Shown here: piece by piece, positions 1-64,000 of the stretch
Layout: each line of letters opens with the position of its first letter
Position numbering within the stretch: position 1 is the first letter of the stretch
Assembly (NCBI RefSeq): GCF_001274875.1
Contig: NZ_CP010899.1
Coordinates: 744,001-808,000, forward strand
From: Spiroplasma kunkelii CR2-3x
GTDB taxonomy: Bacteria > Bacillota_I > Bacilli_A > Mycoplasmatales > Mycoplasmataceae
Reading direction: 5' to 3'
Length of the DNA stretch: 64,000 nt
Translations under genes and position numbers: made by a program
The notes under the pieces: model-generated
Seen by the model: the letters and a program-made list of their open reading frames with translations, nothing else
Told to the model about the DNA's origin: nothing
Database searches by the model: none

Positions 1-2668
1 TAATTTTTTCTCTAATTAAGTTAGAAGGCAATTGATTAATAAAACGATATTCACTAATAATTTCATTAATATCTAATTTATCTATATTATATTTTTTACT
101 AATTTTAATTATTTGTTGTTCATATTTTTTATCACAAAATTGTTCATATAATACTTATAAATCTGCAGTATTTTTAAGAGTAGGAATAACTCTTTCAATA
201 AATGAATTTATTAATTCTGATTTATATTTTAATACTGGATCAGTTGATTCTAATAATCCTTTTTTTATTTCTTTAATTTGTTTTTCTTTTCTTTTAATAT
301 TGTTTAAATCTATTTTTTTTAATAATTCTAAAATATAATGAACATTAATTTTATTACTATAAATTAATTCTAGTTCAAAATCAACATCTGCTAATACAGA
401 TAATTTTTCTTTTTTAATTTTTTCATCACTAAATGATAAATAACGAGATTTAAATTCATTATATTCATTTTCACTAAAATTATATTTACTTTGATTAATA
501 TCAAATTCAATAAATGTTTCTAATTTTAATAATATTTTTGCTATTTCTTTAAATAAAAAAATAAATTCTTTAATTTTAACTTCGTAACCATCATTTCTTA
601 CATCATAAGCAAAACTATAATCTTTTTTTAATTTATTCACTAACTTAATAAATTCTAGTTCATAATAATCAAATGGTTTCATTAATATTTGATCAGTAGT
701 TATACTATTAAAAAACAATAAAATTGCTTCATCAACAGTTTTTTTAGTATTTTGATAACAAAAAATATTACCAAATGGTTTAGTAATATTTATAATTCTG
801 TTTGTTCGTGAAAATGCTTGGATTAATTTATGATATTTTAATAATTTATCTAAATATAATGAACTAGTTAAGGGTGAATCAAAACCTGTTAAAAACATAT
901 CAACAACAATTAATAAATTAATTTCTTTGTTTTTAACTTTCTTTTGTAAATCAATAAAATAATCATTAAATCTGCTGATATTAAAATTAGTATCAAAGTT
1001 TATATTATAATCTTTAATTATTTTTTCTAATTCTATTTTAAAAGAAAAATCTTTATTATTTAAATCTTCATTTGCTTCAAATGTAAAAATTGAAGCAATT
1101 TTTAAATTATGTTTTAAATTTTTAAATGTTTTATAATATTTAATTGCCATATTAATATTTTTAACAGCAAATATAGCATTATATTTCTTTCCGTGTGTTT
1201 TTTTTGAAAATGTTTCAATTATATTTTTTGAAATAAAGTTAATTCTGGAATCAACTATTAATAATTCATCATTATTAATATCTTCAATCAATTCATCATT
1301 AGTGTCTTTTTTATTTCTAATTAATTCCATATAGTCAACATTAAAACCTAAAACATTACCATCTGCTATTGCATTATTAAGTAAATATTTATGGATACAT
1401 TTATGAAATATATCAGCTGTTGTTCTTCCATCTTCTGATTTATTTTGTTCAAATCGTGGTGTGCCAGTAAATCCAAAATATTGTGCATGTTCGAAAATTT
1501 TTTTAATACTAACATACATTTTTCCAAATTGACTTCTATGACATTCATCAATAATAAAAATCACTTTCTTATTCTTAAATTTAGCCATTATTGATTTATA
1601 TTTTTCATTTTTACAAGCATTAGTCATTTTTTGAATTGTAGTTAATATTATTTTTTTAGTGGAATCTTGAATATTTTTAATTAAATTATAAATACTTTTA
1701 ATATAATAAACACTATATTTTTCAAATTTATTGAACTCTTCAATGGTTTGAAAATCCAAATCTTTTCTATCAACTAAAAAAAATATTTTTTCTTTTTCTG
1801 GCATATATTTTAAAATTTGACTTAATTTAAAAGAAGTTAAAGTTTTTCAAGATCCAGTTGTATTTAAAATATAAGCATTATTATTAGTTTCACTTGCTAT
1901 TTTAATAAGTTTTTCAAATGCATAAATTTGATAAGGTCTCATTATCATTAATATTTTTTTACTTTCATTAATAATCATATATCTTGCAATCATTTTGCTA
2001 ACATGACATTTATTTAAAAAATTTTTGGTAAAATTAAATAAATTAGTTATTCTATTATTTAATTCATCAGTTCAATAAAAATAATTTTCAAATAAAATAT
2101 TACCATCATTATTTGAAAAATATTTAGTATCTATAAGATTAGAAATTATAAAAAACTGAATAAATTTTAATAATCCTTTATGAGATTCTTTTTTATATTT
2201 ATTAATTTGATTAAAAGCTTCTTTAAAATTTATTCCTGGTTTTTTTAACTCAATTTGTATTAAAGGTAAACCATTAATTAAAATTATTATATCATATCTA
2301 TTTTGAAAAATACTTTTTATTTTTAATTGATTAGTAAATTGAAAAATATTATCACATCATTTATCTTTATTAAATAATTCTAAATCCACTTTTTCAAAAT
2401 CATCACGCTCAATTGTAATTTTCTGTCTTAATATTTTTACAGAATTGAAAGTACTTTTACCAGTAATTTTAAATAATAATTTTTCAAATTCTTTATCAGT
2501 TAATGGTTTATTATTTAATTCATTTTTATTATGATTAAAAATTTGATTTCTAAAATTAGTTTTAATATCTTCTTCATTATTTAATTTTATATATTCATAA
2601 CCTTCAATTTTTAATTTACTAATAAGCTTTTTTTCTAATTCTGATTCACTAATATATTTATTTTCCAT
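1..2668 (-). pseudogene. hsdR: Type I restriction enzyme R subunit, nonsense-interrupted
   Basis: The reading frame runs from ATG 2668 to TAA 155-157 (837 residues), reading UGA as Trp. It then continues in the same frame to the window edge with typical HsdR C-terminal sequence, so the TAA is a premature stop. Domains in order: N-terminal HSDR_N nuclease core around residues 120-145 (PLIQIELKK), ATP site near 270-276, DEAD-type box DECHRS at 374-379, and motif III GFTGTP near 400. The family translocates DNA and cuts it when unmethylated. Oddity: the Walker A motif reads TGSWKT where the family has TGSGKT; Trp274 is a UGA codon. No hsdS or hsdM is inside the window. Premature stop plus altered Walker A suggest an inactive enzyme. 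Confidence 0.88.
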
Positions 2669-3000
2669 CTTTAACTCTTTCTATTAATTTTGATTATAAA
2701 TACTTAATTATTTTCATTATATAATAAAAAACCAAATTTTTATTAAAGTAATAATATTTTAATTTTATTATATTAAAATTGTTAGAAAAAGATAGATTTA
2801 CTAGTTATTTGTTAAATAATTTTATTGCTTTTTCTCATTTAAGTATAGTTTCCCCTAGGTATGGTTTAGTTAATCACTTGCGACTACTCTTCTGCCCCAT
2901 GTAGTACTAATTTAATTAGTTGATTAACCTTACAGATATCCTCCCACTTCGTTTATTTTTTAGTGTTCCAGCTTGACCACTTTGTGAAATCTTACTATTT
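2669..3000. other. Intergenic region, no gene seen
   Basis: There is no open frame of note. An 8-bp inverted repeat, GTTAATCA (2868-2875) and TGATTAAC (2920-2927), flanks a stretch that is GC-richer than its surroundings. It lies between the hsdR start and the terminator of the mobile-element operon. Confidence 0.4.
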
Positions 3001-3002
3001 AT

Positions 3003-3035
3003 AAAAAATAATTATTCCTTTTCAGAATAATTATT
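3003..3035 (-). terminator. Rho-independent terminator after traG-like gene
   Basis: Inverted arms AATAATTATTC and GAATAATTATT around a short loop are followed on the minus strand by a T-rich run. The traG-like frame ends inside it. Confidence 0.7.
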
Positions 3036-4964
3036 GATTTTCTTGTTTTTTGTTTAATTCTATTTCAAGGTTTTTGATTTTTTGTAAAAGTAAATTTATC
3101 ATTGTTTTATTTTGAATAGATTTATAATTTGTATTTTCATACTCTCTTAATTGCATTTTTAAATTATTAATATTTGTCTTAATTTCTGTTGTTGTTAAAT
3201 TGACAAATTCATTAATTTAATTTTTTTTATTTCTTTTTTGTTATTTTTAATATCATAAAAATATTATTTATTAAAATTTATATAATTAATTTCTTTTAAT
3301 TGAAATATGTTTGTTTTTTCTACTAACTTTAAATCTTTTCATAGTTTTAAAGTTATTTTCATTGGTTTATAGCGTGCTATTTTAACAATTCCTTGCCCTT
3401 GTTTTAAATTTGCTAACTCACTAGTTAACATTAAGGGATGACTTTTTAAATTTTTTGAAATACTAATATTGCTTTTATTTTCATTAATACTAATTTGTTC
3501 AATTGTTTTTGTTCCAAATAATTCACTATAATATTTTATTGTTTCTAAAACGTTGGTATGTAAGAAAATATGCATCCCACAGTTATTTAAAATAATTTTT
3601 GCTATTGTATCACCATAATTTAATTTTAATTGGTTAATATCTTGTAAAATAAATTGAAAAAATATGTTTATGCTGCGCGAAATACTAACTCATTTTTCAA
3701 TGTTTTTTATTTTTGTTAAATTAGCAAATTCATCTAATATAAAATATACTGATTTTTCTAATTTTTGTTCGATTGTTTCACTTGCTTTATTTGTTAAAAA
3801 TTGATAAATTTGACTAATTAATATTGCTATTAATTTATAGTAATTATCATTTTTGTCACTAAATATGATATATAAAACTGTTGGATATTCGATAAAATCA
3901 TTGTAATTAATATCATTTTGGGATGTTAAATTGCGAATAAAATCATTGTTAAATATTTCTAAACTTTTTTCCACAGTCATTAAAATAGCATCTAGTGTTC
4001 GATTTTCTTTACTATCAACCAAAACTTGGCTTGCGGTTATTTTGGCAATGCTGGTATTTTTTCGATTATTAAGTCATTTAACTAGATCTTTTTTAATACT
4101 AGCAATGGCAGCAACAGACGCCATATTAAATTTGTTGAAAAATAATTCTTTGTTTAAATTTTCTTCGATTTCTGTTGTTAAATTATTTTTGCTTATTTTA
4201 TCTTCATAATATTCTAATTCAAGATAAGATTAGATCACTTAGTCGTATGTTAATTGACAAAAATATTGAAGATGAATTTTGAAATAATTCAGCAAGTATG
4301 ATTATTTTATTTTTCACTTTATTTTTTCTTTTTCGTTATTGGTAATTAAAATTTTAATAAAGTCGTGGTAAATTAGTTTTAGTGGATTTCAAGTATTTCC
4401 TTTTTCCAAATTACGAAAATCAATAACTTTTATTTTATAACCATTTTCTACTAAAAATCCACTGGTTAAATTATATAATTCTCCCTTAGGGTCGGTTATA
4501 ATAATATTTGGTTTAGTGGTTGATTTTCCGTTTAAATAAATTTTTGGCAATACTATTCCTTATGTTTTTCCGCTTCCTGTTGAACCAACAATAACACTAT
4601 GAATATTATTTTTTAAGTTAAACAATAAATTTTTTTTGTTTTTATTACAGTTAAAAACAAAACCAGTATTTTATAATTATCTTTGATATTAACTTTATCA
4701 CTAATATCATCAATTTCTTTTATACTTAATCATTTACTATCTCCAAAATCTATTTTATCAGTTGTTTTAATTGCAGTTTCTTTACTCTTCATTTTACTAA
4801 ATAAAACAAAATAAAAAACCAACAATAAAAACCTAAACTTAACCCAAGTGTTATTAATAATCCGTATTTATTTTTAATTATATTGTTATTATTGTTATCA
4901 ATAAACTCATTAAACAAATTTTAAAAATATCATTTTTTCATACTTTTTTAAAAAATTTTTTCAC
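3031..4964 (-). pseudogene. TraG/VirD4-like type IV coupling ATPase, broken
   Basis: The pieces add up to one conjugation coupling protein. An N-terminal membrane segment lies near 4800-4950. Walker A GSTGSGKT sits at about 4562-4590 and is followed at once by an in-frame TAA. Next come DPKGELYNL, then Walker B-like ILDEFANL at about 3727-3750, and a C-terminal tail ending at 3031. Damage: frameshifts near 4670 and 4770, the TAA after Walker A, a further TAA near 3271, and an internal segment (about 4224-4317) that reads as TraG only on the opposite strand. Such ATPases feed DNA to a secretion channel in plasmids and integrative elements. It ends an operon with the lipoprotein and small genes upstream. 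The subfamily call is inferred from motifs. Confidence 0.75.
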
Positions 4965-4982
4965 ATTAAATTCATTCCTTTC

Positions 4983-5517
4983 TTAATTGTTTTTAATTTC
5001 ATCTAAAATAATTTTTGTATTTTTAATCTTTGTTTTAATTTTTTCTAAATCTTTCTGATTAAAATCACTATTTTTAATTTCACTTAGTGAATTTAAAGCA
5101 CTATTTAAGTTATTTATTTGTTTTTCTAACAACTTAATTACTTGTTGTTTTTGTTCGTCTGTAAAATCATTTTCTTTTTGACATAGTAAAATTTGATATT
5201 CACAATTATTTAGTTCAGACATTTTAATAAATTTTTCTACTTGCGTTTGTTTTAATTCTGTTTGATATTCTTCTTCATTTTCATAATCATTTTTACTATT
5301 TTCAATTTATTTAATTACTTCATCATATTCTTTAATTTCTGCTGTAATTTCTTGTTTTAATTTTTCATAGTAAAAAAACATCTTTTACTATTGGTAATTT
5401 TGTTTTTGATGGTGGCAATTTTGGTTTGTTATTTGCAATATTATCACAACTAATCAAATTCACTGTGTTTGTAAAAGATAATGAAAATATCGTTAATAAA
5501 CTAAGTAATTTTTTCAT
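4983..5517 (-). pseudogene. Mobile-element lipoprotein, frameshifted
   Basis: The start MKKLLSLLTIFSLSF leads to a lipobox ending LISC, a mollicute lipoprotein signal. A frameshift near 5380 and an in-frame TAA near 5310 break the frame; it resumes as a Lys/Glu-rich coiled-coil and ends at 4983. A downstream piece of 79 residues beginning MSELNN is the longest intact stretch. It lies directly upstream of the traG-like gene in the same direction. Function unknown. Confidence 0.6.
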
Positions 5518-5626
5518 ATTTGTTGTATCCTAAATAAAAACCATTATCTCAATAATTATCATTTTCAATATTTTCTAAATCTTTTTTTGTTTTAATAATT
5601 TGATTTTCACTTTTTATTACATCCAT
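5501..5626 (-). CDS. Small hypothetical protein, 41 aa
   Basis: MDVIKSENQIIKTKKDLENI begins 6 nt after a near-perfect AAGGAGG ribosome site. One internal UGA is read as Trp. The end overlaps the start of the downstream lipoprotein frame (ATG 5517), which suggests translational coupling. Hydrophilic and probably helical. No family recognised. Confidence 0.55.
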
Positions 5627-5638
5627 TATTTATCCTCC

Positions 5639-5920
5639 TTACTCCTCCTTACTAGGTAATTTGTCATATAATGAATTATCTTTTAAATCAATTATCCTTT
5701 TTCACCCACAAGTTATGCACCGGTCAAAAGAAAATTAATTTCCACAATTAATACAATAATCAAATGTTTTAAAATCTTCTTTATATAATTGTTGTTGTTT
5801 TAATTCAGTAAGTTCTTTTTTAAGTTCTTAATTTTCTGCTTCAAATGTTCGATTTTTGCTTTTAAGTGCTTCATGTTCTGCTTCAAGTTTGTCATATTTA
5901 ATTGATTCTGTTATAGTCAT
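5639..5920 (-). pseudogene. Coiled-coil plus zinc-ribbon small protein, two nonsense codons
   Basis: The frame starts [12 protein letters not shown] and is clearly a paralogue of the intact gene at 15509-15730 ([12 protein letters not shown]). A coiled coil is followed by CINCG and CITCG knuckles that could bind zinc, and it ends LPSKEE. In-frame TAA codons after FEAEN and after CINCGN break it. The knuckles are absent in the shorter paralogue. It sits between pentapeptide and small genes in the same operon. Confidence 0.7.
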
Positions 5921-5932
5921 TATTCATCCTAC

Positions 5933-6136
5933 TCAATAATTAATTGGTCTAATTGTTTTTTTTGTAATTTTATCACCTTCTAAACAAGCATTCGTTAAAT
6001 CAGCATGCCCTAAATTAGCAAAAGGTAAATTAGCATCATATAAATTTAATTTTTCATTTTCTAAATATAAATATATGTCTTCTTGCTCAACAGTAACTCC
6101 TGTTAAGTCCGCAATCATATTTTGTATTGTTTTCAT
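5933..6136 (-). CDS. Short pentapeptide-type protein
   Basis: Start chosen at ATG 6136 because it follows GAGGAAG and matches the start of the paralogue at 16008 ([14 protein letters not shown] versus MKTIQNMIADLTGV). A few A(N/D)L pentapeptide repeats (DANLPFANLGHADL) follow, then a conserved KITKK tail. 67 residues. Pentapeptide repeats form a right-handed beta helix; the role here is unknown. The paralogue has about twice as many repeats, so this copy has lost some. Confidence 0.7.
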   Translation of the reverse strand: MKTIQNMIADLTGVTVEQEDIYLYLENEKLNLYDANLPFANLGHADLTNACLEGDKITKKTIRPINY

Positions 6137-6197
6137 ATTATTTATCTTCCTCAATAATTCTAATTTTTTATGGTTTTTTAAAAAAAAAATAAAAATT

Positions 6198-6314
6198 TTA
6201 ATAATCAGTATAATAAAAATCTTCAATTCATTTATTTACATCACGATGATTAACTTTATGATACTTTTTTAATATTCCACATTTACTACATTTAATAATA
6301 GTATTTTTAGACAT
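6198..6314 (-). CDS. 38-aa single-zinc-knuckle protein
   Basis: MSKNTIIKCSKCGILKKYH has a CSKCG knuckle. An almost identical protein is encoded at 36900-37016, and both lie just downstream (minus strand) of the same kind of hairpin. Conservation between two decayed elements suggests it was a real gene of the mobile element, perhaps a small DNA- or RNA-binding regulator (inference). Confidence 0.65.
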
Positions 6315-6356
6315 ATTTTTTTCATATCCTTTCTTTTTTTATTTATCAGAAATAAT

Positions 6357-6397
6357 AAACCAACTAATTTCAATAAATAGTTGGTTTATTTTTTTTT
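6357..6397. terminator. Bidirectional hairpin terminator
   Basis: AAACCAACTA (6357-6366) pairs with TAGTTGGTTT (6378-6387) and a run of T follows on the plus strand. It separates the 50-aa gene from the zinc-knuckle gene. An equivalent hairpin lies at 37053-37085 next to the paralogous zinc-knuckle gene. Confidence 0.7.
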
Positions 6398-6548
6398 ATC
6401 GTATTTGATTTAAAATATTTTCAATATTATTAACTTTGTCAATTAAAGCTTCCATAATTTGTTCTAAATTACTTAAATTATTTTCTGTTGTTGTTTTAAT
6501 TTCGTTAATTAAATTGCTAATTGTATTTTTGATATTATTTTCAACCAT
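6396..6548 (-). CDS. 50-aa coiled-coil protein
   Basis: MVENNIKNTISNLINEIKTT shows heptad-like Leu/Ile spacing over most of its length. Ribosome site AGAAAGG. Its ATG lies inside the last codons of the upstream 109-aa gene (overlap 6535-6548), typical of coupled translation in compact phage or plasmid operons. No family recognised. Confidence 0.55.
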   Translation of the reverse strand: MVENNIKNTISNLINEIKTTTENNLSNLEQIMEALIDKVNNIENILNQIR

Positions 6549-6864
6549 ATAATTTTTCCTTTCTAATTTTTGATATTAATAATTCATTATTTATTTTTTT
6601 AAAAATTAATTTTTTAACAACTTGATGATTATTTTGGCATTGTAAAGTAAAAAATCAAAGATTATAACTTATTTTTTGTTTATTAATAAATTCTAATCTT
6701 GCTAAGCAATGCCGAGCATACTTTTTATAATATCAGCCACCTTTTTTGTTTTTGGTTAATTTTGTAAAGTACTCATTGATATAACACTGACATTTATTAA
6801 TCGATATTGTTTTATTTGCTAATTTAATTTTTAACTCTTTTCAACAGAGTTCTTTTAAAGACAC
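6535..6864 (-). CDS. 109-aa basic protein, GTG start
   Basis: Four UGA codons hide this gene under the standard code; read as Trp the frame is open from GTG 6864 to TAA 6535. A strong AAGGAGG lies 7 nt before the GTG. It starts VSLKELCWKELKIKL, contains CQCY and GGWYYKKYARHCLARL, and is rich in Lys and aromatic residues. Probably a nucleic-acid-binding protein of the mobile element (inference). First gene of the operon running down to 3031. Confidence 0.65.
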
Positions 6865-6869
6865 TTTCA

Positions 6870-7204
6870 AATCCTCCTTACAAATAGTAAGATTTCTAAA
6901 TTTTTTTATTGTGGAACACTTACCCATTAAATATTGCAGGTTAAAGATTTATCCCGAAACCACAATAACTATTTTATATTGCCTAAAAGAATTGCCTGCA
7001 TTATGTCGTAGCGGTACGACCACCCCTATATTGTTTATCCTCGCTTGCTTGGTTTTACGATATTCCAAGTAGGAGAGTTTTATTTGACTGGTTTTGCTGT
7101 TATTTTTTTAAACTAAACAAGGTTAACGACAATTTTAACCTAATTAAAAAAGATAGAATTTTATATTTATCTTTTTCTTAGTTTTTGGAAATTTTATACC
7201 AACC
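6870..7204. other. Intergenic leader with hairpins
   Basis: No gene. It is GC-richer than its surroundings. GTCGT..ACGAC near 7005-7020 and CTTGGTTTTACGATATTCCAAG near 7049-7070 can each form a hairpin. It precedes the small-gene operon and probably holds its promoter and leader. Confidence 0.35.
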
Positions 7205-7904
7205 GAATATTTTACGCGGTCGTTATTATTCGTTTTATTTTACCCATTAAATTATTATTTATAACCATCTCTTTAAATTTTGCTAAAATTCCATAGCAGT
7301 ATGATTTTCTACTTTTATTGCAAATTATTTTTTACTTGATTGTTCTAATAAAACTAAAAGAGAAGATTGATGGTTTTTTCCAACAACAGTATCCATTTCA
7401 AATCATCCAACATTAGAAAGTTTATTTTCAATGTTTCAAATTAACTTAAAATTAATTAATTGACAACGATTATCTTTTTTTTCCTTTTGTTTTAAATTTT
7501 TTACCATGATATCGTAAATTTTGTTTTAAAAATCCATAAAAACCTAAACGAATTCATTTATACAATGTTTTAAAAGAAACCGGAAATTTAACACCAAATT
7601 TTAAAAAATAACGATAAAAAAATTCTATCGGAGAATCACGATATTTATTAAGTATAATTTTCATAAAATTAATCTGTTCTTCTCTAAAATTACATCTTTT
7701 ATTATTCTTTTTTCTTTTCTCATAATACATTTTATCTGACTTATAAGGACTATATTCTTCAATCGTTTTAAAACGCTTAATTTCTCGTAAAATAGTACTA
7801 CGATGTCTATTCAAACATTTAACAATTACAGAAATATTCTGCTTACCATTATTTTTTAAAAACATTTTTGATAATAATAATTGTTCTAATTTAACTTTAT
7901 CCAT
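7205..7904 (-). pseudogene. IS30-family transposase, type B, broken
   Basis: An open N-terminal half begins MDKVKLEQLLLSKMFLKNNG at 7904 and includes the helix-turn-helix (STILREIKRF). After residue 116 the frame continues through a UGA, then breaks. Downstream pieces match the catalytic region of the intact copy at 57351-58334 (MDTVVGKNHQSS) but contain stops and frameshifts and fade near 7205. IS30 enzymes are DDE transposases and are also carried by SpV1 plectroviruses. It is divergent from the lipoprotein gene at 8045. Confidence 0.8.
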
Positions 7905-8044
7905 AAAACTTAAATTACTATATATAACATTTATATACCTTTCATTAACTTATAAAATTTTTAATATTTAATACGAATAATTTATATATAATTGATATAT
8001 GATAAAATCAATTATATATAAAACAATAAAAAGGAGTAATCTAT
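7905..8044. promoter_or_regulatory. Divergent promoter region between transposase and lipoprotein
   Basis: An AT-only region with the inverted motif TATATATAATTGAT / ATCAATTATATATA around 7981-8018 and AAAGGAG before the lipoprotein start. The same sequence recurs at 37195-37330 in front of another type B transposase. Confidence 0.5.
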
Positions 8045-8494
8045 ATGAAAAAATGACTTAGCATAATAGGAGCAATCGGATTAACAGTAACAAGCACAAC
8101 AACACTAATCAGTTGTGAAAAACGAAATAATAATGAAAACAGAGGAAATAATAAACCAGAACTATCATATAACACACAACAACCACCAGAAAATAGTAAT
8201 TGAAAATTAATTGATAAAAATGATAGAGAAAATGAATTTTTAAAACCAAATAATAAATGATATTTTTATGTTCGTCAATTTGGTAGTGAATATAAATATG
8301 AAAAATTTTATTTTGATGATAATTTTATAAAAAATAAAAATACACACTGACAACATTTAAAAAATGGAACAGATTTTATATGAAAAAATAATTCTGTTTA
8401 TTGTTTTAGCGGAAGCAATGAACCCCAAATACCAACTATCGACAAAAACACCGGTGAAATTACAGATTGAAAAGAACAAAAAGGAACTAAATAA
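8045..8494 (+). CDS. Plectrovirus-type variable lipoprotein
   Basis: 149 residues, with AAAAGGAG upstream. MKKWLSIIGAIGLTVTSTTT then LISC is a lipobox. A variable body follows PPENSNWKLI, and the ending is ENTGEI-type (IDKNTGEITDWKEQKGTK). Residues from about 49 onward are nearly identical to the N-terminal part of the P1-like frame on the opposite strand at 9840-10107, so it is an inverted duplicate cassette. A sister gene lies at 14312-14737. Plectroviral and Spiroplasma lipoproteins of this type are probably surface-exposed. Convergent with P1, the stop codons only 12 nt apart. Confidence 0.75.
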
Positions 8495-10107
8495 CAGTTT
8501 CTTTTTTATATTAATCGCACAAATTTCATAAAGATAATTAATAAAAAAATATTTGTTATTGTACTATACAATGCTGTATTAAATTTTCATACCTCAAATA
8601 TTTGACTAAAAAAACTATATAATGTTTCAAAAACCTTGCCAACACCACTCGCTAACTCGTTAACTTGTTTAACTCCCGGAATAGTATTAACAATTCAAAT
8701 CACCGCATTTTTAATATGAGCACCAAAATCTCATCAACCCTCAGGCGTTACATATTGTACTTGTCATTATTGTTTATCGGGGAACAAACCACCACTATTT
8801 ATCTCTTGTCAATTATAAATCCCAAAATTAAAATCATAATAACGATACATATCATTTTCTTTTTGTGCTTGCAATTCAAAAACATTATAATCGATTTTTT
8901 GTTCTTCAATTTTCTTATATTGCAAACCATATTTATTTTGTAAATCACCACCAAAAACATAACCCGAATTTAACTTAATATCATAATTAAAAAACTACCA
9001 TAATTATTAATGGTATAAAACCGATTTTTAAATGCTGAATATAATTTAATATCTAATTGCTTATATTTATCTGAAAAATAAAAATATCGTGGATAAATTT
9101 TAAAACCATTATTTACTAATAAACCATATTTTTTATTATAATCTTAAACATAAGTATTATTTTATAAATCAAAAATCGTTCGTAAATAATTAGTATAAAA
9201 TTTCTGTGAAATCTTAAACATACTATTTAATAATTTATCAAATTGCAATTTATCATTAATATTTTCACTCAATAAAATATTATTAAAATTTTGCAATTTC
9301 AACGTAAAAAAGTTAACTAAAACAGTATCATACTGTAAATTATCAATATATCCATTTTCAATAAACGAACTACGATTTTGAAACACTGGCACCAAAGCAC
9401 TTGCAAAAAACGACTGTAAAAAATTAAATAAATCAAATTGACCGTTAAACTGTTGATAATATCTTAAATATTTATTATTTATTAATGAATAAATTGAACC
9501 ATTAAAATTAAAAACTTCACCCGTTACCGTTCGCATAAAACTAAAATTAAAACTCAAATCATCACTATTAACATTATTCAACTCTAAACTACCCGAAATA
9601 AATATATTTGCTTCATCAACAGTCAAAATCATCCGATAAATTGCTTTTTTAATATTTTTAACATCCAATTCATCAACCGTCTTAAAATCAAAAATTATCC
9701 GCTTTGTTCCAACCTTATTAGGATTTTCATAATCCGTACTACCACCTTGTTAAACTCTAATATTTTCTTGCAAAACAACAGTTAAAGAAAAATCAATAAT
9801 TTTTTTTTACGTAATTTTCTTGATAAGTATTTCAGTAACTAATTTCACCGGTATTTTTGTCGATAGTTGGTATTTGGGGTTCATTGCTTCTGCTAAAACA
9901 ATAAACAGAATTATTTTTTCATATAAAATCTGTTCCATTTTTTAAATGTTGTCAGTGTGTATTTTGATTTTTTATAAAATTATCATCAAAATAAAATTTT
10001 TCATATTTATATTCACTACAAAATTGACGAACATAAACATATCATTTATTATTTGGTTTTGAAAATTCATTTTTTCTATTATTAAAATTAATTAATTTTC
10101 AATTATC
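8190..10107. repeat. Inverted repeat of about 270 bp flanking P1 body
   Basis: The arm at 8190-8464 (plus) and the arm at 9840-10107 (minus) encode the same protein segment and differ at only a handful of bases over roughly 270 bp. The sequence between them is the C-terminal body of P1 on the minus strand. Recombination across the arms would invert the segment between them. Confidence 0.8.
8478..8508 (+). terminator. Terminator of the lipoprotein cassette
   Basis: AAAAAGGAACT / AGTTTCTTTTTT stem with T-run; it contains the lipoprotein stop. The same element ends the sister gene at 14721-14751. Confidence 0.7.
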
Positions 10108-10125
10108 TTATTTTAACTTAACTCT
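8506..10125 (-). pseudogene. Plectrovirus P1-type (ORF1-like) protein, broken
   Basis: Reading down from about 10125: an N-terminal module matching the lipoprotein family (IDKNTGEI), a TAA near 9752, an open 168-residue stretch (9162-9668), then further stops and frameshifts to about 8740. The C terminus is recognisable: an amphipathic segment GVKQVNELASGVGKVFETLYSFF and a final hydrophobic helix before the stop at 8506. I recognise this architecture as the large SpV1 ORF1 (DUF3688-like) protein; the family name is from memory of the architecture, not a search. Confidence 0.65.
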
Positions 10126-10232
10126 TGGATAACGAATCATTTTATAACGGTGTAAATTGTAAATGCGAACCGATAAAAAGTTAACTATTAATTTAATTAA
10201 CTTTTTTAAGTTAATTATAGGAGGTTGAAATT

Positions 10233-10337
10233 ATGCAAACAAAGCAATATTTTATTTTGCAGTCGCTAGTTAAAAAGTATGGTAAAGATAATGTTATTAA
10301 TACTGTTAATAAGATTGCAAAAAAATATTGAAATTAA
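10233..10337 (+). pseudogene. Plectrovirus small ORF (MQTKQYFILQ family), frameshifted tail
   Basis: MQTKQYFILQSLVKKYGKDN is identical to the start of the 36-aa gene at 41406. After KIAKK one base differs and the frame ends KYWN instead of DIEIKK. Preceded by AGGAGG. Related copies lie at 17803 (minus), 46490 (plus) and 47646 (minus). Confidence 0.75.
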
Positions 10338-10473
10338 AAAGTAAAGAATAAATTATTCCTCGTAATTTATTAGCGGATAATTTATTAAATAGTGTTTTTT
10401 AATGGAGCAAAGAAATAACGAGCGGAGCGAGTTTACAAATTTCAATTTTTTAATTTATGAAAGGAGATGTATT
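10338..10473 (+). other. Plectrovirus intergenic hairpin relic
   Basis: Matches 41517-41640: a TAATTTATTAGCGG palindrome core (decayed here) followed by GCGAGCGGAGCGAG-like sequence at about 10415-10430. In the intact copy the first part is a perfect 15-bp stem. Confidence 0.6.
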
Positions 10474-10619
10474 ATGCCAACTTGATTAACTACATTGCTT
10501 CTGGTGTTATTAATATCAATGGTGTTGTTGATTTAAAGGGTGGTATAGTGGGAAAATATGAGCGAACAGATTTTACAAAACGTTTTAATTATCTTTTAAA
10601 ATTATATGATAATAACTAA
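10474..10619 (+). pseudogene. Joint of two truncated genes
   Basis: ATG 10474 starts MPTWLTTL, the beginning of the plectroviral membrane peptide at 41650 (MPTWLTII), after AAAGGAG. Within a few codons the homology ends. Another frame (10486-10619) carries the tail of an unrelated gene, YIASGVININGVVDLKGG, whose TAA abuts the next ATG. This is a recombination joint. Confidence 0.5.
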
Positions 10620-10934
10620 ATGGTCTTTACTATTGATGCATGACAAGCTTATTTACCAACATTAGGGACAAGAATTGAAATTTCCCAAGCCCAAAAAAAT
10701 AATTTAGCATTAGTACTAAATAAACAATATCGAGTAAAACTTGAAGTTACAAATATTTATCAAAACGGTGATATCAAATACTTAAAAATTATTTTAAAAT
10801 TTGTTGATTTAAAAAATAATGAAAAAATTATTAATATTATGCCATATGTTCATGAACAAGCGTTTGATCAATTTCACTTACAAGGTAATTTTAAATATAA
10901 TTTAAAAATTAGTTATACTAGTAAAACAAATTAA
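10620..10934 (+). CDS. Hypothetical 104-aa protein
   Basis: MVFTIDAWQAYLPTLGTRIE, one UGA as Trp, beta-rich pattern (YRVKLEVTNIYQNGDIKYLK). Its start follows the previous TAA without a gap, so it was once part of an operon whose upstream genes are gone. Perhaps a phage or plasmid single-strand-binding-like protein, but no motif decides this. Confidence 0.5.
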
Positions 10935-11023
10935 AAAATGATAAAATACATATTGTATGAATACCTTGCTATAAAATTAAGAGACATAAATTGAGTAATT
11001 TAAGAAAATAGATGGAGAATAAA

Positions 11024-12877
11024 ATGCTTAAAAAGGGTAAATCAAATTCATGATATTCAATAATATCATTTTCAATTTTTAAAATTAGCCGTTCAATGGC
11101 AGTTTGAGTTTTAGTGTTATTGTCACTTGTTTTATTTGGTGCAATTGCAATTGCTCTTTTTTTATCTTCAACAAATATTTATGATTTTTTAAAAAATTTT
11201 CAATACGGAGTGTTTATTTTTAATAATATTTTATTATTATTGTTTGTGTTGTTAGTTATCATTAAAATTTTTGGTCGAGAATTTGAAGATGGGACATATT
11301 TACTTTTAATTTCCAAACCATATTCTCGATTTACTTTATTTTTCTTAAAATTAATTTCACTTTGAATTTTGATTATCTTTTTCTTAGGAACAATTATTTT
11401 ATTTGCTTTAGGAATTGGTTATATTGGTTATTTAATTAAAAATGATCCAAAATATTTACAAGTTTATCAAAATTTATTATTGAAATTATTTTTATATTCT
11501 TTAGCATTATCTTTTTTTGCATCAAGTGGTATTTTATTTGCGGTAACTTTTTTAAATTCACAAGTAGTTTTATTAATTGTTGTTATTTTCTGTAGTTTAT
11601 TTTTAGTTGGTGGGATGCCATATTCGTTAATTATGAGTTTGGCTAATACAATTGATTTATCATTTGTTGACAGTAATATGACTAAGCAACCTTATCCTGT
11701 AAATATTATTAAAAGTACAATTAATTTTAAAAGAAATTTAGAAAAAAAATTAATTAAATATGATAATTTAACTAGCAAAATTTGAGATTTTTATAATTCG
11801 TGAGATTATGATGATTTAGATAAAGTTTTTAAAACGCGAGACTATGAAAATATTACAAGTGATCCTACTTTGCGAATTAAACGATTAGAATTTTATCAAT
11901 CATTAGGTTTAACAAAACCAAAAGAAGATAGTTATACAATTAGCCAACTTAATAAGTGAGATAAAATAACAAAATATAAATATGATAATAAGGATGAAAC
12001 CATTTTTGAAATTATTAATAAAGTTGGCGGGAGTAATCTTCAAATGAAAGTAAACTTTGCGACAAATTTCTTTTTCAAATCACCAGAAGAATTAGATTCA
12101 AATAATGAAATTCATCAAGAATTACTTGATGCTATTAACTTTATTGGAAGAAGTGCAAAATCGTGAGAATTGTATCTTAGAACAAATGATTTAAATGGAA
12201 ATTCATTATTTTACTTTGATTTAGATAAATCATATTATAGTTTATCATCATCTGATAGTAAAGTAGGAACAGAAGAACGAAAGTTATCTGAGCCAAATGG
12301 ATTTAATCAAGTAAATGTTTTTCGTTCTGAATTTGCTCGAACTGGGATATTACCAGTTGATTCAGAATATGATAATGGTACTGAGTTTCAAGATTGAATT
12401 CTTAATTATTTTGGCGCCGAAGATAAAATTGAAGATGGTTTTGAAATTAAAACACTTTATGTTTTAAGAGAAATTGAAATTAATATTTTAAAAAAAATAA
12501 TGGATTATAAATTACTTGAAAGTGTACTAATTAAAATAAATACCGAATGACAAAAATATAATGATTTAATTCAAACTTATGAATTAATTTCTAAAATTAA
12601 TATTATTGAACATTGAAATCAAATTTGAACAAGTTCTTTATCATATGTTACATTTTGATTTGAACCATTGCAACGAAGTAATATTGATTTTAGTATTCAA
12701 AACAATTATTTAATGAGTTATCAAGATTTTCCAATAACATTACAACAAGATGAAAAAGTTGACCTTGATGTACTCCCATTTTTAAATATTAATTTATTGT
12801 TATATGTTTATTTAGGAATATCTGGTTTATTTTTAATTAATGCTTATTTAATTTTACGTCGCAAAAATATTACTTAA
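11024..12877 (+). CDS. ABC exporter membrane subunit
   Basis: 617 residues in one frame with 10 or more UGA Trp codons; GGAG upstream of ATG 11024. Six or so hydrophobic segments: one near residues 28-50, then 65-90, 115-140, 165-190 and 195-215, and a last one near 592-610. A large hydrophilic domain of about 370 residues separates helix 5 from the last helix, probably extracytoplasmic. The C-terminal RRKNIT is cytoplasmic. Layout resembles ABC-2 type permeases such as those exporting drugs or lipids. The ATPase gene follows after 27 nt. Substrate unknown. Confidence 0.75.
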
Positions 12878-12904
12878 GAGCAGGGTGAAAGGAGATGTTA
12901 AAAC

Positions 12905-13621
12905 ATGAATAATAATGCATTAGTACTTAGCGATGTGGCAATTGCTTCGCGTAATTTTAGCAAAAAGTTTAAAAATAGTATTGTTGGTCCATTTAATTTT
13001 AATGTTAGTCATGGAAAATTACATGTCATTTTAGGTGCTTCTGGAAGTGGAAAAACAGTTTTCATTAAATCTTTAATTGGTGGTTTAAAGGGCTTTCATG
13101 GTGATATTATAATTTTTGGTAAAAAAGCAAAAAAAATTAGTATGAAAAAAATGATTGGTTATGTTCCTGAGTTTGTTACTTTTCCTGAAAATATTATTTC
13201 TTATAATTTTTTAAAATATTTAGGAAAAACAAATGGTTTAAGAGAGAAATATCTTCGTGACCGCATTGAATATTTAATGAAATCATTAGAAATTTGAGAA
13301 CACCGTGATAAAGATGTTAATTCATTTTCATCAGGAATGAAAAAAAGAGTAATGATTATTCAAGGTATTATTCATGATCCTGAAATTTTAATTTTAGATG
13401 AACCAGAAGCGGGATTAGATATTAATAATCGAAAAAAAATTATTTTTTACTTAAAACAATTAACACTTCGTGGTAAAAATGTCTTTTTTTCATCCCATTT
13501 ACTAGATGAAATTAAAGACTATATTGATGAATTTACAATGGTAATGACTGGAACGCAAATTTATACAGGGCAATTAGCTGCCTTTAATATTAAAAATGTA
13601 GTTATACCACATACATTTTAA
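12905..13621 (+). CDS. ABC transporter ATP-binding protein, C-terminus replaced by viral DNA
   Basis: 238 residues. Walker A GASGSGKT (residues 45-52), Q-loop region, signature SSGMKKR near 145-152, Walker B ILILDEPEAGLD near 163-174, H-loop FSSH near 196-199. It powers the exporter encoded just upstream. AAAGGAG precedes the start. The last seven codons (VVIPHTF) and the stop lie in a sequence that is the reverse complement of a plectroviral promoter (compare 44411-44440 and 14289-14312), so the native C-terminus has been cut off. The nucleotide-binding core is complete and the protein may still work. Confidence 0.85.
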
Positions 13622-14312
13622 AGATTACAAGAAAATAATAAAATGCATCAAGTATATTCAAGCAGCAAGTTCTGTCTCTTGTTAATATGATGATAACATC
13701 ATTTCTATATTATATTTTTTACTAATTTTTTTAACAAATGCAACTCTTTTTTGAAAAAATTAAATTAATTTATAAATATAGCTTAATTTAACCATATTTA
13801 AGCACACTAAAAAAGCATTTATTAAATTTTAATTAATAGATACATATTTTATTATTTTAATGACATATTTTATGAATTAATGTACATTTTTAAATATTTA
13901 TTGTTTATATATTCTGCAAAAACATTTCTTTTGCACTTATTCAATTTAAACAGGACCGTATTTTTTCATTAATTACATCATTAACTACTCAATTTAATCG
14001 TTTCTGACTAACTTTATTAAAATCAGTTCCCCTATGAAATCAATGTCTTAATTCACTATTCATATATTCAATTAAAGGTTTTTGACGATGTTTACCAGTA
14101 TCACAAAAATATACTTGTGTTTCAACAAAGATTTCCATTTTTCTTCATTTATAAAATTCTCTTCCTCGATCTGTTATTATTCTTTTTATTTTACCCATTA
14201 AATTATTTACTTTAACTAATTCTTTAAACTTTTAAAAAACATCATTAGCAGTATGATTTTCTAATTTTATTGCAAAGTATTTTTTACTTGTAGTATACCA
14301 CATACATTTTAA
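13597..14312. mobile_element. Plectrovirus/IS30 fragment bounded by 24-bp direct repeats
   Basis: The sequence ATACCACATACATTTTAAA lies at both edges (13603-13621 and 14295-14313). Between them are transposase flank sequence (13640-13830, matching 57180-57340) and a transposase C-terminal fragment. The repeats are the viral promoter in reverse. Confidence 0.65.
13905..14290 (-). pseudogene. IS30 transposase C-terminal fragment
   Basis: Reads with two UGA Trp codons from about 14290 to TAA 13905. It keeps TDRGREFYKWRKMEIF and the catalytic Glu in PLIEYMNSELRHWF, and ends WISAKEMFLQNI. An in-frame TAA near 14233 replaces a Glu codon of the intact copy at 57351-58334. The N-terminal half is missing. 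Confidence 0.8.
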
Positions 14313-14737
14313 ATATTACAGCAACAAGCACAACAAGTTTAATTGCTTGTAAAACACTTAAATCAAATAATAATAGTAAAAACGAGGGCAATAAAGCAGA
14401 AACTACACTAAAACCACAACAACCACCAGAAAATAGTAATTGAAAAACTATAAATAGCACATTTAATCATGAATTTAAAACACGTAATAATAAATTTTAT
14501 ATAATATCAGCAAAAAAACAACGAGAAGATAAAACTTGAAAAATTATTAAATTTAAAAATGATGATATTAATAATCTATTTGGTAATGTGTGAAATAATG
14601 GAGTTAAAATTAAAGACATTTGATATATAGTAAATAGTTTATATTATTGAAATGGGGTTGGTGAACCTGAAACACCAGGAATCAACGAAAACACTGGTGA
14701 AATTACTGACTGAAAAGAACAAAAAGGAACTGAATAA
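14312..14737 (+). pseudogene. Second lipoprotein cassette, 5'-truncated
   Basis: The frame enters at NITATSTTSLIACKTLKSNN, that is, inside the signal peptide of the family seen at 8045. It carries the same landmarks (PPENSNW, ENTGEITDWKEQKGTE) but a different middle. There is no start codon: the first residues of the signal lie beyond the joint with the reversed viral promoter. Convergent with a P1 C-terminal fragment exactly as at 8045-8506. Confidence 0.75.
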
Positions 14738-14748
14738 CAGTTCCTTTT

Positions 14749-14963
14749 TTATATTAATAAAAAAATATTTGTTATTGTACTATACAATGCAGGATTAAAT
14801 TTTCATACCTCAAATATTTGACTAAAAAAACTATATACTGTCTCAAAAACCTTGCCAACACCACTCGCTAACTCGTTAACTTGTTTAACTCCCGGAATAG
14901 TATTAACAATCCAAATCACCGCATTTTTAATATGAGCACCAAAATCTCATCAACCTTTAGGAG
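14749..14963 (-). pseudogene. P1-type C-terminal fragment
   Basis: About 200 bp almost identical to 8510-8735: GWWDFGAHIKNAVIWIVNTI, then the amphipathic GVGKVFETLY region. It ends early, as NIFLLI then stop, lacking the last nine residues of the 8506 copy. It is cut at about 14963, where the RuvC-like gene begins. Confidence 0.75.
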
Positions 14964-15388
14964 TTATATATAGATATTATTTATTGCTTCTTCTTCAGAA
15001 TTAGAATTAAAAGTAATATTATTAATTATTTTCTTTTTCAAAACATTATAAATAATAATACCAGTTTGCCCAATTCCAGCGGGGTCAATTGCAATAATAT
15101 ATTTTAATTTATTTGATTTATTTTTTTCTCAAATTGTAATATTTTTCACCCATCGGAAGCTAAATCTAAAATATCGTTAATTTTGTAATGTTCCATATAA
15201 GAAACAATTAAATTTCATTTATCTTTAAATAAATTTAAATACATTTTGGCTCATTCTAAACATTGCAAATCATAATGTTTTTTATGATGTGAAATACGGC
15301 AATTAGTGGGTTTATAATTAACTCAGTCAAACGATGTTGTTATTTCATCTCAAGTTTTATTAATATACAAACTTTTATATTCTGTCAT
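14964..15388 (-). pseudogene. RuvC-like RNase H-fold protein, frameshifted and 3'-truncated
   Basis: Starts MTEYKSLYINKTWDEITTSF after AAGGAG. After a frameshift near 15147 the frame gives KLKYIIAIDPAGIGQTGIII, the first catalytic strand of RuvC-type resolvases (IDPG..TG). It is cut off at 14964 by plectroviral P1 sequence, so the other acidic residues are missing. Phages carry such enzymes to resolve branched DNA before packaging. The N-terminal domain of about 80 residues is unusual for RuvC and unrecognised. Last member of the operon 16008-14964. Confidence 0.55.
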
Positions 15389-15402
15389 TTTATCTATACT
15401 CC

Positions 15403-15525
15403 TTAATTATTTTTGCGTAAACCTAATGTTCAGTGTTCATCAGTAATTTTATTTTGTGAAACTGGATAACCTCTAAGCATCAATTCATTTAATTTATTAA
15501 TAATTTTTTTATTTAACTTTTTCAT
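15403..15525 (-). CDS. 40-aa protein, HEHW family
   Basis: MKKLNKKIINKLNELMLRGY ends with ITDEHWTLGLRKNN. The same DE-ITxEHW signature ends the 68-aa protein at 36283-36489. Its start overlaps the end of the upstream 73-aa gene. Function unknown; conserved between two separate elements. Confidence 0.55.
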
Positions 15526-15730
15526 ATTCCACATCCTTACTAGGTAATTTTTTATATAAAGATTTATCTTTTATAATAAAAGTATCTTCTCTTCGACCAT
15601 TTACATATTGACAATATTCATCAAAATCTTCTTTATATAATTGTTGTTCTTTTAATTCAGCAAGTTCTTTTTTAAGTGCTTCATTTTCTTCTTGTAATTT
15701 ATCAAATTTAATTGATTCTGTTATAGTCAT
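15509..15730 (-). CDS. 73-aa coiled-coil protein
   Basis: [20 protein letters not shown] continues as a Leu/Glu/Lys coiled coil to about residue 33, then a short tail. Its ATG shares a base with the stop of the pentapeptide gene (TAATG). Paralogue of the broken gene at 5639-5920, which has added zinc knuckles. Confidence 0.65.
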   Translation of the reverse strand: MTITESIKFDKLQEENEALKKELAELKEQQLYKEDFDEYCQYVNGRREDTFIIKDKSLYKKLPSKDVEYEKVK

Positions 15731-16008
15731 TATTTATCCTCCTCAATAATAGTTAATTGTTCTAATTGTTTTTTGGTGATTTTAACACCACATAAATAAG
15801 CATATTTTAAATTAGCACCAGTTAAATAAGCACCTTCTAAATTAGCATCTTTTAAATTAGCATCTTTTAAATTAGCACGGTGTAAATTAGCACCTTCTAA
15901 ATTAGCACCTTCTAAATCTAATCTTTCACTTTCTAAATATTGATTTAATTTTTCTTTTTCAACAGTAACTCCTGTTAAATCTTTAATCATATCTTTTAAT
16001 GTTTTCAT
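15730..16008 (-). CDS. Pentapeptide-repeat protein
   Basis: 92 residues. After [20 protein letters not shown] come nine or so A(N/D)L(x)(x) pentapeptides (residues 31-72), then [18 protein letters not shown] precedes ATG 16008. First gene of the operon to 14964, and paralogue of 5933-6136 with the same neighbours, so both operons descend from one element type. Pentapeptide proteins can mimic DNA; whether this short one does is open. Confidence 0.8.
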
Positions 16009-16480
16009 TTAATTTTTTTCCTTTCTGTAAAAAAAACATAATATTCCTTTATTAGTTAATATTTTTATATTTAGTAAATAATTTATTTTATTATTTATTT
16101 ACTTCGCCGCCCGCTTCACTTTGTGGGTGAGCGGGGGCGGTAGAATATTTTTATAGAGTTTACCCCTCCACGGAAATAAACAAACAATTTACCCAGTTAT
16201 TAATTACGTTTCATCCATCCCTACACAACTTTATATAAAGAAAATAACCTTTTGGAGCTCCTCCCTCTTGTTTTTTTAGTGTCCGATATTGTTTTTTTAG
16301 GTTTAACAGCACTCTTTTTATGAAACAAGCAAAAACACACGCTCTGACATTTCGCGGGCGACTAACCCCGCTGAGAATTAAAAAAATAAATATGGGTAAA
16401 TCCAATCGCTTTCACACTTTCTTTAAGGCTTCGTGCCATAGATGAGTTATTCATCTTTAAGCATTCAAAATATTAAGTTT
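16009..16480. other. Operon leader with GC-rich hairpin
   Basis: No convincing gene. At 16107-16142 CCGCCCGCTTCAC and GTGAGCGGGGGCGG form a GC-rich stem that stands out in this AT-rich DNA. A second GC-rich patch lies at 16342-16375 (GCGGGCGACTAACCCCGC). Could be a replication or packaging signal of the element (speculation). Confidence 0.4.
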
Positions 16481-16484
16481 TAGT

Positions 16485-16649
16485 ATTGCATTATTCATCA
16501 GATAGTACCTTTATTAAAAATGATATTATTAGTTGTTAAACCAAAAAAATATAATAAATCACAGAAAGGAAATTATAAAAATTAACTAATTGATGGAGAA
16601 AATAGGTTAATTTTTAATTTTAAAGATACTATCTGATGAATAATGCAAT
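16485..16649. repeat. 23-bp perfect inverted repeat flanking 119 bp
   Basis: The left arm 16485-16507 (starts ATTGCATTATTCATC) is the exact reverse complement of 16627-16649. The inner region and right arm recur at 59085-59189, where the left arm is replaced by a plectroviral promoter. Confidence 0.8.
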
Positions 16650-16655
16650 TAAAAA

Positions 16656-16690
16656 AAATCACTCTAATAAGAGATTACTTTAATTTGTAT
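16656..16690 (+). terminator. Hairpin terminator after the inverted repeat
   Basis: AATCACTCTAATAAGAGATT hairpin followed by T-rich sequence. The copy at 59193-59212 has a perfect AATCGCT/AGCGATT stem. Confidence 0.5.
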
Positions 16691-16763
16691 TTAATTACTT
16701 TATTTATAATTTTTATAAAACCTCAACTTTTTTCCGACTATCGTTTTTACTCATTTTTTTATT

Positions 16764-17571
16764 TTAACACCTTAAATTGGTATTTTTATTAACAGTAAAA
16801 TTAGTATTTTTAACTAAATTTCTAAATATTTTTCTATCAGTAGAAACATATTTTTTATATTCTCTAAACTTCTCTAAACCATAATAACTATTACAACTAA
16901 AACCAATTTTATAACCATTTTTATTACCAAAAGAAAAATAATTCAAGTTATTTTTAACTGAATAAATTAAATCTTGTTCTGATAATTCAATAACACCAAC
17001 TTTTACTTTGAAGTTCTTACAATTTTTACTAAATTGATATGCTTTAATGTTAAAATAATAATGATTTTGTGACTTATCATTATTAGCATTTTTTACAATA
17101 TATTTGGCAAGATATTTAACAACATCTTCATTCGAACCTGCACGAACTTTAATATTTTTATTAAAACCGTGTTTTCAATATTGTTGTACTACACTATTAG
17201 GTATTTTTTGGTTTAATATTATATGAAAGTTAACTGCTCCGCGATTTTGATACTCATAAGTATACATATATTTTAAAATTTCTTTATGATTTTTAGAACG
17301 AATAGGATTGTTTCATCAACGATTAATATTATTAAAAAATAACTTTAAGTCTTTTTTACATTTTTTAATATCTGTTTCATTTTTTGCATAAGTTAAAGTA
17401 AGAAAACTTAAATTTTTTGAATTTGAAAAATTATGATATGCTTTACGAATACAATTTCCTTGGGTGCGAATACGATTATTTAATAGTTTTTTATCATTTT
17501 TTTCAGTATTTTTAACTCCAGTTTTATACCTTTATTTGTTAAATTATCTTGAATAAAAATATTATTAATTT
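16764..17571 (-). pseudogene. Plectrovirus replication protein (HUH-like Rep), frameshifted
   Basis: From about 17480 to TAA 16764 the frame is open with UGA Trp codons. Rolling-circle Rep-like features are LTYAKN (motif 1 region), GAVNFHIIL (metal-binding motif, one His kept) and DVVKYLAKYIVK (the Tyr motif). Residues before about 17520 (NNIFIQDNLTNKGIK) are in another frame, so one indel breaks it. No ATG follows the AAGGAG at 17577; the first codon is ATT. In SpV1 viruses this is the ORF2 replication protein. Confidence 0.75.
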
Positions 17572-17935
17572 TTATAAACTCCTTCCAAATAAAAAAACAC
17601 TAAATTACTTTTAAAAGTTTCGTACGAGGAAACTATAAATAGTTTAAAACTTTCAATATAAATAATATAATTCCTTTCTAAAAATAATATATTACATCTC
17701 TTTTCTAAAAATATCGCGACACGCTTCGCGTGTTCGCTACGCTCAAAATAAACTATGTTGAATAAATTACCGCTAATAAATTACACAGATAATTTATTCA
17801 TTTTATTTTTCATTATTAATTACTAAGGACCGCAAAATAAAATAATGTTTTCTTTCCATTAAAAAATAAACCCCTTTCAAAGTTGATTTGTTGCACTTCG
17901 ATTACACGATGCATCATTTCTACCTACTATTTGTT
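17572..17935 (-). mobile_element. Plectrovirus intergenic region with small ORF
   Basis: Contains the short frame MERKHYFILRSLVINNEK (17803-17859, minus) after AAAGGGGTT, a GC-rich hairpin at 17709-17724 (ACACGCTTCGCGTGT), and the recurrent motif GATTTGTTGCACTTCGATTACA at 17885-17906. The order matches the viral intergenic region of 41406-41640 reversed. Confidence 0.65.
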
Positions 17936-18104
17936 TATTATATAAAATAAGGAATTATAACTAGTCAAAATATCATCTTATTCAGTCATCTTATTAAATA
18001 AATAATATAAAGATAACAAACTGATTAAAATTTGACAACAATGAAAAATAGTATATAACTTTTAAAATACCTGAAAATATCCTTATTTTATCGTACGATT
18101 GCAA

Positions 18105-18132
18105 ATAAAAAACCGCCCGTTAAGCGGTTTGA
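18105..18132 (-). terminator. Terminator of the permease-lipoprotein operon
   Basis: Minus strand: AAACCGC, loop, GCGGTTT followed by TTTAT. It lies 80-100 nt beyond the stop of the lipoprotein gene. Confidence 0.75.
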
Positions 18133-18207
18133 GAGATACCTAATTTAATATTCTGTCTAAATTGCATAATTATAAAATTACTGCAAATAATTTTTATTAA
18201 TATGTAA

Positions 18208-19167
18208 TTAACTAAAACTTATTTTAATACTACCAGTATAGTATTCTGATTTATCATAAGCAGTAATTGTTCCACCTTTGTTATCAGGGTTAATTTCTAA
18301 ATATAAATCATTTAATAAAACACTTAGTCGATTTAACTGGCTAACAAAATTAACACTAATAAACATCATCATTACTTGTAAAATATTTACTTTTGGTAAT
18401 TTACCTAAATTTGTTGTTAACTTCATTTGTCCTAAATCCTCTTTTACTATTGGAGGTTTAGGTGGGACAACAGAAAAAGACACTTTAACTGAACCATAAT
18501 AATCTGTTCTTGGGTTATTATCTTCTGACCAATGGTCTTTTCCTGAAATTAAAATTGCTCCAGTTTGATCAGGTTCAATCATAATTTTATCAACTTTATC
18601 AATTTGTCGGTTTCATATTTCTGATGTTTGTGGTCCAATAAAATACTCACCAAACTTATCTAATTCTGAAATAAGTTGCATATTGTTAAAAATAGTGGCA
18701 ATTAAAATTGTTTTTGGTCGTGCATCAGTAATTTGTCCTAAATCAATACTCTTTACTTTATCAGCTAAATGGCTGGAAGTTGTTACTATTTTATTAATTT
18801 TTATTGTATTTAAATTTGTTCCATCACTAAAGTTCAATTCATATTGACCATTACAATACAAATCAATTTTATCAATTGGTTTTGATTGATTATTAAATTT
18901 ATAATTTTTTATTAACTGATTAAATTTTCATTTTGTTCCTTGAAATAATTGCGCTAATTGCCGGAATAATTCAGGAATAGTTTGTTTATTATTTTGTGGA
19001 TCAATTTTTTTAAAATCAACTCCAACAAAACCAGCTACTTCAACTGGCAAAACTGGTGGATCAACTGGAATATTATTTCAATTATCATTTTTAGTACAAC
19101 TAACTACAGACATTACTGGTCCTGAAACTAGAATTCCAACGGCAATAGTTGCTAATAATTTTTTTAT
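18208..19167 (-). CDS. Surface lipoprotein with spiroplasmal repeat domains, ATA start
   Basis: 319 residues. A signal segment (KKLLATIAVGILVSGP) leads to VVSC, a lipobox Cys near residue 23. Then come repeats that begin DLGQ and end (Y)YGSVKVSFS or YYTGSIKISFS: residues about 149-235 and 242-319. The frame has no ATG, GTG or TTG at its beginning; the only codon properly spaced from AAGGAGG is ATA at 19167, an allowed rare start in table 4 and perhaps a mutated ATG. It starts 12 nt after the giant permease stop, so it is co-transcribed and may be a binding partner of that transporter. Confidence 0.7.
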
Positions 19168-19179
19168 TTTAATTCCTCC

Positions 19180-22100
19180 TTAATCCGCATTCATAATTGC
19201 AATCAATGGATTAATTCGATTCATATTGAATCAACTAATTAAATATGCAATAAAGTATAATAATAATTCACTTACAATTGCAATAAATGGAATCATGACA
19301 TTCATAAACAGTGGTAAAACTATTCCAATTCGGATTAATATCATATTAGAAATAATTAAGAATAATCATCCAAAACCAAAACCTGTAATTGTCATTATTA
19401 CAATAATAGGAATATACATTCCAATAACTAATTTTGTGATATATCGATTTCGATATCCTAATACTTTCATTGTTGCAATAATTGTTTGGTTTTCTGCAAT
19501 AATAATATTACTTGTTAAAATAATAATTATAAAACTTAATACAAACGAAATTCCAATAATAAAGAAGATAATTCCATTAACTGCTTTTGAAATATTTCCT
19601 AAAATTGCTTGTGCTGAAGCAATTGGCATTAAACTGCCAAAAGTACTATTTGCATATGATGGATAAGAAATTTCACTTCTAATACCACCATTTAAACCAT
19701 AAAAACTATAGTCACCAAATAATTGACTTGTTCCTAGTCCTGCTTCAATATCATCAATTTTAGCACTATTAGAAATTTTATAATTAAAAATCGGATATTC
19801 ATTTTCAAAGACAGCAATTCAATTAACTGAACTTTGATGTACGCTTCAATATTCAAGAAACTTATTTCATAAGTTATTAACAGGTGTACTTGAATGGTCT
19901 TTAATAAATTTTTCTAACAAGTTTAAACTCTCTTTTCTTGATGGTGTTAATTCAGGATTCTTCCTGATAAATGAATTCATTCATTCATTTAAAAACAATT
20001 GTAATAAATAATTCCGTGTTTTATCATATTTTAGTAATTGTTGTGCCCTTTCTTCATTAATTCAAGCTCGTGGTGAACCATATTGATTAGTAATACCAAC
20101 AACTGTAAAAGTTTGATTGTTCATTTGATTACTTACTCGATAACTTCCATCATTAATTTTATTGTTTAAAATTGATGGTTTTGTAAAATTTGGGTCAAGT
20201 GCATCAATTTTACTTTCTAAAACATATTCATTATTTTCATCTATAACCTTATTTTTATATTTATTATCACCATTAAACATTAATTTACCAACTCGCCCTT
20301 GTGCTTGATCATCATCACCTGTTACATCACTTCCATCTCAACCTTGTAAAATTTGATCAGAAATAACACCTTGATTCCTATCAACTAATTCTTTGCGAAT
20401 CAAATACGGACTAATTTGATTTCCAACTGTAACATTTAATCGTTTAGCTAATGATTCATTTAAAACAATATTATTATTTGCTGTAAATAATTTTTCATTT
20501 AAATTCGCACCATTTTTATTAGTTAATTCTTGGTTTTTAAATGTACGATTAATTCCGTAAATCTTAAACTTAATACTATTTAATTCAGCATTAATCATTG
20601 TTCCCCGATCATCTGTTAATGGATTAAACGGAATTACTCCGAAGGTTAAATTAAAATTACCATTGTTTTGATTAAATGCTTCTTGCATTTTTAACCGAAC
20701 AGTTTGCGTAGAACGTGAATATACTCCTTGAATAAAACATTGATTAACATTTTCTACAAAGTAAGCATAAATTCAATTATATAAATCATACATTGGTTTT
20801 TTTAAACTTGTATTAAAGTTACTTCCTGTTGCTGAATTTAAAACATCATAAAACGATACCGACAATGGTTGTTCTAATGCTGAACGAAAATGATTATTAG
20901 CTAATGTAATCGTTGGATTTCCTTCTCCAAAATCTCGTTTATAATCACTTTGGGTAAAAATATTGTTTATTAACTTATCATTTAGATTTAAATTTCCTCG
21001 TGAATTAAAATAATCTGAACGTTTAATGTTTAAACCAACAGTTTCCCGATATTTTCAATAAAATAATCGAAATTTTTCTAAAATATTAATATGTTCACGA
21101 GCTGTTTCTGTTGTTCGCAAATATTTTTCAATAGTTGATTTTGTTAAAAGATTTAGAGCAAAATCATTGTAATCACCTCATGTCGTACTACAAATTGCTT
21201 TGAATAAACCCGGATTACTTGAAGTTAATTTATTACTTTGCAAAAATTCTTTTGAAATATTACTATATAACAATGATCGCATATCATCTGCTTGATAAGT
21301 TGGAGAAAAATTTTCAGAATTAATTTGCCCTGTTTCAAAATCAGTAAGATATTGATTAACATCTGTTGTCATATTTGTATTAGTTAAAAAACTATTTTTA
21401 CTATCTCATGGTTTTTGACTTGGATCATATGTTCGCAAAAAAGTTGTTGGTAAATTATAAATCGGACTATTATATTCAAGTAGGGTTTTATAATTATCTC
21501 CTTCGTATGAATAACGAATATTATTTTGTAAGATAATTGGAATTGTTGTTGATACCGTAATCATAATGGTACTAATAATCATTGTTAAAGATACCCCTAC
21601 CATTTTTCCAATTGAATTAGATAATTGTACTGATTGAAATCGTGCATCAAATGTTTTGCAAATTGCAAACATTTTATAAACAATTTTTTTAAAACGACCA
21701 TGTGAAACTGTTTTTTCTTTACGAATTAATTGTAGTGGTGTTCTTGAAACCATCATAATTGTTCCACTAATCATTGTGACACAAATTAGTAAAGCAAAAA
21801 TAAATAATACACAAGTTATTAATGCTAATGGTGCAAATACAAAATTTCCATATGGTAAATTAAAATATGAACCAAATAAATATTTAACAGTAAATTGGCC
21901 ACTAATTCCCGTTCCATAACCAACTATTCCCCCAATTAATGCAATCATTAATGGATAGGAAATATAACTAAAGGTTAATACACAACGACGATATCCTAAT
22001 GCTTGTAACAATCCATTTTGTGGGCCAGTTGCATCAATTTGTCGACGAACAACTAAAATTAATACAAAGAACGAAATAATTAGTAAAATTGTAATTAAAA

Positions 22101-23256
22101 TATAAGAACCACTAATAAAATCACTTAATGTTGATGTAAAGTATGTAATTCGTTTTGCAAATTCATAACGATTATCTGTCCGAAAAGTAGCAATTGGTAA
22201 ACCATTTGATAGTGTTTTAACATAATATCCATTTAAACCAATATGTTTTCCCTGTTCAGTATTTAAATAATTATTAATTGTTTGACTATAATTACTTCGC
22301 ATTTGGTCAACTTTTGTCTGTTGAAATTTTCCAATATAATAAATTTCTCGTTCTAATTGACTTTCTGGAATTAAAATTTGTTCTGTTAAATCTAACTTTG
22401 TTACAGGATATTTATTACCAACTGTATCTTCAACTAAGCCAAATAATCGCGGATCTAAATATGCAATTCCTTCATTTTTCATATTTGGAAACGGATGTCC
22501 TGCATCAATAATTGGTGTAACATAATCCGCTGATTGTCCAAACCCAACCACTCGAAACCAATTTTCATTTGAATATGGTGATTTTGGCAATCATTTATTA
22601 ATATCTTCTCTTTCATATGAAGTTAAATCAACACCTTTTAATTCACTATCAGCAACTTTAATTGTTGTTCCATATCTATCGGGTTGTAATCGAATAATAT
22701 CATTAATTTTAATTTTATTTTTACGAGCAAACTCAGGCGTCAAATAAATCCAATGCATTGTTTCTTCATTAATCGATAATAAATATTTCATATAAAAACT
22801 TAACGGCATTCCATTAGCAACAATAAATTTATCAATTTCTTGATAAGGATTTAATGTTACTGCTTTAATAACTTTATTTTTTTCCAAACTAAATGTTCGT
22901 GCTTCAACACGATTATAAATAAAATGTTCATTTCAATTTTTTAATTGTTCTTTAATAAATTCTAAAATTGCATTTTGACGAACCCCACTATCTGTAATTT
23001 TTTCAAACTGATCTGATTCCCCATTTGAATTTTTAACATAAGTAGTATTAGTAAAACTAACAACAAAATCATGTTGATTACTTAATTGTTCAGAAATAAA
23101 AGTATTATAGTTATTATCTACTCGTTGTTTAGAAACTTCAATAATTGTAAAAATAAAACTAGTCAAAAATACTAAAACAACTAAACCAAAAAATTGAATT
23201 TTATTTTTAACCGTATTTTTAAAATTGTTTTTAAATAATAACTTAAAACATCTCAT
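19180..23256 (-). CDS. Giant FtsX-like ABC permease
   Basis: 1358 residues in one unbroken frame. It starts MRCFKLLFKNNFKNTVKNKI with the first membrane segment at residues 20-40. A large extracytoplasmic domain follows, then FtsX-type helices at about 385-420, 440-470, 475-505 and 535-560. A second domain of about 600 residues follows, then a final trio of helices at about 1210-1350 with PLIAIMNAD at the end. FtsX/MacB permeases transmit ATP-driven motion to outside partners. No ATPase gene is adjacent. The first 45 codons recur, broken, at 34014. Followed by the lipoprotein at 19167. Confidence 0.8.
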
Positions 23257-23298
23257 TTTTCCACATTCTTTCTTCTTCTCTTTTGTTAATATTTGAAT

Positions 23299-24021
23299 TT
23301 AGTTAAAATAAAGATTAGGTGGTGTTGTTTGTTTTTTAAATTGTGTTAATAATTCTGTTTTACGAAGATTATCAACAATACTAGTTTTTTTAATAAATCA
23401 TTGATTAAAATTATAATTTGGATAAATTATTAGTAAAATTGATATTTTTAATTGACTTTGTTGGAAAATAACAATACTAGTTAAAGTACATTTACAAAAT
23501 GTATAGTAGTTAGAAGCAATCACATCATTAATGTTTTTTAAATAACCTATATATAAGCGAAACAATATTAACATTACAATAAAACTAATAGTAAAAATTG
23601 CATAAAAAACATAGCATAAAATAACTAAAAAAGAATATATTGTTTCATATGTAATTATATTTTGCAATTGAAAAATTATTGAAGTATAACCAAAAAATAA
23701 TATATATGAAATTAAAACAATATTACAAAGTCATAAAATAATAATTTGTCAATTAGAAAATAAAATTAATTTCCACTCTGAAATTGTTGTCTTTTTTAAT
23801 TGTTTAAAATTAATCAAAATTTGAACTAAAATTCCCATAAAAAAGAGAAAAATAAAACTTGATCAAATAAGATAAAATAAATTTAATGTAATTTTTAAAA
23901 AACTATAATTACCCACAATATCAATAATTGAAAACGATGATGAAAATAAAATATAAGCAAAAAAAATAATAAAGAAAATATTAATAAATTTTTGATATTT
24001 TTTTAGAACATATATTTTCAT
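23299..24021 (-). CDS. Multi-span membrane protein upstream of the permease
   Basis: 240 residues starting MKIYVLKKYQKF after AAGGTGAT. Hydrophobic segments near residues 12-35, 45-70, 85-115 and 125-160. The C-terminus KQTTPPNLYFN is short and polar. It ends 42 nt before the permease start. The last 28 codons recur at 33885-33971 fused to a different protein. Function unknown; its position suggests it belongs to the transporter. Confidence 0.65.
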
Positions 24022-24114
24022 TACCATCACCTTTATAACTTTCATTATATTTTTCTCATATTATTATAACATTATTCATAAATTAATGTAAAATTAAGTT
24101 TAATAAAAAACTGT

Positions 24115-24160
24115 GAAACAAAGTGGTGTTGTCTAATCGATAACACCACTTTGTTTCTTA
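24115..24160. terminator. Strong bidirectional terminator
   Basis: GAAACAAAGTGGTGTT (24115-24130) and its exact complement (24142-24157) form a 16-bp stem with T-rich flanks. It ends the 24176-25792 lipoprotein transcript and insulates the permease operon. Confidence 0.85.
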
Positions 24161-24175
24161 ATAATTAATATAAAC

Positions 24176-25792
24176 TTAAACAACCTTAAATTCTATTGTT
24201 TGTAAAAATGAATAATCATCATTTTTAATACTACTTTCTTTGCTATTAGGATTAAAAAAGAAACTATAACCAAAATCATTGTAAGATAGATTTATAAAGT
24301 AAATTGGATAATCTCCATTAGAATAATGGTTTCTAAATAGTTTAATTGTAATATTTTTATCATCATTTATTGTTTCCATTTTAAATTTTGAAATAACTTC
24401 TTCTTTTTCTGTTGAATCTGCTATATTAGGTTTATAAATTAATCATTTAATCTTTTCTGTATCAGTCACAGTATTATTAAAAAGATTAAAAATAGTCTCA
24501 AAAATTAGTGTCATTTTTGCATCAATTAAATTTTCTGGTTTAAATAAACTAACTTTTTTAAGTAAAACATCAAAATCTGCTTGGTTCATCTTAAAAACAA
24601 GTTTATTATCATAAGTTTCTAATTGATAATAACGTCAAAATGCCATTGTTTTTTCTGCAAATTGCTGTAATTGTTGATCAACTTTATCTTTTGGTACTAA
24701 AACTTTAATTGGTGTTTTTAATGTTCTTCATTGTGAAGATTTATCTTTAAAAGGTAAATTCTCAATTGTTAAATTAGTTGGCAAAAAAATTGTTATGTCT
24801 GCTTTTAAATAATATTTATCTTCACTAAGAATAATCTTGTTATGTTCTTTATAAAGTTTTAAAAAGTTTTCTGCGGTTAATTTATCTGGTTGATACCCTT
24901 CCCCCACTAAGGCTAATATTGAATCAGGTTTATAAAATCGACTTTGTAAATTTAAAGTATCAAAAAACTTAGAAAAATAAGGTTGAGAATTAGTTATTAT
25001 ATTGTTTTTATCTAATTCTTGTTTAATAGTTCGTCAAATTGTATTATTCATATTAATATCATTAAAATGTTGATTTGAAATATCAGTAATTTTATTTTCT
25101 TGCTTAATAAATAAATCATTAATAAAGTTTATAAATCATGATTCAACTTTTTCTTGAACATTAGTTAGAACTTTCATATTATTACTTGCAACAACTAACT
25201 CATTACTTTCATAAACTTGGTCAAATTCTTTAAATTTAACTGAATAATTAATATCAAAATTAATTGTAATTGCATTTAAATTTTCTTCATTATTAGCAAT
25301 TAATTTTGATATGTTATTAAAATTAATTTTATTTACTTTTAATCTAATACTATCATCTGACAATAATATTGGAAATTCTTTTTCTATTTTACGATAAAAA
25401 TTATGATAAGTAATAACAAGTTCATTATTAATATTATTAATTTCTTTTTTAAAATCATTAATTAACTGTTCTAAAAAAGATCATTTGCTAATTTCCGCAC
25501 CAATAAAAATTTGTGATTCACCTGGTTTTAAAGTGGTAATAAATTCATTGAATTTAGCAATATCATTAAAATAATTATTAGTATCAATTAGTTCCTTACT
25601 ATTTCATCAAGTTTTGATTTTATTTTTAATTAATGTTATTATTTCATAGAACGTTTCAATATCTTGATTCGCTTTTGATGTATATTCATTAGTTTTTGCT
25701 AAATTGTTACCTTTTGTTACACAACCATACATTCCAAATCTACTTGTCGTACCTAATAAAAGAATGCTTAAAATACTTAATAGTTTTTTCAT
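24176..25792 (-). CDS. Large lipoprotein, 538 aa
   Basis: An unbroken frame with six UGA Trp codons. The signal MKKLLSILSILLLGTTSRFG ends MYGC, a loose lipobox (Cys24). The rest is hydrophilic with alternating beta and helix patterns and no repeats that I can see. Mollicute lipoproteins of this size often bind host factors or solutes. It precedes, convergently with nothing, the strong terminator at 24115. No family recognised. Confidence 0.75.
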
Positions 25793-25990
25793 TATTTATA
25801 CCTCGTTTTATTTAAATAATATATTTATATTATCTTGTAAAAAGAAAAATAAAAAGTAATTTAACTTATTTTTCAAATTATTTGCAAAAAAATAATACTA
25901 ATTGGTAATTTATTTGCTTAAATTATAAATTAAAAAGTTATTATTGAAATAATAACTTTGTTAGTAATTTAATTGTTAATTAAAGTGTAA
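25793..25990. promoter_or_regulatory. Upstream region of the 538-aa lipoprotein
   Basis: Very AT-rich. GAGGTATAAATA lies directly before the ATG. TATAAT-like motifs are frequent, so the promoter cannot be fixed by eye. Confidence 0.3.
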
Positions 25991-26391
25991 CTAATTAGTA
26001 GCTAATATTTGTGGTTTTTCATTTTTATATTTACATTTACTAATTAAAATTAAAAGACCACTAATCAAATCTAAAAAATTAAAGCAATAACGCCCGCTGC
26101 AATATTTGATTATGCTTTTCCTTTTAAAACATTATTACACATAATAATTGGTATTATTTCGATTCCAGCAATTATTAAATAAAAAATCCTAGTAACCATA
26201 TAAAAACCATAACTCATAGTGCCTGTTACTAATAATATTAAACCTAATATTAAACCACCAATTGAAAAACCTATCAATGCTAACGATGATATAACAATTG
26301 CTATAATACATACTGCTCGACATAAATTATATGGCTTTTTATTTTGAATAACATTGATTTGAACATTCTCTTGTTCATTTTGTACAGGCAT
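25991..26391 (-). pseudogene. Four-span membrane protein, nonsense and frameshift
   Basis: From MPVQNEQENVQINVIQ the frame gives helices near residues 25-50, 52-70 and 75-92, then TAA at 26110. The same frame resumes (SNIAAGVIALIF) to a TAG, and one base later continues DLISGLLILISK to 25991. I take this as one gene of about 130 residues with a stop and a slip in a T-run. Directly preceded by the terminator 26410-26440. No assigned function. Confidence 0.55.
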
Positions 26392-26409
26392 CGTGTACGA
26401 TGAAGCGGC

Positions 26410-26440
26410 AAAAAAGCAACTCTTGTTAGAGTTGTTTTTT
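26410..26440. terminator. Bidirectional terminator
   Basis: AAAAAAGCAACTCT / AGAGTTGTTTTTT with a four-base loop (26410-26440). It lies where the terminase fragment ends. Confidence 0.75.
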
Positions 26441-26761
26441 ATTTGAATTAATAGTATAAGGAATATGATTTTCATCTAACATATTTCATATATTTTGAAA
26501 TACACTATCTTTTAATTCTTTACTCCAATACATACTAGCAATAATACAAATTGGTTCTTTAATTAATAAACTAATTTTTAATAATTCACCAAACATTTTT
26601 ATATTTTAAATAATCTTACCACTATATTGTGTTCCAATTTGATTAATTTCATTAACTAACTCATATTTCTTAGCAAAGGGATATTTATTACCAATACTAC
26701 TATTTTGTAATAACCAATAAGGTGTTTCTAACAAATAAGTAAAATGATTAAGCATCATCAT
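26426..26761 (-). pseudogene. Phage terminase large subunit, N-terminal fragment
   Basis: MMMLNHFTYLLETPYWLLQN overlaps the stop of the 135-aa gene upstream. GTQYSGKI occupies the Walker A position and an in-frame TAA follows two codons later. Then ICIIASMYWSKELKDSVFQN matches the strand-helix that follows the P-loop in terminases (compare KLIVARK..DSVF patterns). It stops in the terminator at 26426. The second, different, terminase fragment at 60163 has the same upstream layout. Assignment is by motif order, not by search. Confidence 0.5.
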
Positions 26762-27155
26762 TTTCATCCTTATCATCATTTTTAATATATCTAATATCAG
26801 TTTGTAAATTAACTATTATTGGTTTTTGATTATTTAAGTTTAATTCTTGTTCCAATTGTTTTTCTTTCAGTGAATATTTATAATTAAATGCTCGTTGTCA
26901 ATATAATTTAGCACCATGAGGTGATTTCATCATAAAGTTAATTATTTCACTTTTAATTCTATAAATTTGTTTTTCAAGTAAAGAAACTATCTTCTCGATC
27001 GCATAATTATAATATCTTCACTTGCGAGAAAGATTGAATTCATTGGTTAAATCATTCAAAGTATATTGTTTATTAGGTGATTTATTTTCTCAAAATTGCT
27101 CTATTTTACGATAAAAAGTTGCTAAACTTGCTGTTTTTGGATTAAATTCTTTCAT
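26748..27155 (-). CDS. 135-aa phage protein, probable terminase small subunit
   Basis: Begins MKEFNPKTASLATFYRKIEQ after AAAAAGGAG; three UGA Trp codons. A helix-turn-helix-like segment TLNDLTNEFNLSRKW (about residues 30-44) is followed by MMKSPHGAKLYWQRAF and an acidic tail. It overlaps the terminase-large start by 14 nt, the usual place of a small terminase. Read from a 5' region that carries a 29-bp palindrome. Confidence 0.55.
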
Positions 27156-27185
27156 TTTTTACTCCTTTTTACATATTAAAATTGC

Positions 27186-27214
27186 TTTTATTTAAACAAT
27201 ATGTTTAAATAAAA
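27186..27214. promoter_or_regulatory. 29-bp palindromic operator candidate
   Basis: TTTTATTTAAACA, 3-base centre, then the exact complement. It lies 31 nt upstream of the 135-aa gene, between it and the divergent transposase. A decayed copy lies at 58591-58619 before the 112-aa gene in the second module. Confidence 0.65.
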
Positions 27215-27429
27215 GAGTATAAACAAACTTATTAAGAAATAAAAAATTAGCAAAATGTATTAAAGAACTTAATATTACTTTTATTATGTTTATTTTTTTG
27301 TAAAAAAAGTTTTTAAAGATACAAATTTTAAACTTCCTACAATTTAAATTTATAACTTTAAAAATAATTGTCAATATTTTTTTAAAAAATAGTGTATAAA
27401 TAACTTTAAAAAGATTGGAGATTCAATAT

Positions 27430-28318
27430 ATGAAAGATTATACACATGTAAAATATGATGAACGAAGATTTTTTAAATATTTATTATCTTCTAATTCTTG
27501 TAAAAAGAAAAATGGTACGCTTAATTTATCAGAAATAGCAAGACAAATAGGAAGAGATATTAATACTGTTAAAAGAGAAATTAAAAGATTTAAAAATATC
27601 GAAAATTATACAGCAGTTGAAGCACATAAAGACTATAAAAAAAGCGTAAAAAGAAATTATTTATCGTTATTTTTTAAAGTTTTAAGTTAAATTTCCTTCT
27701 TGTGTTAAAACATTGTATAAATGAATTCATTTAGGTCTTTTTGGTTTGTTAAAGAAAAATTTATTAAATGGTGGTAGAAAAAATAGAACAAAGAAAAGAC
27801 CTGATAATCGTGGAAAATTAAATGAAAGATTTACGTCAATTTGAGATATTGAAAATAAAGTTTCTAATGTTGGTTGATTAGAAATGGATGCTGTTGAAAA
27901 AAACCATCAATCTAGTTGTTTAGTTTTAGTAGAACAATCAAGTAAAAATTATTTTGTAATGAAATTAAAAAATCATACTGCTAATGAGGTTTTAAAAAAA
28001 CTTGAAGAATTAGTTAGAATTAATGGTTTAGTTGGAAAAATTAAAGTAATAATAACTGATATAGGTAAAAAATTTAGTAGAGAAATGGAAATATTTTATG
28101 AAACACAAGTATATTTTTGTGATGCTGGTTCACCACAACAAAAACCTTTAATTAAATATATGAATAGTGAATTCAGACATTGATTTTCTAAGGAAATTGA
28201 TTTTAATAATGTTAGTCAGAAAAGAATAAATTCAGTAGTTAATATTATAAATGATAAATTTCGACCGTGTTTAAATTGAAAAAAAGCAAAAGAAGTATTT
28301 TTACAGAATATTAAATAA
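27430..28318 (+). pseudogene. IS30 transposase type A, internal deletion and lost catalytic Glu
   Basis: Starts MKDYTHVKYDERRFFKYLLS with GGAG upstream and keeps the N-terminal helix-turn-helix (INTVKREIKRF). About 40 codons are deleted near 27655, with a frame change. The catalytic part resumes as MDAVEKNHQSS and IITDIGKKF, but the third acidic position reads PLIKYMNSEF where the intact copy has PLIEYMNSEL. It ends at 28318. With both defects it cannot be an active DDE transposase. Confidence 0.85.
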
Positions 28319-28405
28319 ATTTATTAATTAAAATTTAATAAATTATTTTTTAGTGTGTTTAAATATGGATAAAATAAAATTTTATTATATTATTTAATTA
28401 ATAAA

Positions 28406-28428
28406 GATTTGTTGCACTTCATTTTACA
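28406..28428 (+). repeat. Recurrent element-end motif
   Basis: GATTTGTTGCACTTCATTTT then ACA. Near-identical copies lie at 38042 and 17885 (plus), 47667 (plus, GATTCG) and about 52757 (minus). Each lies at the edge of an IS30 or plectroviral fragment, so it is probably a terminal sequence. Confidence 0.6.
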
Positions 28429-28462
28429 TAATTTAAATCATTTTTCATAAGCCTTAAGAAAA

Positions 28463-29863
28463 TTATAACACCTTTTCAATTGCTGCTAATAAATATGTTT
28501 TTAATTTTGTTTGTGTTTCATATGTATTTTGTAAAGTATTTATAAAATTTTGTGCGGAAATTGGGGCATGATTATCAATTCCACTTTTGTAAGCATATTG
28601 TAATATTTTTACTATCTTATCAAACAAAGTATCTTTGCTATGATCATCAGTTGTATTATGTAAAAAATCAACTAAATCTTGTTTAACTCATTTTGTTGTT
28701 TCAATCCCTGTTCAACTTGGATGGTCAAGAGAAGTTTGGCTAGTATTAATTCAACAATTACTTGTTTGTTTTGTCTCATCTCATATATTATTTTGTGCAT
28801 CATACCCACATTGTGCTGAATAAATATTTTTTAATGCATCAAAAGTTGAAGTGGCAATTTGTTTTAAAGCACTAGTCACAACATAATTTTCGCCATAAAT
28901 TTTAGATTGTTCGGTATCAACACCAACTATCTTAACATTGACTTTATTAACTTTAATTTGATTAATTGTATCTTGAACTTGTGCACCAGCAACCGGAAAA
29001 ATAATACTAGCGCCACGAGCTAATAATTCATCACTAATAATTTTGCCATCACCAGCTTGAAATGATTGTGAAAATCATGATTCATTCTGTTTTAAAACAT
29101 TTTGCACTTTAACAATTGATTGTAAAGTTGTTATTTCTGGATTAATATTTTGGACTTGGTTTAATATATTATGTTTTATATTATTTCATTTACTATTTAC
29201 TGAAGAATTAATAATAGTATTAAATAAATCAATTCCAACTAAAAAACCTCACATATAATTTGAAACAGCAACTGGATTATCCATCCCACCATAACTACCA
29301 ACTTTTAATTGTCCATTATATTCGTTTTTGTGCGCATTTAAATAAATGCTTGTTGCTAAACTCGCATAAAAGCCAGAAGCTTCAGCTTGATAAGTAATTC
29401 CAATAATATTTTTTGCTAATGGTGCCTTCTGGTCCATATTAAGATGAATGTTCTGACTACTTCCATCAATATAAATAATATTATCAACTAAACTCGCTGC
29501 TCAACCAATGGTATTACCATGGTTGAAACCAGGTAAAACTAGTGTTTTTGTTCCTGTAATTGAAGATGTAATATAAGCATTTTTATAATCACCAGGCGTT
29601 TGACTAACTGATTCAAAGTAACTTGCTCGTCAGTTTGAACTTTTTCAATTTTGTGGTGGAACAATTTGATTTTTTTGTGCAAAAACATATTTACTTGCTC
29701 CCTCTCATGCGGATTGATTAAAAGCAAGATCATTTACAGTTCCCCCGTCAGTAATAACCCAAATACTATTATCAAAATTATACTTCTTTACACAAGCAAA
29801 AACACTGCTCAATGAAGTGCTAATGATACTTATCATCATCAAACTTTGTAAAATTCGTTTCAT
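28463..29863 (-). CDS. BMP-family nucleoside-binding lipoprotein
   Basis: 466 residues, intact. Signal MKRILQSLMMISIISTSLSS with SVFAC lipobox (Cys24). BMP/Med features: VITDGGTVNDLAFNQSAWEG near residues 36-55, GFNHG near 111-115, and AGAQVQ preceding IKVVGVDTEQ-like sequence. Such proteins catch nucleosides for an ABC importer, whose permease genes are not in the window. The purine riboswitch at 29969-30033 lies on the same transcript, which supports a guanine- or nucleoside-related role. Confidence 0.88.
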
Positions 29864-29931
29864 ATTTTTTGCTCCTTTTTTACTTAATGTTTGTAAAAAA
29901 AAAAAAAAAAGATCAACCTGGTTTTTCATTT

Positions 29932-30033
29932 AAATGAGTGGTTAATGTTTAAAAAGCAAAAGCATTAACCTATAGCGTCTTTTTCCAATGGTAAGACGTA
30001 GAAACACTAGACCATATTATTAGTATATACAGG
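29932..30033 (-). promoter_or_regulatory. Purine riboswitch (guanine-type) and expression platform
   Basis: Aptamer on the minus strand, 30033 to 29969: P1 arms CCTGTA and TATAGG; loop-2 signature AATATGG; joining strand GTTTCTAC; P3 arms GTCTT and AAGAC around ACCATTGG; junction GCT before P1. The C at the specificity position predicts guanine or hypoxanthine rather than adenine. Downstream GGTTAATG and CATTAACC form a stem that uses the GG of P1, so ligand binding and this stem exclude each other. A T17 tract follows at 29895-29911. P2 is short (ACTA/TAGT). Confidence 0.82.
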
Positions 30034-30095
30034 TATATAATTTATTTTTATACTTATATCATAACTTCTTTTTTATCAAAAAGCAATTAAAATAA

Positions 30096-30239
30096 AAAAA
30101 AACAATCCGGGTGAAATTGTTTTTTAGGGTATCCATGGAAGTATAAGATAATATAATACAAAGTATGGTCATATTGATAGGGCTAAACTTGTGCTGTTTA
30201 TTATTTTAATAAAAGTACAATTCTTATACTTCCCTAGAC
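30096..30239 (-). ncRNA. Candidate small structured RNA, about 140 nt
   Basis: The minus strand has TTGAAT (30269-30274), 16 bp, TATAAT (30247-30252), then within 10 nt the start of a region closed by a 12-bp perfect stem GGAAGTATAAGA (from 30235) and TCTTATACTTCC (to 30133). It finishes with AAAACAAT/ATTGTTTT plus nine T at 30098-30127. No open frame inside. It precedes the riboswitch gene but is separated by its own terminator. Not recognised as 6S, SRP, tmRNA or RNase P RNA. Confidence 0.55.
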
Positions 30240-30246
30240 ATTTATT

Positions 30247-30274
30247 ATTATATAGTTCAAAAAATAAAATTCAA
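30247..30274 (-). promoter_or_regulatory. Sigma-A-type promoter of the small RNA
   Basis: -35 TTGAAT and -10 TATAAT with 16-bp spacing, 7-10 nt before the proposed RNA start. Confidence 0.6.
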
Positions 30275-30591
30275 TAAGATTTAAATAACTTTTTAGATTT
30301 TTTAAATTTGTTATACTTTATTCTACAATTTACATTTTAGAACAAAATTAAAATAAAATTAAAACAAAACAGCATAAATAATGAAAAACTAATTTTAGTC
30401 TTGTATTTCTTTGCATTTAGTCGTATGATTATTTTGAAATTATTTTAAAGAATTTAGGTAACAATTTTGTAATAAATTAAAGTACTGAGTTGTTTATTAG
30501 TAGAATTTTAATCCCCTACTGGTGTTTAGAATTTCCCCTACCATTTACAATAACATACCAAAAAGATTAAAAAGATAAGGACGCGCAAAAA
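30275..30591. other. Intergenic region before ispG
   Basis: No gene. Two copies of TCCCCTAC / TTCCCCTACC lie 26 nt apart (30511-30541). AAGGA lies before the ispG ATG. Confidence 0.35.
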
Positions 30592-31675
30592 ATGAATAAA
30601 CGAAATAATACACGAAAAGTAATGGTTGGTAATGTTCAAATTGGCGGACAAAATAAAGTTGTTATTCAATCAATGACTAATACAAAAACACACGATGTTG
30701 AAGCTACTTTAACGCAAATCAAACAACTATATCAAGAAGGTTGTGAAATTGTTCGAATTGCTGTTTTAGGAAAAGATGATGCTGCTGTTTTAAAAACAAT
30801 TGTTAAACGTTCTCCTTGTCCATTAGTTGCAGACATCCATTTTAATTATGAATTTGCTTTAATTGCTGCTGATGCTGGTATTAGTAAAATTAGAATTAAC
30901 CCAGGAAACATTGGAAGTATTGAAAATACAAAAAAAGTTGTTAAAAAATGTCTTGAAAAAAAGATTCCAATCCGAATTGGGGTTAATTCTGGTAGTTTGC
31001 CATTAGATCTTGTAAATAAATATGGTTGAACTCCCAAAGCAATGATTGAAAGTGCTCGTCGTCATATTAAAATTTTAGAACATCTTGGTTTTTATGATAT
31101 TATTTTATCTTTAAAAGCAACCGAACCATTAATGGCAATTGAAGCTTATACCTTAGCTAGTAAAGAATGAAATTATCCCCTTCATCTAGGGATTACTGAA
31201 GCTGGTAGTCATCATACCGGAACAATTAAATCATGTAGTGGTTTGTCACCGCTTCTTTTTAATGGTATTGGTGATACGATCCGAATTAGTTTATCAACTG
31301 ATCCAATAGCAGAGGTGGAAGTTGGTAAACGAATGTTAAATTCATTAGGACTTTATGATAACATTGTTGATATAATTGCTTGCCCAACATGTGGTCGTTT
31401 AGAATATGACCTTTTCCCCGTTGTAAAAGAATTAGAAGAATATACAAAAGATTTAAAAATTCCATTAAAAATTGCCATTTTAGGTTGTGTTGTTAATGGT
31501 CCCAGGAGAAGCTAAACAAGCTGATTTAGGGATTGCTGGTGGTAAAAATGGTGGAATTATTTTTAAAAAAGGTAAAATTTATAAATCATGTAAACAAGAA
31601 GATCTTGTTCCAGAATTAAAACTATTAATTGATGAATATTATCAAGAATGACAACAAAAAAAAATTCAACAATAA
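30592..31675 (+). pseudogene. ispG: 4-hydroxy-3-methylbut-2-enyl diphosphate synthase, one-base frameshift
   Basis: GcpE/IspG of the MEP isoprenoid pathway: an iron-sulfur enzyme reducing MEcPP to HMBPP. VVIQSMTNTKTHDVEAT, VADIHFNYEFAL, KIRINPGNIGS and LHLGITEAGS are family blocks. Iron-sulfur cysteines are in CPTCGRLEYD and CVVNGPGE. At 31500-31503 an extra C turns GPGEAKQADLG into GPRRS-stop; the correct sequence resumes in the next frame to TAA 31675. The break removes about 57 residues. It could be a sequencing error because all else is intact. Confidence 0.9.
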
Positions 31676-31727
31676 TAAAACCTTTTATGATAAAATAAAA
31701 ATTGGAAAGAAAATAGAGGTGAATGAT

Positions 31728-31877
31728 ATGAATATGTGTTGTCCCGCAAAAAATCATGATTGTTTTTCGTGTCGTACTTGTAGTAAACCAAAAGTTGGTT
31801 GTCGTTCTTGCTTAATTTGTATTTCTTGTACAGATTGTGTTAATAAAAAATGTGAGTGTTGTAAAAATAAACGTTAA
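31728..31877 (+). CDS. Cys-rich 49-aa peptide
   Basis: MNMCCPAKNHDCFSCRTCSK continues with repeated CxxC: 13 cysteines in 49 residues. Start chosen at 31728 because AGAGGTGA lies just before it. Metallothionein-like or zinc-cluster composition. It directly follows ispG and ends at a terminator shared with the convergent phosphatase. Possibly a metal store or a zinc-binding adaptor (inference). Confidence 0.7.
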   Translation: MNMCCPAKNHDCFSCRTCSKPKVGCRSCLICISCTDCVNKKCECCKNKR

Positions 31878-31906
31878 AAAAACTACTTAATTACCTAGTT
31901 TTTTTA
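31876..31906. terminator. Bidirectional terminator
   Basis: AAAAAAACTA / TAGTTTTTTT stem between the convergent Cys-rich peptide and phosphatase genes. Confidence 0.7.
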
Positions 31907-32377
31907 ATTCGAAATTAAGTGACTATATGGAAACTCATTTAGCAAAAAATCAAACCAACCTGGATTTGGATTGATATAGGGATAAATTCGTTCAAATTGC
32001 TCCAATGCACTATCAAAGTCATCATTATTAATGTATCCTTTTGCTACTAAATACATAAAAACAATTGATGCACTACGGTTAATTCCTCAAACACAATGAA
32101 CATAAATTTTTTTATTTTTAATATTATTATCAATAATCTTTAATGATTGAATTACAATATTAAGATCTAATTCTTGTAATGTTGGATAATCCTTAAAATT
32201 AAAATAAACATGTTTGTCATCAATTCAAAGATATTCTTGATTATCATTTTTAATATTATATTTTTGAATTTGTTCGCGATAAATTTCTTCAGCACAACTA
32301 ATTACTAACGCAGCATCTTGTGGAACACTATGACGATCACCAAGATACAAATTATCGATAATTTTCTTTGCGGACAT
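31904..32377 (-). CDS. Dual-specificity protein phosphatase
   Basis: 157 residues, intact. The catalytic signature HCVWGINRSAS (C-x5-R-S) lies near residues 105-115 and a general-acid Asp in NFKDYP near 72-77. It starts MSAKKIIDNLYLGD, the usual opening of DSP/MKP-like enzymes, and removes phosphate from Tyr or Ser/Thr. Its start lies 3 nt after the nfo stop, so it is in the nfo operon. Confidence 0.85.
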
Positions 32378-32379
32378 TT

Positions 32380-33306
32380 TTATTCTCCTAAATATATTTT
32401 TATTTTAGAATTTTGTTGAAATGGGTCAGTAAAATGTTTTGCCTTAATCATCGCAATTTCATCCTTATAAGGAGCAAATGCATGATTCTTTTCTCCTACA
32501 TATGGTGTCTCTAAAATCTTAATCATCCCATCTAATTTAGGATGATAAATTATTTTTAAAAGGGTTTCAAATCCCAAGTAACCATAACCAATGTTTTCGT
32601 GCCGATCTTTATGGGCATTTAAAGGATTTTTACTGTCATTAATATGTAAACATAATAACCGGTTTAAACCAATTAATTGCTCAAATTTTATAATAATATC
32701 ATCTAATGCTTCTGTCAAGCAATAACCAGCATCATGCATATGACAAGTATCTCAACAAATTCCTAATTTATCATTTAATTTAACATTATCAATAATATAT
32801 TTTAGTTGTGTAAAATTTGTTCCTAATTCGCTTCCTTTACCAGCCATTGTTTCTAAAGCAATTTTTGCTTTTTGATTAGGTGTTAAAACTAAATTTAATC
32901 CTTCAATAATGCGATCTAATCCAACTTGTTCTGGTGCACCAACTGAGTTTCCGGGATGTAAAACAATTGTTTTAATTCCAATTTCATCAGCACGAATAAT
33001 TTCTTTTTTTAAAAACTCAACAGCTATTTCAAAAGTACTAGGATTAGTTGTGTTTGCTAAATTAATAATATAAGGAGCATGAATAATAATATTATTGATA
33101 TCAAAATGATGTTCTTTTAATTGTTGATAAAATTCTGGAATAAAAAATTGCTCCGTACTAACGCGAATAGTATTTTGGGGTGGTCCTGTATAAATCATCA
33201 TTGCATTAGCATTATTATTTAAACTTTCATTTAAAGCACCAAGCAAATAATTTTGCTGTTTGCTCATACTAACATAACTTCCTATAATTAAATTATAATC
33301 TTTCAT
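32380..33306 (-). CDS. nfo: Endonuclease IV (AP endonuclease)
   Basis: 308 residues. TIM-barrel zinc enzyme cutting at abasic sites. Family blocks: [77 protein letters not shown] and ILETPY. The metal-binding His, Glu and Asp residues in these blocks are all present. AAGGGAGACC precedes the ATG. Intact. Confidence 0.95.
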
Positions 33307-33388
33307 TTTAAGGTCTCCCTTTTTTTCTAATTAATTTTATAATATCATATATAAGATAAAAAAATAACTTATTTATGAAAGGATCAAA

Positions 33389-33971
33389 ATGATTAACGAA
33401 AAAAAATTGAAAAAATTAAACTAACAATTAATCAAATTTACCAAAAAATTATTCTTAAAAAGAATGATAAAATTGTAGCTTGACAATGAATTAATCTATT
33501 ATGCTTGTTAATTTTAATTTTTAATTTTTTTGCAGCATATAACCTACATTTTACTATGCGCAAAGCTGTTTTCTTACCTCTTGGTATTGTTTTTTTTACT
33601 AATAACTTTAATAAATTTTATCTTATTAATTTTTGTTAAAAAACATCAGAAAAGATTAAATTAATCAACTTAAAATTAATTTAAATAAAACATTATTAAT
33701 TAATATCTATAATGATATCTTTAAAACCATTTTTAAAACATTAACAATTAGTGATATTAGTTCCCAATGAAGAATTACACCGAATAATCTGCCACACTTA
33801 TCTGATTTTAAAGTAAATGACAATATTATAATTGGCCAATATCACGGTTATAATTTTAACTTTGGTTCTATTAATCAAGCAAGAACTACGGTTGTTGATA
33901 ATCTTCGTAAAACAGAATTATTAACACAATTTAAAAAACAAACAACACCACCTAATCTTTATTTTAACTAA
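33389..33971 (+). pseudogene. DUF3137-like membrane protein relic fused to a permease-operon tail
   Basis: After MINEK a slip leads to IEKIKLTINQIYQKIILKKN and two membrane helices. A TAA near 33637 and more slips follow; DNIIIGQYHGYNFNFG resembles DUF3137 proteins. From about 33893 the frame is VDNLRKTELLTQFKKQTTPP, identical to the C-terminus of the gene at 23299. So two genes were joined by recombination. Confidence 0.55.
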
Positions 33972-34013
33972 ATTCAAATATTAACAAAAGAGAAGAAGAA
34001 AGAATGTGGAAAA

Positions 34014-34150
34014 ATGACAGGTTTTAAGTTATTATTTAAAAACAATTTTAAAAACACGGTTAAAAATAAAATTCATTTTTTGGTTTAGTTGTTTTAGTAT
34101 TTTTGACTAGTTTTATTTTTACAATTATTGAATTTTTTAAACAAGGAGTA
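34014..34150 (+). pseudogene. FtsX-like permease N-terminal relic
   Basis: MTGFKLLFKNNFKNTVKNKI matches residues 2-20 of the permease at 23256. A one-base loss after KNKI shifts the frame. The rest (GLVVLVFLTSFIFTIIE) is legible to about 34140 and then ends at the phage DNA. The spacing to the previous relic also matches the intact locus. Confidence 0.8.
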
Positions 34151-34151
34151 G

Positions 34152-34236
34152 AGCATCTTCAAACTTAACAGTTGAGTATTTTAATAAGTTATCATCGGTA
34201 TTAAATACTTGGCCACCTTTTCCTAGGCCTTGTATA
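34152..34236 (-). pseudogene. Inverted fragment of a phage capsid gene
   Basis: Read on the minus strand this encodes QGLGKGGQVFNTDDNLLKYS, nearly the same as residues of the capsid gene around 35335-35420 but on the opposite strand and with several substitutions. It is the trace of a second, different phage copy. Confidence 0.7.
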
Positions 34237-34253
34237 CTACAGAGTTAATAAAA

Positions 34254-34655
34254 ATGGCACAAACAAAAAGTAATTTATCTAAAAAATCAATAACTAATAA
34301 ACCTAAAATAAAAAATAAAAAAGTTAATAAATTAGAATTAACTGTTAGATTACATGAAAATCCGATTAAAACTAAAATTAAGGAACTGGTTGCGGGGGGG
34401 GGTGTTGAAGTTGATGCTTGCTCTGCTAAATGTAAATGAGAGGGATTAAATTATTTAACATTATCAATATATAATCCATTGATTTTAAATGAGTTTTTGA
34501 AATTAAAAAAAGATGATGAAATAAAAATTAAAGGCTCAGTTTTTAATCAGTTAAATATAAAAACTAAACGCTATTTTTTATCTTTTAGGGTAGATAGTTT
34601 TGAAATTATACAAAAAGCTATTAGAAAAAGAACAAATACAAATATTAAAAAATAG
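34254..34655 (+). CDS. 133-aa phage protein with G9 tract
   Basis: MAQTKSNLSKKSITNKPKIK: a basic N-terminal tail, then beta-rich sequence (KLELTVRLHENPIK, LNYLTLSIYNPLIL, DEIKIKGSVFNQL) as in OB-like folds. A run of nine G at about 34393-34402 codes AGGG and is the longest G-tract I see in this AT-rich window. First gene of a three-gene capsid cluster, 12 nt before the scaffold gene. Function unknown; could bind single-stranded DNA. Confidence 0.6.
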
Positions 34656-34667
34656 GAGTAAAAATCA

Positions 34668-35126
34668 ATGGCATTAAAAAATGTAAAATATGTTCTTATC
34701 AATGAAGATAATGAACCAATTAAAAATGAAGATGGCAGCTTAGATATTAAAACTGCTGAAATTATTTTAGAAAATACTGATGAAGTTGAAGAATTTAATG
34801 CAAGTAATTTAGAAAATAGTAATCAACAATTAACCGAATTACAAACAAAAAATAATGAATTAACTTCACAAATTGAACAACAAACAATTCAATTAAAACA
34901 AATTGAAATAATTGATTTTATTAATTCTTTAACTGATAATGAATAATTTAAGAATGTTTTATTAAAATCTTATGACATTACTGATGATATTGAAGTTATC
35001 AAAACACAATTGCAAAGTGTTTATGATGAATTAATTAAGGTACAAACAGTTAATACTGGTGGAATACCAAAAACAAAAGAAAAACAAAACAATATTTTAG
35101 ATACAGACAATGTATTTAATAAATAG
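34668..35126 (+). pseudogene. Phage scaffold-like protein, one nonsense codon
   Basis: MALKNVKYVLINEDNEPIKN leads to a long coiled coil (LENSNQQLTELQTKNNELTS). TAA at 34944 follows NSLTDNE; the same frame goes on KNVLLKSYDI to 35126 with no other break. Position just before the capsid gene and the coiled-coil, acidic character are typical of phage scaffolds. AATAGGAG lies before the start. Confidence 0.6.
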
Positions 35127-35143
35127 AAAGAAGGAATAAAATT

Positions 35144-36295
35144 ATGGCACAAAATCCACAAAGAATTTTTGGTGATATTGTAAACCAAGCAACAGTTAAT
35201 GATAAAGAAACATTTGAACAATGATACTTAAAAACTTATCAACAAAAATTAAGCTGAGAAGCATTATTTGCTTGACTAGATTCAAATAAATTTAGTTTAA
35301 AATATAAAATAAAGAAAAATATTAAATATAAACAAGGTTTAGGAAAAGATGGGCAAGTATTCAATACAGATGATAATTTGTTAAAATATTCAGCAGTAGA
35401 ATTTGAGGATGGAACTGTTGTATTAGATACAATTTTACTTTTTACTCGTAAATTAGACCCCATAGAAAGTGATTTTAACCCTAATCTTTGAGCTGCTGAT
35501 ATTGAACAAGCAATTGATACTGAAGTTGCTTATAAACGTAATAAAATTTTAGAAATTATTAATAAAGGAGAAGTTACAACTATTAAAGGAAATAAAGCAG
35601 ATGATACAAATGCTTTACAAATCCATGATGAAATTATGGATAAAATATATGAAAATGGTTTTACTCCATCAGAAACAGTTGTCTTGGGTTCAGCAAATTT
35701 TATCCGTGGAATTCGTAATAAATTACAGTTACAACTTGGAGCAAATGACCAAATTAACAGTGTAATTTCAACAAGTGGAGCAATGAAAACCGTTGAAGGA
35801 ACAACATACTATATGGTTCCTAAAAAATTACCAATTATTAATGAAGATGGTTCAGAAGGAACAATTAGCCTATTACCAAATGGTGTTAATGCAATCGCCT
35901 TTAAATTTAGCAAAAAATATGACCCATTAATTTTGCGTAAAAAAGACCATACCCCATTAAGAATTGGTCCTGCTGGTTTAGGTACTGGTATGGGTAATAC
36001 TTTAATTATGGAAAGAATTTTAGAATTAGGTGGAGCAGTAGTTGAACCCAAAGCAATTATTAAACATAATTATTTACAACCCTTATCAACAGTTATTACA
36101 CAACCTAATTTAGGTCAAATAACAATGGCAGGCAATACACCAACAACAGCAGAATTAGAAACTGCTATTAAAACAAAAAATACTAGTTATCAAACTGGAG
36201 ATGCAACATTCACTAATATTACATCTACTGGCGCATTAGCAACTGGAAATCCAAATAAGTATAGTGGAACAGTTTCTTTAATTTATTCAAAGTAA
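35144..36295 (+). CDS. Phage major capsid-like protein with C-terminal surface repeat
   Basis: 383 residues, intact, three UGA Trp codons near the N-terminus. Residues 1-315 have a capsid-like pattern: N-arm, then a long core (TEVAYKRNKILEIINKGE, NGFTPSETVVLGSANF, HTPLRIGPAGLGTGMGNTLI). Residues about 320-383 form a separate domain: NLGQITMAGNTPTTAELETA ... KYSGTVSLIYSK, the same start and end pattern as the repeats of the lipoprotein at 18208. AAGGA before the ATG. Follows a scaffold-like gene. The capsid call rests on context and sequence character. Confidence 0.65.
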
Positions 36296-36489
36296 GTAGC
36301 GCCATAGATATTCACGATAAAATTACAAGTGTAGTTAGTATTTAATGCTCAATGTTCGTGGGTAATTTCATCTTGTCCAAGTGTGTATTTAATCAATCTA
36401 TTTTCAATTTCTTCTTCATTTTCTTTATTACATGTAAAGCAATAACCCCAATATCTTTTTTTTAAACAAAGTTTCTTTTTCATAGTCAT
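36283..36489 (-). CDS. 68-aa CxxC protein, HEHW family
   Basis: MTMKKKLCLKKRYWGYCFTC contains one CFTC knuckle; it ends with ITHEHWALNTNYTCNF. Shares the ITxEHW segment with 15403-15525. Its last codons overlap the end of the capsid gene on the other strand. A 45-bp inverted repeat lies 26 nt upstream. Confidence 0.5.
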
Positions 36490-36514
36490 TTTTAAATTCT
36501 CCTTTTTACAATTA

Positions 36515-36559
36515 ACTACAAAGTACTACAATGTTCTACATTTTGTAGTTACTTGTAGT
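36515..36559. promoter_or_regulatory. 45-bp inverted repeat of ACTACAA units
   Basis: Left arm ACTACAAAGTACTACAA and right arm TTGTAGTTACTTGTAGT around an 11-base loop. Four ACTACAA half sites suggest an operator for a dimeric regulator, or a hairpin leader. Confidence 0.5.
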
Positions 36560-36899
36560 ATTAAGTACCTCCTCATCAAGTCCCCACTAGTAGATTAATT
36601 AAGAAATCCTTACCCAGTTCTTAAAAGTTATTTAACCTCTACGCACACGATTTTATTTTTATCCTTGCAATTAATAGTTATGAATGCACCACTACGCGTC
36701 TATCTTAATCAAAGTCATTAATTTACAAAATCGCAAAAAAACAAGTTAACAGCTCTAATGGTTTCATGCCGGCGGAAATGCCTTGTTGGAGAACCTTCCC
36801 TAAAAAAATATGTAATTTTAAATTAAACACTTGTAGAGCCAATATATTTAATTTTTAGAGTTGTTTTATAAAATTTAAGGTTTTTAAAAAAACAAAATT
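36560..36899. other. Intergenic, relatively GC-rich
   Basis: No gene found. Contains GCCGGCGGAAATGCC near 36768-36783. It probably is the leader of the small-gene operon in this element copy, as at 6870-7204. Confidence 0.3.
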
Positions 36900-37016
36900 T
36901 TAATATTCAGTGTAATAAACATCTTCAAATCATTCTGTTTTTTCACGATGGTTAACTGTATGAAACTGCTTTGGTATTCCACATTTACTACATTTAATAA
37001 TAGTATTTTTAGACAT
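36900..37016 (-). CDS. 38-aa single-zinc-knuckle protein
   Basis: MSKNTIIKCSKCGIPKQFHT. Same length and first 14 residues as the gene at 6198-6314. The ribosome site GGAG lies before the ATG. Flanked by a terminator hairpin at 37053-37085. Confidence 0.65.
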
Positions 37017-37052
37017 ATTTTTTTCATCTCCTTTTTATGGTTGTTTTTAAAT

Positions 37053-37085
37053 AAAAAAACCAACCCAATAAGGGTCGGTTTTTTT
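37053..37085. terminator. Bidirectional terminator
   Basis: AAAAAAACCAACCC / GGGTCGGTTTTTTT. Equivalent in position to 6357-6397. Confidence 0.75.
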
Positions 37086-37194
37086 GTCCTACTTCATCCT
37101 TTATTTTACATTGAGTTAACGAAATACAAAAAAAACTTGTCGAATAATATTATATGTTAGTATATGCTAAGTAATTTTTTCATATATATTGTTC

Positions 37195-37323
37195 TTTTTT
37201 ATTGTTTTATATATAATTGATTTTATTATATATCAATTATATATTAATTATTCGTATTAAATATTAAAAATTTTATAAGTTAATGAAAGGTATATAAATG
37301 TTATGTATAGTCATTTAAGTTTT
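37195..37323 (+). promoter_or_regulatory. Transposase upstream region
   Basis: Reverse copy of 7905-8030, with the inverted TATATATAATTGAT motifs and GAAAGG before the transposase. Confidence 0.45.
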
Positions 37324-37920
37324 ATGGATAAGGTTAAATTAGAGCAATTATTTATTATTATCAAAAATGTTTTTAAAAAATAATGGTAAGCAGAATATTT
37401 TTGCAATTGCTAAATGTTTGAATAGACATAGTAGTACTATTTTACGAGAAATTAATAGTTTTAAAACGATTGAAGAATATAGTCCTTATAAGTCAGATAA
37501 AATGTATTATGAGAAAAGAAAAAAGAATAATAAAAGATGTAATTTTAGAGAAGAACAGATTAATTTTATGAAAATTAGACTTAGTAAATATCATGATTCT
37601 CCGAAAGAATTTATTTATCATTATTTTTTGAAATTTGAAGTTAAATTTCCGGTTTCTGTTAAAACATTGTATAAATGAATTTGTTTAGGTGAATTTGGAT
37701 TAAAAAAGGAAAATTTATGTTATAGTGGTAAAAAAATTAAAACAAAAGGAAAAAAAAGATAATCGCGGTCAATTAACTAATTTTAAATCAATTTGAAACA
37801 TTTAAAATAAACTTTCTAATGTTGGATGATTTAAAATGGATACTGTTGTTGGTAAAAACCATCAATCTTCTATTTTAACCTTTAATTAAATATATGAATA
37901 GTGAATTAAGAAAATTATTT
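37324..37920 (+). pseudogene. IS30 transposase type B, broken
   Basis: MDKVKLEQLF then a slip; the frame from 37367 (MFLKNNGKQNIFAI) keeps the DNA-binding half to VKTLYK, reads through a UGA, then slips at the run of A near 37757. A deletion joins MDTVVGKNHQSS directly to PLIKYMNSEL. The catalytic Glu is again Lys. Closely related to 7205-7904. Confidence 0.85.
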
Positions 37921-38041
37921 TCTAATTATTTTTTAGTGTGTAAATATATGTAAAATATAAAGAAAAATTAAAAATATTTTTAATTTTTTTAAATTTATTG
38001 TTGATTTTTTTATTTTTTATTATATTATTTAATTAGTAAAG

Positions 38042-38064
38042 ATTTGTTACACTTCATTTTACAC
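38042..38064 (+). repeat. Recurrent element-end motif
   Basis: GATTTGTTACACTTCATTTT then ACA, one base different from 28406-28428. Confidence 0.6.
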
Positions 38065-38265
38065 ATTTCATTTTAATTTTATCTAATAAATTAAATAACT
38101 TTAATAAAAATGTATTTTTGTCATGGAAAAATTTAAAAAAATATAAAAATATATTGACAATAAAATTAAAAGTAATACATTCTAAATAAGTAAGTAGTAT
38201 TTTTTATTCCACAATTTCTAAGATATTAATTAAAACCCTTAAATAATACATAACAGCCAAAAAGA

Positions 38266-39552
38266 TTAATATTTATCTACTTTATAATTAGCAATAAGTT
38301 TGTCTAGTTTATGAGCTAAAATTTTAGCTTCTGGATCAGAAACAATAATCGCAGCTTTAATTTTCTTATATTCTAAAAATGAAGTGGAAACAATAATAAC
38401 TTCATTATTAAGATCATTGCCTTCATAATGATCACGTGCTGGTAAACGAATAATATCATTAGGATAATGAACATATTTTAACCCTGAGACAATAGCATCT
38501 GCTTTTGAAGTAATAACCATTAAACTACGATATTTAAATTTCGGGAAGATAATATCAATTGTAATTGCTTGTACTACGACAAATAAATATGAAGCAAATA
38601 AGGCGGGACCAAAGAAGTATTTAATTTTATGACTAGTGAAATCACTACCATATAAACCACCATCATCAATTTTAAAACCAAGGCGTTGAATTTGATCAAT
38701 ATGTGCTGCTCAGTTTTTTCCAAAATAAATACTTGTTAATTCACTACGACTTAATAATGTTGTGTAAATTGCTAACATTACAACAATAATAATATAATTA
38801 ACAATTCGATTATAATTAGCAATTGAAATTTTCTTTTTAGCTGAATAATAAGCAAAAACAAAATCAGTTCCAGCTGTTGATGCTCCCCCCTTATAAACTA
38901 AACCATAAGCAATTCCATTTAAAATTCCTGCTACCGCTGCAAAAACATATAATCAAATCTGGTACATTCCACCATAATTACTAAAAATATTTAAACTATT
39001 ATAATTAACAATAAAAAATAATTTTTGCGGATTAATAATTGGGATATAAGCAAATACAAAGTGAAAACCATTTTGCAAACCAATATAAACAATTGTACGA
39101 AGAGAAAAACGAAGTCCAACTTTAATTACACCAAAAATAAATAATGGGATATTAAACACAAAATAAAAAACTCAGTACATACTTGTTTGCATTTGTAACT
39201 GATCTTGGTTTGGTCAAATTCCAACCGCAATTCCACGGGCAATCCCTCCAATTCCACTTGGAGTAATTCCATTACTTGTTGTTACTGCAATAAAGTAATC
39301 ATAACTAGCCATTCCTAAAAAAGCAGCAAAAATAATATAAGCATAATCACGGAATAAACGTGATTTAAAATAATCTTTAAAACGTAAATTAAATTCTTTT
39401 CGTGAAATCCGTTCACGACTACGGGTTTTTCTTTCCGTTGTTTTTTCTTTCGGATAAAAATCTGATGGTTTGTTTGTAATACTATCAGGGTTAACTCCAG
39501 TGTTGTTACTATATCCTTCTGCTGTTAAGCTTTTTTCTTCTTCGTTAACCAT
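38266..39552 (-). CDS. YitT-family membrane protein
   Basis: 428 residues, intact. A hydrophilic basic N-terminus of about 65 residues, then about six membrane segments between residues 70 and 345. GGIARGIAVG and KGGASTAGTDFVF are the glycine-rich family blocks. A cytoplasmic C-terminal domain (about 350-428) resembles the DUF2179 ligand-binding fold. Function unknown; a transporter-like role is usually assumed. AAGGGG before the ATG. Downstream of fib in the same direction with a terminator between. Confidence 0.75.
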
Positions 39553-39618
39553 TTTTTGTTATTCCATCCCCTTTCTTAACCTTAATTATTACTAATAAGT
39601 ATAACATTATTTAAAAAT

Positions 39619-39650
39619 TAAAAAACAACCTTTTGGTTGTTTTTTAATAA
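39619..39650. terminator. Terminator after fib
   Basis: TTAAAAAACAACC, four-base loop, GGTTGTTTTTTAA; it lies just beyond the fib stop codon. Confidence 0.85.
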
Positions 39651-39660
39651 AATTAATTAA

Positions 39661-41199
39661 TTATTCACTTTTTAAACGAATTGTAACTTTGAATGAACCA
39701 ACTTTGATTGGATCATAATCATTTCTTGTAATATCAACTACAGTATAATCTCGTTGTAACTTTTGGTTTAAAGTTCCAAATTTAACACCTCTGTTTGCTC
39801 CTTTGTTTGAAGGAATAAACACTGGAATTTTTCGATAATCTAATGCTGGAATTGTCATATAAACAACAATTTGTTGATATGGTGAGTCAACATCTTTCAA
39901 TGATTCATTTAAGTATTTAACAAATTCATTACTTACTAATTGTGTTCCAAAGTTTTTATCTTCCACAAATTCATGTGATTGATTATGGGTAATGTAAAAC
40001 GAAACTTTTGCATCACAATTTACTAATAAGTATTTTTGTTGTACTGTTGCACCATTATATGTATATGATGATTTATCTTGACATTTTTCAGCAATTGTTG
40101 CTGCTATTTCATTTGCAACTGTTTCAATTTTATATAATTTTTCATTATTTAAATCATATTTTGCTGATTTATTTCATAATAATTCATCATCATTGAAACG
40201 AACTTGTTCTAAAAATAATAATTTACGTAATCATTTTTTAGGAGCATTTTTTCATTCATCTTCCCCTAAAATTACTTTACTTGGTCCTTCTGCTTCTTTT
40301 GTTTTTGAACGCATTACTTGAATAATATCTAATGCAACAGGAGTTTTTTCTTGTTTATCAACTAACATTAATGAAGGCCCAAACCCTGATAATACTTTAT
40401 GTGTATTTGGTTTAAATAATTTAATTCATTGGTCATGTTTAATTTCAAATAATTCATTAATTGAATCTAAATCATCTTGTGAAGATTGTGATAAATCAAT
40501 AATATAATTTGAGCTTAATAAGTTAAATAATCTTCTTAATAAATATTTTAATGTATTAACTGTTTCATACATTTTAAATTTATGAATTGGATCATTATCT
40601 CATGGTGATAATGCATTATTATAAATAATTTTTAAAGCAATATAATTAATACTTGATTTTTTAGCAACTTGTGCAATTGCCCCTGCTTCAGTATCAATTA
40701 CATCAATAGTATGCCCATATTTATCAACCATTTCCTTAAATTGTTTTGAGTTATAAATCAGCATATCTGCTGTTCCAGTGACTCCTTCTGTTAACCCTAA
40801 TTTAAAGTCTTTAACAACTTTAGCGAATTCACCATCGAATTGGAATGATTCAGGTTCATTAACAATTTGTCCATATTTAATATCTTTAAAAACTGTTAAG
40901 TCAGCATCACGATAAATAAATTTTGTTGATATTGTTGTGTCTCCTGTGTCATGTTTATCGTTTGTTGACAATGCTAAGTCTACATTTAAAATTGTTTGTA
41001 AACCAGGATATTTTTCTAATAAGTAAGTAATTGCCATTGCAGCATTTGCTTTACCATATCCTACTGTTGCTATAATGAAAGTTTTTCCATGGTATTTAAC
41101 ATGTTGAATTACACAGTTCTTTCACCAATATTTTTTTACTGTTTTAATACTGTGCTTATCTTTCATTGTGAAATATGCTGTTGAAATTACGCCGATCAT
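39661..41199 (-). CDS. fib: Fibril cytoskeletal protein
   Basis: 512 residues, exactly the known length of Spiroplasma Fib. It starts MIGVISTAYFTMKDKHSIKT. The N-terminal half has the nucleoside-phosphorylase/MTA-nucleosidase fold signature (IIATVGYGKANAAMAITYLL, TEAGAIAQVAKK); the C-terminal half is Fib-specific. Fib polymers form the internal ribbon that gives spiroplasmas their helical shape and motility. A good promoter lies upstream. Intact; the best lineage marker in the window. Confidence 0.96.
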
Positions 41200-41260
41200 T
41201 TATTTTCCACCTCTATTTTCATATTTAATTTCTAAAAATTGTTTATTTACAACTAAAATT

Positions 41261-41289
41261 ATTATATCGTATTTTGTCTTAATTATCAA
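41261..41289 (-). promoter_or_regulatory. fib promoter
   Basis: TTGATA (41284-41289), 17-bp spacer, TATAAT (41261-41266) on the minus strand, 61 nt before the fib start. Confidence 0.75.
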
Positions 41290-41405
41290 TGACAAATATT
41301 AAAATGTTTAAAATTGTGTAGAAACCACATACATTTTGTATTTTTGGTTTTTACAGTTTTGGAAAGTAAATTTTTTTAATATTTTTAATTTAAGGAGTTG
41401 AAATT

Positions 41406-41516
41406 ATGCAAACAAAGCAATATTTTATTTTGCAGTCGCTAGTAAAAAAGTATGGTAAAGATAATGTTATTAATACTGTTAATAAGATTGCAAAAGATAT
41501 TGAAATTAAAAAGTAA
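41406..41516 (+). CDS. Plectrovirus 36-aa protein
   Basis: MQTKQYFILQSLVKKYGKDN ends DIEIKK. AAGGAG before the start. The intact member of a family with relics at 10233, 17803, 46490 and 47646. Sits just before the viral hairpin. Function unknown. Confidence 0.7.
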   Translation: MQTKQYFILQSLVKKYGKDNVINTVNKIAKDIEIKK

Positions 41517-41519
41517 AAG

Positions 41520-41600
41520 AATAAATTATTCCGCGTAATTTATTAGCGGAATAATTTATTCAATAATGTTTTTTAATGGAGCGAAGAGACAGCGAGCGGA
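41520..41600. repeat. Plectrovirus 15-bp palindrome and GC hairpin
   Basis: AATAAATTATTCCGC (41520-41534) and its exact complement (41546-41560) form a stem, followed by GCGAAGAGACAGCGAGCGGAGCGAG. Such structures in filamentous phages serve as replication origin or packaging signal; here the role is inferred. Confidence 0.65.
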
Positions 41601-41649
41601 GCGAGTTTGCAAATTTCAATTTTTTAATTTTTTAGAAGGGAGTTATATT

Positions 41650-41799
41650 GTGCCAACTTGATTAACAATAATATTTAGTATTATTATTTTATTGGGGATT
41701 TTTGCTTGAATTGGTTTATCAATTTTTCAAAAAATTAAACAAATTCGAGGAAAGAAAAAAGATAAAAAAATAATTGAAAGAAAGAAGGATAAAAAATAA
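41650..41799 (+). CDS. Plectrovirus single-span membrane peptide, GTG start
   Basis: VPTWLTIIFSIIILLGIFAW: one hydrophobic helix then a Lys-rich tail (KKKDKKIIERKKDKK), 49 residues. GAAGGGAG before GTG. TAATG overlap with the coat gene. Basic tails of this kind contact DNA inside filamentous particles. Confidence 0.65.
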
Positions 41800-42047
41800 T
41801 GTTAGATATGTATTTAATAACAGCAGTTAATTTTTTAGCAAATACACCTAAAACTATGACTGAGGGGATGACTGGTATTTGAACTGGATTAACTAGTGCA
41901 TTATGAAAAGTTAAAGAAGGTATAACAAATATTTTACCTGAGATAATGGTTTTTTTAGGCGATGCGTGAATTATTTTAATTCCGTTTGCAATTTTTTTGA
42001 TTATTAAAGTATTAAGCTTTTTCCGTTTTATGGTTAAAGAATTTTAG
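41799..42047 (+). CDS. Plectrovirus major coat protein
   Basis: 82 residues. MLDMYLITAVNFLANTPKTM, an amphipathic region, then one membrane helix (AWIILIPFAIFLIIKVLSFF) and a basic end. Size, helix and position match the major coat of SpV1-type viruses. A 21-bp stretch coding TPKTMT recurs at 60607-60627 in a terminase relic, and fragments at 46590-46680. Confidence 0.75.
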
Positions 42048-42372
42048 TATTTATTATTTATCATATATTTTAACTGTGGCACACTATTTTTTATATGTGA
42101 TTTGATGTAAAAAATGAATTTATTAAATAGAAAAATGAACTTATTATATTTACTATTAAAGTTCTTAATAGTTATTTTCAGTGTGCCAATTTTTATTATT
42201 TTATATATTTAACAATGTTTATTAACAGTGTTTATTAAACATTAAATAAACAATATATTAGCATTATTTATAACATTGTTAATAATCAGTGTTTATTACA
42301 ATAAATAAACATTATATAAACATTATTTATAACATTGTTTATTAAACAAATATTTAGTTAGGAGATTATATT
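42048..42372 (+). repeat. Viral non-coding region with GTTTATTA repeats
   Basis: Between 42205 and 42355 the motifs TGTTTATTAA, AATAAACA and CATTATTTATAACATTGTT (twice, 59 bp apart) recur on both strands. No gene. Looks like an iteron or regulatory cluster. Confidence 0.55.
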
Positions 42373-42699
42373 ATGGATATGAAATTTAAAACAACTAAGG
42401 AATATAAAAAAATAAATAAAAATTTTATTAATGATATTTTTTGATTAAATTTGATTTGTTTTTTTGGACATATTATTAATTTATTTATTTTAAGTTTTTT
42501 TATTTATATTTCAATATTAAGTTATGGTAAAGATTTTCCATTCTTTGAAATTATTATGTCTGTATTTGCTTTTATAAGTATTATTTTTTCGAATATTATG
42601 TATATGAAATATATTTTTGAATGTAAGGTGGATTTTGATGTTGAAAAAGAAAAATTAATTCAATATTGACAAATTGAAGGAGTTGATAAAATTGAGTAA
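42373..42699 (+). CDS. Plectrovirus two-span membrane protein
   Basis: 108 residues after TTAGGAG. Basic start [18 protein letters not shown], helices near residues 24-47 and 58-80, then a charged tail. Overlaps the next gene by 8 nt. Role unknown. Confidence 0.6.
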
Positions 42700-43132
42700 T
42701 TATATTAAGAAAAATCAGAATGTAGAAAATTATTTTATTAGTAAGGAATTTATCCCTTTTACAACAGATAAAGCAAGTTTTATTAATTTACCCAATCATA
42801 ATCGCCATATTGGTTTTTGGTTGAGTAATAAGTTTATTTATTCGAGTGAAAAACATTTAGAGCAAGTAGCAATCGGTTTGATTTATGATAATTCTTAGCC
42901 TATTATAAAGTATGATGAAAATTTAAAGCGAAATATTTGAAAATATTTAACTGGAACAGAATTAATCAATTTATATAATCAATATAAACAAAATTATTTT
43001 ACTAAAATGAAAGAAGCATTATTTTCAAGTGAACCTAAAAAAGTAAAAGCAAATAATAACAATAATAATTTAATAAATTGAACTGTTGAAAAAGAGCAAC
43101 AATTAATTAAAGATTTGGAAGATTTAAATTAA
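42692..43132 (+). pseudogene. Plectrovirus protein, TTG start, amber-interrupted
   Basis: TTG 42692 follows AAGGAG at a proper distance: [23 protein letters not shown] at 42896 interrupts the frame after YDNS; it then continues KYDENLKRNIWKYLTG to 43132 with no other fault. Hydrophilic, Asn-rich near the end. About 146 residues when whole. Confidence 0.6.
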
Positions 43133-43282
43133 ATGAGTTTATATGATTATTGAGTTCAATTTGTTAGTTATATTATTGGTGCAAATGGTCCTGAGTTTTT
43201 ATATATTATATCGTTTGTGTTATTTATTGTTTTGTTTTTTGGAATGTTTTTTAAACTTATTCAAAAAATGTGGAGTTTTTAA
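43133..43282 (+). CDS. Plectrovirus single-span peptide, 49 aa
   Basis: MSLYDYWVQFVSYIIGANGP then a helix (EFLYIISFVLFIVLFFGMFF). Starts within AATTAAATG overlapping the previous stop. Likely a minor virion protein. Confidence 0.6.
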
Positions 43283-43284
43283 AT

Positions 43285-43488
43285 ATGCAAAATGATTGAA
43301 TTAAATTAAAAGAGTTTTTTATTCATATATTTTTGTTTATAGATAAAACGAATGTTGAAAGTATTACAATGTGGAATTTAACACAAAATGAATATTTAAC
43401 TTTAATGGTTGGTATTTGAATTGTGATTTGGTCTTTTACTTGGTTTTTAATGTGAATGGTTTTTAAGATAGTTGGGTATTTTAAATAA
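43285..43488 (+). CDS. Plectrovirus single-span protein, 67 aa
   Basis: MQNDWIKLKEFFIHIFLFID, one helix around residues 40-62 rich in Trp (three UGA). Two nt after the previous stop and TAATG overlap with the next gene. Likely a minor virion protein. Confidence 0.6.
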
Positions 43489-44291
43489 TGAAAAAGTTTA
43501 TATTTTTCTTTAAAAACTATTGTTATATTAGTGGTTCAATGCTTTTGTTTAGTTTGGTTAATTTATTATTTTGGATAATTTCTTTGTATTGTGTTGGTTT
43601 AGTATTTTGATTGTTGTTTGCTTTGCAGTGTGTTTATTTTGTGTGATGATTGTGAAAAAATATTTTTTATCAGTTAAACGCTTTTCGGTTAGTTCAATTT
43701 ATTTGAGATAATTCGTTGTCGGTAATTATTGGTAAATTAGGAACTGGAAAAACATTGCTTTTAACTTATTTATTGCAAGTTATAAAATTATTGACAGATA
43801 AAATTTATAGTAATTATCCGTTAGAAGATGATAAAGTAAAAGTTTTAACATTTAAAAATTTAGATTTTACAGATAGAACAAAACCAGTTCCACCCGATGA
43901 TAGTGTTATTTTATTTGATGAAAGTTATTTGTATATTGATGAAACTAGTCCTCACGATGAGAAAAAAGTTCATAGTGGTAAAATAACCGTGAATTGTTTT
44001 AGCGAGACATTTTGGTAATCGTGCGTTGTTTACTGCTCAGCGTGAGGGTATGATTTGAAATAATATTAACCAGTTAGCAAGTGGAATTATTATTCCAATT
44101 TCATTGAAAAAACCAGTTATTAAGAAAGGGTTTAATTTTTTTAATCGTTTTTTATTATGCGAATTGGGATTTTTCAAGATATAACGGATTATGAAATTTA
44201 AAAAACAAAATCAGTAGAACGAACAGCAGAAGGTAAAAGAGCAAAACATAAGTCGGATGTTGAGTTAGGAATTCGGTTTTTTAAAATTTAA
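43488..44291 (+). pseudogene. Zot-like phage assembly ATPase, frameshifted
   Basis: Two N-terminal helices (residues about 15-60), then Walker A GKLGTGKT at about 81-88 and Walker B-like SVILFDESYLY at about 139-149. At about 43990 an extra base shifts the frame; the true continuation is LARHFGNRALFTAQREGMIW. Further TAA codons lie near 44183 and 44198. It ends KSDVELGIRFFKI. Zot/gp1-type ATPases drive filamentous phage extrusion. A shorter fragment lies at 56855-57178. Confidence 0.8.
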
Positions 44292-44410
44292 ATTATTAAG
44301 TTTTTGTATTTAAACTAATTTTTAGTTTGTTTAATTTTGTATTTTTTATTTATTTATTTTATGATATTTTTATATTATAAATAAATATTTTTATTATTTT
44401 TGTTATTTTC

Positions 44411-44440
44411 TTGTAATTTTTAAAATGTATGTGGTATAAT
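44411..44440 (+). promoter_or_regulatory. Plectrovirus promoter
   Basis: TTGTAA, 18 bp, TATAAT. The block TTTAAAATGTATGTGGTAT recurs at 59049-59066 and, reversed, at 13603-13621 and 14295-14313. Confidence 0.6.
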
Positions 44441-44607
44441 ACAAAATGTTTAAAATTGTTAAAATTATAATAATTTTTTTGTTTTTTATTTTTAAAATAA
44501 ATAAAAATTATTTTTATTATAATTAAACATTATACATATAAAATTTAACTACTATGTCTTATTCTTATTTTATCATCATTGTTATTTAATTACTGTAAAA
44601 AATTATT

Positions 44608-44751
44608 TTATCTTTTTGTTTCTTGTGCAATCTGATAACTATCTAAACTAATTTTAATAATATCAAAAAAAGAAATTAAGATTAACAACCCAACAAATCA
44701 AGCGCCACCATCAGTTAAATTTTTTTGTTGTTTCAACGATAATAATTTCAT
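44608..44751 (-). CDS. Candidate double-glycine-leader peptide
   Basis: 47 residues: a leader MKLLSLKQQKNLTDGG then a hydrophobic mature part of 31 residues (AWFVGLLILISFFDIIKISL...) ending QETKR. The GG ending with Leu and Ser at the expected places of the leader resembles class II bacteriocin or pheromone precursors. One UGA is Trp right after the GG. The ribosome site is weak. A 33-bp palindrome lies immediately upstream. No peptidase-containing transporter gene is adjacent. Alternative: a plain membrane peptide or relic. Confidence 0.45.
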
Positions 44752-44753
44752 TT

Positions 44754-44786
44754 CTAATTAAACAAATAATATTTGTTCATAATTAG
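44754..44786. promoter_or_regulatory. 33-bp near-perfect palindrome
   Basis: CTAATTA-AACAAATA-A-TATTTGTT-CATAATTAG: an 8-1-8 perfect core with outer arms interrupted by two bases. It lies 3 nt from the start codon of the peptide gene and directly before the UPF0236 relic. Confidence 0.5.
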
Positions 44787-44788
44787 AT

Positions 44789-45173
44789 ATGAATAAATTA
44801 TTTAAAAATGGCAATCCTGATGAAACAATAAAATATTTAAAAAAAATAATTACAAGAAAAAATATTAAAGAATATCCATTCTTAAAAGATAAAAAAGATA
44901 AAATCAAAGATTTCATTAAATATATCAAAAATAATTCTGAGGGTATTAAAATTTATAAAGAGGATTGATATATAGGGTCTTATACTGAACCACAAATTTC
45001 GCATAATGTAAAATTATTAAAAGGATATAGTGCTAAATCATATAGTAAAAAAGTTTTTAAAAAAATGATTGCAATAAAAAATGGCAAAAGAAAATGGTGT
45101 TAATTTAATTGAGTTTTATCTTAATAAATTAAACAAAAAAATAAAAAAAAATATAATTATTATTTTAATTTAA
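44789..45173 (+). pseudogene. UPF0236-type transposase, C-terminal relic
   Basis: MNKLFKNGNPDETIKYLKKI, then KYIKNNSEGIKIYKEDWYIG, HNVKLLKGYSAKSYSKKV. This is the end of UPF0236 (ISLre2-like) proteins, where a helical segment precedes a G-x-S/A-x-S block. A slip near 45100 separates the last 30 residues (NGVNLIEFYLNKLNKKIKKN). The N-terminal catalytic part is absent. Confidence 0.6.
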
Positions 45174-45645
45174 AGTAAAAATCAATGATTTAAAATAAAT
45201 TTATTAAATAATTTGCGAATTATTATTTTTTTATTGTAAATTATTACTTTTATGTTATAATTAAATTAATTAAAAAACATAAATTTATCTTTTTCTTAGA
45301 AATTTTATTTTAGTAAATAAATATTTATTAAAATAAGGTATCATCAAACGTTTATTTTACTCCATCATTACTTTGTTATTTTTTTAAATTTATTGTTTTT
45401 TTTTTTTTTTTTATAATAATCATTAGGTTTTGAATCTTCATTTATATTTTTATATTCTATTTTTATTCCAAATTGTTTAGTTGCTTTATTTTGTTCTTCA
45501 TTTTATGAAATAATAATAATATTTTTATCTTGATTTTGATGTGAAATATTTACAATTGAAGTTGAAATACTATGTCCAATAATACTAATCATTCCATATA
45601 ATGATAATATTTTTTCATTTCTTTTTTTCTTTCAATTTGAATAAA
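45174..45645. other. Gene relics and AT-rich spacer
   Basis: On the minus strand 45395-45590 a broken frame reads ISIIGHSISTSIVNISHQNQ, TAA, then EEQNKATKQFGIKIEYKNIN and ends in a poly-Lys run coded by A17. No family recognised. Confidence 0.35.
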
Positions 45646-45677
45646 AAAGTTACAACATTATTTTTGCAACTTTTTTA
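45646..45677. terminator. Terminator hairpin
   Basis: AAAAAAGTTACAA / TTGCAACTTTTTT around an eight-base loop (one mismatch). Confidence 0.6.
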
Positions 45678-45689
45678 TTAATTATCCTT

Positions 45690-46326
45690 GTGCTTTTTCT
45701 GTTAACTCATTAACTTTCTCTTACTCACTACCTTTTAACTTAGTTTTCAAATCAGCAAATTATGCTTCTAATGCAGTAACTTTTTCTTGTGCCGCTTTTA
45801 AAGTCACCTTCTAAAGCATTTTTCTCCTCAATAACTTTATCTAAAATTAGATTCAAGCTTTTTTTTTTTTTTGTTCTAAAGAAAGTTTATTTTGTTCACT
45901 ATCTGCTAACTTCGCTTTTAACTAAGTAACTTCCATTTCCAAAGTATAAACTTTTTCTTGTGATTATTTTGTTAACTTATTAATCTTTAGTTTTTTTAGT
46001 TCTATCTCTGCTTTAAGACTAGTATTGTGACTTGTTGCATCATATGTAATTTATACTTCAAGAACTTTTTTACTTTGTTCTAAAGCAGTTTTATCTTCCT
46101 CATTTGTACTTCAGTATCATAAATTACTGGAATAAAATTTCTTAATTTTGGTTTCCTAACATTAGTAATTAAATAATTATCCTTTCAATAAAATTATTTT
46201 CCGCCATAATTTCATTCTCCTGATAATTTACTATTATTTTCTAAATTGTAAGTATACATTGCATATTCTGTTGAAATAGCAGTTGATCCAATTGTTAATG
46301 TACTTAAAACTTAAAAGTTTTTTCAT
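45690..46326 (-). pseudogene. Secreted coiled-coil protein, heavily eroded
   Basis: MKKLLSF at 46326 after AAGGAG begins a signal-like stretch (VLSTLTIGSTAISTEYAMYT in the next frame). Pieces of a long coiled coil are legible in shifting frames: [45 protein letters not shown], and near the end LEG..LKAAQEKVTALEA. At least ten stops or slips. Long dead. Confidence 0.55.
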
Positions 46327-46479
46327 TTTTTTTATACTCCTTCCTTTCTTAGACAACACTAAGATAATTCTATGATATCCTCAAAACAAAGAAAATAATT
46401 TTCCGTTTTTAAATATTTAATAATATTTTTTGTAAATTATAATATAAAGTTCAATAAAATAACAAAGGAATTGATTTTT

Positions 46480-46720
46480 GTCAGAAAGAAAACATTATTT
46501 TATTTTGCGGTTTTTAGTAACTAAGTATGGAAAAAATAATACAACAGCTGTTAATTTTCTAGGTACAGATACTTTACTATTTCAGATAACATGGATTCTA
46601 TTTGAACTGGATTGAGTAATACAATGATAAAAGTTAAAAATGCTATTAATGTGTTATTACAGTTAATAATCTTCTAAAATATAAATTTCAGTTGGAACAT
46701 CATTTTTGTTTTAGCAAAAA
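46480..46720 (+). mobile_element. Plectrovirus fragments
   Basis: SERKHYFILRFLVTKYGKNN (small ORF family) runs into a piece of the coat gene in another frame (MDSIWTGLSNTMIKVKNAIN, compare GIWTGLTSALWKVKEGI at 41878). Both truncated. Confidence 0.6.
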
Positions 46721-46771
46721 AAAAAAAAAAAAATATTGACAATGTCAATACAAAATTGTTTTTTTTATTAT
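46721..46771. promoter_or_regulatory. A17 tract and TATTGAC palindrome downstream of greA
   Basis: A run of 17 A is followed by TATTGACAATGTCAATA (46734-46750), a 7-3-7 perfect palindrome. On the minus strand this is after the greA stop, but the stem lacks a T-run long enough for a clear terminator other than the A17 complement. Confidence 0.4.
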
Positions 46772-47242
46772 TTATTCTACAGTTAAAATTTTAACTTTAT
46801 AAGGTTCTTGAATTCCCTTAATTTCAACTAAATCTCCAGCTTTTTTGCCAATAATAGCTTTTGCAATTGGTGATTCATTTGAAATTGTATTTTCAAAAGG
46901 ATTAGCTTCAACAGCACCAACAATTTTTAATTCATATTTTTTATTAATCAATAAATTAGTAAATGTTACTGTACTTCCCAATTTAATAATTCCTGTTTTT
47001 GATTTAACTTCCTTAATTTCTTTTGCTTTTGTTAATAGTGATTCAATTTCTTTAATTCGTCCTTCAACTTCTGCTTGACGGTTTCGTGCTGCATCATAAT
47101 CAGCATTTTCTGATAAGTCTCCCTGTGCACGAGCTTCTTTTAACTCTTCAATAACTTCGGGACGAATAACATTAATTAAATTATCTAATTCTTCTTGTAA
47201 GTCTTTAATTCCCTCTTTAGTTAACAAAATTTCTTCATTCAT
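46772..47242 (-). CDS. greA: Transcription elongation factor GreA
   Basis: 156 residues, intact. N-terminal coiled coil with the acidic tip ARAQGDLSENADYDAARNRQ (residues about 38-57), and a C-terminal FKBP-like domain with SPIAKAIIGKKAGDLVEI. It rescues backtracked RNA polymerase by stimulating transcript cleavage. Usual length for the family. Confidence 0.95.
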   Translation of the reverse strand: MNEEILLTKEGIKDLQEELDNLINVIRPEVIEELKEARAQGDLSENADYDAARNRQAEVEGRIKEIESLLTKAKEIKEVKSKTGIIKLGSTVTFTNLLINKKYELKIVGAVEANPFENTISNESPIAKAIIGKKAGDLVEIKGIQEPYKVKILTVE

Positions 47243-47324
47243 GGTGTTCTCTCTGTTCCTCTCTGTTTTTTAATTACAACAATCATTATTATACCTTAAA
47301 AAAAGCAATAATAATGGGATTTTT

Positions 47325-47567
47325 TATTTTTTATCAAGTAATAACACCTTAATTTTTGTTGCAATAATATCAATTGCAATTTCATTTTCTTCATAATATG
47401 GTACAATAATATCGGCATATTTAATACTTTGCTCAACAAAGTACTCATGCATTATTTTTACTGTTGTTAAATACTGATTAATAATACTTTCAACTGTTTG
47501 CCCCCATTCTGATAAAACACGTGTTAAACGTCGAATAAAACGAATGTCATCTTCTGTTTTGTAATCT
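47325..47567 (-). pseudogene. udk: Uridine kinase, C-terminal fragment
   Basis: About 80 residues: KTEDDIRFIRRLTRVLSEWG, then VKIMHEYFVEQSIKYADIIV, then VLLLDKK at the end. These are the Udk blocks R-R-L-x-R-D and the ...P.YADIIIP.. region. The P-loop half is missing; at about 47567 the sequence changes to plectroviral DNA. Uridine salvage by this copy must be lost unless another exists. Confidence 0.85.
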
Positions 47568-47700
47568 TATTAACAATATTAATAATATTATCTTTTCCAT
47601 ACTTAATTACTAAAAAACGCAAAATAAAATAATGTTTTCTTTCCATTAAAAAATCAACTCTTTTCAAAGTTGATTCGTTGCACTTCGATTACAAAATGCA
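47568..47700 (-). mobile_element. Plectrovirus fragment that truncates udk
   Basis: MERKHYFILRFLVIKYGKDN at 47646 downwards is the small viral ORF. The segment 47618-47690 matches 17828-17908 almost base for base, including the GCACTTCGATTACA motif. Confidence 0.7.
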
Positions 47701-47782
47701 TTTTATAAAAAAATTTTATACTAAATTTAAGAAATTAAAAACTTTCTTGAGAAAGAAGGTTTAAGTATTAGTTTTCCCTAAA

Positions 47783-48091
47783 TTATTTTTGTAATTGTTG
47801 ATCATAATATTTTTTTGTTTTATTAATATTGTTTTTGCCAACAAAAACAAAGTTATGTTTTGATTTAATACAATCCGGATTGATACAATGCAATTTATAC
47901 TCACAAGGTTTTGAGCGACAGAAAAAAACCGGTTGTTCACACATTTGGCATGATAAAATTGATTTTTGTGATTCTTGCATTGCAGCACATTTTTTACATT
48001 CTTCAGCATGTTGTTCGCAGCCAATGAAGACACTATCTGGCATTGCTAATCTTTTTTTTGTTTCAGTTGAATTGTTATTTTCGAAAGCCAT
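47783..48091 (-). CDS. Cys-rich zinc-ribbon-like protein
   Basis: 102 residues, ten cysteines in pairs: GCEQHAEECKKCA, SCQMCEQPVFFC, then CEYKLHCINPDCIKSKH. AAAGGAG upstream. Four or so possible zinc knuckles, with a hydrophilic tail. No family recognised; perhaps a nucleic-acid or protein adaptor. Distinct from the 49-aa Cys-rich peptide at 31728. Confidence 0.65.
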   Translation of the reverse strand: MAFENNNSTETKKRLAMPDSVFIGCEQHAEECKKCAAMQESQKSILSCQMCEQPVFFCRSKPCEYKLHCINPDCIKSKHNFVFVGKNNINKTKKYYDQQLQK

Positions 48092-48441
48092 AGTTTTTGT
48101 GTTCTCCTTTCATAAAATAATTGTAATAAACACCTCTCTTATCAAAAAATTATCGGCGCCAATAGTAAAAACATTAATGCCGATGAATGATAAAACTTAT
48201 CTTTAAGGGTTAATACAAATTTTAGTATATATTTTTTAGTAAAAATTAACAATGTTATTCCTTTCAAAAATGTTGATTATTAAGGGTTTGATGAAATAAT
48301 TTGGTAATTTATGTTAAAAATTAAAAAAATAACTTATTTTATTTAAAATAATTTATAATTATTTAATTTAAGTTTAAACTTGAAAAAAATACAATAAGAT
48401 TATCGATAATATTAATTGAATATAAAGGAAACATATAAAAA

Positions 48442-48537
48442 ATGAAAAAAATTTTAGCAATTCTAGGAGCAATTAGTTTTTCGGCAATTGGAGCAAGTAA
48501 TGCTATTGCTTGTAATTCAATAATATCTTTTTTATAA
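48442..48537 (+). pseudogene. Lipoprotein signal-peptide stub
   Basis: MKKILAILGAISFSAIGASN then AIAC, a complete signal and lipobox, then NSIISFL and a stop after 31 residues. A terminator follows at 48604. Either a decayed lipoprotein or a tiny lipopeptide. Confidence 0.5.
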
Positions 48538-48603
48538 GAACAATTTAACAAATTAAGTTAAATAAATATTATTTTTCAAATATTGAATGTTCTCAATATT
48601 TAA

Positions 48604-48656
48604 ATTAAAAATGTTTCTTTTAACTGGAAATATTTAGTTAAAAGAAACATTTTTTT
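48604..48656. terminator. Long-stem bidirectional terminator
   Basis: AAAAATGTTTCTTTTAACT pairs with AGTTAAAAGAAACATTTTTT around a short loop. It ends the tpx transcript on the minus strand. Confidence 0.85.
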
Positions 48657-48678
48657 ATTTCATTACAAGTTTTTATTT

Positions 48679-49179
48679 TTAAATAGTATCTAAAAATTGA
48701 TAAACTTCTTCATAATTTGGTTCAGAAGAAGTTGGTGAAACAATTTGTAAATAAATAATTTTATTGTCTTGATCTAAAACCATTACACTTCGTGCTAATA
48801 AGTTATTAAATGGAAAGTATAATTTTGTTTGTGTTCCAAATTCACGATAATTAGTATCAGATAATAGAATATGGTTTAAATTAATAAAAGCTTCACATAC
48901 TCGTTTCAAAGCAAATGGCAAATCACGTGAAATTGTTATTAATTGAAAATTAGGATATTTACTAATAATTGTTTCATTAAATTGTTTTGTTTGTGTTAAA
49001 CAAACACTGGTATCTATACTGGGTACTGCGGAAATAACTTTATATTCTTTTATTATGGTTGCTAATTCAAAATCTTGTCAATCAACCATATCAGCTTTAA
49101 ATGATACTTTGTCACCAACTTGAAGATGATCTTTTGCAAGCAAATTTTTAACATCGCCGCTCATTCTTCCTACTGCCAT
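48679..49179 (-). CDS. tpx: Thiol peroxidase, Tpx-type peroxiredoxin
   Basis: 166 residues. Peroxidatic Cys60 in SIDTSVC, resolving Cys95 in LPFALKRVC: the atypical 2-Cys Tpx spacing. It reduces peroxides with thioredoxin. Intact, AAGGGAGG before the ATG. Stand-alone gene ended by the 48604 hairpin. Confidence 0.9.
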
Positions 49180-49230
49180 AAAAGTTGCTTCCTCCCTTCT
49201 TTTATAAGAGTATTATATACTAAAATATTA

Positions 49231-50040
49231 TTATGATAATAAAGTATTTCAAGTATTTTCAATTATTGTTGCTATAACTTCGTCGGCAATATAATTAATC
49301 GGATTTACTGTTCGTTGTAATAAACAAATAAATTCAATGTTTTTCTTTTTATTTCCTAAAATTGGAGAATAGTCACAATTGATAACACTGAAACCATTAT
49401 TAATACCTAAAGTAAATATTTTTTTAATAACATCATAGTGAGTTGCTTTATGATTAATTTTTCCTTTCTTCACAGCTTCTTTTGTATTCTCAAACTGTGG
49501 TTTAATTAAGAAAAAAGCATAATGATTTAATAATAAAATATCTTTTAAAGATGGAATAATTTTATCTAATGAAATAAAAGAAACATCACAGCAAGCAAAT
49601 TCAATTTCATCAGGGGCAAATAATGCTTTAGTAACATATCGAAAATTAGTTTTCTCTAATGAAACAACCTGTGGATTATTGCGTAACTTTCAAGCTAATT
49701 GGTTTGTCCCAACATCGACAGCATAAACTTTTTTAGCATGATTTTGTAATAAACAATCGGTAAAACCACCAGTTGAAGCACCAATGTCAAGGCAAACTAG
49801 GTTCTTAACGGTTAAATTAAAAGCAGTTAAACCTTTGGCTAACTTTTCCCCTGCTCGGGAAACATATTTTAATGGTTCACCACGTAATTTAATAATACTA
49901 TTTTCTTTTACTAGTTCACCTGGTTTTAAAGCTGGGACATTATCAACTAAAACATTGTTTGCTAAAATCATTGCTTTAGCTTTTTCACGTGAAGGAGCTA
50001 AATTATTATTAACCATTAACTGGTCTAACCGAATTTTCAT
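49231..50040 (-). CDS. tlyA: TlyA-family rRNA methyltransferase
   Basis: 269 residues. An S4 RNA-binding domain at the start (MKIRLDQLMVNNNLAPSREK to KLRGE), then an FtsJ-like SAM fold: LDIGASTGGFTDCLLQ near residues 85-100, CCDVSFISLDKII and LIKPQFE. The family methylates 2'-O of cytidines in ribosomal RNA. Follows the 170-aa gene by 6 nt, so in one operon. Intact. Confidence 0.92.
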
Positions 50041-50046
50041 TAAAAT

Positions 50047-50559
50047 TTATTCTTCCTTTCATTTACTTTTCTTAAATGCACGTTGGTTTTGAAAACGAAA
50101 TAATAATCGTTGCTTTCGATTTTTTGTTTCCCGATAAGTTTCTAAGATTGTATCTTGTGCCAGGATATAATTAGTAATTTCTTTAAAAAAGTAAGCACCA
50201 TATGATAATGTTCATTTTAATGAAACAAAATTTTGATCAATTTTAGCTTCAATAATTTTTGAATAATTACTAATAATGTAATTACATTCTAGCATAATGT
50301 TATTAATATTATTATATTTAAAAAGATAATATGTTGTTTGTGGTAATTGATATTTTTGTGCTAAAAAAGCAAGATTTTTTGGAATAATTAACTGTTGAGT
50401 ATCTAAGTCAATTGTAATATCAACTGGTTTTCATAATGGCACATAGTGGATTTTTCCCAATAAAGTTAATAACCGTTGCTTAGTTTCTTGTGATATTTGT
50501 CACTTTTTCCCTCATTTGTTATTTGCTCAATTATAATAATTAAACTTGTTATTTTCCAT
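50047..50559 (-). CDS. Hypothetical 170-aa basic protein
   Basis: MENNKFNYYNWANNKWGKKW; many Trp by UGA; ends in a strongly basic stretch (RETKNRKQRLLFRFQNQRAF). Co-transcribed with tlyA downstream. It may bind RNA (from composition and neighbour only). Confidence 0.65.
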
Positions 50560-50877
50560 CTAATCACCCATTTAACTAAAGTAATTATACCAAATTTAGG
50601 ATAAACAAAAAAGATTTAGATAATAATTTTATTTGCATTAATTATCCTAATATTTAAAATTTAATATTTATACTTTCACTTATAATTTAGGAAGTAAATA
50701 TAACTTATTTTTTTAAAAGGCAAATTATTTACAATTTTAAGCTTAAAAATGGGAAAAAAATTGATATTTTAATAATTATCACTAAATTAATTGTGCCATA
50801 AAATGATAAGGATATAATTAAAGTGTAAATAATATTTACGGTGTCAATATAGATATTTTTACAGGAGATTATTAATA

Positions 50878-51358
50878 ATGTTTGGTTATAAAAATATCTT
50901 AGTTGGTGTTGAATCAATTACGTTGGCAACTACCCCGGCATTATTATTATCGAATACAACATTTTTCAATAATACATACAATAAAACTGCACATAATATA
51001 AAACCGAGGAAAAACTAGGAATAACATATCAACAATTTTATCAAAATAATAAATCAAATATTAATCTAACAAATATTAAAAATTTAAAAAATGGGATTAT
51101 TATTTTGTTTACTCACACTTATACTTAAATCATGCTTTATTAACCAAAGTTCAAAATGATTTAGGATAAGTTGGCGGAGTTATTGCAGCCTTATTAAGCA
51201 CAATCCCAGAAATTGTAACTGTCGCGGGAATTGTTGCTGCATTATTAATTGCACAATGATATGTCTGAAATATTCCATCATATGATCAGGGTAATAGTGT
51301 TGGTATTAACTTAATTGAAGTAGTTCCTCAAATTATAACTTCTGTTTGAGCACAATAA
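50878..51358 (+). pseudogene. Secreted hydrophobic protein, broken
   Basis: MFGYKNILVGVESITLATTP after CAGGAG, with TATAAT at 50813. The signal-like start leads to a frame change near 51010 and stops near 51125 and 51167. Then VGGVIAALLSTIPEIVTVAG, a long hydrophobic helix pair, and VVPQIITSVWAQ to 51358. No family recognised. A stem at 51412 ends the transcript. Confidence 0.45.
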
Positions 51359-51407
51359 GTTATTAGTTTATTATTAAAAACAGACAAGGCCCAAATTTAT
51401 TATTTAC

Positions 51408-51440
51408 ACTACTGCTAGTATAAACTAGCAGTTTTTAAAT
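51408..51440 (+). terminator. Terminator
   Basis: CTGCTAGT, four bases, ACTAGCAG, then TTTTTAAATTTATTTTTT. Confidence 0.75.
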
Positions 51441-51465
51441 TTATTTTTTAACTAAATTTAAACAA

Positions 51466-51492
51466 ATAAAAAGAGCACTTTGCTCTTTTTAT
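51466..51492. terminator. Terminator for the minus-strand relic
   Basis: AAAAAGAGCA / TGCTCTTTTT around a short loop; T-rich both ways. Confidence 0.7.
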
Positions 51493-51927
51493 CTTTTATT
51501 TTCAATTTCTTGGTTTTGTTCTTACTGTGTTGCAATATGTTCTTTATAAATTTTTATCGTTTGTTCTTTAGTTAATTTTTCTAATCTTGCTGATTTATAT
51601 ACTACATTTGAGACATGTTTTATTACCCCTGTATAAAAGATTGAATTACCTGTTTGTAATATGTTTTCATTTTTGCTATCAGTTTCAGATTACAATATTT
51701 TCTTTATCTTTATAATTGTGAAAATATTGTAAAACTACCCCATTAAATAATTCATTATAAAAATTTTTAATGTCTGATAGTTCTTCTAAGATTATTATTT
51801 CTTTTAGATTATTATCATTTGAGATAACTTTTTGCTATATTTTATATTTTTCATCTAATTCTGCTTTAAAATCTGCATATTCATTAGCAATAACTTTTAA
51901 ATTATTAATAAATTCGATTCTTTTCAT
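51489..51927 (-). pseudogene. Coiled-coil protein relic
   Basis: MKRIEFINNLKVIANEYADF with TAG after DEKYKI, then KEIIILEELSDIKNFYNELF, a slip near 51690, then VVYKSARLEKLTKEQTIKIY, a TAA, and the end at 51489. Perhaps a former lipoprotein or adhesin component. Not recognised. Confidence 0.45.
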
Positions 51928-51965
51928 TGCAATTTTCTTTAAATATTATTTTTAATTATTATTTA

Positions 51966-52568
51966 TTAAAATGTTTTAACAACTTTTTGAATTTCTTCAT
52001 CATATTGGTCAATTAACTCATCTGGACTTAGGACATTGGTTGGAGCAACTTTCGTTCCTGCAACAAGAATTGGTTTATTAACAGTAGCACCAACAAATTC
52101 TCATGTTCCTTTTAAATATTCGGTGTGATTTCCCCATGGATATCAACCAAAAGGAGCTCCTTGAGTTGTTAAAATTTGTACTTTTAAATTTGTTAATAAC
52201 CCGATTGCATCACCTTTTTTTGCATATTTATATGAAAATGTTTTATCTGCAACTAACACATGATCTAAGTAATTTTTCATTAAGCCAGAAACATTAAAGT
52301 TGTTCATTGGACATACAACAATAACTTTTTGCACTTCTTTTAATTGATTAATATAAACATCAGTATCCTCTGCATTAAAATAAGTGCCAAAATTATCACG
52401 CGTAAGTGTTTTAAGGGCCATTGGGGTTTCGTTTAAATCTAAAAGAATAATTTCATCGTTTGCATTTGCTGCTTGATAATATTTAAGAAAACGAGCTGCT
52501 AAAGCTTTTGAATATGATTTTTCATTAGGACTAACCGTTCCATAAATTACTAATACTTTATTTGCCAT
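51966..52568 (-). CDS. azoR: FMN-dependent NADH-azoreductase-like flavoprotein
   Basis: 200 residues, intact. VLVIYGTVSPNEKSYSKALA (phosphate-binding start of the flavodoxin-like fold), VVCPMNNFNVSGLMKNYLDH (substrate/FMN loop), LLTNLKVQILTTQGAPFG. AzoR-type enzymes reduce quinones and azo dyes with NADH. AAAGGAACG before the ATG. Confidence 0.85.
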
Positions 52569-52599
52569 GATTATCGTTCCTTTCTTGTTTTATTTTATC

Positions 52600-53345
52600 A
52601 TATTTTATTCTCTAAATTAATTAATAATATTGTTAGGAACTGTTGAAAATGATAATTTTTGATAATTTAAAAAATTTAACAAAATTTTTAAAATAGCAAA
52701 TCATTTTTAGCATTTTAATAATTGGCATCGTGTAATAGAAGTGCAAATTAATAAATTTTGAAATAATTATGTTGTACTTTTTTTAAATTTAATATGTGGA
52801 ATATCTGCTGCTCATCGCACAGCATATTGATATATTTTTTTAATTTCTTTTAGTTGTTTTATTTTTTTAATAGTTTCTTCATAATTTTTTCCCTAGCTTT
52901 TTATTTTATATTAAATAAATATTTTTTAAAATATACTATTCATCTTCTTCTGATCCAAACATTGCTTATTCACAACAAGCACAACATAATTCACCACCAC
53001 CCCGCGCTAATACAATCACAAGGTTCTAAATCATGTTCTATTGCAGTTTCTTCTGACCAATTTTTGCATTTTCTTTGGAATAATTATTCCTCCAAACTGT
53101 TATATTTATGTGGTTCATCTTCAACAATATTATTTCCATCTCTTCAAGATTCAGCAAGTGCTTCATTTACTAATTTTTTAATTGTTTCCATTTTGGGCCT
53201 CTTTTAATTCTTCATAAACCATTTTTAATGTCTCATGTGCCATTTTGTTAGATCATTTTTGAAATCATCACCACAGATTTGTTTTACTTGTTCTATTTGT
53301 TTAACAATATTATTAATTTTTTCCATATATTAAATACTCCTTTGC
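52600..53345 (-). pseudogene. Eroded small genes, element-end motif
   Basis: From 53325 down: MEKINNIVKQIEQVKQICGD ends quickly; an overlapping MAHETLKMVYEELKEAQNG; then METIKKLVNEALAESWRDGN with a stop after NSLEE and CDCISAGWW beyond. Near 52830 AVRWAADIPHIKFKKS, then the reversed motif TTGCACTTCTATTACACGATGC at about 52728-52752. I read it as dead accessory genes with a plectroviral or IS edge. Confidence 0.4.
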
Positions 53346-53365
53346 TTAAAATATCTTTTTAACGA

Positions 53366-53390
53366 TAAAAACCACCTTAGTGGTCTTAAA
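53366..53390 (-). terminator. Weak hairpin
   Basis: AAACCACC, three bases, GGTGGTTTT-like pairing (ACCACCTTAGTGGT). Lies between relics and the adhesin gene. Confidence 0.4.
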
Positions 53391-53541
53391 TATATATGGT
53401 ACCTTACATCATATAATAGTCAGTTTACGAAAAAGAAAAATACTATATTAATAATACATAAAAAAGCACGATAATGCTTTTATCAAATTAATTCCAAATT
53501 TAAATTAAATTAACAATTATTTTTCTGTTATCTCAATACTT

Positions 53542-56517
53542 CTAGCGGATTCTTTTTTTAAATCGAAAGTAAAATCATACTCCACCAATTATTATTCCAA
53601 TTATTGGAATAATAATAACTGGTAATAATCATCGCAAGTATCTTTTATCAGAACCATTATTTGAATTATCTTCCGGAATAATTGGTTTATTAGGATCAAT
53701 TGGATCAATTGGTCCTGGAGGAATATCTGGAGGAACAATTGCATTAACATCATTTTCAAGACTAAATGATGTCATTCCGGTTGTTAAATCACTAGCATTA
53801 TTGGCATATAAAAAAATAGTTATTTTCTTTGTTTGTGTTGTATTATCTAAAAAGTCTTTAAAAAAAATATCATCAAAATATCCAGGAACATTATTATCGT
53901 TATCATCCTCAGGTGGGATGTTATTAATTGAAATGCCATAATCTTGATTAAAAACTAATTGCGAATATTTTGGATATAAACCTTTATTAATATTACCAAT
54001 AATTCATTGTTTTATTTTTTCAACAGTATAACCTTCAAAATTATATTTCCCATTTTTAAAATTAATTTTTGATAAATCAACTACTTTTTCGGGGTCATAA
54101 TTTTTTAAATTTTTAATGCTTCCCTTTGCTTCCCCAATTAGTAATGATGATAACGGTTTTGCTTTAATTTTAATATAAAGATATTTTGGGCTTGTTGTGT
54201 TATATAGCAATGGTTGTAAAGCATCTGGGTTACTACTAATATCAAACCCATCTTTCGTAACAACCGCATAGTCATTGCCTAAAACAGCACCGCTTACTTT
54301 TTGATTAATATAATTTTGGGCATAAGCTAGGACTAAGGTACGGATTTTAGTTGTGTCAATTTCATTCATTTTAATTGTTGGGAAATTTCCTGAAATATCA
54401 TAATAATTTGCTGGATTTGGATCGGGAGGAACTTTTTGGGCAATAATATCACTAGCATATTCTTTTCAGTAACTAGCTACTTGTTCATAGTTTAAAGCTA
54501 ACATTTGTTCAGTATTTAATTTTTTAATATCAACTAAATAATTTTTTAAATGCATTCCATGCATAGTTGATCAAAATTCAACCGCTTGATTATTGTTAAT
54601 AATATCTAAAAAGCGAGGATATTTATTTTGATATTCTACACCAATAATCACATACTTTTGGGCAGTTGTTAAATCTGCCATTGTTACAGTATAATGTCAA
54701 ATTCCAGTATCTGCTCAATAATTACCTGTTTGATCAGATTGAATTTGTTGGTTTTTTTGACGATTGGTAGGATTCGCAACCCCTAATAAATTGTTAGCAT
54801 TAACAGCACGGCGATAAACTGAATTAATATTGACATCATTAAAAACTTGGTTCACTCCCATTTCGGAAATTGAACCTTCTGCAATAAAACCTAAGTCATA
54901 ATCTTGTGGATTTTTCTTTGGGTCAATTACTTCTCCATTTTTATTTAAAGGGTCAAGTGGCGTTGGCACTTCTGACTTATGTTTAACTCACAAAATTTGT
55001 GTTTTAGTTCCAGTGTTTGGATTAATTTCCGAGTCATATTTTGGATTGGGCTTACCATCTGGTAAGGTCTTTTTCACCAGTTCGGCTTGATCAGGATTAT
55101 TATTTGGATCTCAAGCATATCATTTTAATTGTAGATTAGGAACAAGGGTTTCAATAACAATTTCAACGGTATATTTTTCTTGATAAGCTCTATCCTCATA
55201 GTAAATATCAATTAAATAAGTATTTTGGTTATTTTTACCATTAATGCGGGTGTCTTCTAACGTTGCACTAAATTTATTATCTAGTACTGAAACTGGTTGA
55301 CCATTAATTTCAACATATTCCGGATTAATTGTTCCATCATCAGCTTGCTTTAAAGCATCAAATTCCATTCCCACTGAAGTATAATAACGATATTTTCCAC
55401 CATAACTTTTAGCAATATTTGGCGGTACTAATGTTTCAGGTTCATCAGTAACCATCCCCTTTGTTGAATCATTTTTATCGACAATTTTTCCTGGAATAAT
55501 ATGTAATCGTTTTGAAATTTCATTTACTCAATAGCCACTACTTAAGCGAATATTAATTGGAGTTAAAAATTCTCATACTTCTTGTTGGGTAGTTTCTGGG
55601 TCACGAAATTTAATTAAAGTTGTTGCTTTTCGGGTTTGATCAGAAAAGGCCGGTGGTAAAATAAAATTTTTTCAACTACTATATTCATTACCTAGTTGTT
55701 CTCTTATGATTTCATTTAATTTTGTTGGTAAATCATTATCCTGACCCGACGGATCATTAATATTACGAGCATCTGTTAAACTACCAGAATAATCCGATGT
55801 AAAATCTAATGTCTTACTTAAGGCAGCATTTAATTTATTTTTTAATTTATTAGCATCATGAATAGAATTAAAGGTTAATGATTTAATGTTTACCCCTGCT
55901 CCAGCACTTGTTGGTTTGTCATTTCCTCCAGCAACAACGACAATATAAACATAAAAATAAAACATATTTCCACTAACTTGATAATCTCAAGCAATTCCTT
56001 CATGAGTATTGGTATCATCGCTAAAAATTTTACTATAAACTGCTAAAAAATCATTTCAATCAGTACTCCAACCCCTATCTGCTCCACGTGAATTAACTTG
56101 CCCAATAAAAGAACTATAGTTATCTGGGTAAGCACTACTTTTATTTTGGATCTTTTTGGTTATCGTATTATTATAATCACTATGATGAAAAAAACTTAAA
56201 CTAAAGTCAATGTTAATTGAATTATAATAATTAAAAAATTCATTGTTATTGTTGGCATATTGTGAAATATCAATCGCATATTCATATCGTTTAACAGCTG
56301 ATTGTTGTTGGCGAACTTGGTAATTGTAAAAACCATTATTAAAAGTTTTTGTAAAAGTTGGATAAATTGGAGCAACAGATTTTGTTCGCATTAGGTTTAT
56401 ATTATTCATTGCATAATTATCTTGTTGTAACTTGTTACTTTGGCTTTGAAAATAATAATATGTCATTGAATTTGGAAATAATGTACTTGCCAGCAATAAT
56501 AAAACAATTGCTCTCAT
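53542..56517 (-). CDS. Large membrane-anchored surface protein, adhesin-like
   Basis: 991 residues in one frame with many UGA Trp codons. Signal MRAIVLLLLASTLFPNSMTY; a long extracellular part rich in Asn, Tyr and Thr with internal similarity (KSYGGKYRYYTSV, TYLIDIYYEDRAYQEKYTVE); then a Pro/Asp linker (IVPPDIPPGPIDPIDPNKP), one membrane helix near 958-982 (LRWLLPVIIIPIIGIIIGGV) and a basic tail FRFKKRIR. This plan matches Spiroplasma adhesion-related surface proteins (ScARP/P89 type). I did not find clear sarpin repeats, so the subfamily is open. Confidence 0.65.
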
Positions 56518-56854
56518 TTTTCCTTTCCAAAATTTAAATTAAATAACATAATAAGTAATTACTATTTTAATTAGTTAATATAAATGTTATTTAATTTAAA
56601 TTTTTATAACTAATTATCATTTACCAAGTAATATTTAAACATGGTCATATATATCTTAGATGTTATCATATTTTTAATTTTAATTTCACATGAAATTAAA
56701 TTTTTATTTTAATTACATATAAAAATAATGATTTTAATGAATTATTATTAAAGTTAACAATTCCTAATAATATTATAATCAATATAGTTATGATATTCGC
56801 AAAAATAGCTGGTGGTGTTTTATCCTTATTTTATAATTTGTATTGTCAACCTAA
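56518..56854. other. Intergenic region upstream of the adhesin
   Basis: Very AT-rich, no gene except a 26-codon frame MIFAKIAGGVLSLFYNLYCQ (56790-56870, plus) at the viral joint, probably accidental. The adhesin promoter should lie here. Confidence 0.3.
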
Positions 56855-57178
56855 ACTCTATCGGTAAAATCTAAATTTTTAAATGTTAAAACTTTAACTT
56901 TATCATCTTCTAACGGATAATTACTATAAATTTCATCTGTCAATAATTTCATAGTTTGCAATAAATAAGTTAAAAGTAATGTTTTACCAGTTCCTAATTT
57001 ACCAATAATAACTGATAACAGATTATCTCAAATAAACTGAACTAACCGAAAAGCGTTTAACTGATAAAAAATATTTTTTCACAATCATCACACAAAATAA
57101 ACACACTGCAAAGCAAACAACAATCAAAATACCAAACCAACACAATATAAAGAAATTATCCAAAATAATATATCAATT
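56855..57178 (-). pseudogene. Zot-like assembly ATPase fragment
   Basis: Matches 43550-43880: FWIISLYCVGLVFWLLFALQ, GKLGTGKTLLLTYLLQTMKL, then KVLTFKNLDF and a stop at the joint. Both ends missing. At 57178 it abuts IS30 flank sequence. Confidence 0.8.
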
Positions 57179-57350
57179 AAATGCATCAAGTATATTCAAA
57201 CAGCAAATTTTGTCTCTTGTTAATTTGATGATAACATCATTTAAAATAAATGCAACTCTTTTTTAAAAAAATAAAATATTTTATAAATATAGCTTAATTT
57301 AACCATATTTAAGCACACTAAAAAGGATTTATTAAGTAATTTTAATAAAT

Positions 57351-58334
57351 TTATTTAATATTCTGTAAAAATATATCTTTTGCACTTATTCAATTTAAAC
57401 AGGGCCGTATTTTTTCATTAATTACATCATTAACTACTCAATTTAATTTTTTCTGACTAACTTTATTAAAATCAGTTCCCTTATAAAATCAATGTCTTAA
57501 TTCACTATTCATATATTCAATTAAAGGTTTTTGACGAAGTTTACCAGCATCACAAAAATATATTTGTGTTTCAGCGAATATTTCTAATTCTCTTCATTTA
57601 TAAAATTCTCTTCCTCTATCAGTTATTATTCCTTTCATTTTCCCAATTAAATTATTTACTTTAACTAATTCTTTAAACTTTTCAAAAACCTCATTAGCAG
57701 TATTATTTTCTAATTTTATTGCAAAGTATTTTTTACTTGATTGTTCTATTAAAACTAAAAGAGAAGATTGATGGTTTTTTCCAACAACAGTATCCATTTC
57801 AAATCATCCAACATTAGAAAATTTATTTTCAATGTTTCAAATTGATTTAAAATTAGTTAATTGACCACGATTATCTTTTTTTCCTTTTGTTTTAAATTTT
57901 TTACCCCTATATCGTAAATTTTCTTTTTTTAATCCAAACTCACCCAAACGAACTCATTTATAAAAAGTTTTAACACAAGCAGGAAATTTAACATTAAATT
58001 TAAAAAAATAACGATAAATAAGTTGCTCAGGTGTATCACGATATTTATTAAATCTAATTTGAATAAAATTTAATTGTTCTTCTGTAAATTCAGGTAGTTT
58101 TTTAATACATTTTTTTCGTTTTTTATAATAATCTTTATGTGCTTCAACTGCTGTATAATCTTCTATTTTTTTAAATCGATTAATTTCTCTTTTAACAGTA
58201 TTAATTCCACGATTTGTTTGTCGTGCTATTTCTGACATATTAATTGTTCCATTTTTCTTTTTACAAGCATTAGAAGATAATAAATCCTCAAATAAATCTC
58301 GTTCATCATATTTTACATGTGTATAATCTTTCAT
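57351..58334 (-). CDS. IS30-family transposase type A, intact
   Basis: 327 residues, start MKDYTHVKYDERDLFEDLLS at 58334 behind TTGGAGAC. Helix-turn-helix INTVKREINRF at about 40-50; catalytic DDE: MDTVV (Asp near 185), IITDRG (Asp near 240), PLIEYMNSELRHWF (Glu near 276). Ends AKDIFLQNIK. No stop or slip in table 4, so it is the only copy in the window that could move. Sequence downstream (57180-57340) is shared with 13640-13830. Confidence 0.9.
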
Positions 58335-58651
58335 ATATTTTGTCTCCAATCTTTTTAAAGTTATTTATACACTATTTTTTAAAAAACTATTGACAATTAT
58401 TTTTAAAGTTATAAAATTATAATGTAAACAATTAGTAATTTTTGTCTATTAAAACTGTTTATATCAAAAAAAAGAAAGTAATTAAGTTTACTTTCTTTTT
58501 ATTTTGATGTAAAATAAACATAATAAAAATAATATTAAGTTCTTTAATACATTTTGTTAAGTTTTTAGTTCTTGATAAGTTTTATATTACTCTTTTATTT
58601 AAACATATTATTTAAATAATAGCAATTTTAATATGCAAAAAGAAGTAAAAA
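58335..58651. promoter_or_regulatory. Divergent region: transposase / phage module B
   Basis: Contains a hairpin AAAGAAAGTA / TACTTTCTTT (58472-58499) and a decayed palindrome TTTTATTTAAACA-TAT-TATTTAAATAATA (58590-58619). The block before the 112-aa gene (CAATTTTAATATGCAAAAAG) matches the one before the 135-aa gene at 27155. Confidence 0.55.
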
Positions 58652-58990
58652 ATGGTAACTTTTAAGACTATTTCAGGGAAAACTAAGGACTTTTTGAGGA
58701 AAAAAGGAGACAAATTAAGTAATAAAAGAGCATATTTATACTATTTAAAACTACCATTTGATAATTGAAAAGATGAAATTGATACAAAAACTGCTGATTT
58801 TATTGAAGATATGATAAATAAATTAGAAATAGAATTGGAATTGGCTTTATTAAATGACAAATATGGCGGGGGTAAAAAGTTATATGTTGAGAAATATGTT
58901 AAAGATATAAATGTTTCTAACTCTAATATTGTTATTCAATTTTATAAAGAAGAATTACCTAAAATAAATGAGGTAATTAAAGATGCTTAA
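58652..58990 (+). CDS. 112-aa protein of phage module B
   Basis: MVTFKTISGKTKDFLRKKGD; hydrophilic, helical, one UGA Trp. Stands where module A (26748-27155) has its 135-aa gene and under the same kind of upstream region, but shows no sequence similarity to it that I can see. Function unknown. Confidence 0.55.
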
Positions 58991-59021
58991 ACACTTTTTA
59001 CATTATTATAAATAAATATTT

Positions 59022-59275
59022 TTATTATTTTTGTTATTTTCTTGTAATCTTTAAAATGTCTGTGGTATACTACACTTTATTAAAAAATGATATTATTAGC
59101 TGTTAAACCGAAAAAATATAATAAATCACAGATGGAGAAAATAGGTTAATTTTTAATTTTAAAGATACTATCTGATGAATAATGCAATTAAAAAAATCGC
59201 TCTAATAAGCGATTAATTTAATTTGTATTTAATTACTTTATTTATAATTTTTATAAAAAATAAGCTTTTTTTCGA
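59022..59275 (+). repeat. Plectrovirus promoter joined to a 190-bp repeat
   Basis: TTTTTGTTATTTTCTTGTAA and GTGGTATACTAC (promoter-like, compare 44411) lead into a segment nearly identical to 16512-16740, including one arm TACTATCTGATGAATAATGC and a hairpin AATCGCT/AGCGATT. Confidence 0.7.
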
Positions 59276-59575
59276 CTACCAAATTTTTTTACTTAAAATT
59301 TCTCTTATATAATTTACAACTTTTTTTGAAATTATTAGATATTTAATAGATTTTTTACGCTTTCGTTTATAATCTTTATGTGCTTTTTCAGGATCATATT
59401 CTTCTTTAAGTTTTTTAGCCTCTAATCTAATTGTATTAGGGCTTTTATTCATTACTTTTCCTATTTTAAAATAATTAGGTATACCATTTTTATTTTTAAA
59501 TATTTCGCATTCTAAATATTCTTTTAATTTATATCTTTCATCAAGAATAAAATGTTTATATTTTTTCTTTTTCAT
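59276..59575 (-). pseudogene. IS30-like transposase type C, N-terminal fragment
   Basis: MKKKKYKHFILDERYKLKEY with a helix-turn-helix SPNTIRLEAKKLKEEYD and a basic end; stops after 99 residues where the repeat 59022-59275 starts. Only distantly like types A and B. The catalytic domain is missing. Confidence 0.7.
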
Positions 59576-59804
59576 AAGATTTGTTCAATCATTTCTTAAT
59601 ATATATTTATGCATTAAAATTAAAATTTTATTGACATTTTATTAAAATATGTTAAGATGATGATGTAATTTAATACAAGTAGAATTATTCAACCCTTAAT
59701 CTCTTGTTTAAAAATTACTAAGAATAAAGACTTGCAAAAGTCTTTTTTTATTTTACTTTTTGATATTTTTTTGTAGAATGGTGATGACAAAAGAGGTAAA
59801 AAAG
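59576..59804 (+). other. Intergenic with terminator
   Basis: AAGACTT, three bases, AAGTCTT then TTTTTATTTT (59729-59756) is a plus-strand terminator. No gene. Confidence 0.5.
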
Positions 59805-59957
59805 ATGGCAAAAGTGGGAATTAATTGGTGAAAAGATGCAAAAAAGCGGAATATTGATGTAAAAATAAGTAAATTTGATGATTATTGTATACAAAATAAT
59901 TACAAACTTGCTACAAAAGAAACCTTATTAATCTTTTGTGAATTAGAAGAAGATTAA
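59805..59957 (+). CDS. 50-aa protein of phage module B
   Basis: MAKVGINWWKDAKKRNIDVK; AGAGG upstream; ends FCELEED. Precedes a terminase-small-like relic, so it is likely part of the packaging operon. Confidence 0.45.
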
Positions 59958-60163
59958 TATGCAAGTCTTAAAAATAGCAATATTATTGCTTATAATACCT
60001 TAAAAATGAAAATACGAATATTAGAAAATAATATAAAATTATATCTCTTAAATGAAACTAAGGGGATGTATAAGTATATGCACAGTATTATGGCAGTGAA
60101 AATGAAACTGAAATAAATTATACTCCACCAGTAATTAATATAACGAATGGTCGTGATATATAA
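59958..60163 (+). pseudogene. Terminase small subunit-like C-terminal relic
   Basis: ASLKNSNIIAYNTLKMKIRI, then after a slip near 60080 YYGSENETEINYTPPVINIT and GRDI-stop with TAATG overlap to the next ATG. The PPVINIT end followed at once by a P-loop protein is the usual small/large terminase layout. Confidence 0.45.
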
Positions 60164-60720
60164 TGGCAATGTTATATGAATATAGTTATCTCACTAGAAT
60201 AGTAGTTATTTTATTAAATAATACAGAATATATAGCAAATAAGATTAATTTAGCAGGTAGTCGTAAAGCGGGGTAAAACATATTCTATTGATGAATTAAT
60301 AGCATTATTAAGTTGTGTAGTATTAGCACATAAAGATAAAAAAATAGCAATATATGGTTTTCGGCTAAATAGTGCTGATACTGATGAAATGCAATAAGAT
60401 ATTCAAGATGCATTATATAAAATAGGTTTAATTCTTAATCCTACTAAAAAATGAAAAGGTGATCATTATCAATATAATGCTAGGTTTAAAAAACCTACTT
60501 GATTATTTCCTAATGATAGTTTTATTAAATTACAAGGAGCAAGAAAAAGTAATTCATCGCAAGTATATGTATTTAACAACGGCGATTATTTTTTTTTAAC
60601 ATCACCTACACCTAAAACTATGACTGATGTATTAAACATTTTACTAGTGAATCATTAAAAACAGTAGAAAACTATATGACATCGGCCAATAATTACTTTA
60701 AAAGAGTATAACAATTTGTA
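60163..60720 (+). pseudogene. Phage terminase large subunit relic
   Basis: MAMLYEYSYLTRIVVILLNN. Walker A is AGSRKAGKT but an extra G (60277-60280) shifts the frame inside it; the continuation is YSIDELIALLSCVVLAHKDK, KIAIYGFRLNSADTDEMQ then TAA. Next DIQDALYKIGLILNPTKKWK, WLFPNDSFIKLQGARKSNSS. After YFFLTS the DNA for TPKTMT is identical over 21 bases to the plectroviral coat gene (41845-41865), so the end is a recombination joint. Confidence 0.6.
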
Positions 60721-60761
60721 GATAAAATGTTATAAAATAATATTTTTATAAATATTTAATT

Positions 60762-60800
60762 AAAAAAGTGCTATTAAGTTAATCTTAATAGCACTTTTTA
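60762..60800. terminator. Strong bidirectional terminator
   Basis: AAAAAGTGCTATTAAG and CTTAATAGCACTTTTT, 16-bp stem, five-base loop. It ends the helicase operon on the minus strand. Confidence 0.88.
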
Positions 60801-62294
60801 ACTAATTGTCTTTTCGAAAATAGTTTGAATATTATTTAATAAGTTTCCTTTAATATATGTTAATTCATTATCTAATAAATGACAACTAGTTTTAACATCA
60901 TATCATAGGACATGGTCATTAATTGTTGTTTTTTTAAAGTTAATTTTATTAATATTTTTTTTTAATAATTCTAATAGTTTATCACTTTCCAAATGATCAA
61001 TAATTAAATTAATTGCTTGTTGATTTGAAATAAATTTATATCCTTCAAAAAAGTTAATAAAATTCATTGCATATTCTTCTTTTCATTTTGGGTTTGTTGA
61101 AAAAATATAATCTTTAAATTCAAATAAATGCATTTTTTGATTAAATGATCAATAAAAAGATTTAATTTGACTAATAACTTCTGGAATAATTTGTAATTTT
61201 TTTTCATTAACATTAAAAATTGAACTTAAAAATTGCATAAATAAATTAAGAATAATTTTTTCAGCAGCAATTTTAACTTCTTTATGATATTTATCAAGGT
61301 TCTTTTGAATTAAAGGAACATCATAAAATAAATTATAATCAATTAAAAAGGTATACTTAATCCGGTTTCGTAAATAATTATCATACAAAGCTTGATAAAT
61401 TTTTTTATTCACAATTACATTATTATAATAATTTGTAATTAATTTATCATTAATTGGTAAAGATAATAAATAATCAATAAAAAACTTATTCAACCCTTGA
61501 TACTGAAACGACCTAATTTGATGATATGATAAAAAATATTTTCGATATTGACTAATACTCATTTTTCGTCAAATTGCTTCAAAACTAGTTGGATTAGAAA
61601 AATCAAATGTTAACTTTTCTGATTTAACAGTTGTTCATTCCGAAGGTTCTTCGTCAATTGGTTCAGGGTCATCTTTTAAAATAATATTCCGTTTTGTTGG
61701 GTCAATATAATTATCGTCATCATTTGTCATAATATGTTGTTTGTTAAATTTAAAATATTTTTCTTCATTAGAAGAATTATTAACTATTAAATCAGGAATA
61801 TCATGTAAAGCAATTACAGGTTTTTCCTTTTCATTTTTAATTGGATATAATAACTGAATAAAATTGAGATACCGGTCTGAGAAAGATAGACTACTAAAAT
61901 CAATTGTTTTGCGTTGTGATGTTACTTTTGCTGTTGGTTCAGATTTTTCTTTTTGTTCAAAATTAGAACTTAACTTCGCAATTGACTTTGTTGAAGGCGA
62001 CACAGATGGTTCAACTATGTCTTCTTTTTCTTGTTCTTGTCGACTAAATGATTCTAATGTTTCATTACCAACATAATGATATCCGCGGAGAAAAATAACC
62101 CGGTTATCTTTTAATAATGTAATAAATTGATTTGCCTGGTCAGAAGTTACGGTTGGAAAATAAGTATGAATTAAATTTAATAATTCTGCTTTAATAATCC
62201 GATTACCATTTTTTGGTAAATATGTTTTAAATAAATATATTTCTAAATCCTTAAGATTTTTTATTTTTTTAATTTTAGTTAAATCAAATTTCAT
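60798..62294 (-). CDS. Helicase-partner protein, 498 aa
   Basis: Unbroken in table 4. Residues 1-75 look like a winged-helix domain (FKTYLPKNGNRIIKAELLNL, ANQFITLLKDNRVIFLRGYH). A charged linker follows (75-230), then a helical region (SISQYRKYFLSYHQIRSFQY) and a C-terminal helical part. The ribosome site GGAGG lies inside the helicase stop region (TAGGAGGCC), so translation is coupled to it. No family recognised. It likely acts with the helicase on nucleic acid. Confidence 0.65.
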
Positions 62295-62302
62295 AAGGCC
62301 TC

Positions 62303-64000
62303 CTATTTACCAATAATTTTTTGGACAATCCTATTAATAATATCTGCTTGGTAATTTTTAAATAACCAATTACTATGTAAAATTGCTTCAATTTTTCATC
62401 CGCGGTCAACCAAATACTTTTGACGATAAAAATCATATTCTTTTTGTTCAACCCCAATTGGATATGTTAAATCATCACAAATAATGCCTAATACATAATG
62501 GTCCTTTTTCTGATCATATACTGTAACATCAATTTGATAAGTTCCTTGCACTGTATATGTTGCAATTTGATAACGTTCATAACCACTTAAGGCTGCTGTT
62601 AAAGCAGTTGCAACTTCTGTTGTAAATTGTCGGTTAATTTTAGAAATTTGCTGTTCTTGGTCATAGCTTTTTGCTGTTGTTAACTTTGCTAATACTTTGT
62701 TTTCTTGATCTTTACCACGGTTTAATTGTTCAACATATTCCAAATAATATTTAAAGTACCGCGGACCAGGATGTTTTGAATCTTCTGAAATTAATGCTGA
62801 TGGAAATGACTTAACAATATAAATTTTTTCTTTAGCCCGCGTAATTGCCACATTTAAGCGATTCTCACCACCTGCTTGCGATAAAGGACCAAAAAATTGT
62901 GCAAATTTATTATTTTCATCTCGGGCAAAACCAATTGAAAAAATAATAATATCACGTTCATCACCTTGAATATTTTCAAGATTTTTAACAAATAATCCTT
63001 CATTACGGCCATTATGCATTCGATGTAATTCTTGTTCTAATGCTGGTGTTTTTTCAAATTCATCAGTTAAATATTGTCAAATTAAGTTTTTTTGCACTTC
63101 ATTAAAAGTAACAACTCCTATTGTTTCTTGCTGTTTTCGAATTGTAATAATTTCTTTTAGTAACATAACAATTCGTTTTGCTTCAGGAATATTCCCGCGG
63201 TTTTTTCATACTCCATTGGGAACATCAATTAATTTTAATGGAAAATCTTTTTTTGTCTTATTTGAAATCATAATTAAATTATTATCATAGAAAGCAGCAT
63301 TTGAAAAATTAATTAATTCACTATACTTTGACCGGTAATGGAATCGTAAAATACTAGAATTATATTGCTTACTAGCAAAATCAAGTAAACTCTTATCAGT
63401 TAAGGTTGTTTCAAGGGCTAATAATTCTTCGTTTTGTTCTAATCCATCATAATCAAACCGGGATGAAAAGAAATTTGTTGGTCCTAATTGTTTTTTATCC
63501 CCAGCAATTAAAATTCGTTCTGCCCGATAAATAATTGGAATTGCGCGCTCAACAAAAATTTGTGATGCTTCATCAAAAATTAATTGGTCAAATTCTTGAT
63601 GATTTAATGGTAATAATTGCGAGGCAATATCTGGAGTTACCATAATAACAGGAAATAAAATTTTAATTAATTCATAATTATTTTTAAAAAAATAAGTAAT
63701 TGACCGTTTTGTTTTCTTTCGACATTCTTCAATAATTTTAGGCAATGTTTCAGTATAATTTGCTTTAATAACATCCCGAATTTGTTGATGGTATAAATAA
63801 GTTAAATATTCCGTTGTATTAACCATTGATTGATTGCTTAATTTAGTTAGTTCTTCTCGTCAATTTAAAGTTCCAACTTTTAATAACTCAGCATGTTCTG
63901 ATTGAAAAAAATGAACAAAATAATGTTGATAAATTAATAGCATATCTGCTTCAGTTTTAACAACAGTTCCTAAGTAAGCATATAAGTCATAATTTTTGTC
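62303..64000 (-). CDS. Superfamily 1 helicase with C-terminal nuclease-like domain (partial)
   Basis: Continues past the window edge; 565 residues seen. Helicase motifs in order: FDEASQIF (II), GDKKQLGPT (III), LRFHYRSKYSELINFSNAAF (IV), ENIQGDERDIIIFSIGFA (V), RLNVAITRAKEKIYIV (VI), as in DNA2/Upf1-like enzymes. The last 90 residues, with VEQKEYDFYRQKYLVDRGWK and ILHSNWLFKN, match the Vsr/MTES_1575-type nuclease fold that ends many such bacterial helicases. The Walker A half lies outside. Intact so far. Confidence 0.82.

Follow-up and report, generated by a model that had tools for sequence, protein, structure and literature searches.

A putative regulatory small RNA gene with a co-evolving closing stem and exposed C-rich motifs, shared by related bacterial genera

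The window (the whole stretch of 64,000 nucleotides analysed here) carries on its minus strand a predicted small RNA gene, followed by a known riboswitch. The features of the locus are as follows.

30094..30240, minus: small RNA gene, about 147 nt, its 5' end inferred from the -10 box
30247..30274, minus: promoter TTGAAT-16-TATAAT (-35 at 30274-30269, -10 at 30252-30247)
30222..30240, minus: 5' arm of closing stem P1 (UGUCUA-G-GGAAGUAUAAGA); the arms co-vary in other genera
30189..30220, minus: AU-rich hairpin P2, seen only in the window's genus; sequence varies, hairpin kept
30174..30187, minus: conserved core UUUAGCCCUAUCAA, containing the 9-nt AGCCCUAUC
30155..30175, minus: weak hairpin P3 (AAUAUGA/UUGUAUU)
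30130..30148, minus: 3' arm of closing stem P1 (UCUUAUACUUCC-A-UGGAUA), from the fold
30127..30130, minus: linker ACCC between P1 and terminator, predicted unpaired probability 1.0
30094..30125, minus: intrinsic terminator, a hairpin whose loop is C-rich (CACCC), with a T run, from sequence and fold
30052-29953, minus: purine riboswitch RF00167 (46.9 bits), same strand as the RNA and downstream of its terminator

Judged from the -10 box, the predicted RNA starts near 30240 with UGUCUAGGGAAGUAUAAGA and ends in the T run near 30094. An earlier note on this DNA had proposed a non-coding unit of 140 nt framed by this promoter, a 12-bp long-range stem and a terminator, and each of these parts was located. 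The 12-bp stem (GGAAGTATAAGA/TCTTATACTTCC, arms at 30137-30148 and 30222-30233) turned out to be longer than proposed, since six further pairs lie beyond one mismatch (UGUCUA/UGGAUA, 30240-30235 with 30135-30130), giving P1 18 pairs. A simple terminator scan of the region returned 0 sites, probably because the hairpin is AU-rich; in the predicted fold, a 12-pair hairpin stands ahead of the T run. The only small open frame, of 50 aa, starts in the core with no visible ribosome site and is broken in relatives by one-base indels, so there is no conserved reading frame. A mobile element with terminal inverted repeats was ruled out by the single genomic copy and the differing flanks.

The minus-strand fold was more stable than that of shuffled sequences (z = -4.16; 0 of 200 shuffles as good), with a z of -2.23 for the plus strand. 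Over 38 family members the mean fold z was -4.0, and the RNA strand was stabler than its complement in 37; this set omits the truncated copy in G011, as well as G036 and G022, both of which were read later. Taken as a lone consensus match, the promoter is at chance level (5 sites in the region versus 6.4 in shuffles). It is the fold and the conservation, rather than the single promoter match, that go beyond chance. Based on sequence and fold, we consider it almost certain that the window RNA is a real conserved structured RNA gene, and it is probably transcribed from its own promoter to its own terminator.

The RNA is present in 14/14 genomes of the window's genus (g1), and the window genome holds one full-length copy. 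In the 13 intact g1 members the -10 box is identical and the promoter spacing is 16-17. The core segments ACAAGUUUAGCCCUA and AAUAUGACCAUACUUUGUAUUA are invariant across the genus, the exception being changes between the two halves, and the core is predicted to be unpaired beside the AU-rich hairpin. Hairpin P3 has no covariation evidence because it does not vary inside the genus. In G011 (L019) the 5' half of the RNA is replaced by sequence up to a coaX-like gene; this is a natural broken copy, and it may be dead since that half is lost. In G001 (L021) a short stretch of the core around AATATGACC is duplicated in tandem.

We searched 46 other genomes of the family for the 14-base core, allowing up to one change, and read out the matches. 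The core UUUAGCCCUAUCAA or a near variant, with the parts in the same order, is found in 41 of 42 genomes from seven related genera. Complete units were seen in g1 (14/14, counting the G011 copy that lacks its 5' half), g11 (20/20), g12 (3/3), g7 (1/1), g8 (1/1) and g10 (2/2), and the sole miss was G018 (g6). We infer that g7, g8 and g10-g12 are Spiroplasma lineages. The exact core was absent from all 18 genomes of g2, g3, g4, g5 and g9, five other genera of the family. When the core half was run through BLAST, weak matches recurred in five g11 genomes. In g11 the unit runs from a -10 box and a GUCU start through a second motif UUAGCCCAU to the core UUUAGCCCUAUCAAAU; then come a 3' arm and a terminator whose loop is CCGCCC. 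The 3' arm pairs with the 5' arm, and neither resembles the window arms. In G036 (g12) the unit was identified through a second exact core match. G022 (g10) was missed by the core search and found by a covariance model built without the window's genus (R2, E 1.3e-9). It retains the loop AGCCCUAUC while three flanking bases on each side have changed together (CAU/AUU versus UUU/AAA). The folds predicted for most other-genus members have AGCCCUAUC as a hairpin loop.

Member lengths range from 115 to 158 nt. A script cut out the twenty-five other-genus rows by seeking TATAAT/TATACT upstream and, downstream, both CCC and a T run; because of this selection, the -10 box and C-rich end of those rows are partly there by construction, though their folds are not. 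A PyNP-like gene ends just upstream of the RNA in 14/20 g11 loci (it is absent in G065, G074, G075, G077, G079 and G082). Downstream, a tRNA cluster in the same direction follows in 5/8 scanned other-genus loci; in L139, L142, L156, L160 and L161 four or five tRNA genes come directly after the RNA.

The earlier note had looked to compensatory changes in the long stem, and these were found in other genera but hardly within g1 itself, where 58 of 500 shuffles matched the two pairs with two-sided changes. Since covariation within g1 is thin, the case leans on the other genera. We used an alignment of 21 sequences from g7, g8 and g11 (A3), with none from the window's genus; it also leaves aside G023, which nearly duplicates G063, and the g12 and g10 rows, which are divergent. 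In A3, 90.1% of cells were paired for the named structure. Two-sided changes affected 10 pairs and 27 cells, versus 3.9 and 10.2 in shuffles, and 0 of 500 shuffles reached the observed values; controls with slid partners gave 4-7 pairs and 5-9 cells. Changes on both sides were present at eight of the 14 pairs in the closing stem. We also compared arms across the 38 members: own arms pair at a mean of -16.7 kcal/mol and between-genus swaps at -7.9 kcal/mol (868 swaps), with the weakest own-arm value reached by 287 of the 868.

All 14 g1 loci score with R2, at 17-36 bits. The window RNA scored 29.8 bits (E 2.4e-5 in 2.5 kb without filters), where chance reached 28.2 bits, and it was missed when the whole window was searched with default filters. 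The chance value comes from a coding match in a viral contig that had been selected for holding the core. Forty-two viral contigs contain the 16-base core and three gave R2 E <1; the one examined was coding, and we took these matches as chance. Among 12 core-less genomes (G018 and 11 of the 18 above), the best R2 match had an E of 0.042, with no core at the match. A model built from 12 g1 sequences (R1, leaving out G011 and G001) detected no relative that convinced, either in 11 family genomes or in 16 other-genus ispG loci plus L085, and is too specific. Its weak match in G021 lies inside a guaB-like gene, and other weak matches (L071, L121-L124) were coding or unrelated sequence. In g1 as in the other genera, the 14-base core has the same place between promoter and terminator, the RNA starts with GUCU(A/G), a closing stem is present and the terminator loop is C-rich. 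The window RNA follows the family order of -10 box, core, closing stem and C-rich-loop terminator. On the strength of core and architecture, with weak support from covariance models, the g1 RNA is likely homologous to those of the other genera, and we take it as one member of a Spiroplasma-wide family.

The earlier note had called the RNA unrecognised, which agrees with a search against Rfam 15. The RNA scored above no family's gathering threshold in the window, in four g1 loci or in eight other-genus loci, and what passed were the purine riboswitch and tRNAs lying outside it. We found no description of it in the main texts of the open-licence PMC papers searched. Start sites have been mapped in S. 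melliferum, and small RNAs are mentioned only in general terms in the available part of that paper (PMC5138195). A single-copy structured RNA, outside Rfam and so widespread in the lineage, would count as a regulatory RNA gene spanning this whole lineage of insect and plant bacteria. The co-evolution of the stem and the nearly unchanging C-rich loop point to an important, putatively regulatory job. The MCS4 RNA of Mycoplasma capricolum is a small RNA reportedly found in a relative.

Exposed C-rich motifs recur in these RNAs. Three CCC per RNA were found in 13 g1, 20 g11 and one g7 rows, three exposed CCC in g8, and two in the three g12/g10 rows, with 0.16-0.82 expected per RNA in shuffles. The observed motifs are nearly all predicted to be unpaired. 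The extra sites differ by clade, being the linker ACCC in g1 and UUAGCCCAU before the hairpin in g11. In S. aureus RNAs, unpaired UCCC motifs in hairpin regions bind Shine-Dalgarno sequences, and accessible C-rich boxes have been termed a possible general signature (PMC3861533, in the part available). The window RNA resembles the S. aureus Rsa-type RNAs and RNAIII, as that part describes them, in being a small structured RNA of a low-GC Gram-positive lineage with several unpaired C-rich segments. It differs in having GCCC/ACCC rather than their UCCC, in matching none of them in sequence and in having putative targets only. A stand-alone gene, a promoter and terminator of its own and accessible C-rich motifs were all found in its sequence or predicted fold. 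By analogy, a trans-acting antisense regulatory RNA of the Gram-positive C-rich-loop type is the best explanation, one that we hold tentatively and with a little less than even confidence. The co-evolving closing stem would hold the RNA together and display unpaired C-rich segments, namely the conserved AGCCCUAUC, the CCC in the linker or second motif, and the CCC in the terminator loop. These putative contact sites would start pairing with G-rich stretches of target mRNAs, and such pairing might alter translation or decay of the targets.

In a small test, the three C-rich segments were set against 35 translation starts in the window for Shine-Dalgarno pairing, and they did not clearly outdo shuffled segments, which equalled or beat them in fractions of 0.735, 0.095 and 0.82. 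Twelve one-mismatch matches to the core elsewhere all lay inside unrelated open frames, and no target is named from them. Because the 35-start test gave no signal, a protein partner is a serious rival. It is possible, if somewhat unlikely, that this is a near-universal housekeeping-type RNA with a single conserved partner bound at the AGCCCUAUC loop. Such a partner would be a protein or else a conserved RNA from the machinery of translation or transcription, and the RNA might replace functions, such as that of 6S RNA, which the lineage lacks. A narrower form, which we rate as unlikely, is a housekeeping or sponge RNA whose loop and repeated exposed CCC motifs are bound by a conserved protein instead of pairing with mRNA. 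The near-universal presence of the RNA in the lineage and the repetition of similar motifs within one molecule speak for a bound protein, as does the tRNA cluster that follows in 5/8 scanned loci. A conserved 9-nt loop is also expected of a protein-binding RNA, and G022 keeps this loop while its closing pairs change. However, this reading comes without a known protein partner, and the extra CCC motifs are placed differently between clades.

That the RNA is a 6S RNA that has diverged and binds RNA polymerase is improbable. The clade is without a recognised 6S RNA, and the long closing stem with an open middle is a likeness to RF00013. The 6S model, however, detected 0 of 60 relatives, including the 14 g1 members; its control was positive in 5 of 14 known genomes. 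A small size, exposed CCC motifs and a terminator attached to the RNA are not known as traits of 6S RNA, and the window RNA shows all three as well as C-rich loops.

In 10/14 g1 loci the downstream gene is that of a Bmp lipoprotein, on the same strand, and the purine riboswitch lies between it and the RNA in the window. The RNA could thus be read as a cis-acting leader or attenuator of that gene, which is very unlikely. A YqeG-like gene is downstream in G001 and G013, and the gene downstream in G003 and G005 is convergent, an arrangement that already contradicts a leader. The unit is closed by a terminator, and the other genera have the PyNP-like gene upstream and tRNAs downstream. Given the variety of genes downstream and the one convergent arrangement, we regard the RNA as a stand-alone gene. 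The purine riboswitch gene of the earlier note is indeed downstream on the same strand, but it is a separate transcription unit rather than part of the RNA, and it is not adjacent in all relatives, other genes lying downstream at 4/14 g1 loci. Bmp and GcpE were named by Pfam, PyNP by Pfam in one locus and by eye in the others, and the remaining genes by eye.

The shape switch that the earlier note had proposed, in which an AAGTA/TACTT hairpin competes with the long stem, is possible in the window sequence, where a seven-base pairing between the 5' arm and the core could form as well, but it is scarcely credible because both halves of the hairpin are found in just 5/13 g1 members and the other genera have an unrelated 5' arm and no counterpart.

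Three further observations concern the neighbourhood of the RNA. By eye, a candidate separate promoter, TTGCTT-17-TATGAT, lies between the RNA terminator and the aptamer of the Bmp (PnrA-like) riboswitch, within 29953-30060 on the minus strand. A transposase remnant at 27415-28318 on the plus strand is split across two frames and has an integrase-core match below the Pfam cut-off. The ispG (GcpE) frame at 30592-31675 on the plus strand encodes 307 aa, versus about 353-373 aa in other g1 members, and its C-terminal part runs on in another frame at 31487-31675, which suggests that the frame shifts near 31500 or that the sequencing is in error there.

Follow-up and report, generated by a model that had tools for sequence, protein, structure and literature searches.

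Ig-like accessory domains are found on the heads and tails of phages, where some of them are added by programmed frameshift (T7 10A/10B and similar cases), and in many phages a C-terminal accessory domain stabilises the capsid lattice. In Spiroplasma, spiralin (PF05215) is the major surface lipoprotein and a lectin. Ig-like phage adhesins were described to bind epithelium (PMC13370021), and a depositors' note on one capsid record of Spiroplasma phage MaM-2019a (UXX42158 and relatives) reads P22 capsid (HHpred) plus PF05215 Spiralin, so that a Spiralin domain on a capsid is not in itself new. The comparisons presented here suggest that several unrelated Spiroplasma phage head proteins have exchangeable ends of host-lipoprotein type, and that phage heads may be coated with host-type adhesive domains.

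The window (the whole stretch of 64,000 nucleotides of Spiroplasma kunkelii CR2-3x that was analysed) contains a capsid-like open reading frame at 35144-36295 (+), which encodes 383 amino acids in genetic code 4, the Spiroplasma code, and has the C-terminal end NLGQI...KYSGTVSLIYSK, exactly as given in a preliminary description of this DNA. The features of the locus, and the cellular lipoprotein with which its C-terminus was compared, are the following:

34230..34655 (+), upstream phage ORF with no assigned function; its order relative to the capsid gene is kept in intact copies.
34242..36339 (+), prophage remnant of 2.1 kb, 99% identical to G000:C1:1360356-1362450, a fuller copy.
34668..35127 (+), scaffold-like gene, interrupted in frame by a stop codon at 34944-34946; intact copies encode 152 aa; match to phrog_233 head scaffolding with E 0.03-0.04.
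35144..36067 (+), capsid-like body, aa 1-308, family A; other Spiroplasma genomes have bodies 75-95% identical, of which some continue into a different C-terminus and some have none.
36080..36292 (+), LGxI module, aa 313-383 of the capsid-like protein, a swappable C-terminal domain with homology to surface-lipoprotein repeats.
36289..36295 (+), A_AAG_TAA at the stop codon of the capsid gene, the proposed -1 slip site, found in 12/12 loci with an intact extension.
36289..36345 (+), shortened remnant of the -1 frame extension (KVSSAIDIHDKITSVVSI*); intact copies have about 220 codons, and homology to an intact copy stops at 36339.
18208..19167 (-), lipoprotein of the cell in which a module profile recognises two divergent LGxI modules, at about 18469-18771 and 18211-18444.

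The window copy is a decayed prophage remnant, with the -1 extension cut after 18 codons and the scaffold-like gene stopping prematurely; the system, whatever its role, works from other copies. Immediately upstream of the remnant, at 34131-34232, codons 64-97 of the capsid gene are present in inverted orientation, a sign of local rearrangement. By eye, a piece at 34010-34150, ahead of the phage remnant, resembles the beginning of the 1358-aa permease gene (19180-23256), and an ORF adjoining the remnant (37367-37762) looks like an IS30-type transposase, recognised by eye alone.

We named the C-terminal module LGxI after its motif, since it is otherwise unnamed; it spans 68-80 aa and has conserved L-G and Y-x-G motifs close to its start and its end, respectively. 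When 60 genomes of the family were searched, the capsid tail (residues 310-383) matched 16 tandem repeats in a lipoprotein of the same genome with 60-65% identity (E about 1e-21), and the identity to these repeats is 74.5% at the DNA level. This lipoprotein (L034 2060-5818, G000:C3) is encoded on a 20.5-kb contig; it has 1252 aa, carries a lipoprotein signal and is made of 16 LGxI modules that hardly differ from one another. The preliminary description had related the capsid tail to the lipoprotein at 18208-19167, and a direct BLASTP between these two is not significant (E 0.35), so that a likeness seen by eye was insufficient alone; nevertheless, the kinship holds through intermediates. A module profile built from 60 copies, with the window lipoprotein left out, scores 98.9 bits against the window capsid tail and finds the window lipoprotein with 23.5 bits (E 4.4e-6), whereas the best of 2000 shuffles reaches 11.2 bits and the reversed sequence 3.4 bits. 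A direct match also links the window lipoprotein to L020, another lipoprotein with the module (33% identity over 98 aa, E 5e-7). The frame of the window lipoprotein opens with ATA and its first ATG is at 19113, so that the signal peptide (19114-19167) precedes the first ATG and the start may be lost or unusual.

The LGxI module is present in 30 of the 296 sampled genomes of the class, in 9 genera, mostly in tandem-repeat ORFs, and those that were inspected in full are signal-bearing surface proteins. In one lipoprotein, three modules stand ahead of a GH18 chitinase-like domain (L021 919-2688, G040). Ten equal-scoring module matches lie in regularly placed ORFs of 202 codons on two contigs of another genome (G017:C1 and G017:C2), apparently an amplified gene. 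In the tree of modules, the tails of the capsid proteins group as sister to the repeats of the 1252-aa lipoprotein, within a set of lipoprotein modules; together with the 74.5% DNA identity, we read this as acquisition of the capsid tail from a host lipoprotein, a direction that is probable. ScARP was considered as the source of the module and rejected on repeat length. As to the earlier idea of a virion that displays a host-type surface domain, homology and tree agree that the tail is a surface-lipoprotein module, while its position on the surface of the virion and a role in attachment or mimicry are putative. The shared cassette, the -1 extension with its Spiralin-like domains and the decayed state of the window copy go beyond that description.

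Beside family A there are three more families of capsid-like proteins, B (424-430 aa), C (442 aa) and D (615-616 aa), with about 25% identity among them. No relation of family A to families B-D was detectable (profile comparison E 0.11), and treating all of them as one capsid family is unsupported. Nevertheless, the LGxI tails of families A, B, C and D are 71-99% identical to one another, most of them at least 90%. The module and the extension that follows it form a cassette of about 868 bp, with 92-99% DNA identity between different capsid genes and sharp edges, at -217 nt (the first base of the module) and +650 relative to the capsid stop, and with no DNA similarity in the bodies; the +650 edge is explained by a -1 frame that is open downstream of the stop. 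Holders of this cassette are phages of the window genome, G015, S. citri and S. phoeniceum P40, and several prophages are present per genome. C_456 belongs to family B (over 2.4 kb, its DNA is 92% identical to that of the B gene), and C_459 starts with the family-B N-terminus. Elsewhere, family-A bodies end in the LGxI tail, in a different tail of 100 aa or, in distant relatives, in none, and related capsids without any tail were found in G042 and G033. The tail is therefore an added domain and not the P-domain of the capsid, an ordinary part which the preliminary description had allowed it might be. A distant capsid with about 35% identity (L050 7737-9131, G005) has a divergent LGxI module followed by a long charged coil of EAKAKQ type. 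No relatives of the window capsid, of its tail or of families B-D were found among viral contigs, and family A was not found among phage records. As judged from these alignments, the ends of the capsid genes are modular and have been exchanged as a cassette, and we consider this anatomy (module, cassette and lipoprotein origin of the domain type) to be very probable.

In S. poulsonii MSRO, the PmM2021 MAG, G018, G024 and G025, a single Spiralin-like domain, fused in frame, forms the end of the family-A capsid. In this S. poulsonii group, family-B capsids have the Spiralin-like tail in common with family A, with edges at -293 and 0 and 90-93% DNA identity. Against the PF05215 gathering cut-off of 25 bits, the in-frame tails reach only 17-20 bits (E 1e-3), and the -1 extension, which encodes two Spiralin-like domains, gives no match. 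A profile built from the in-frame tails and the -1 extension (A8) nevertheless matches three true spiralins with 21-33 bits, the best shuffled spiralin scoring 8.5, and the reference true spiralin was confirmed by Pfam. At the level of these profiles, both the capsid tails and the -1 extension show homology to the N-terminal part of true spiralins. A single family uniting the LGxI module and the Spiralin-like domain is unsupported (profile comparison E 0.13).

In 12 loci, the -1 frame stays open for 175-224 codons (219-224 except in one disrupted locus), beginning shortly ahead of the capsid stop. Across the first 115 codons of these 12 loci, it contains 0 stops, compared with 9-17 in the other frames, and its first ATG, GTG or TTG is at codon 40 in one locus and at codon 105 or later in the others (range 40-191). 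Its pN/pS is 0.47, and 0.28 across the first 38 codons, which points to conservation of its coding sequence. The two frames meet at TCA AAG TAA G, and, since the conserved frame is open and has no early start, we propose a programmed -1 frameshift at the A_AAG_TAA site, which we consider likely from this sequence pattern. The tRNA-Lys would slip from AAG to AAA, the stop codon would become GTA, and the -1 frame would be read on. At this junction the canonical X_XXY_YYZ slippery heptamer is absent, and A_AAG_TAA would permit the slip of one tRNA only, at the stop codon; the RNA downstream of the site shows no obvious strong stimulatory structure, and no peak of invariance at the site rises above its surroundings. 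The extension is truncated in two capsid copies, that of the window and that at G000:C1:446526. In the latter (L036 9523-10674), it is cut and replaced by repetitive AAATTAGCACC-type sequence, which resembles pentapeptide-repeat DNA.

The preliminary description had also called for a comparison of folds. AlphaFold predicts residues 311-383 of the capsid-like protein as a separate domain (pLDDT 81-94) with the order strand-helix-strand-strand-strand, and the repeat of the window lipoprotein only tentatively, with a pLDDT of 50, as a helix followed by three strands, which would be the order of the capsid tail. The structural neighbours of LGxI are all weak, mostly the Unique domain of streptococcal Siglec-like adhesins (Z about 4) and Rib domains (Z 3). 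Ig-like Pfam models gave no match, PDB sequence searches and a Foldseek search of the PDB gave nothing significant, and Foldseek against viral models returned a single match (E 4e-4), to an unnamed protein of 170 aa.

Family B corresponds to the capsid as annotated in the records of the 19-kb phage MaM-2019a from S. poulsonii, where it carries a Spiralin-like tail and where its gene adjoins a coiled-coil scaffold-like gene and lies downstream of the terminase and portal genes. According to a later paper (PMC12453411), DNA from phage-like particles was the material from which the phage-like contigs of these S. poulsonii strains were assembled. There are thus good grounds to regard family B as a phage capsid. 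That family A is a major capsid protein, possibly of HK97 fold, is suggested by gene order, the shared cassette, the analogy with family B and a weak match of the body to the phrog_422 major head protein (E 0.15-0.21), all of which are consistent with a capsid: the order of scaffold-like gene, capsid gene and next structural genes is the same in the intact loci and in phage MaM-2019a, the scaffold match itself being weak. The AlphaFold prediction of the family-A body stays below a pLDDT of 50, and the body was left without a model because its alignment is shallow.

Four other explanations were weighed. The 383-aa protein could be a phage-encoded cell-surface protein instead of a capsid, and, in fact, phages of the group encode a secreted protein with four LGxI modules beside the capsid gene, directly upstream of the scaffold and capsid genes in MaM-2019a (L142 8956-9984; L144 9579-10607). 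This secreted protein is a possible nearby donor of the module and likely a surface-changing accessory gene. The 383-aa protein, however, has no signal peptide and no lipobox, its gene is preceded by a scaffold-like gene, its body is found with other tails, and family B, in the equivalent place, was linked to the P22 capsid by its depositors; we therefore regard a cell-surface protein as quite improbable. That the resemblance between tail and lipoprotein arose by chance in AT-rich, low-complexity sequence could appeal to the non-significant direct BLASTP, but the identity to the lipoprotein repeats, the DNA identity and a profile match far above the shuffles already refute it. The -1 frame could also be a separate gene or a dying remnant, as suggested by the NCBI annotation, in which a portion of it appears as a hypothetical protein of its own (L001 21479-21820), and by the two truncated copies. 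The absence of stops and of early start codons in the 12 loci, the pN/pS of 0.28 in a stretch that lies ahead of any start codon and the in-frame fusion of a homologue of the extension to the capsid in the S. poulsonii group all speak against this explanation, and we hold it to be unlikely.

The main rival to a display slot is plain stabilisation: the tails would be a cement or stabilising decoration of the capsid, a non-adhesive and easily borrowed fold, and the cassette would have been homogenised by recombination between co-resident prophages. Such a role would agree with the C-terminal domains that serve lattice stability in many phages, with the ample opportunity for recombination that several prophages per genome provide, and with the weakness of the structural matches of LGxI. 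Yet related capsids exist without a tail, two domains that are not homologous occupy the slot, as would be expected of display more than of a specific contact in the lattice, and both domains are those of surface lipoproteins. On balance, stabilisation is a possible but doubtful alternative.

The reading that we prefer, with a probability of roughly 0.6 for the whole model, is that of a major head protein of a tailed phage with an interchangeable C-terminal display slot for an adhesive cassette. The body of the 383-aa protein would end at about residue 308 and be followed by the slot, which in the cassette holders named above would contain LGxI in frame and then, after the slip, two Spiralin-like domains, and in the S. 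poulsonii group one Spiralin-like domain as an in-frame fusion. By analogy with frameshift-added domains elsewhere, the frameshifted form may represent a minority of the subunits. LGxI and Spiralin-like domains are both building blocks of surface lipoproteins of the host, the probable source of the LGxI module, and the cassettes would then have spread between otherwise different phages by recombination. The most likely role would be that of an adhesin on the head surface, whose weak binding to the targets of host lipoproteins (insect glycoproteins) or to the spiroplasma coat would raise the encounter rate. More tentatively, and rather speculatively, the cassette may be a capsid "costume" of phages of insect-borne wall-less bacteria, in which spiralin-like lectin domains are added through a stop-codon frameshift, virions adhere to those insect tissues to which their host also adheres, and unrelated phages exchange cassettes in keeping with the surface repertoire of the host lineage.

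If display is true, phage heads would be linked to bacterial surface adhesins, and phage particles in insects are predicted to bind the targets of spiralin or of related lipoproteins, so that a test of head-borne adhesion in an insect symbiont becomes directly feasible. The locus is in addition a natural case of domain swapping, in which recombination edges coincide with protein modules, and it exposes unannotated putative frameshift extensions in phages of Mollicutes.

The Spiroplasma tails have in common with the Ig-like accessory domains of other phages an extra C-terminal domain on a major structural protein, a minority form proposed to arise by frameshift, movement between unrelated phages and a proposed role in adhesion; they differ in being surface-lipoprotein modules of the host genus, without an Ig-like Pfam match, and in that module and extension move as one recombination cassette. 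With the ScARP or sarpin adhesins of S. citri (PMC3485318), they share the character of repetitive surface proteins of the same hosts, although the sarpin repeats have 38-42 aa (PMC3485318) and the LGxI module 68-80 aa. In comparison with spiralin itself, to the N-terminal part of which the capsid tails and the -1 extension appear homologous, the tails have neither signal peptide nor lipid anchor, stand on a capsid protein and remain below the Pfam cut-off. The closest described counterpart, the MaM-2019a capsid (UXX42158 and relatives), consists of a family-B body with a Spiralin-like tail and no LGxI module, and belongs to another family than the window protein, which ends in the LGxI module.
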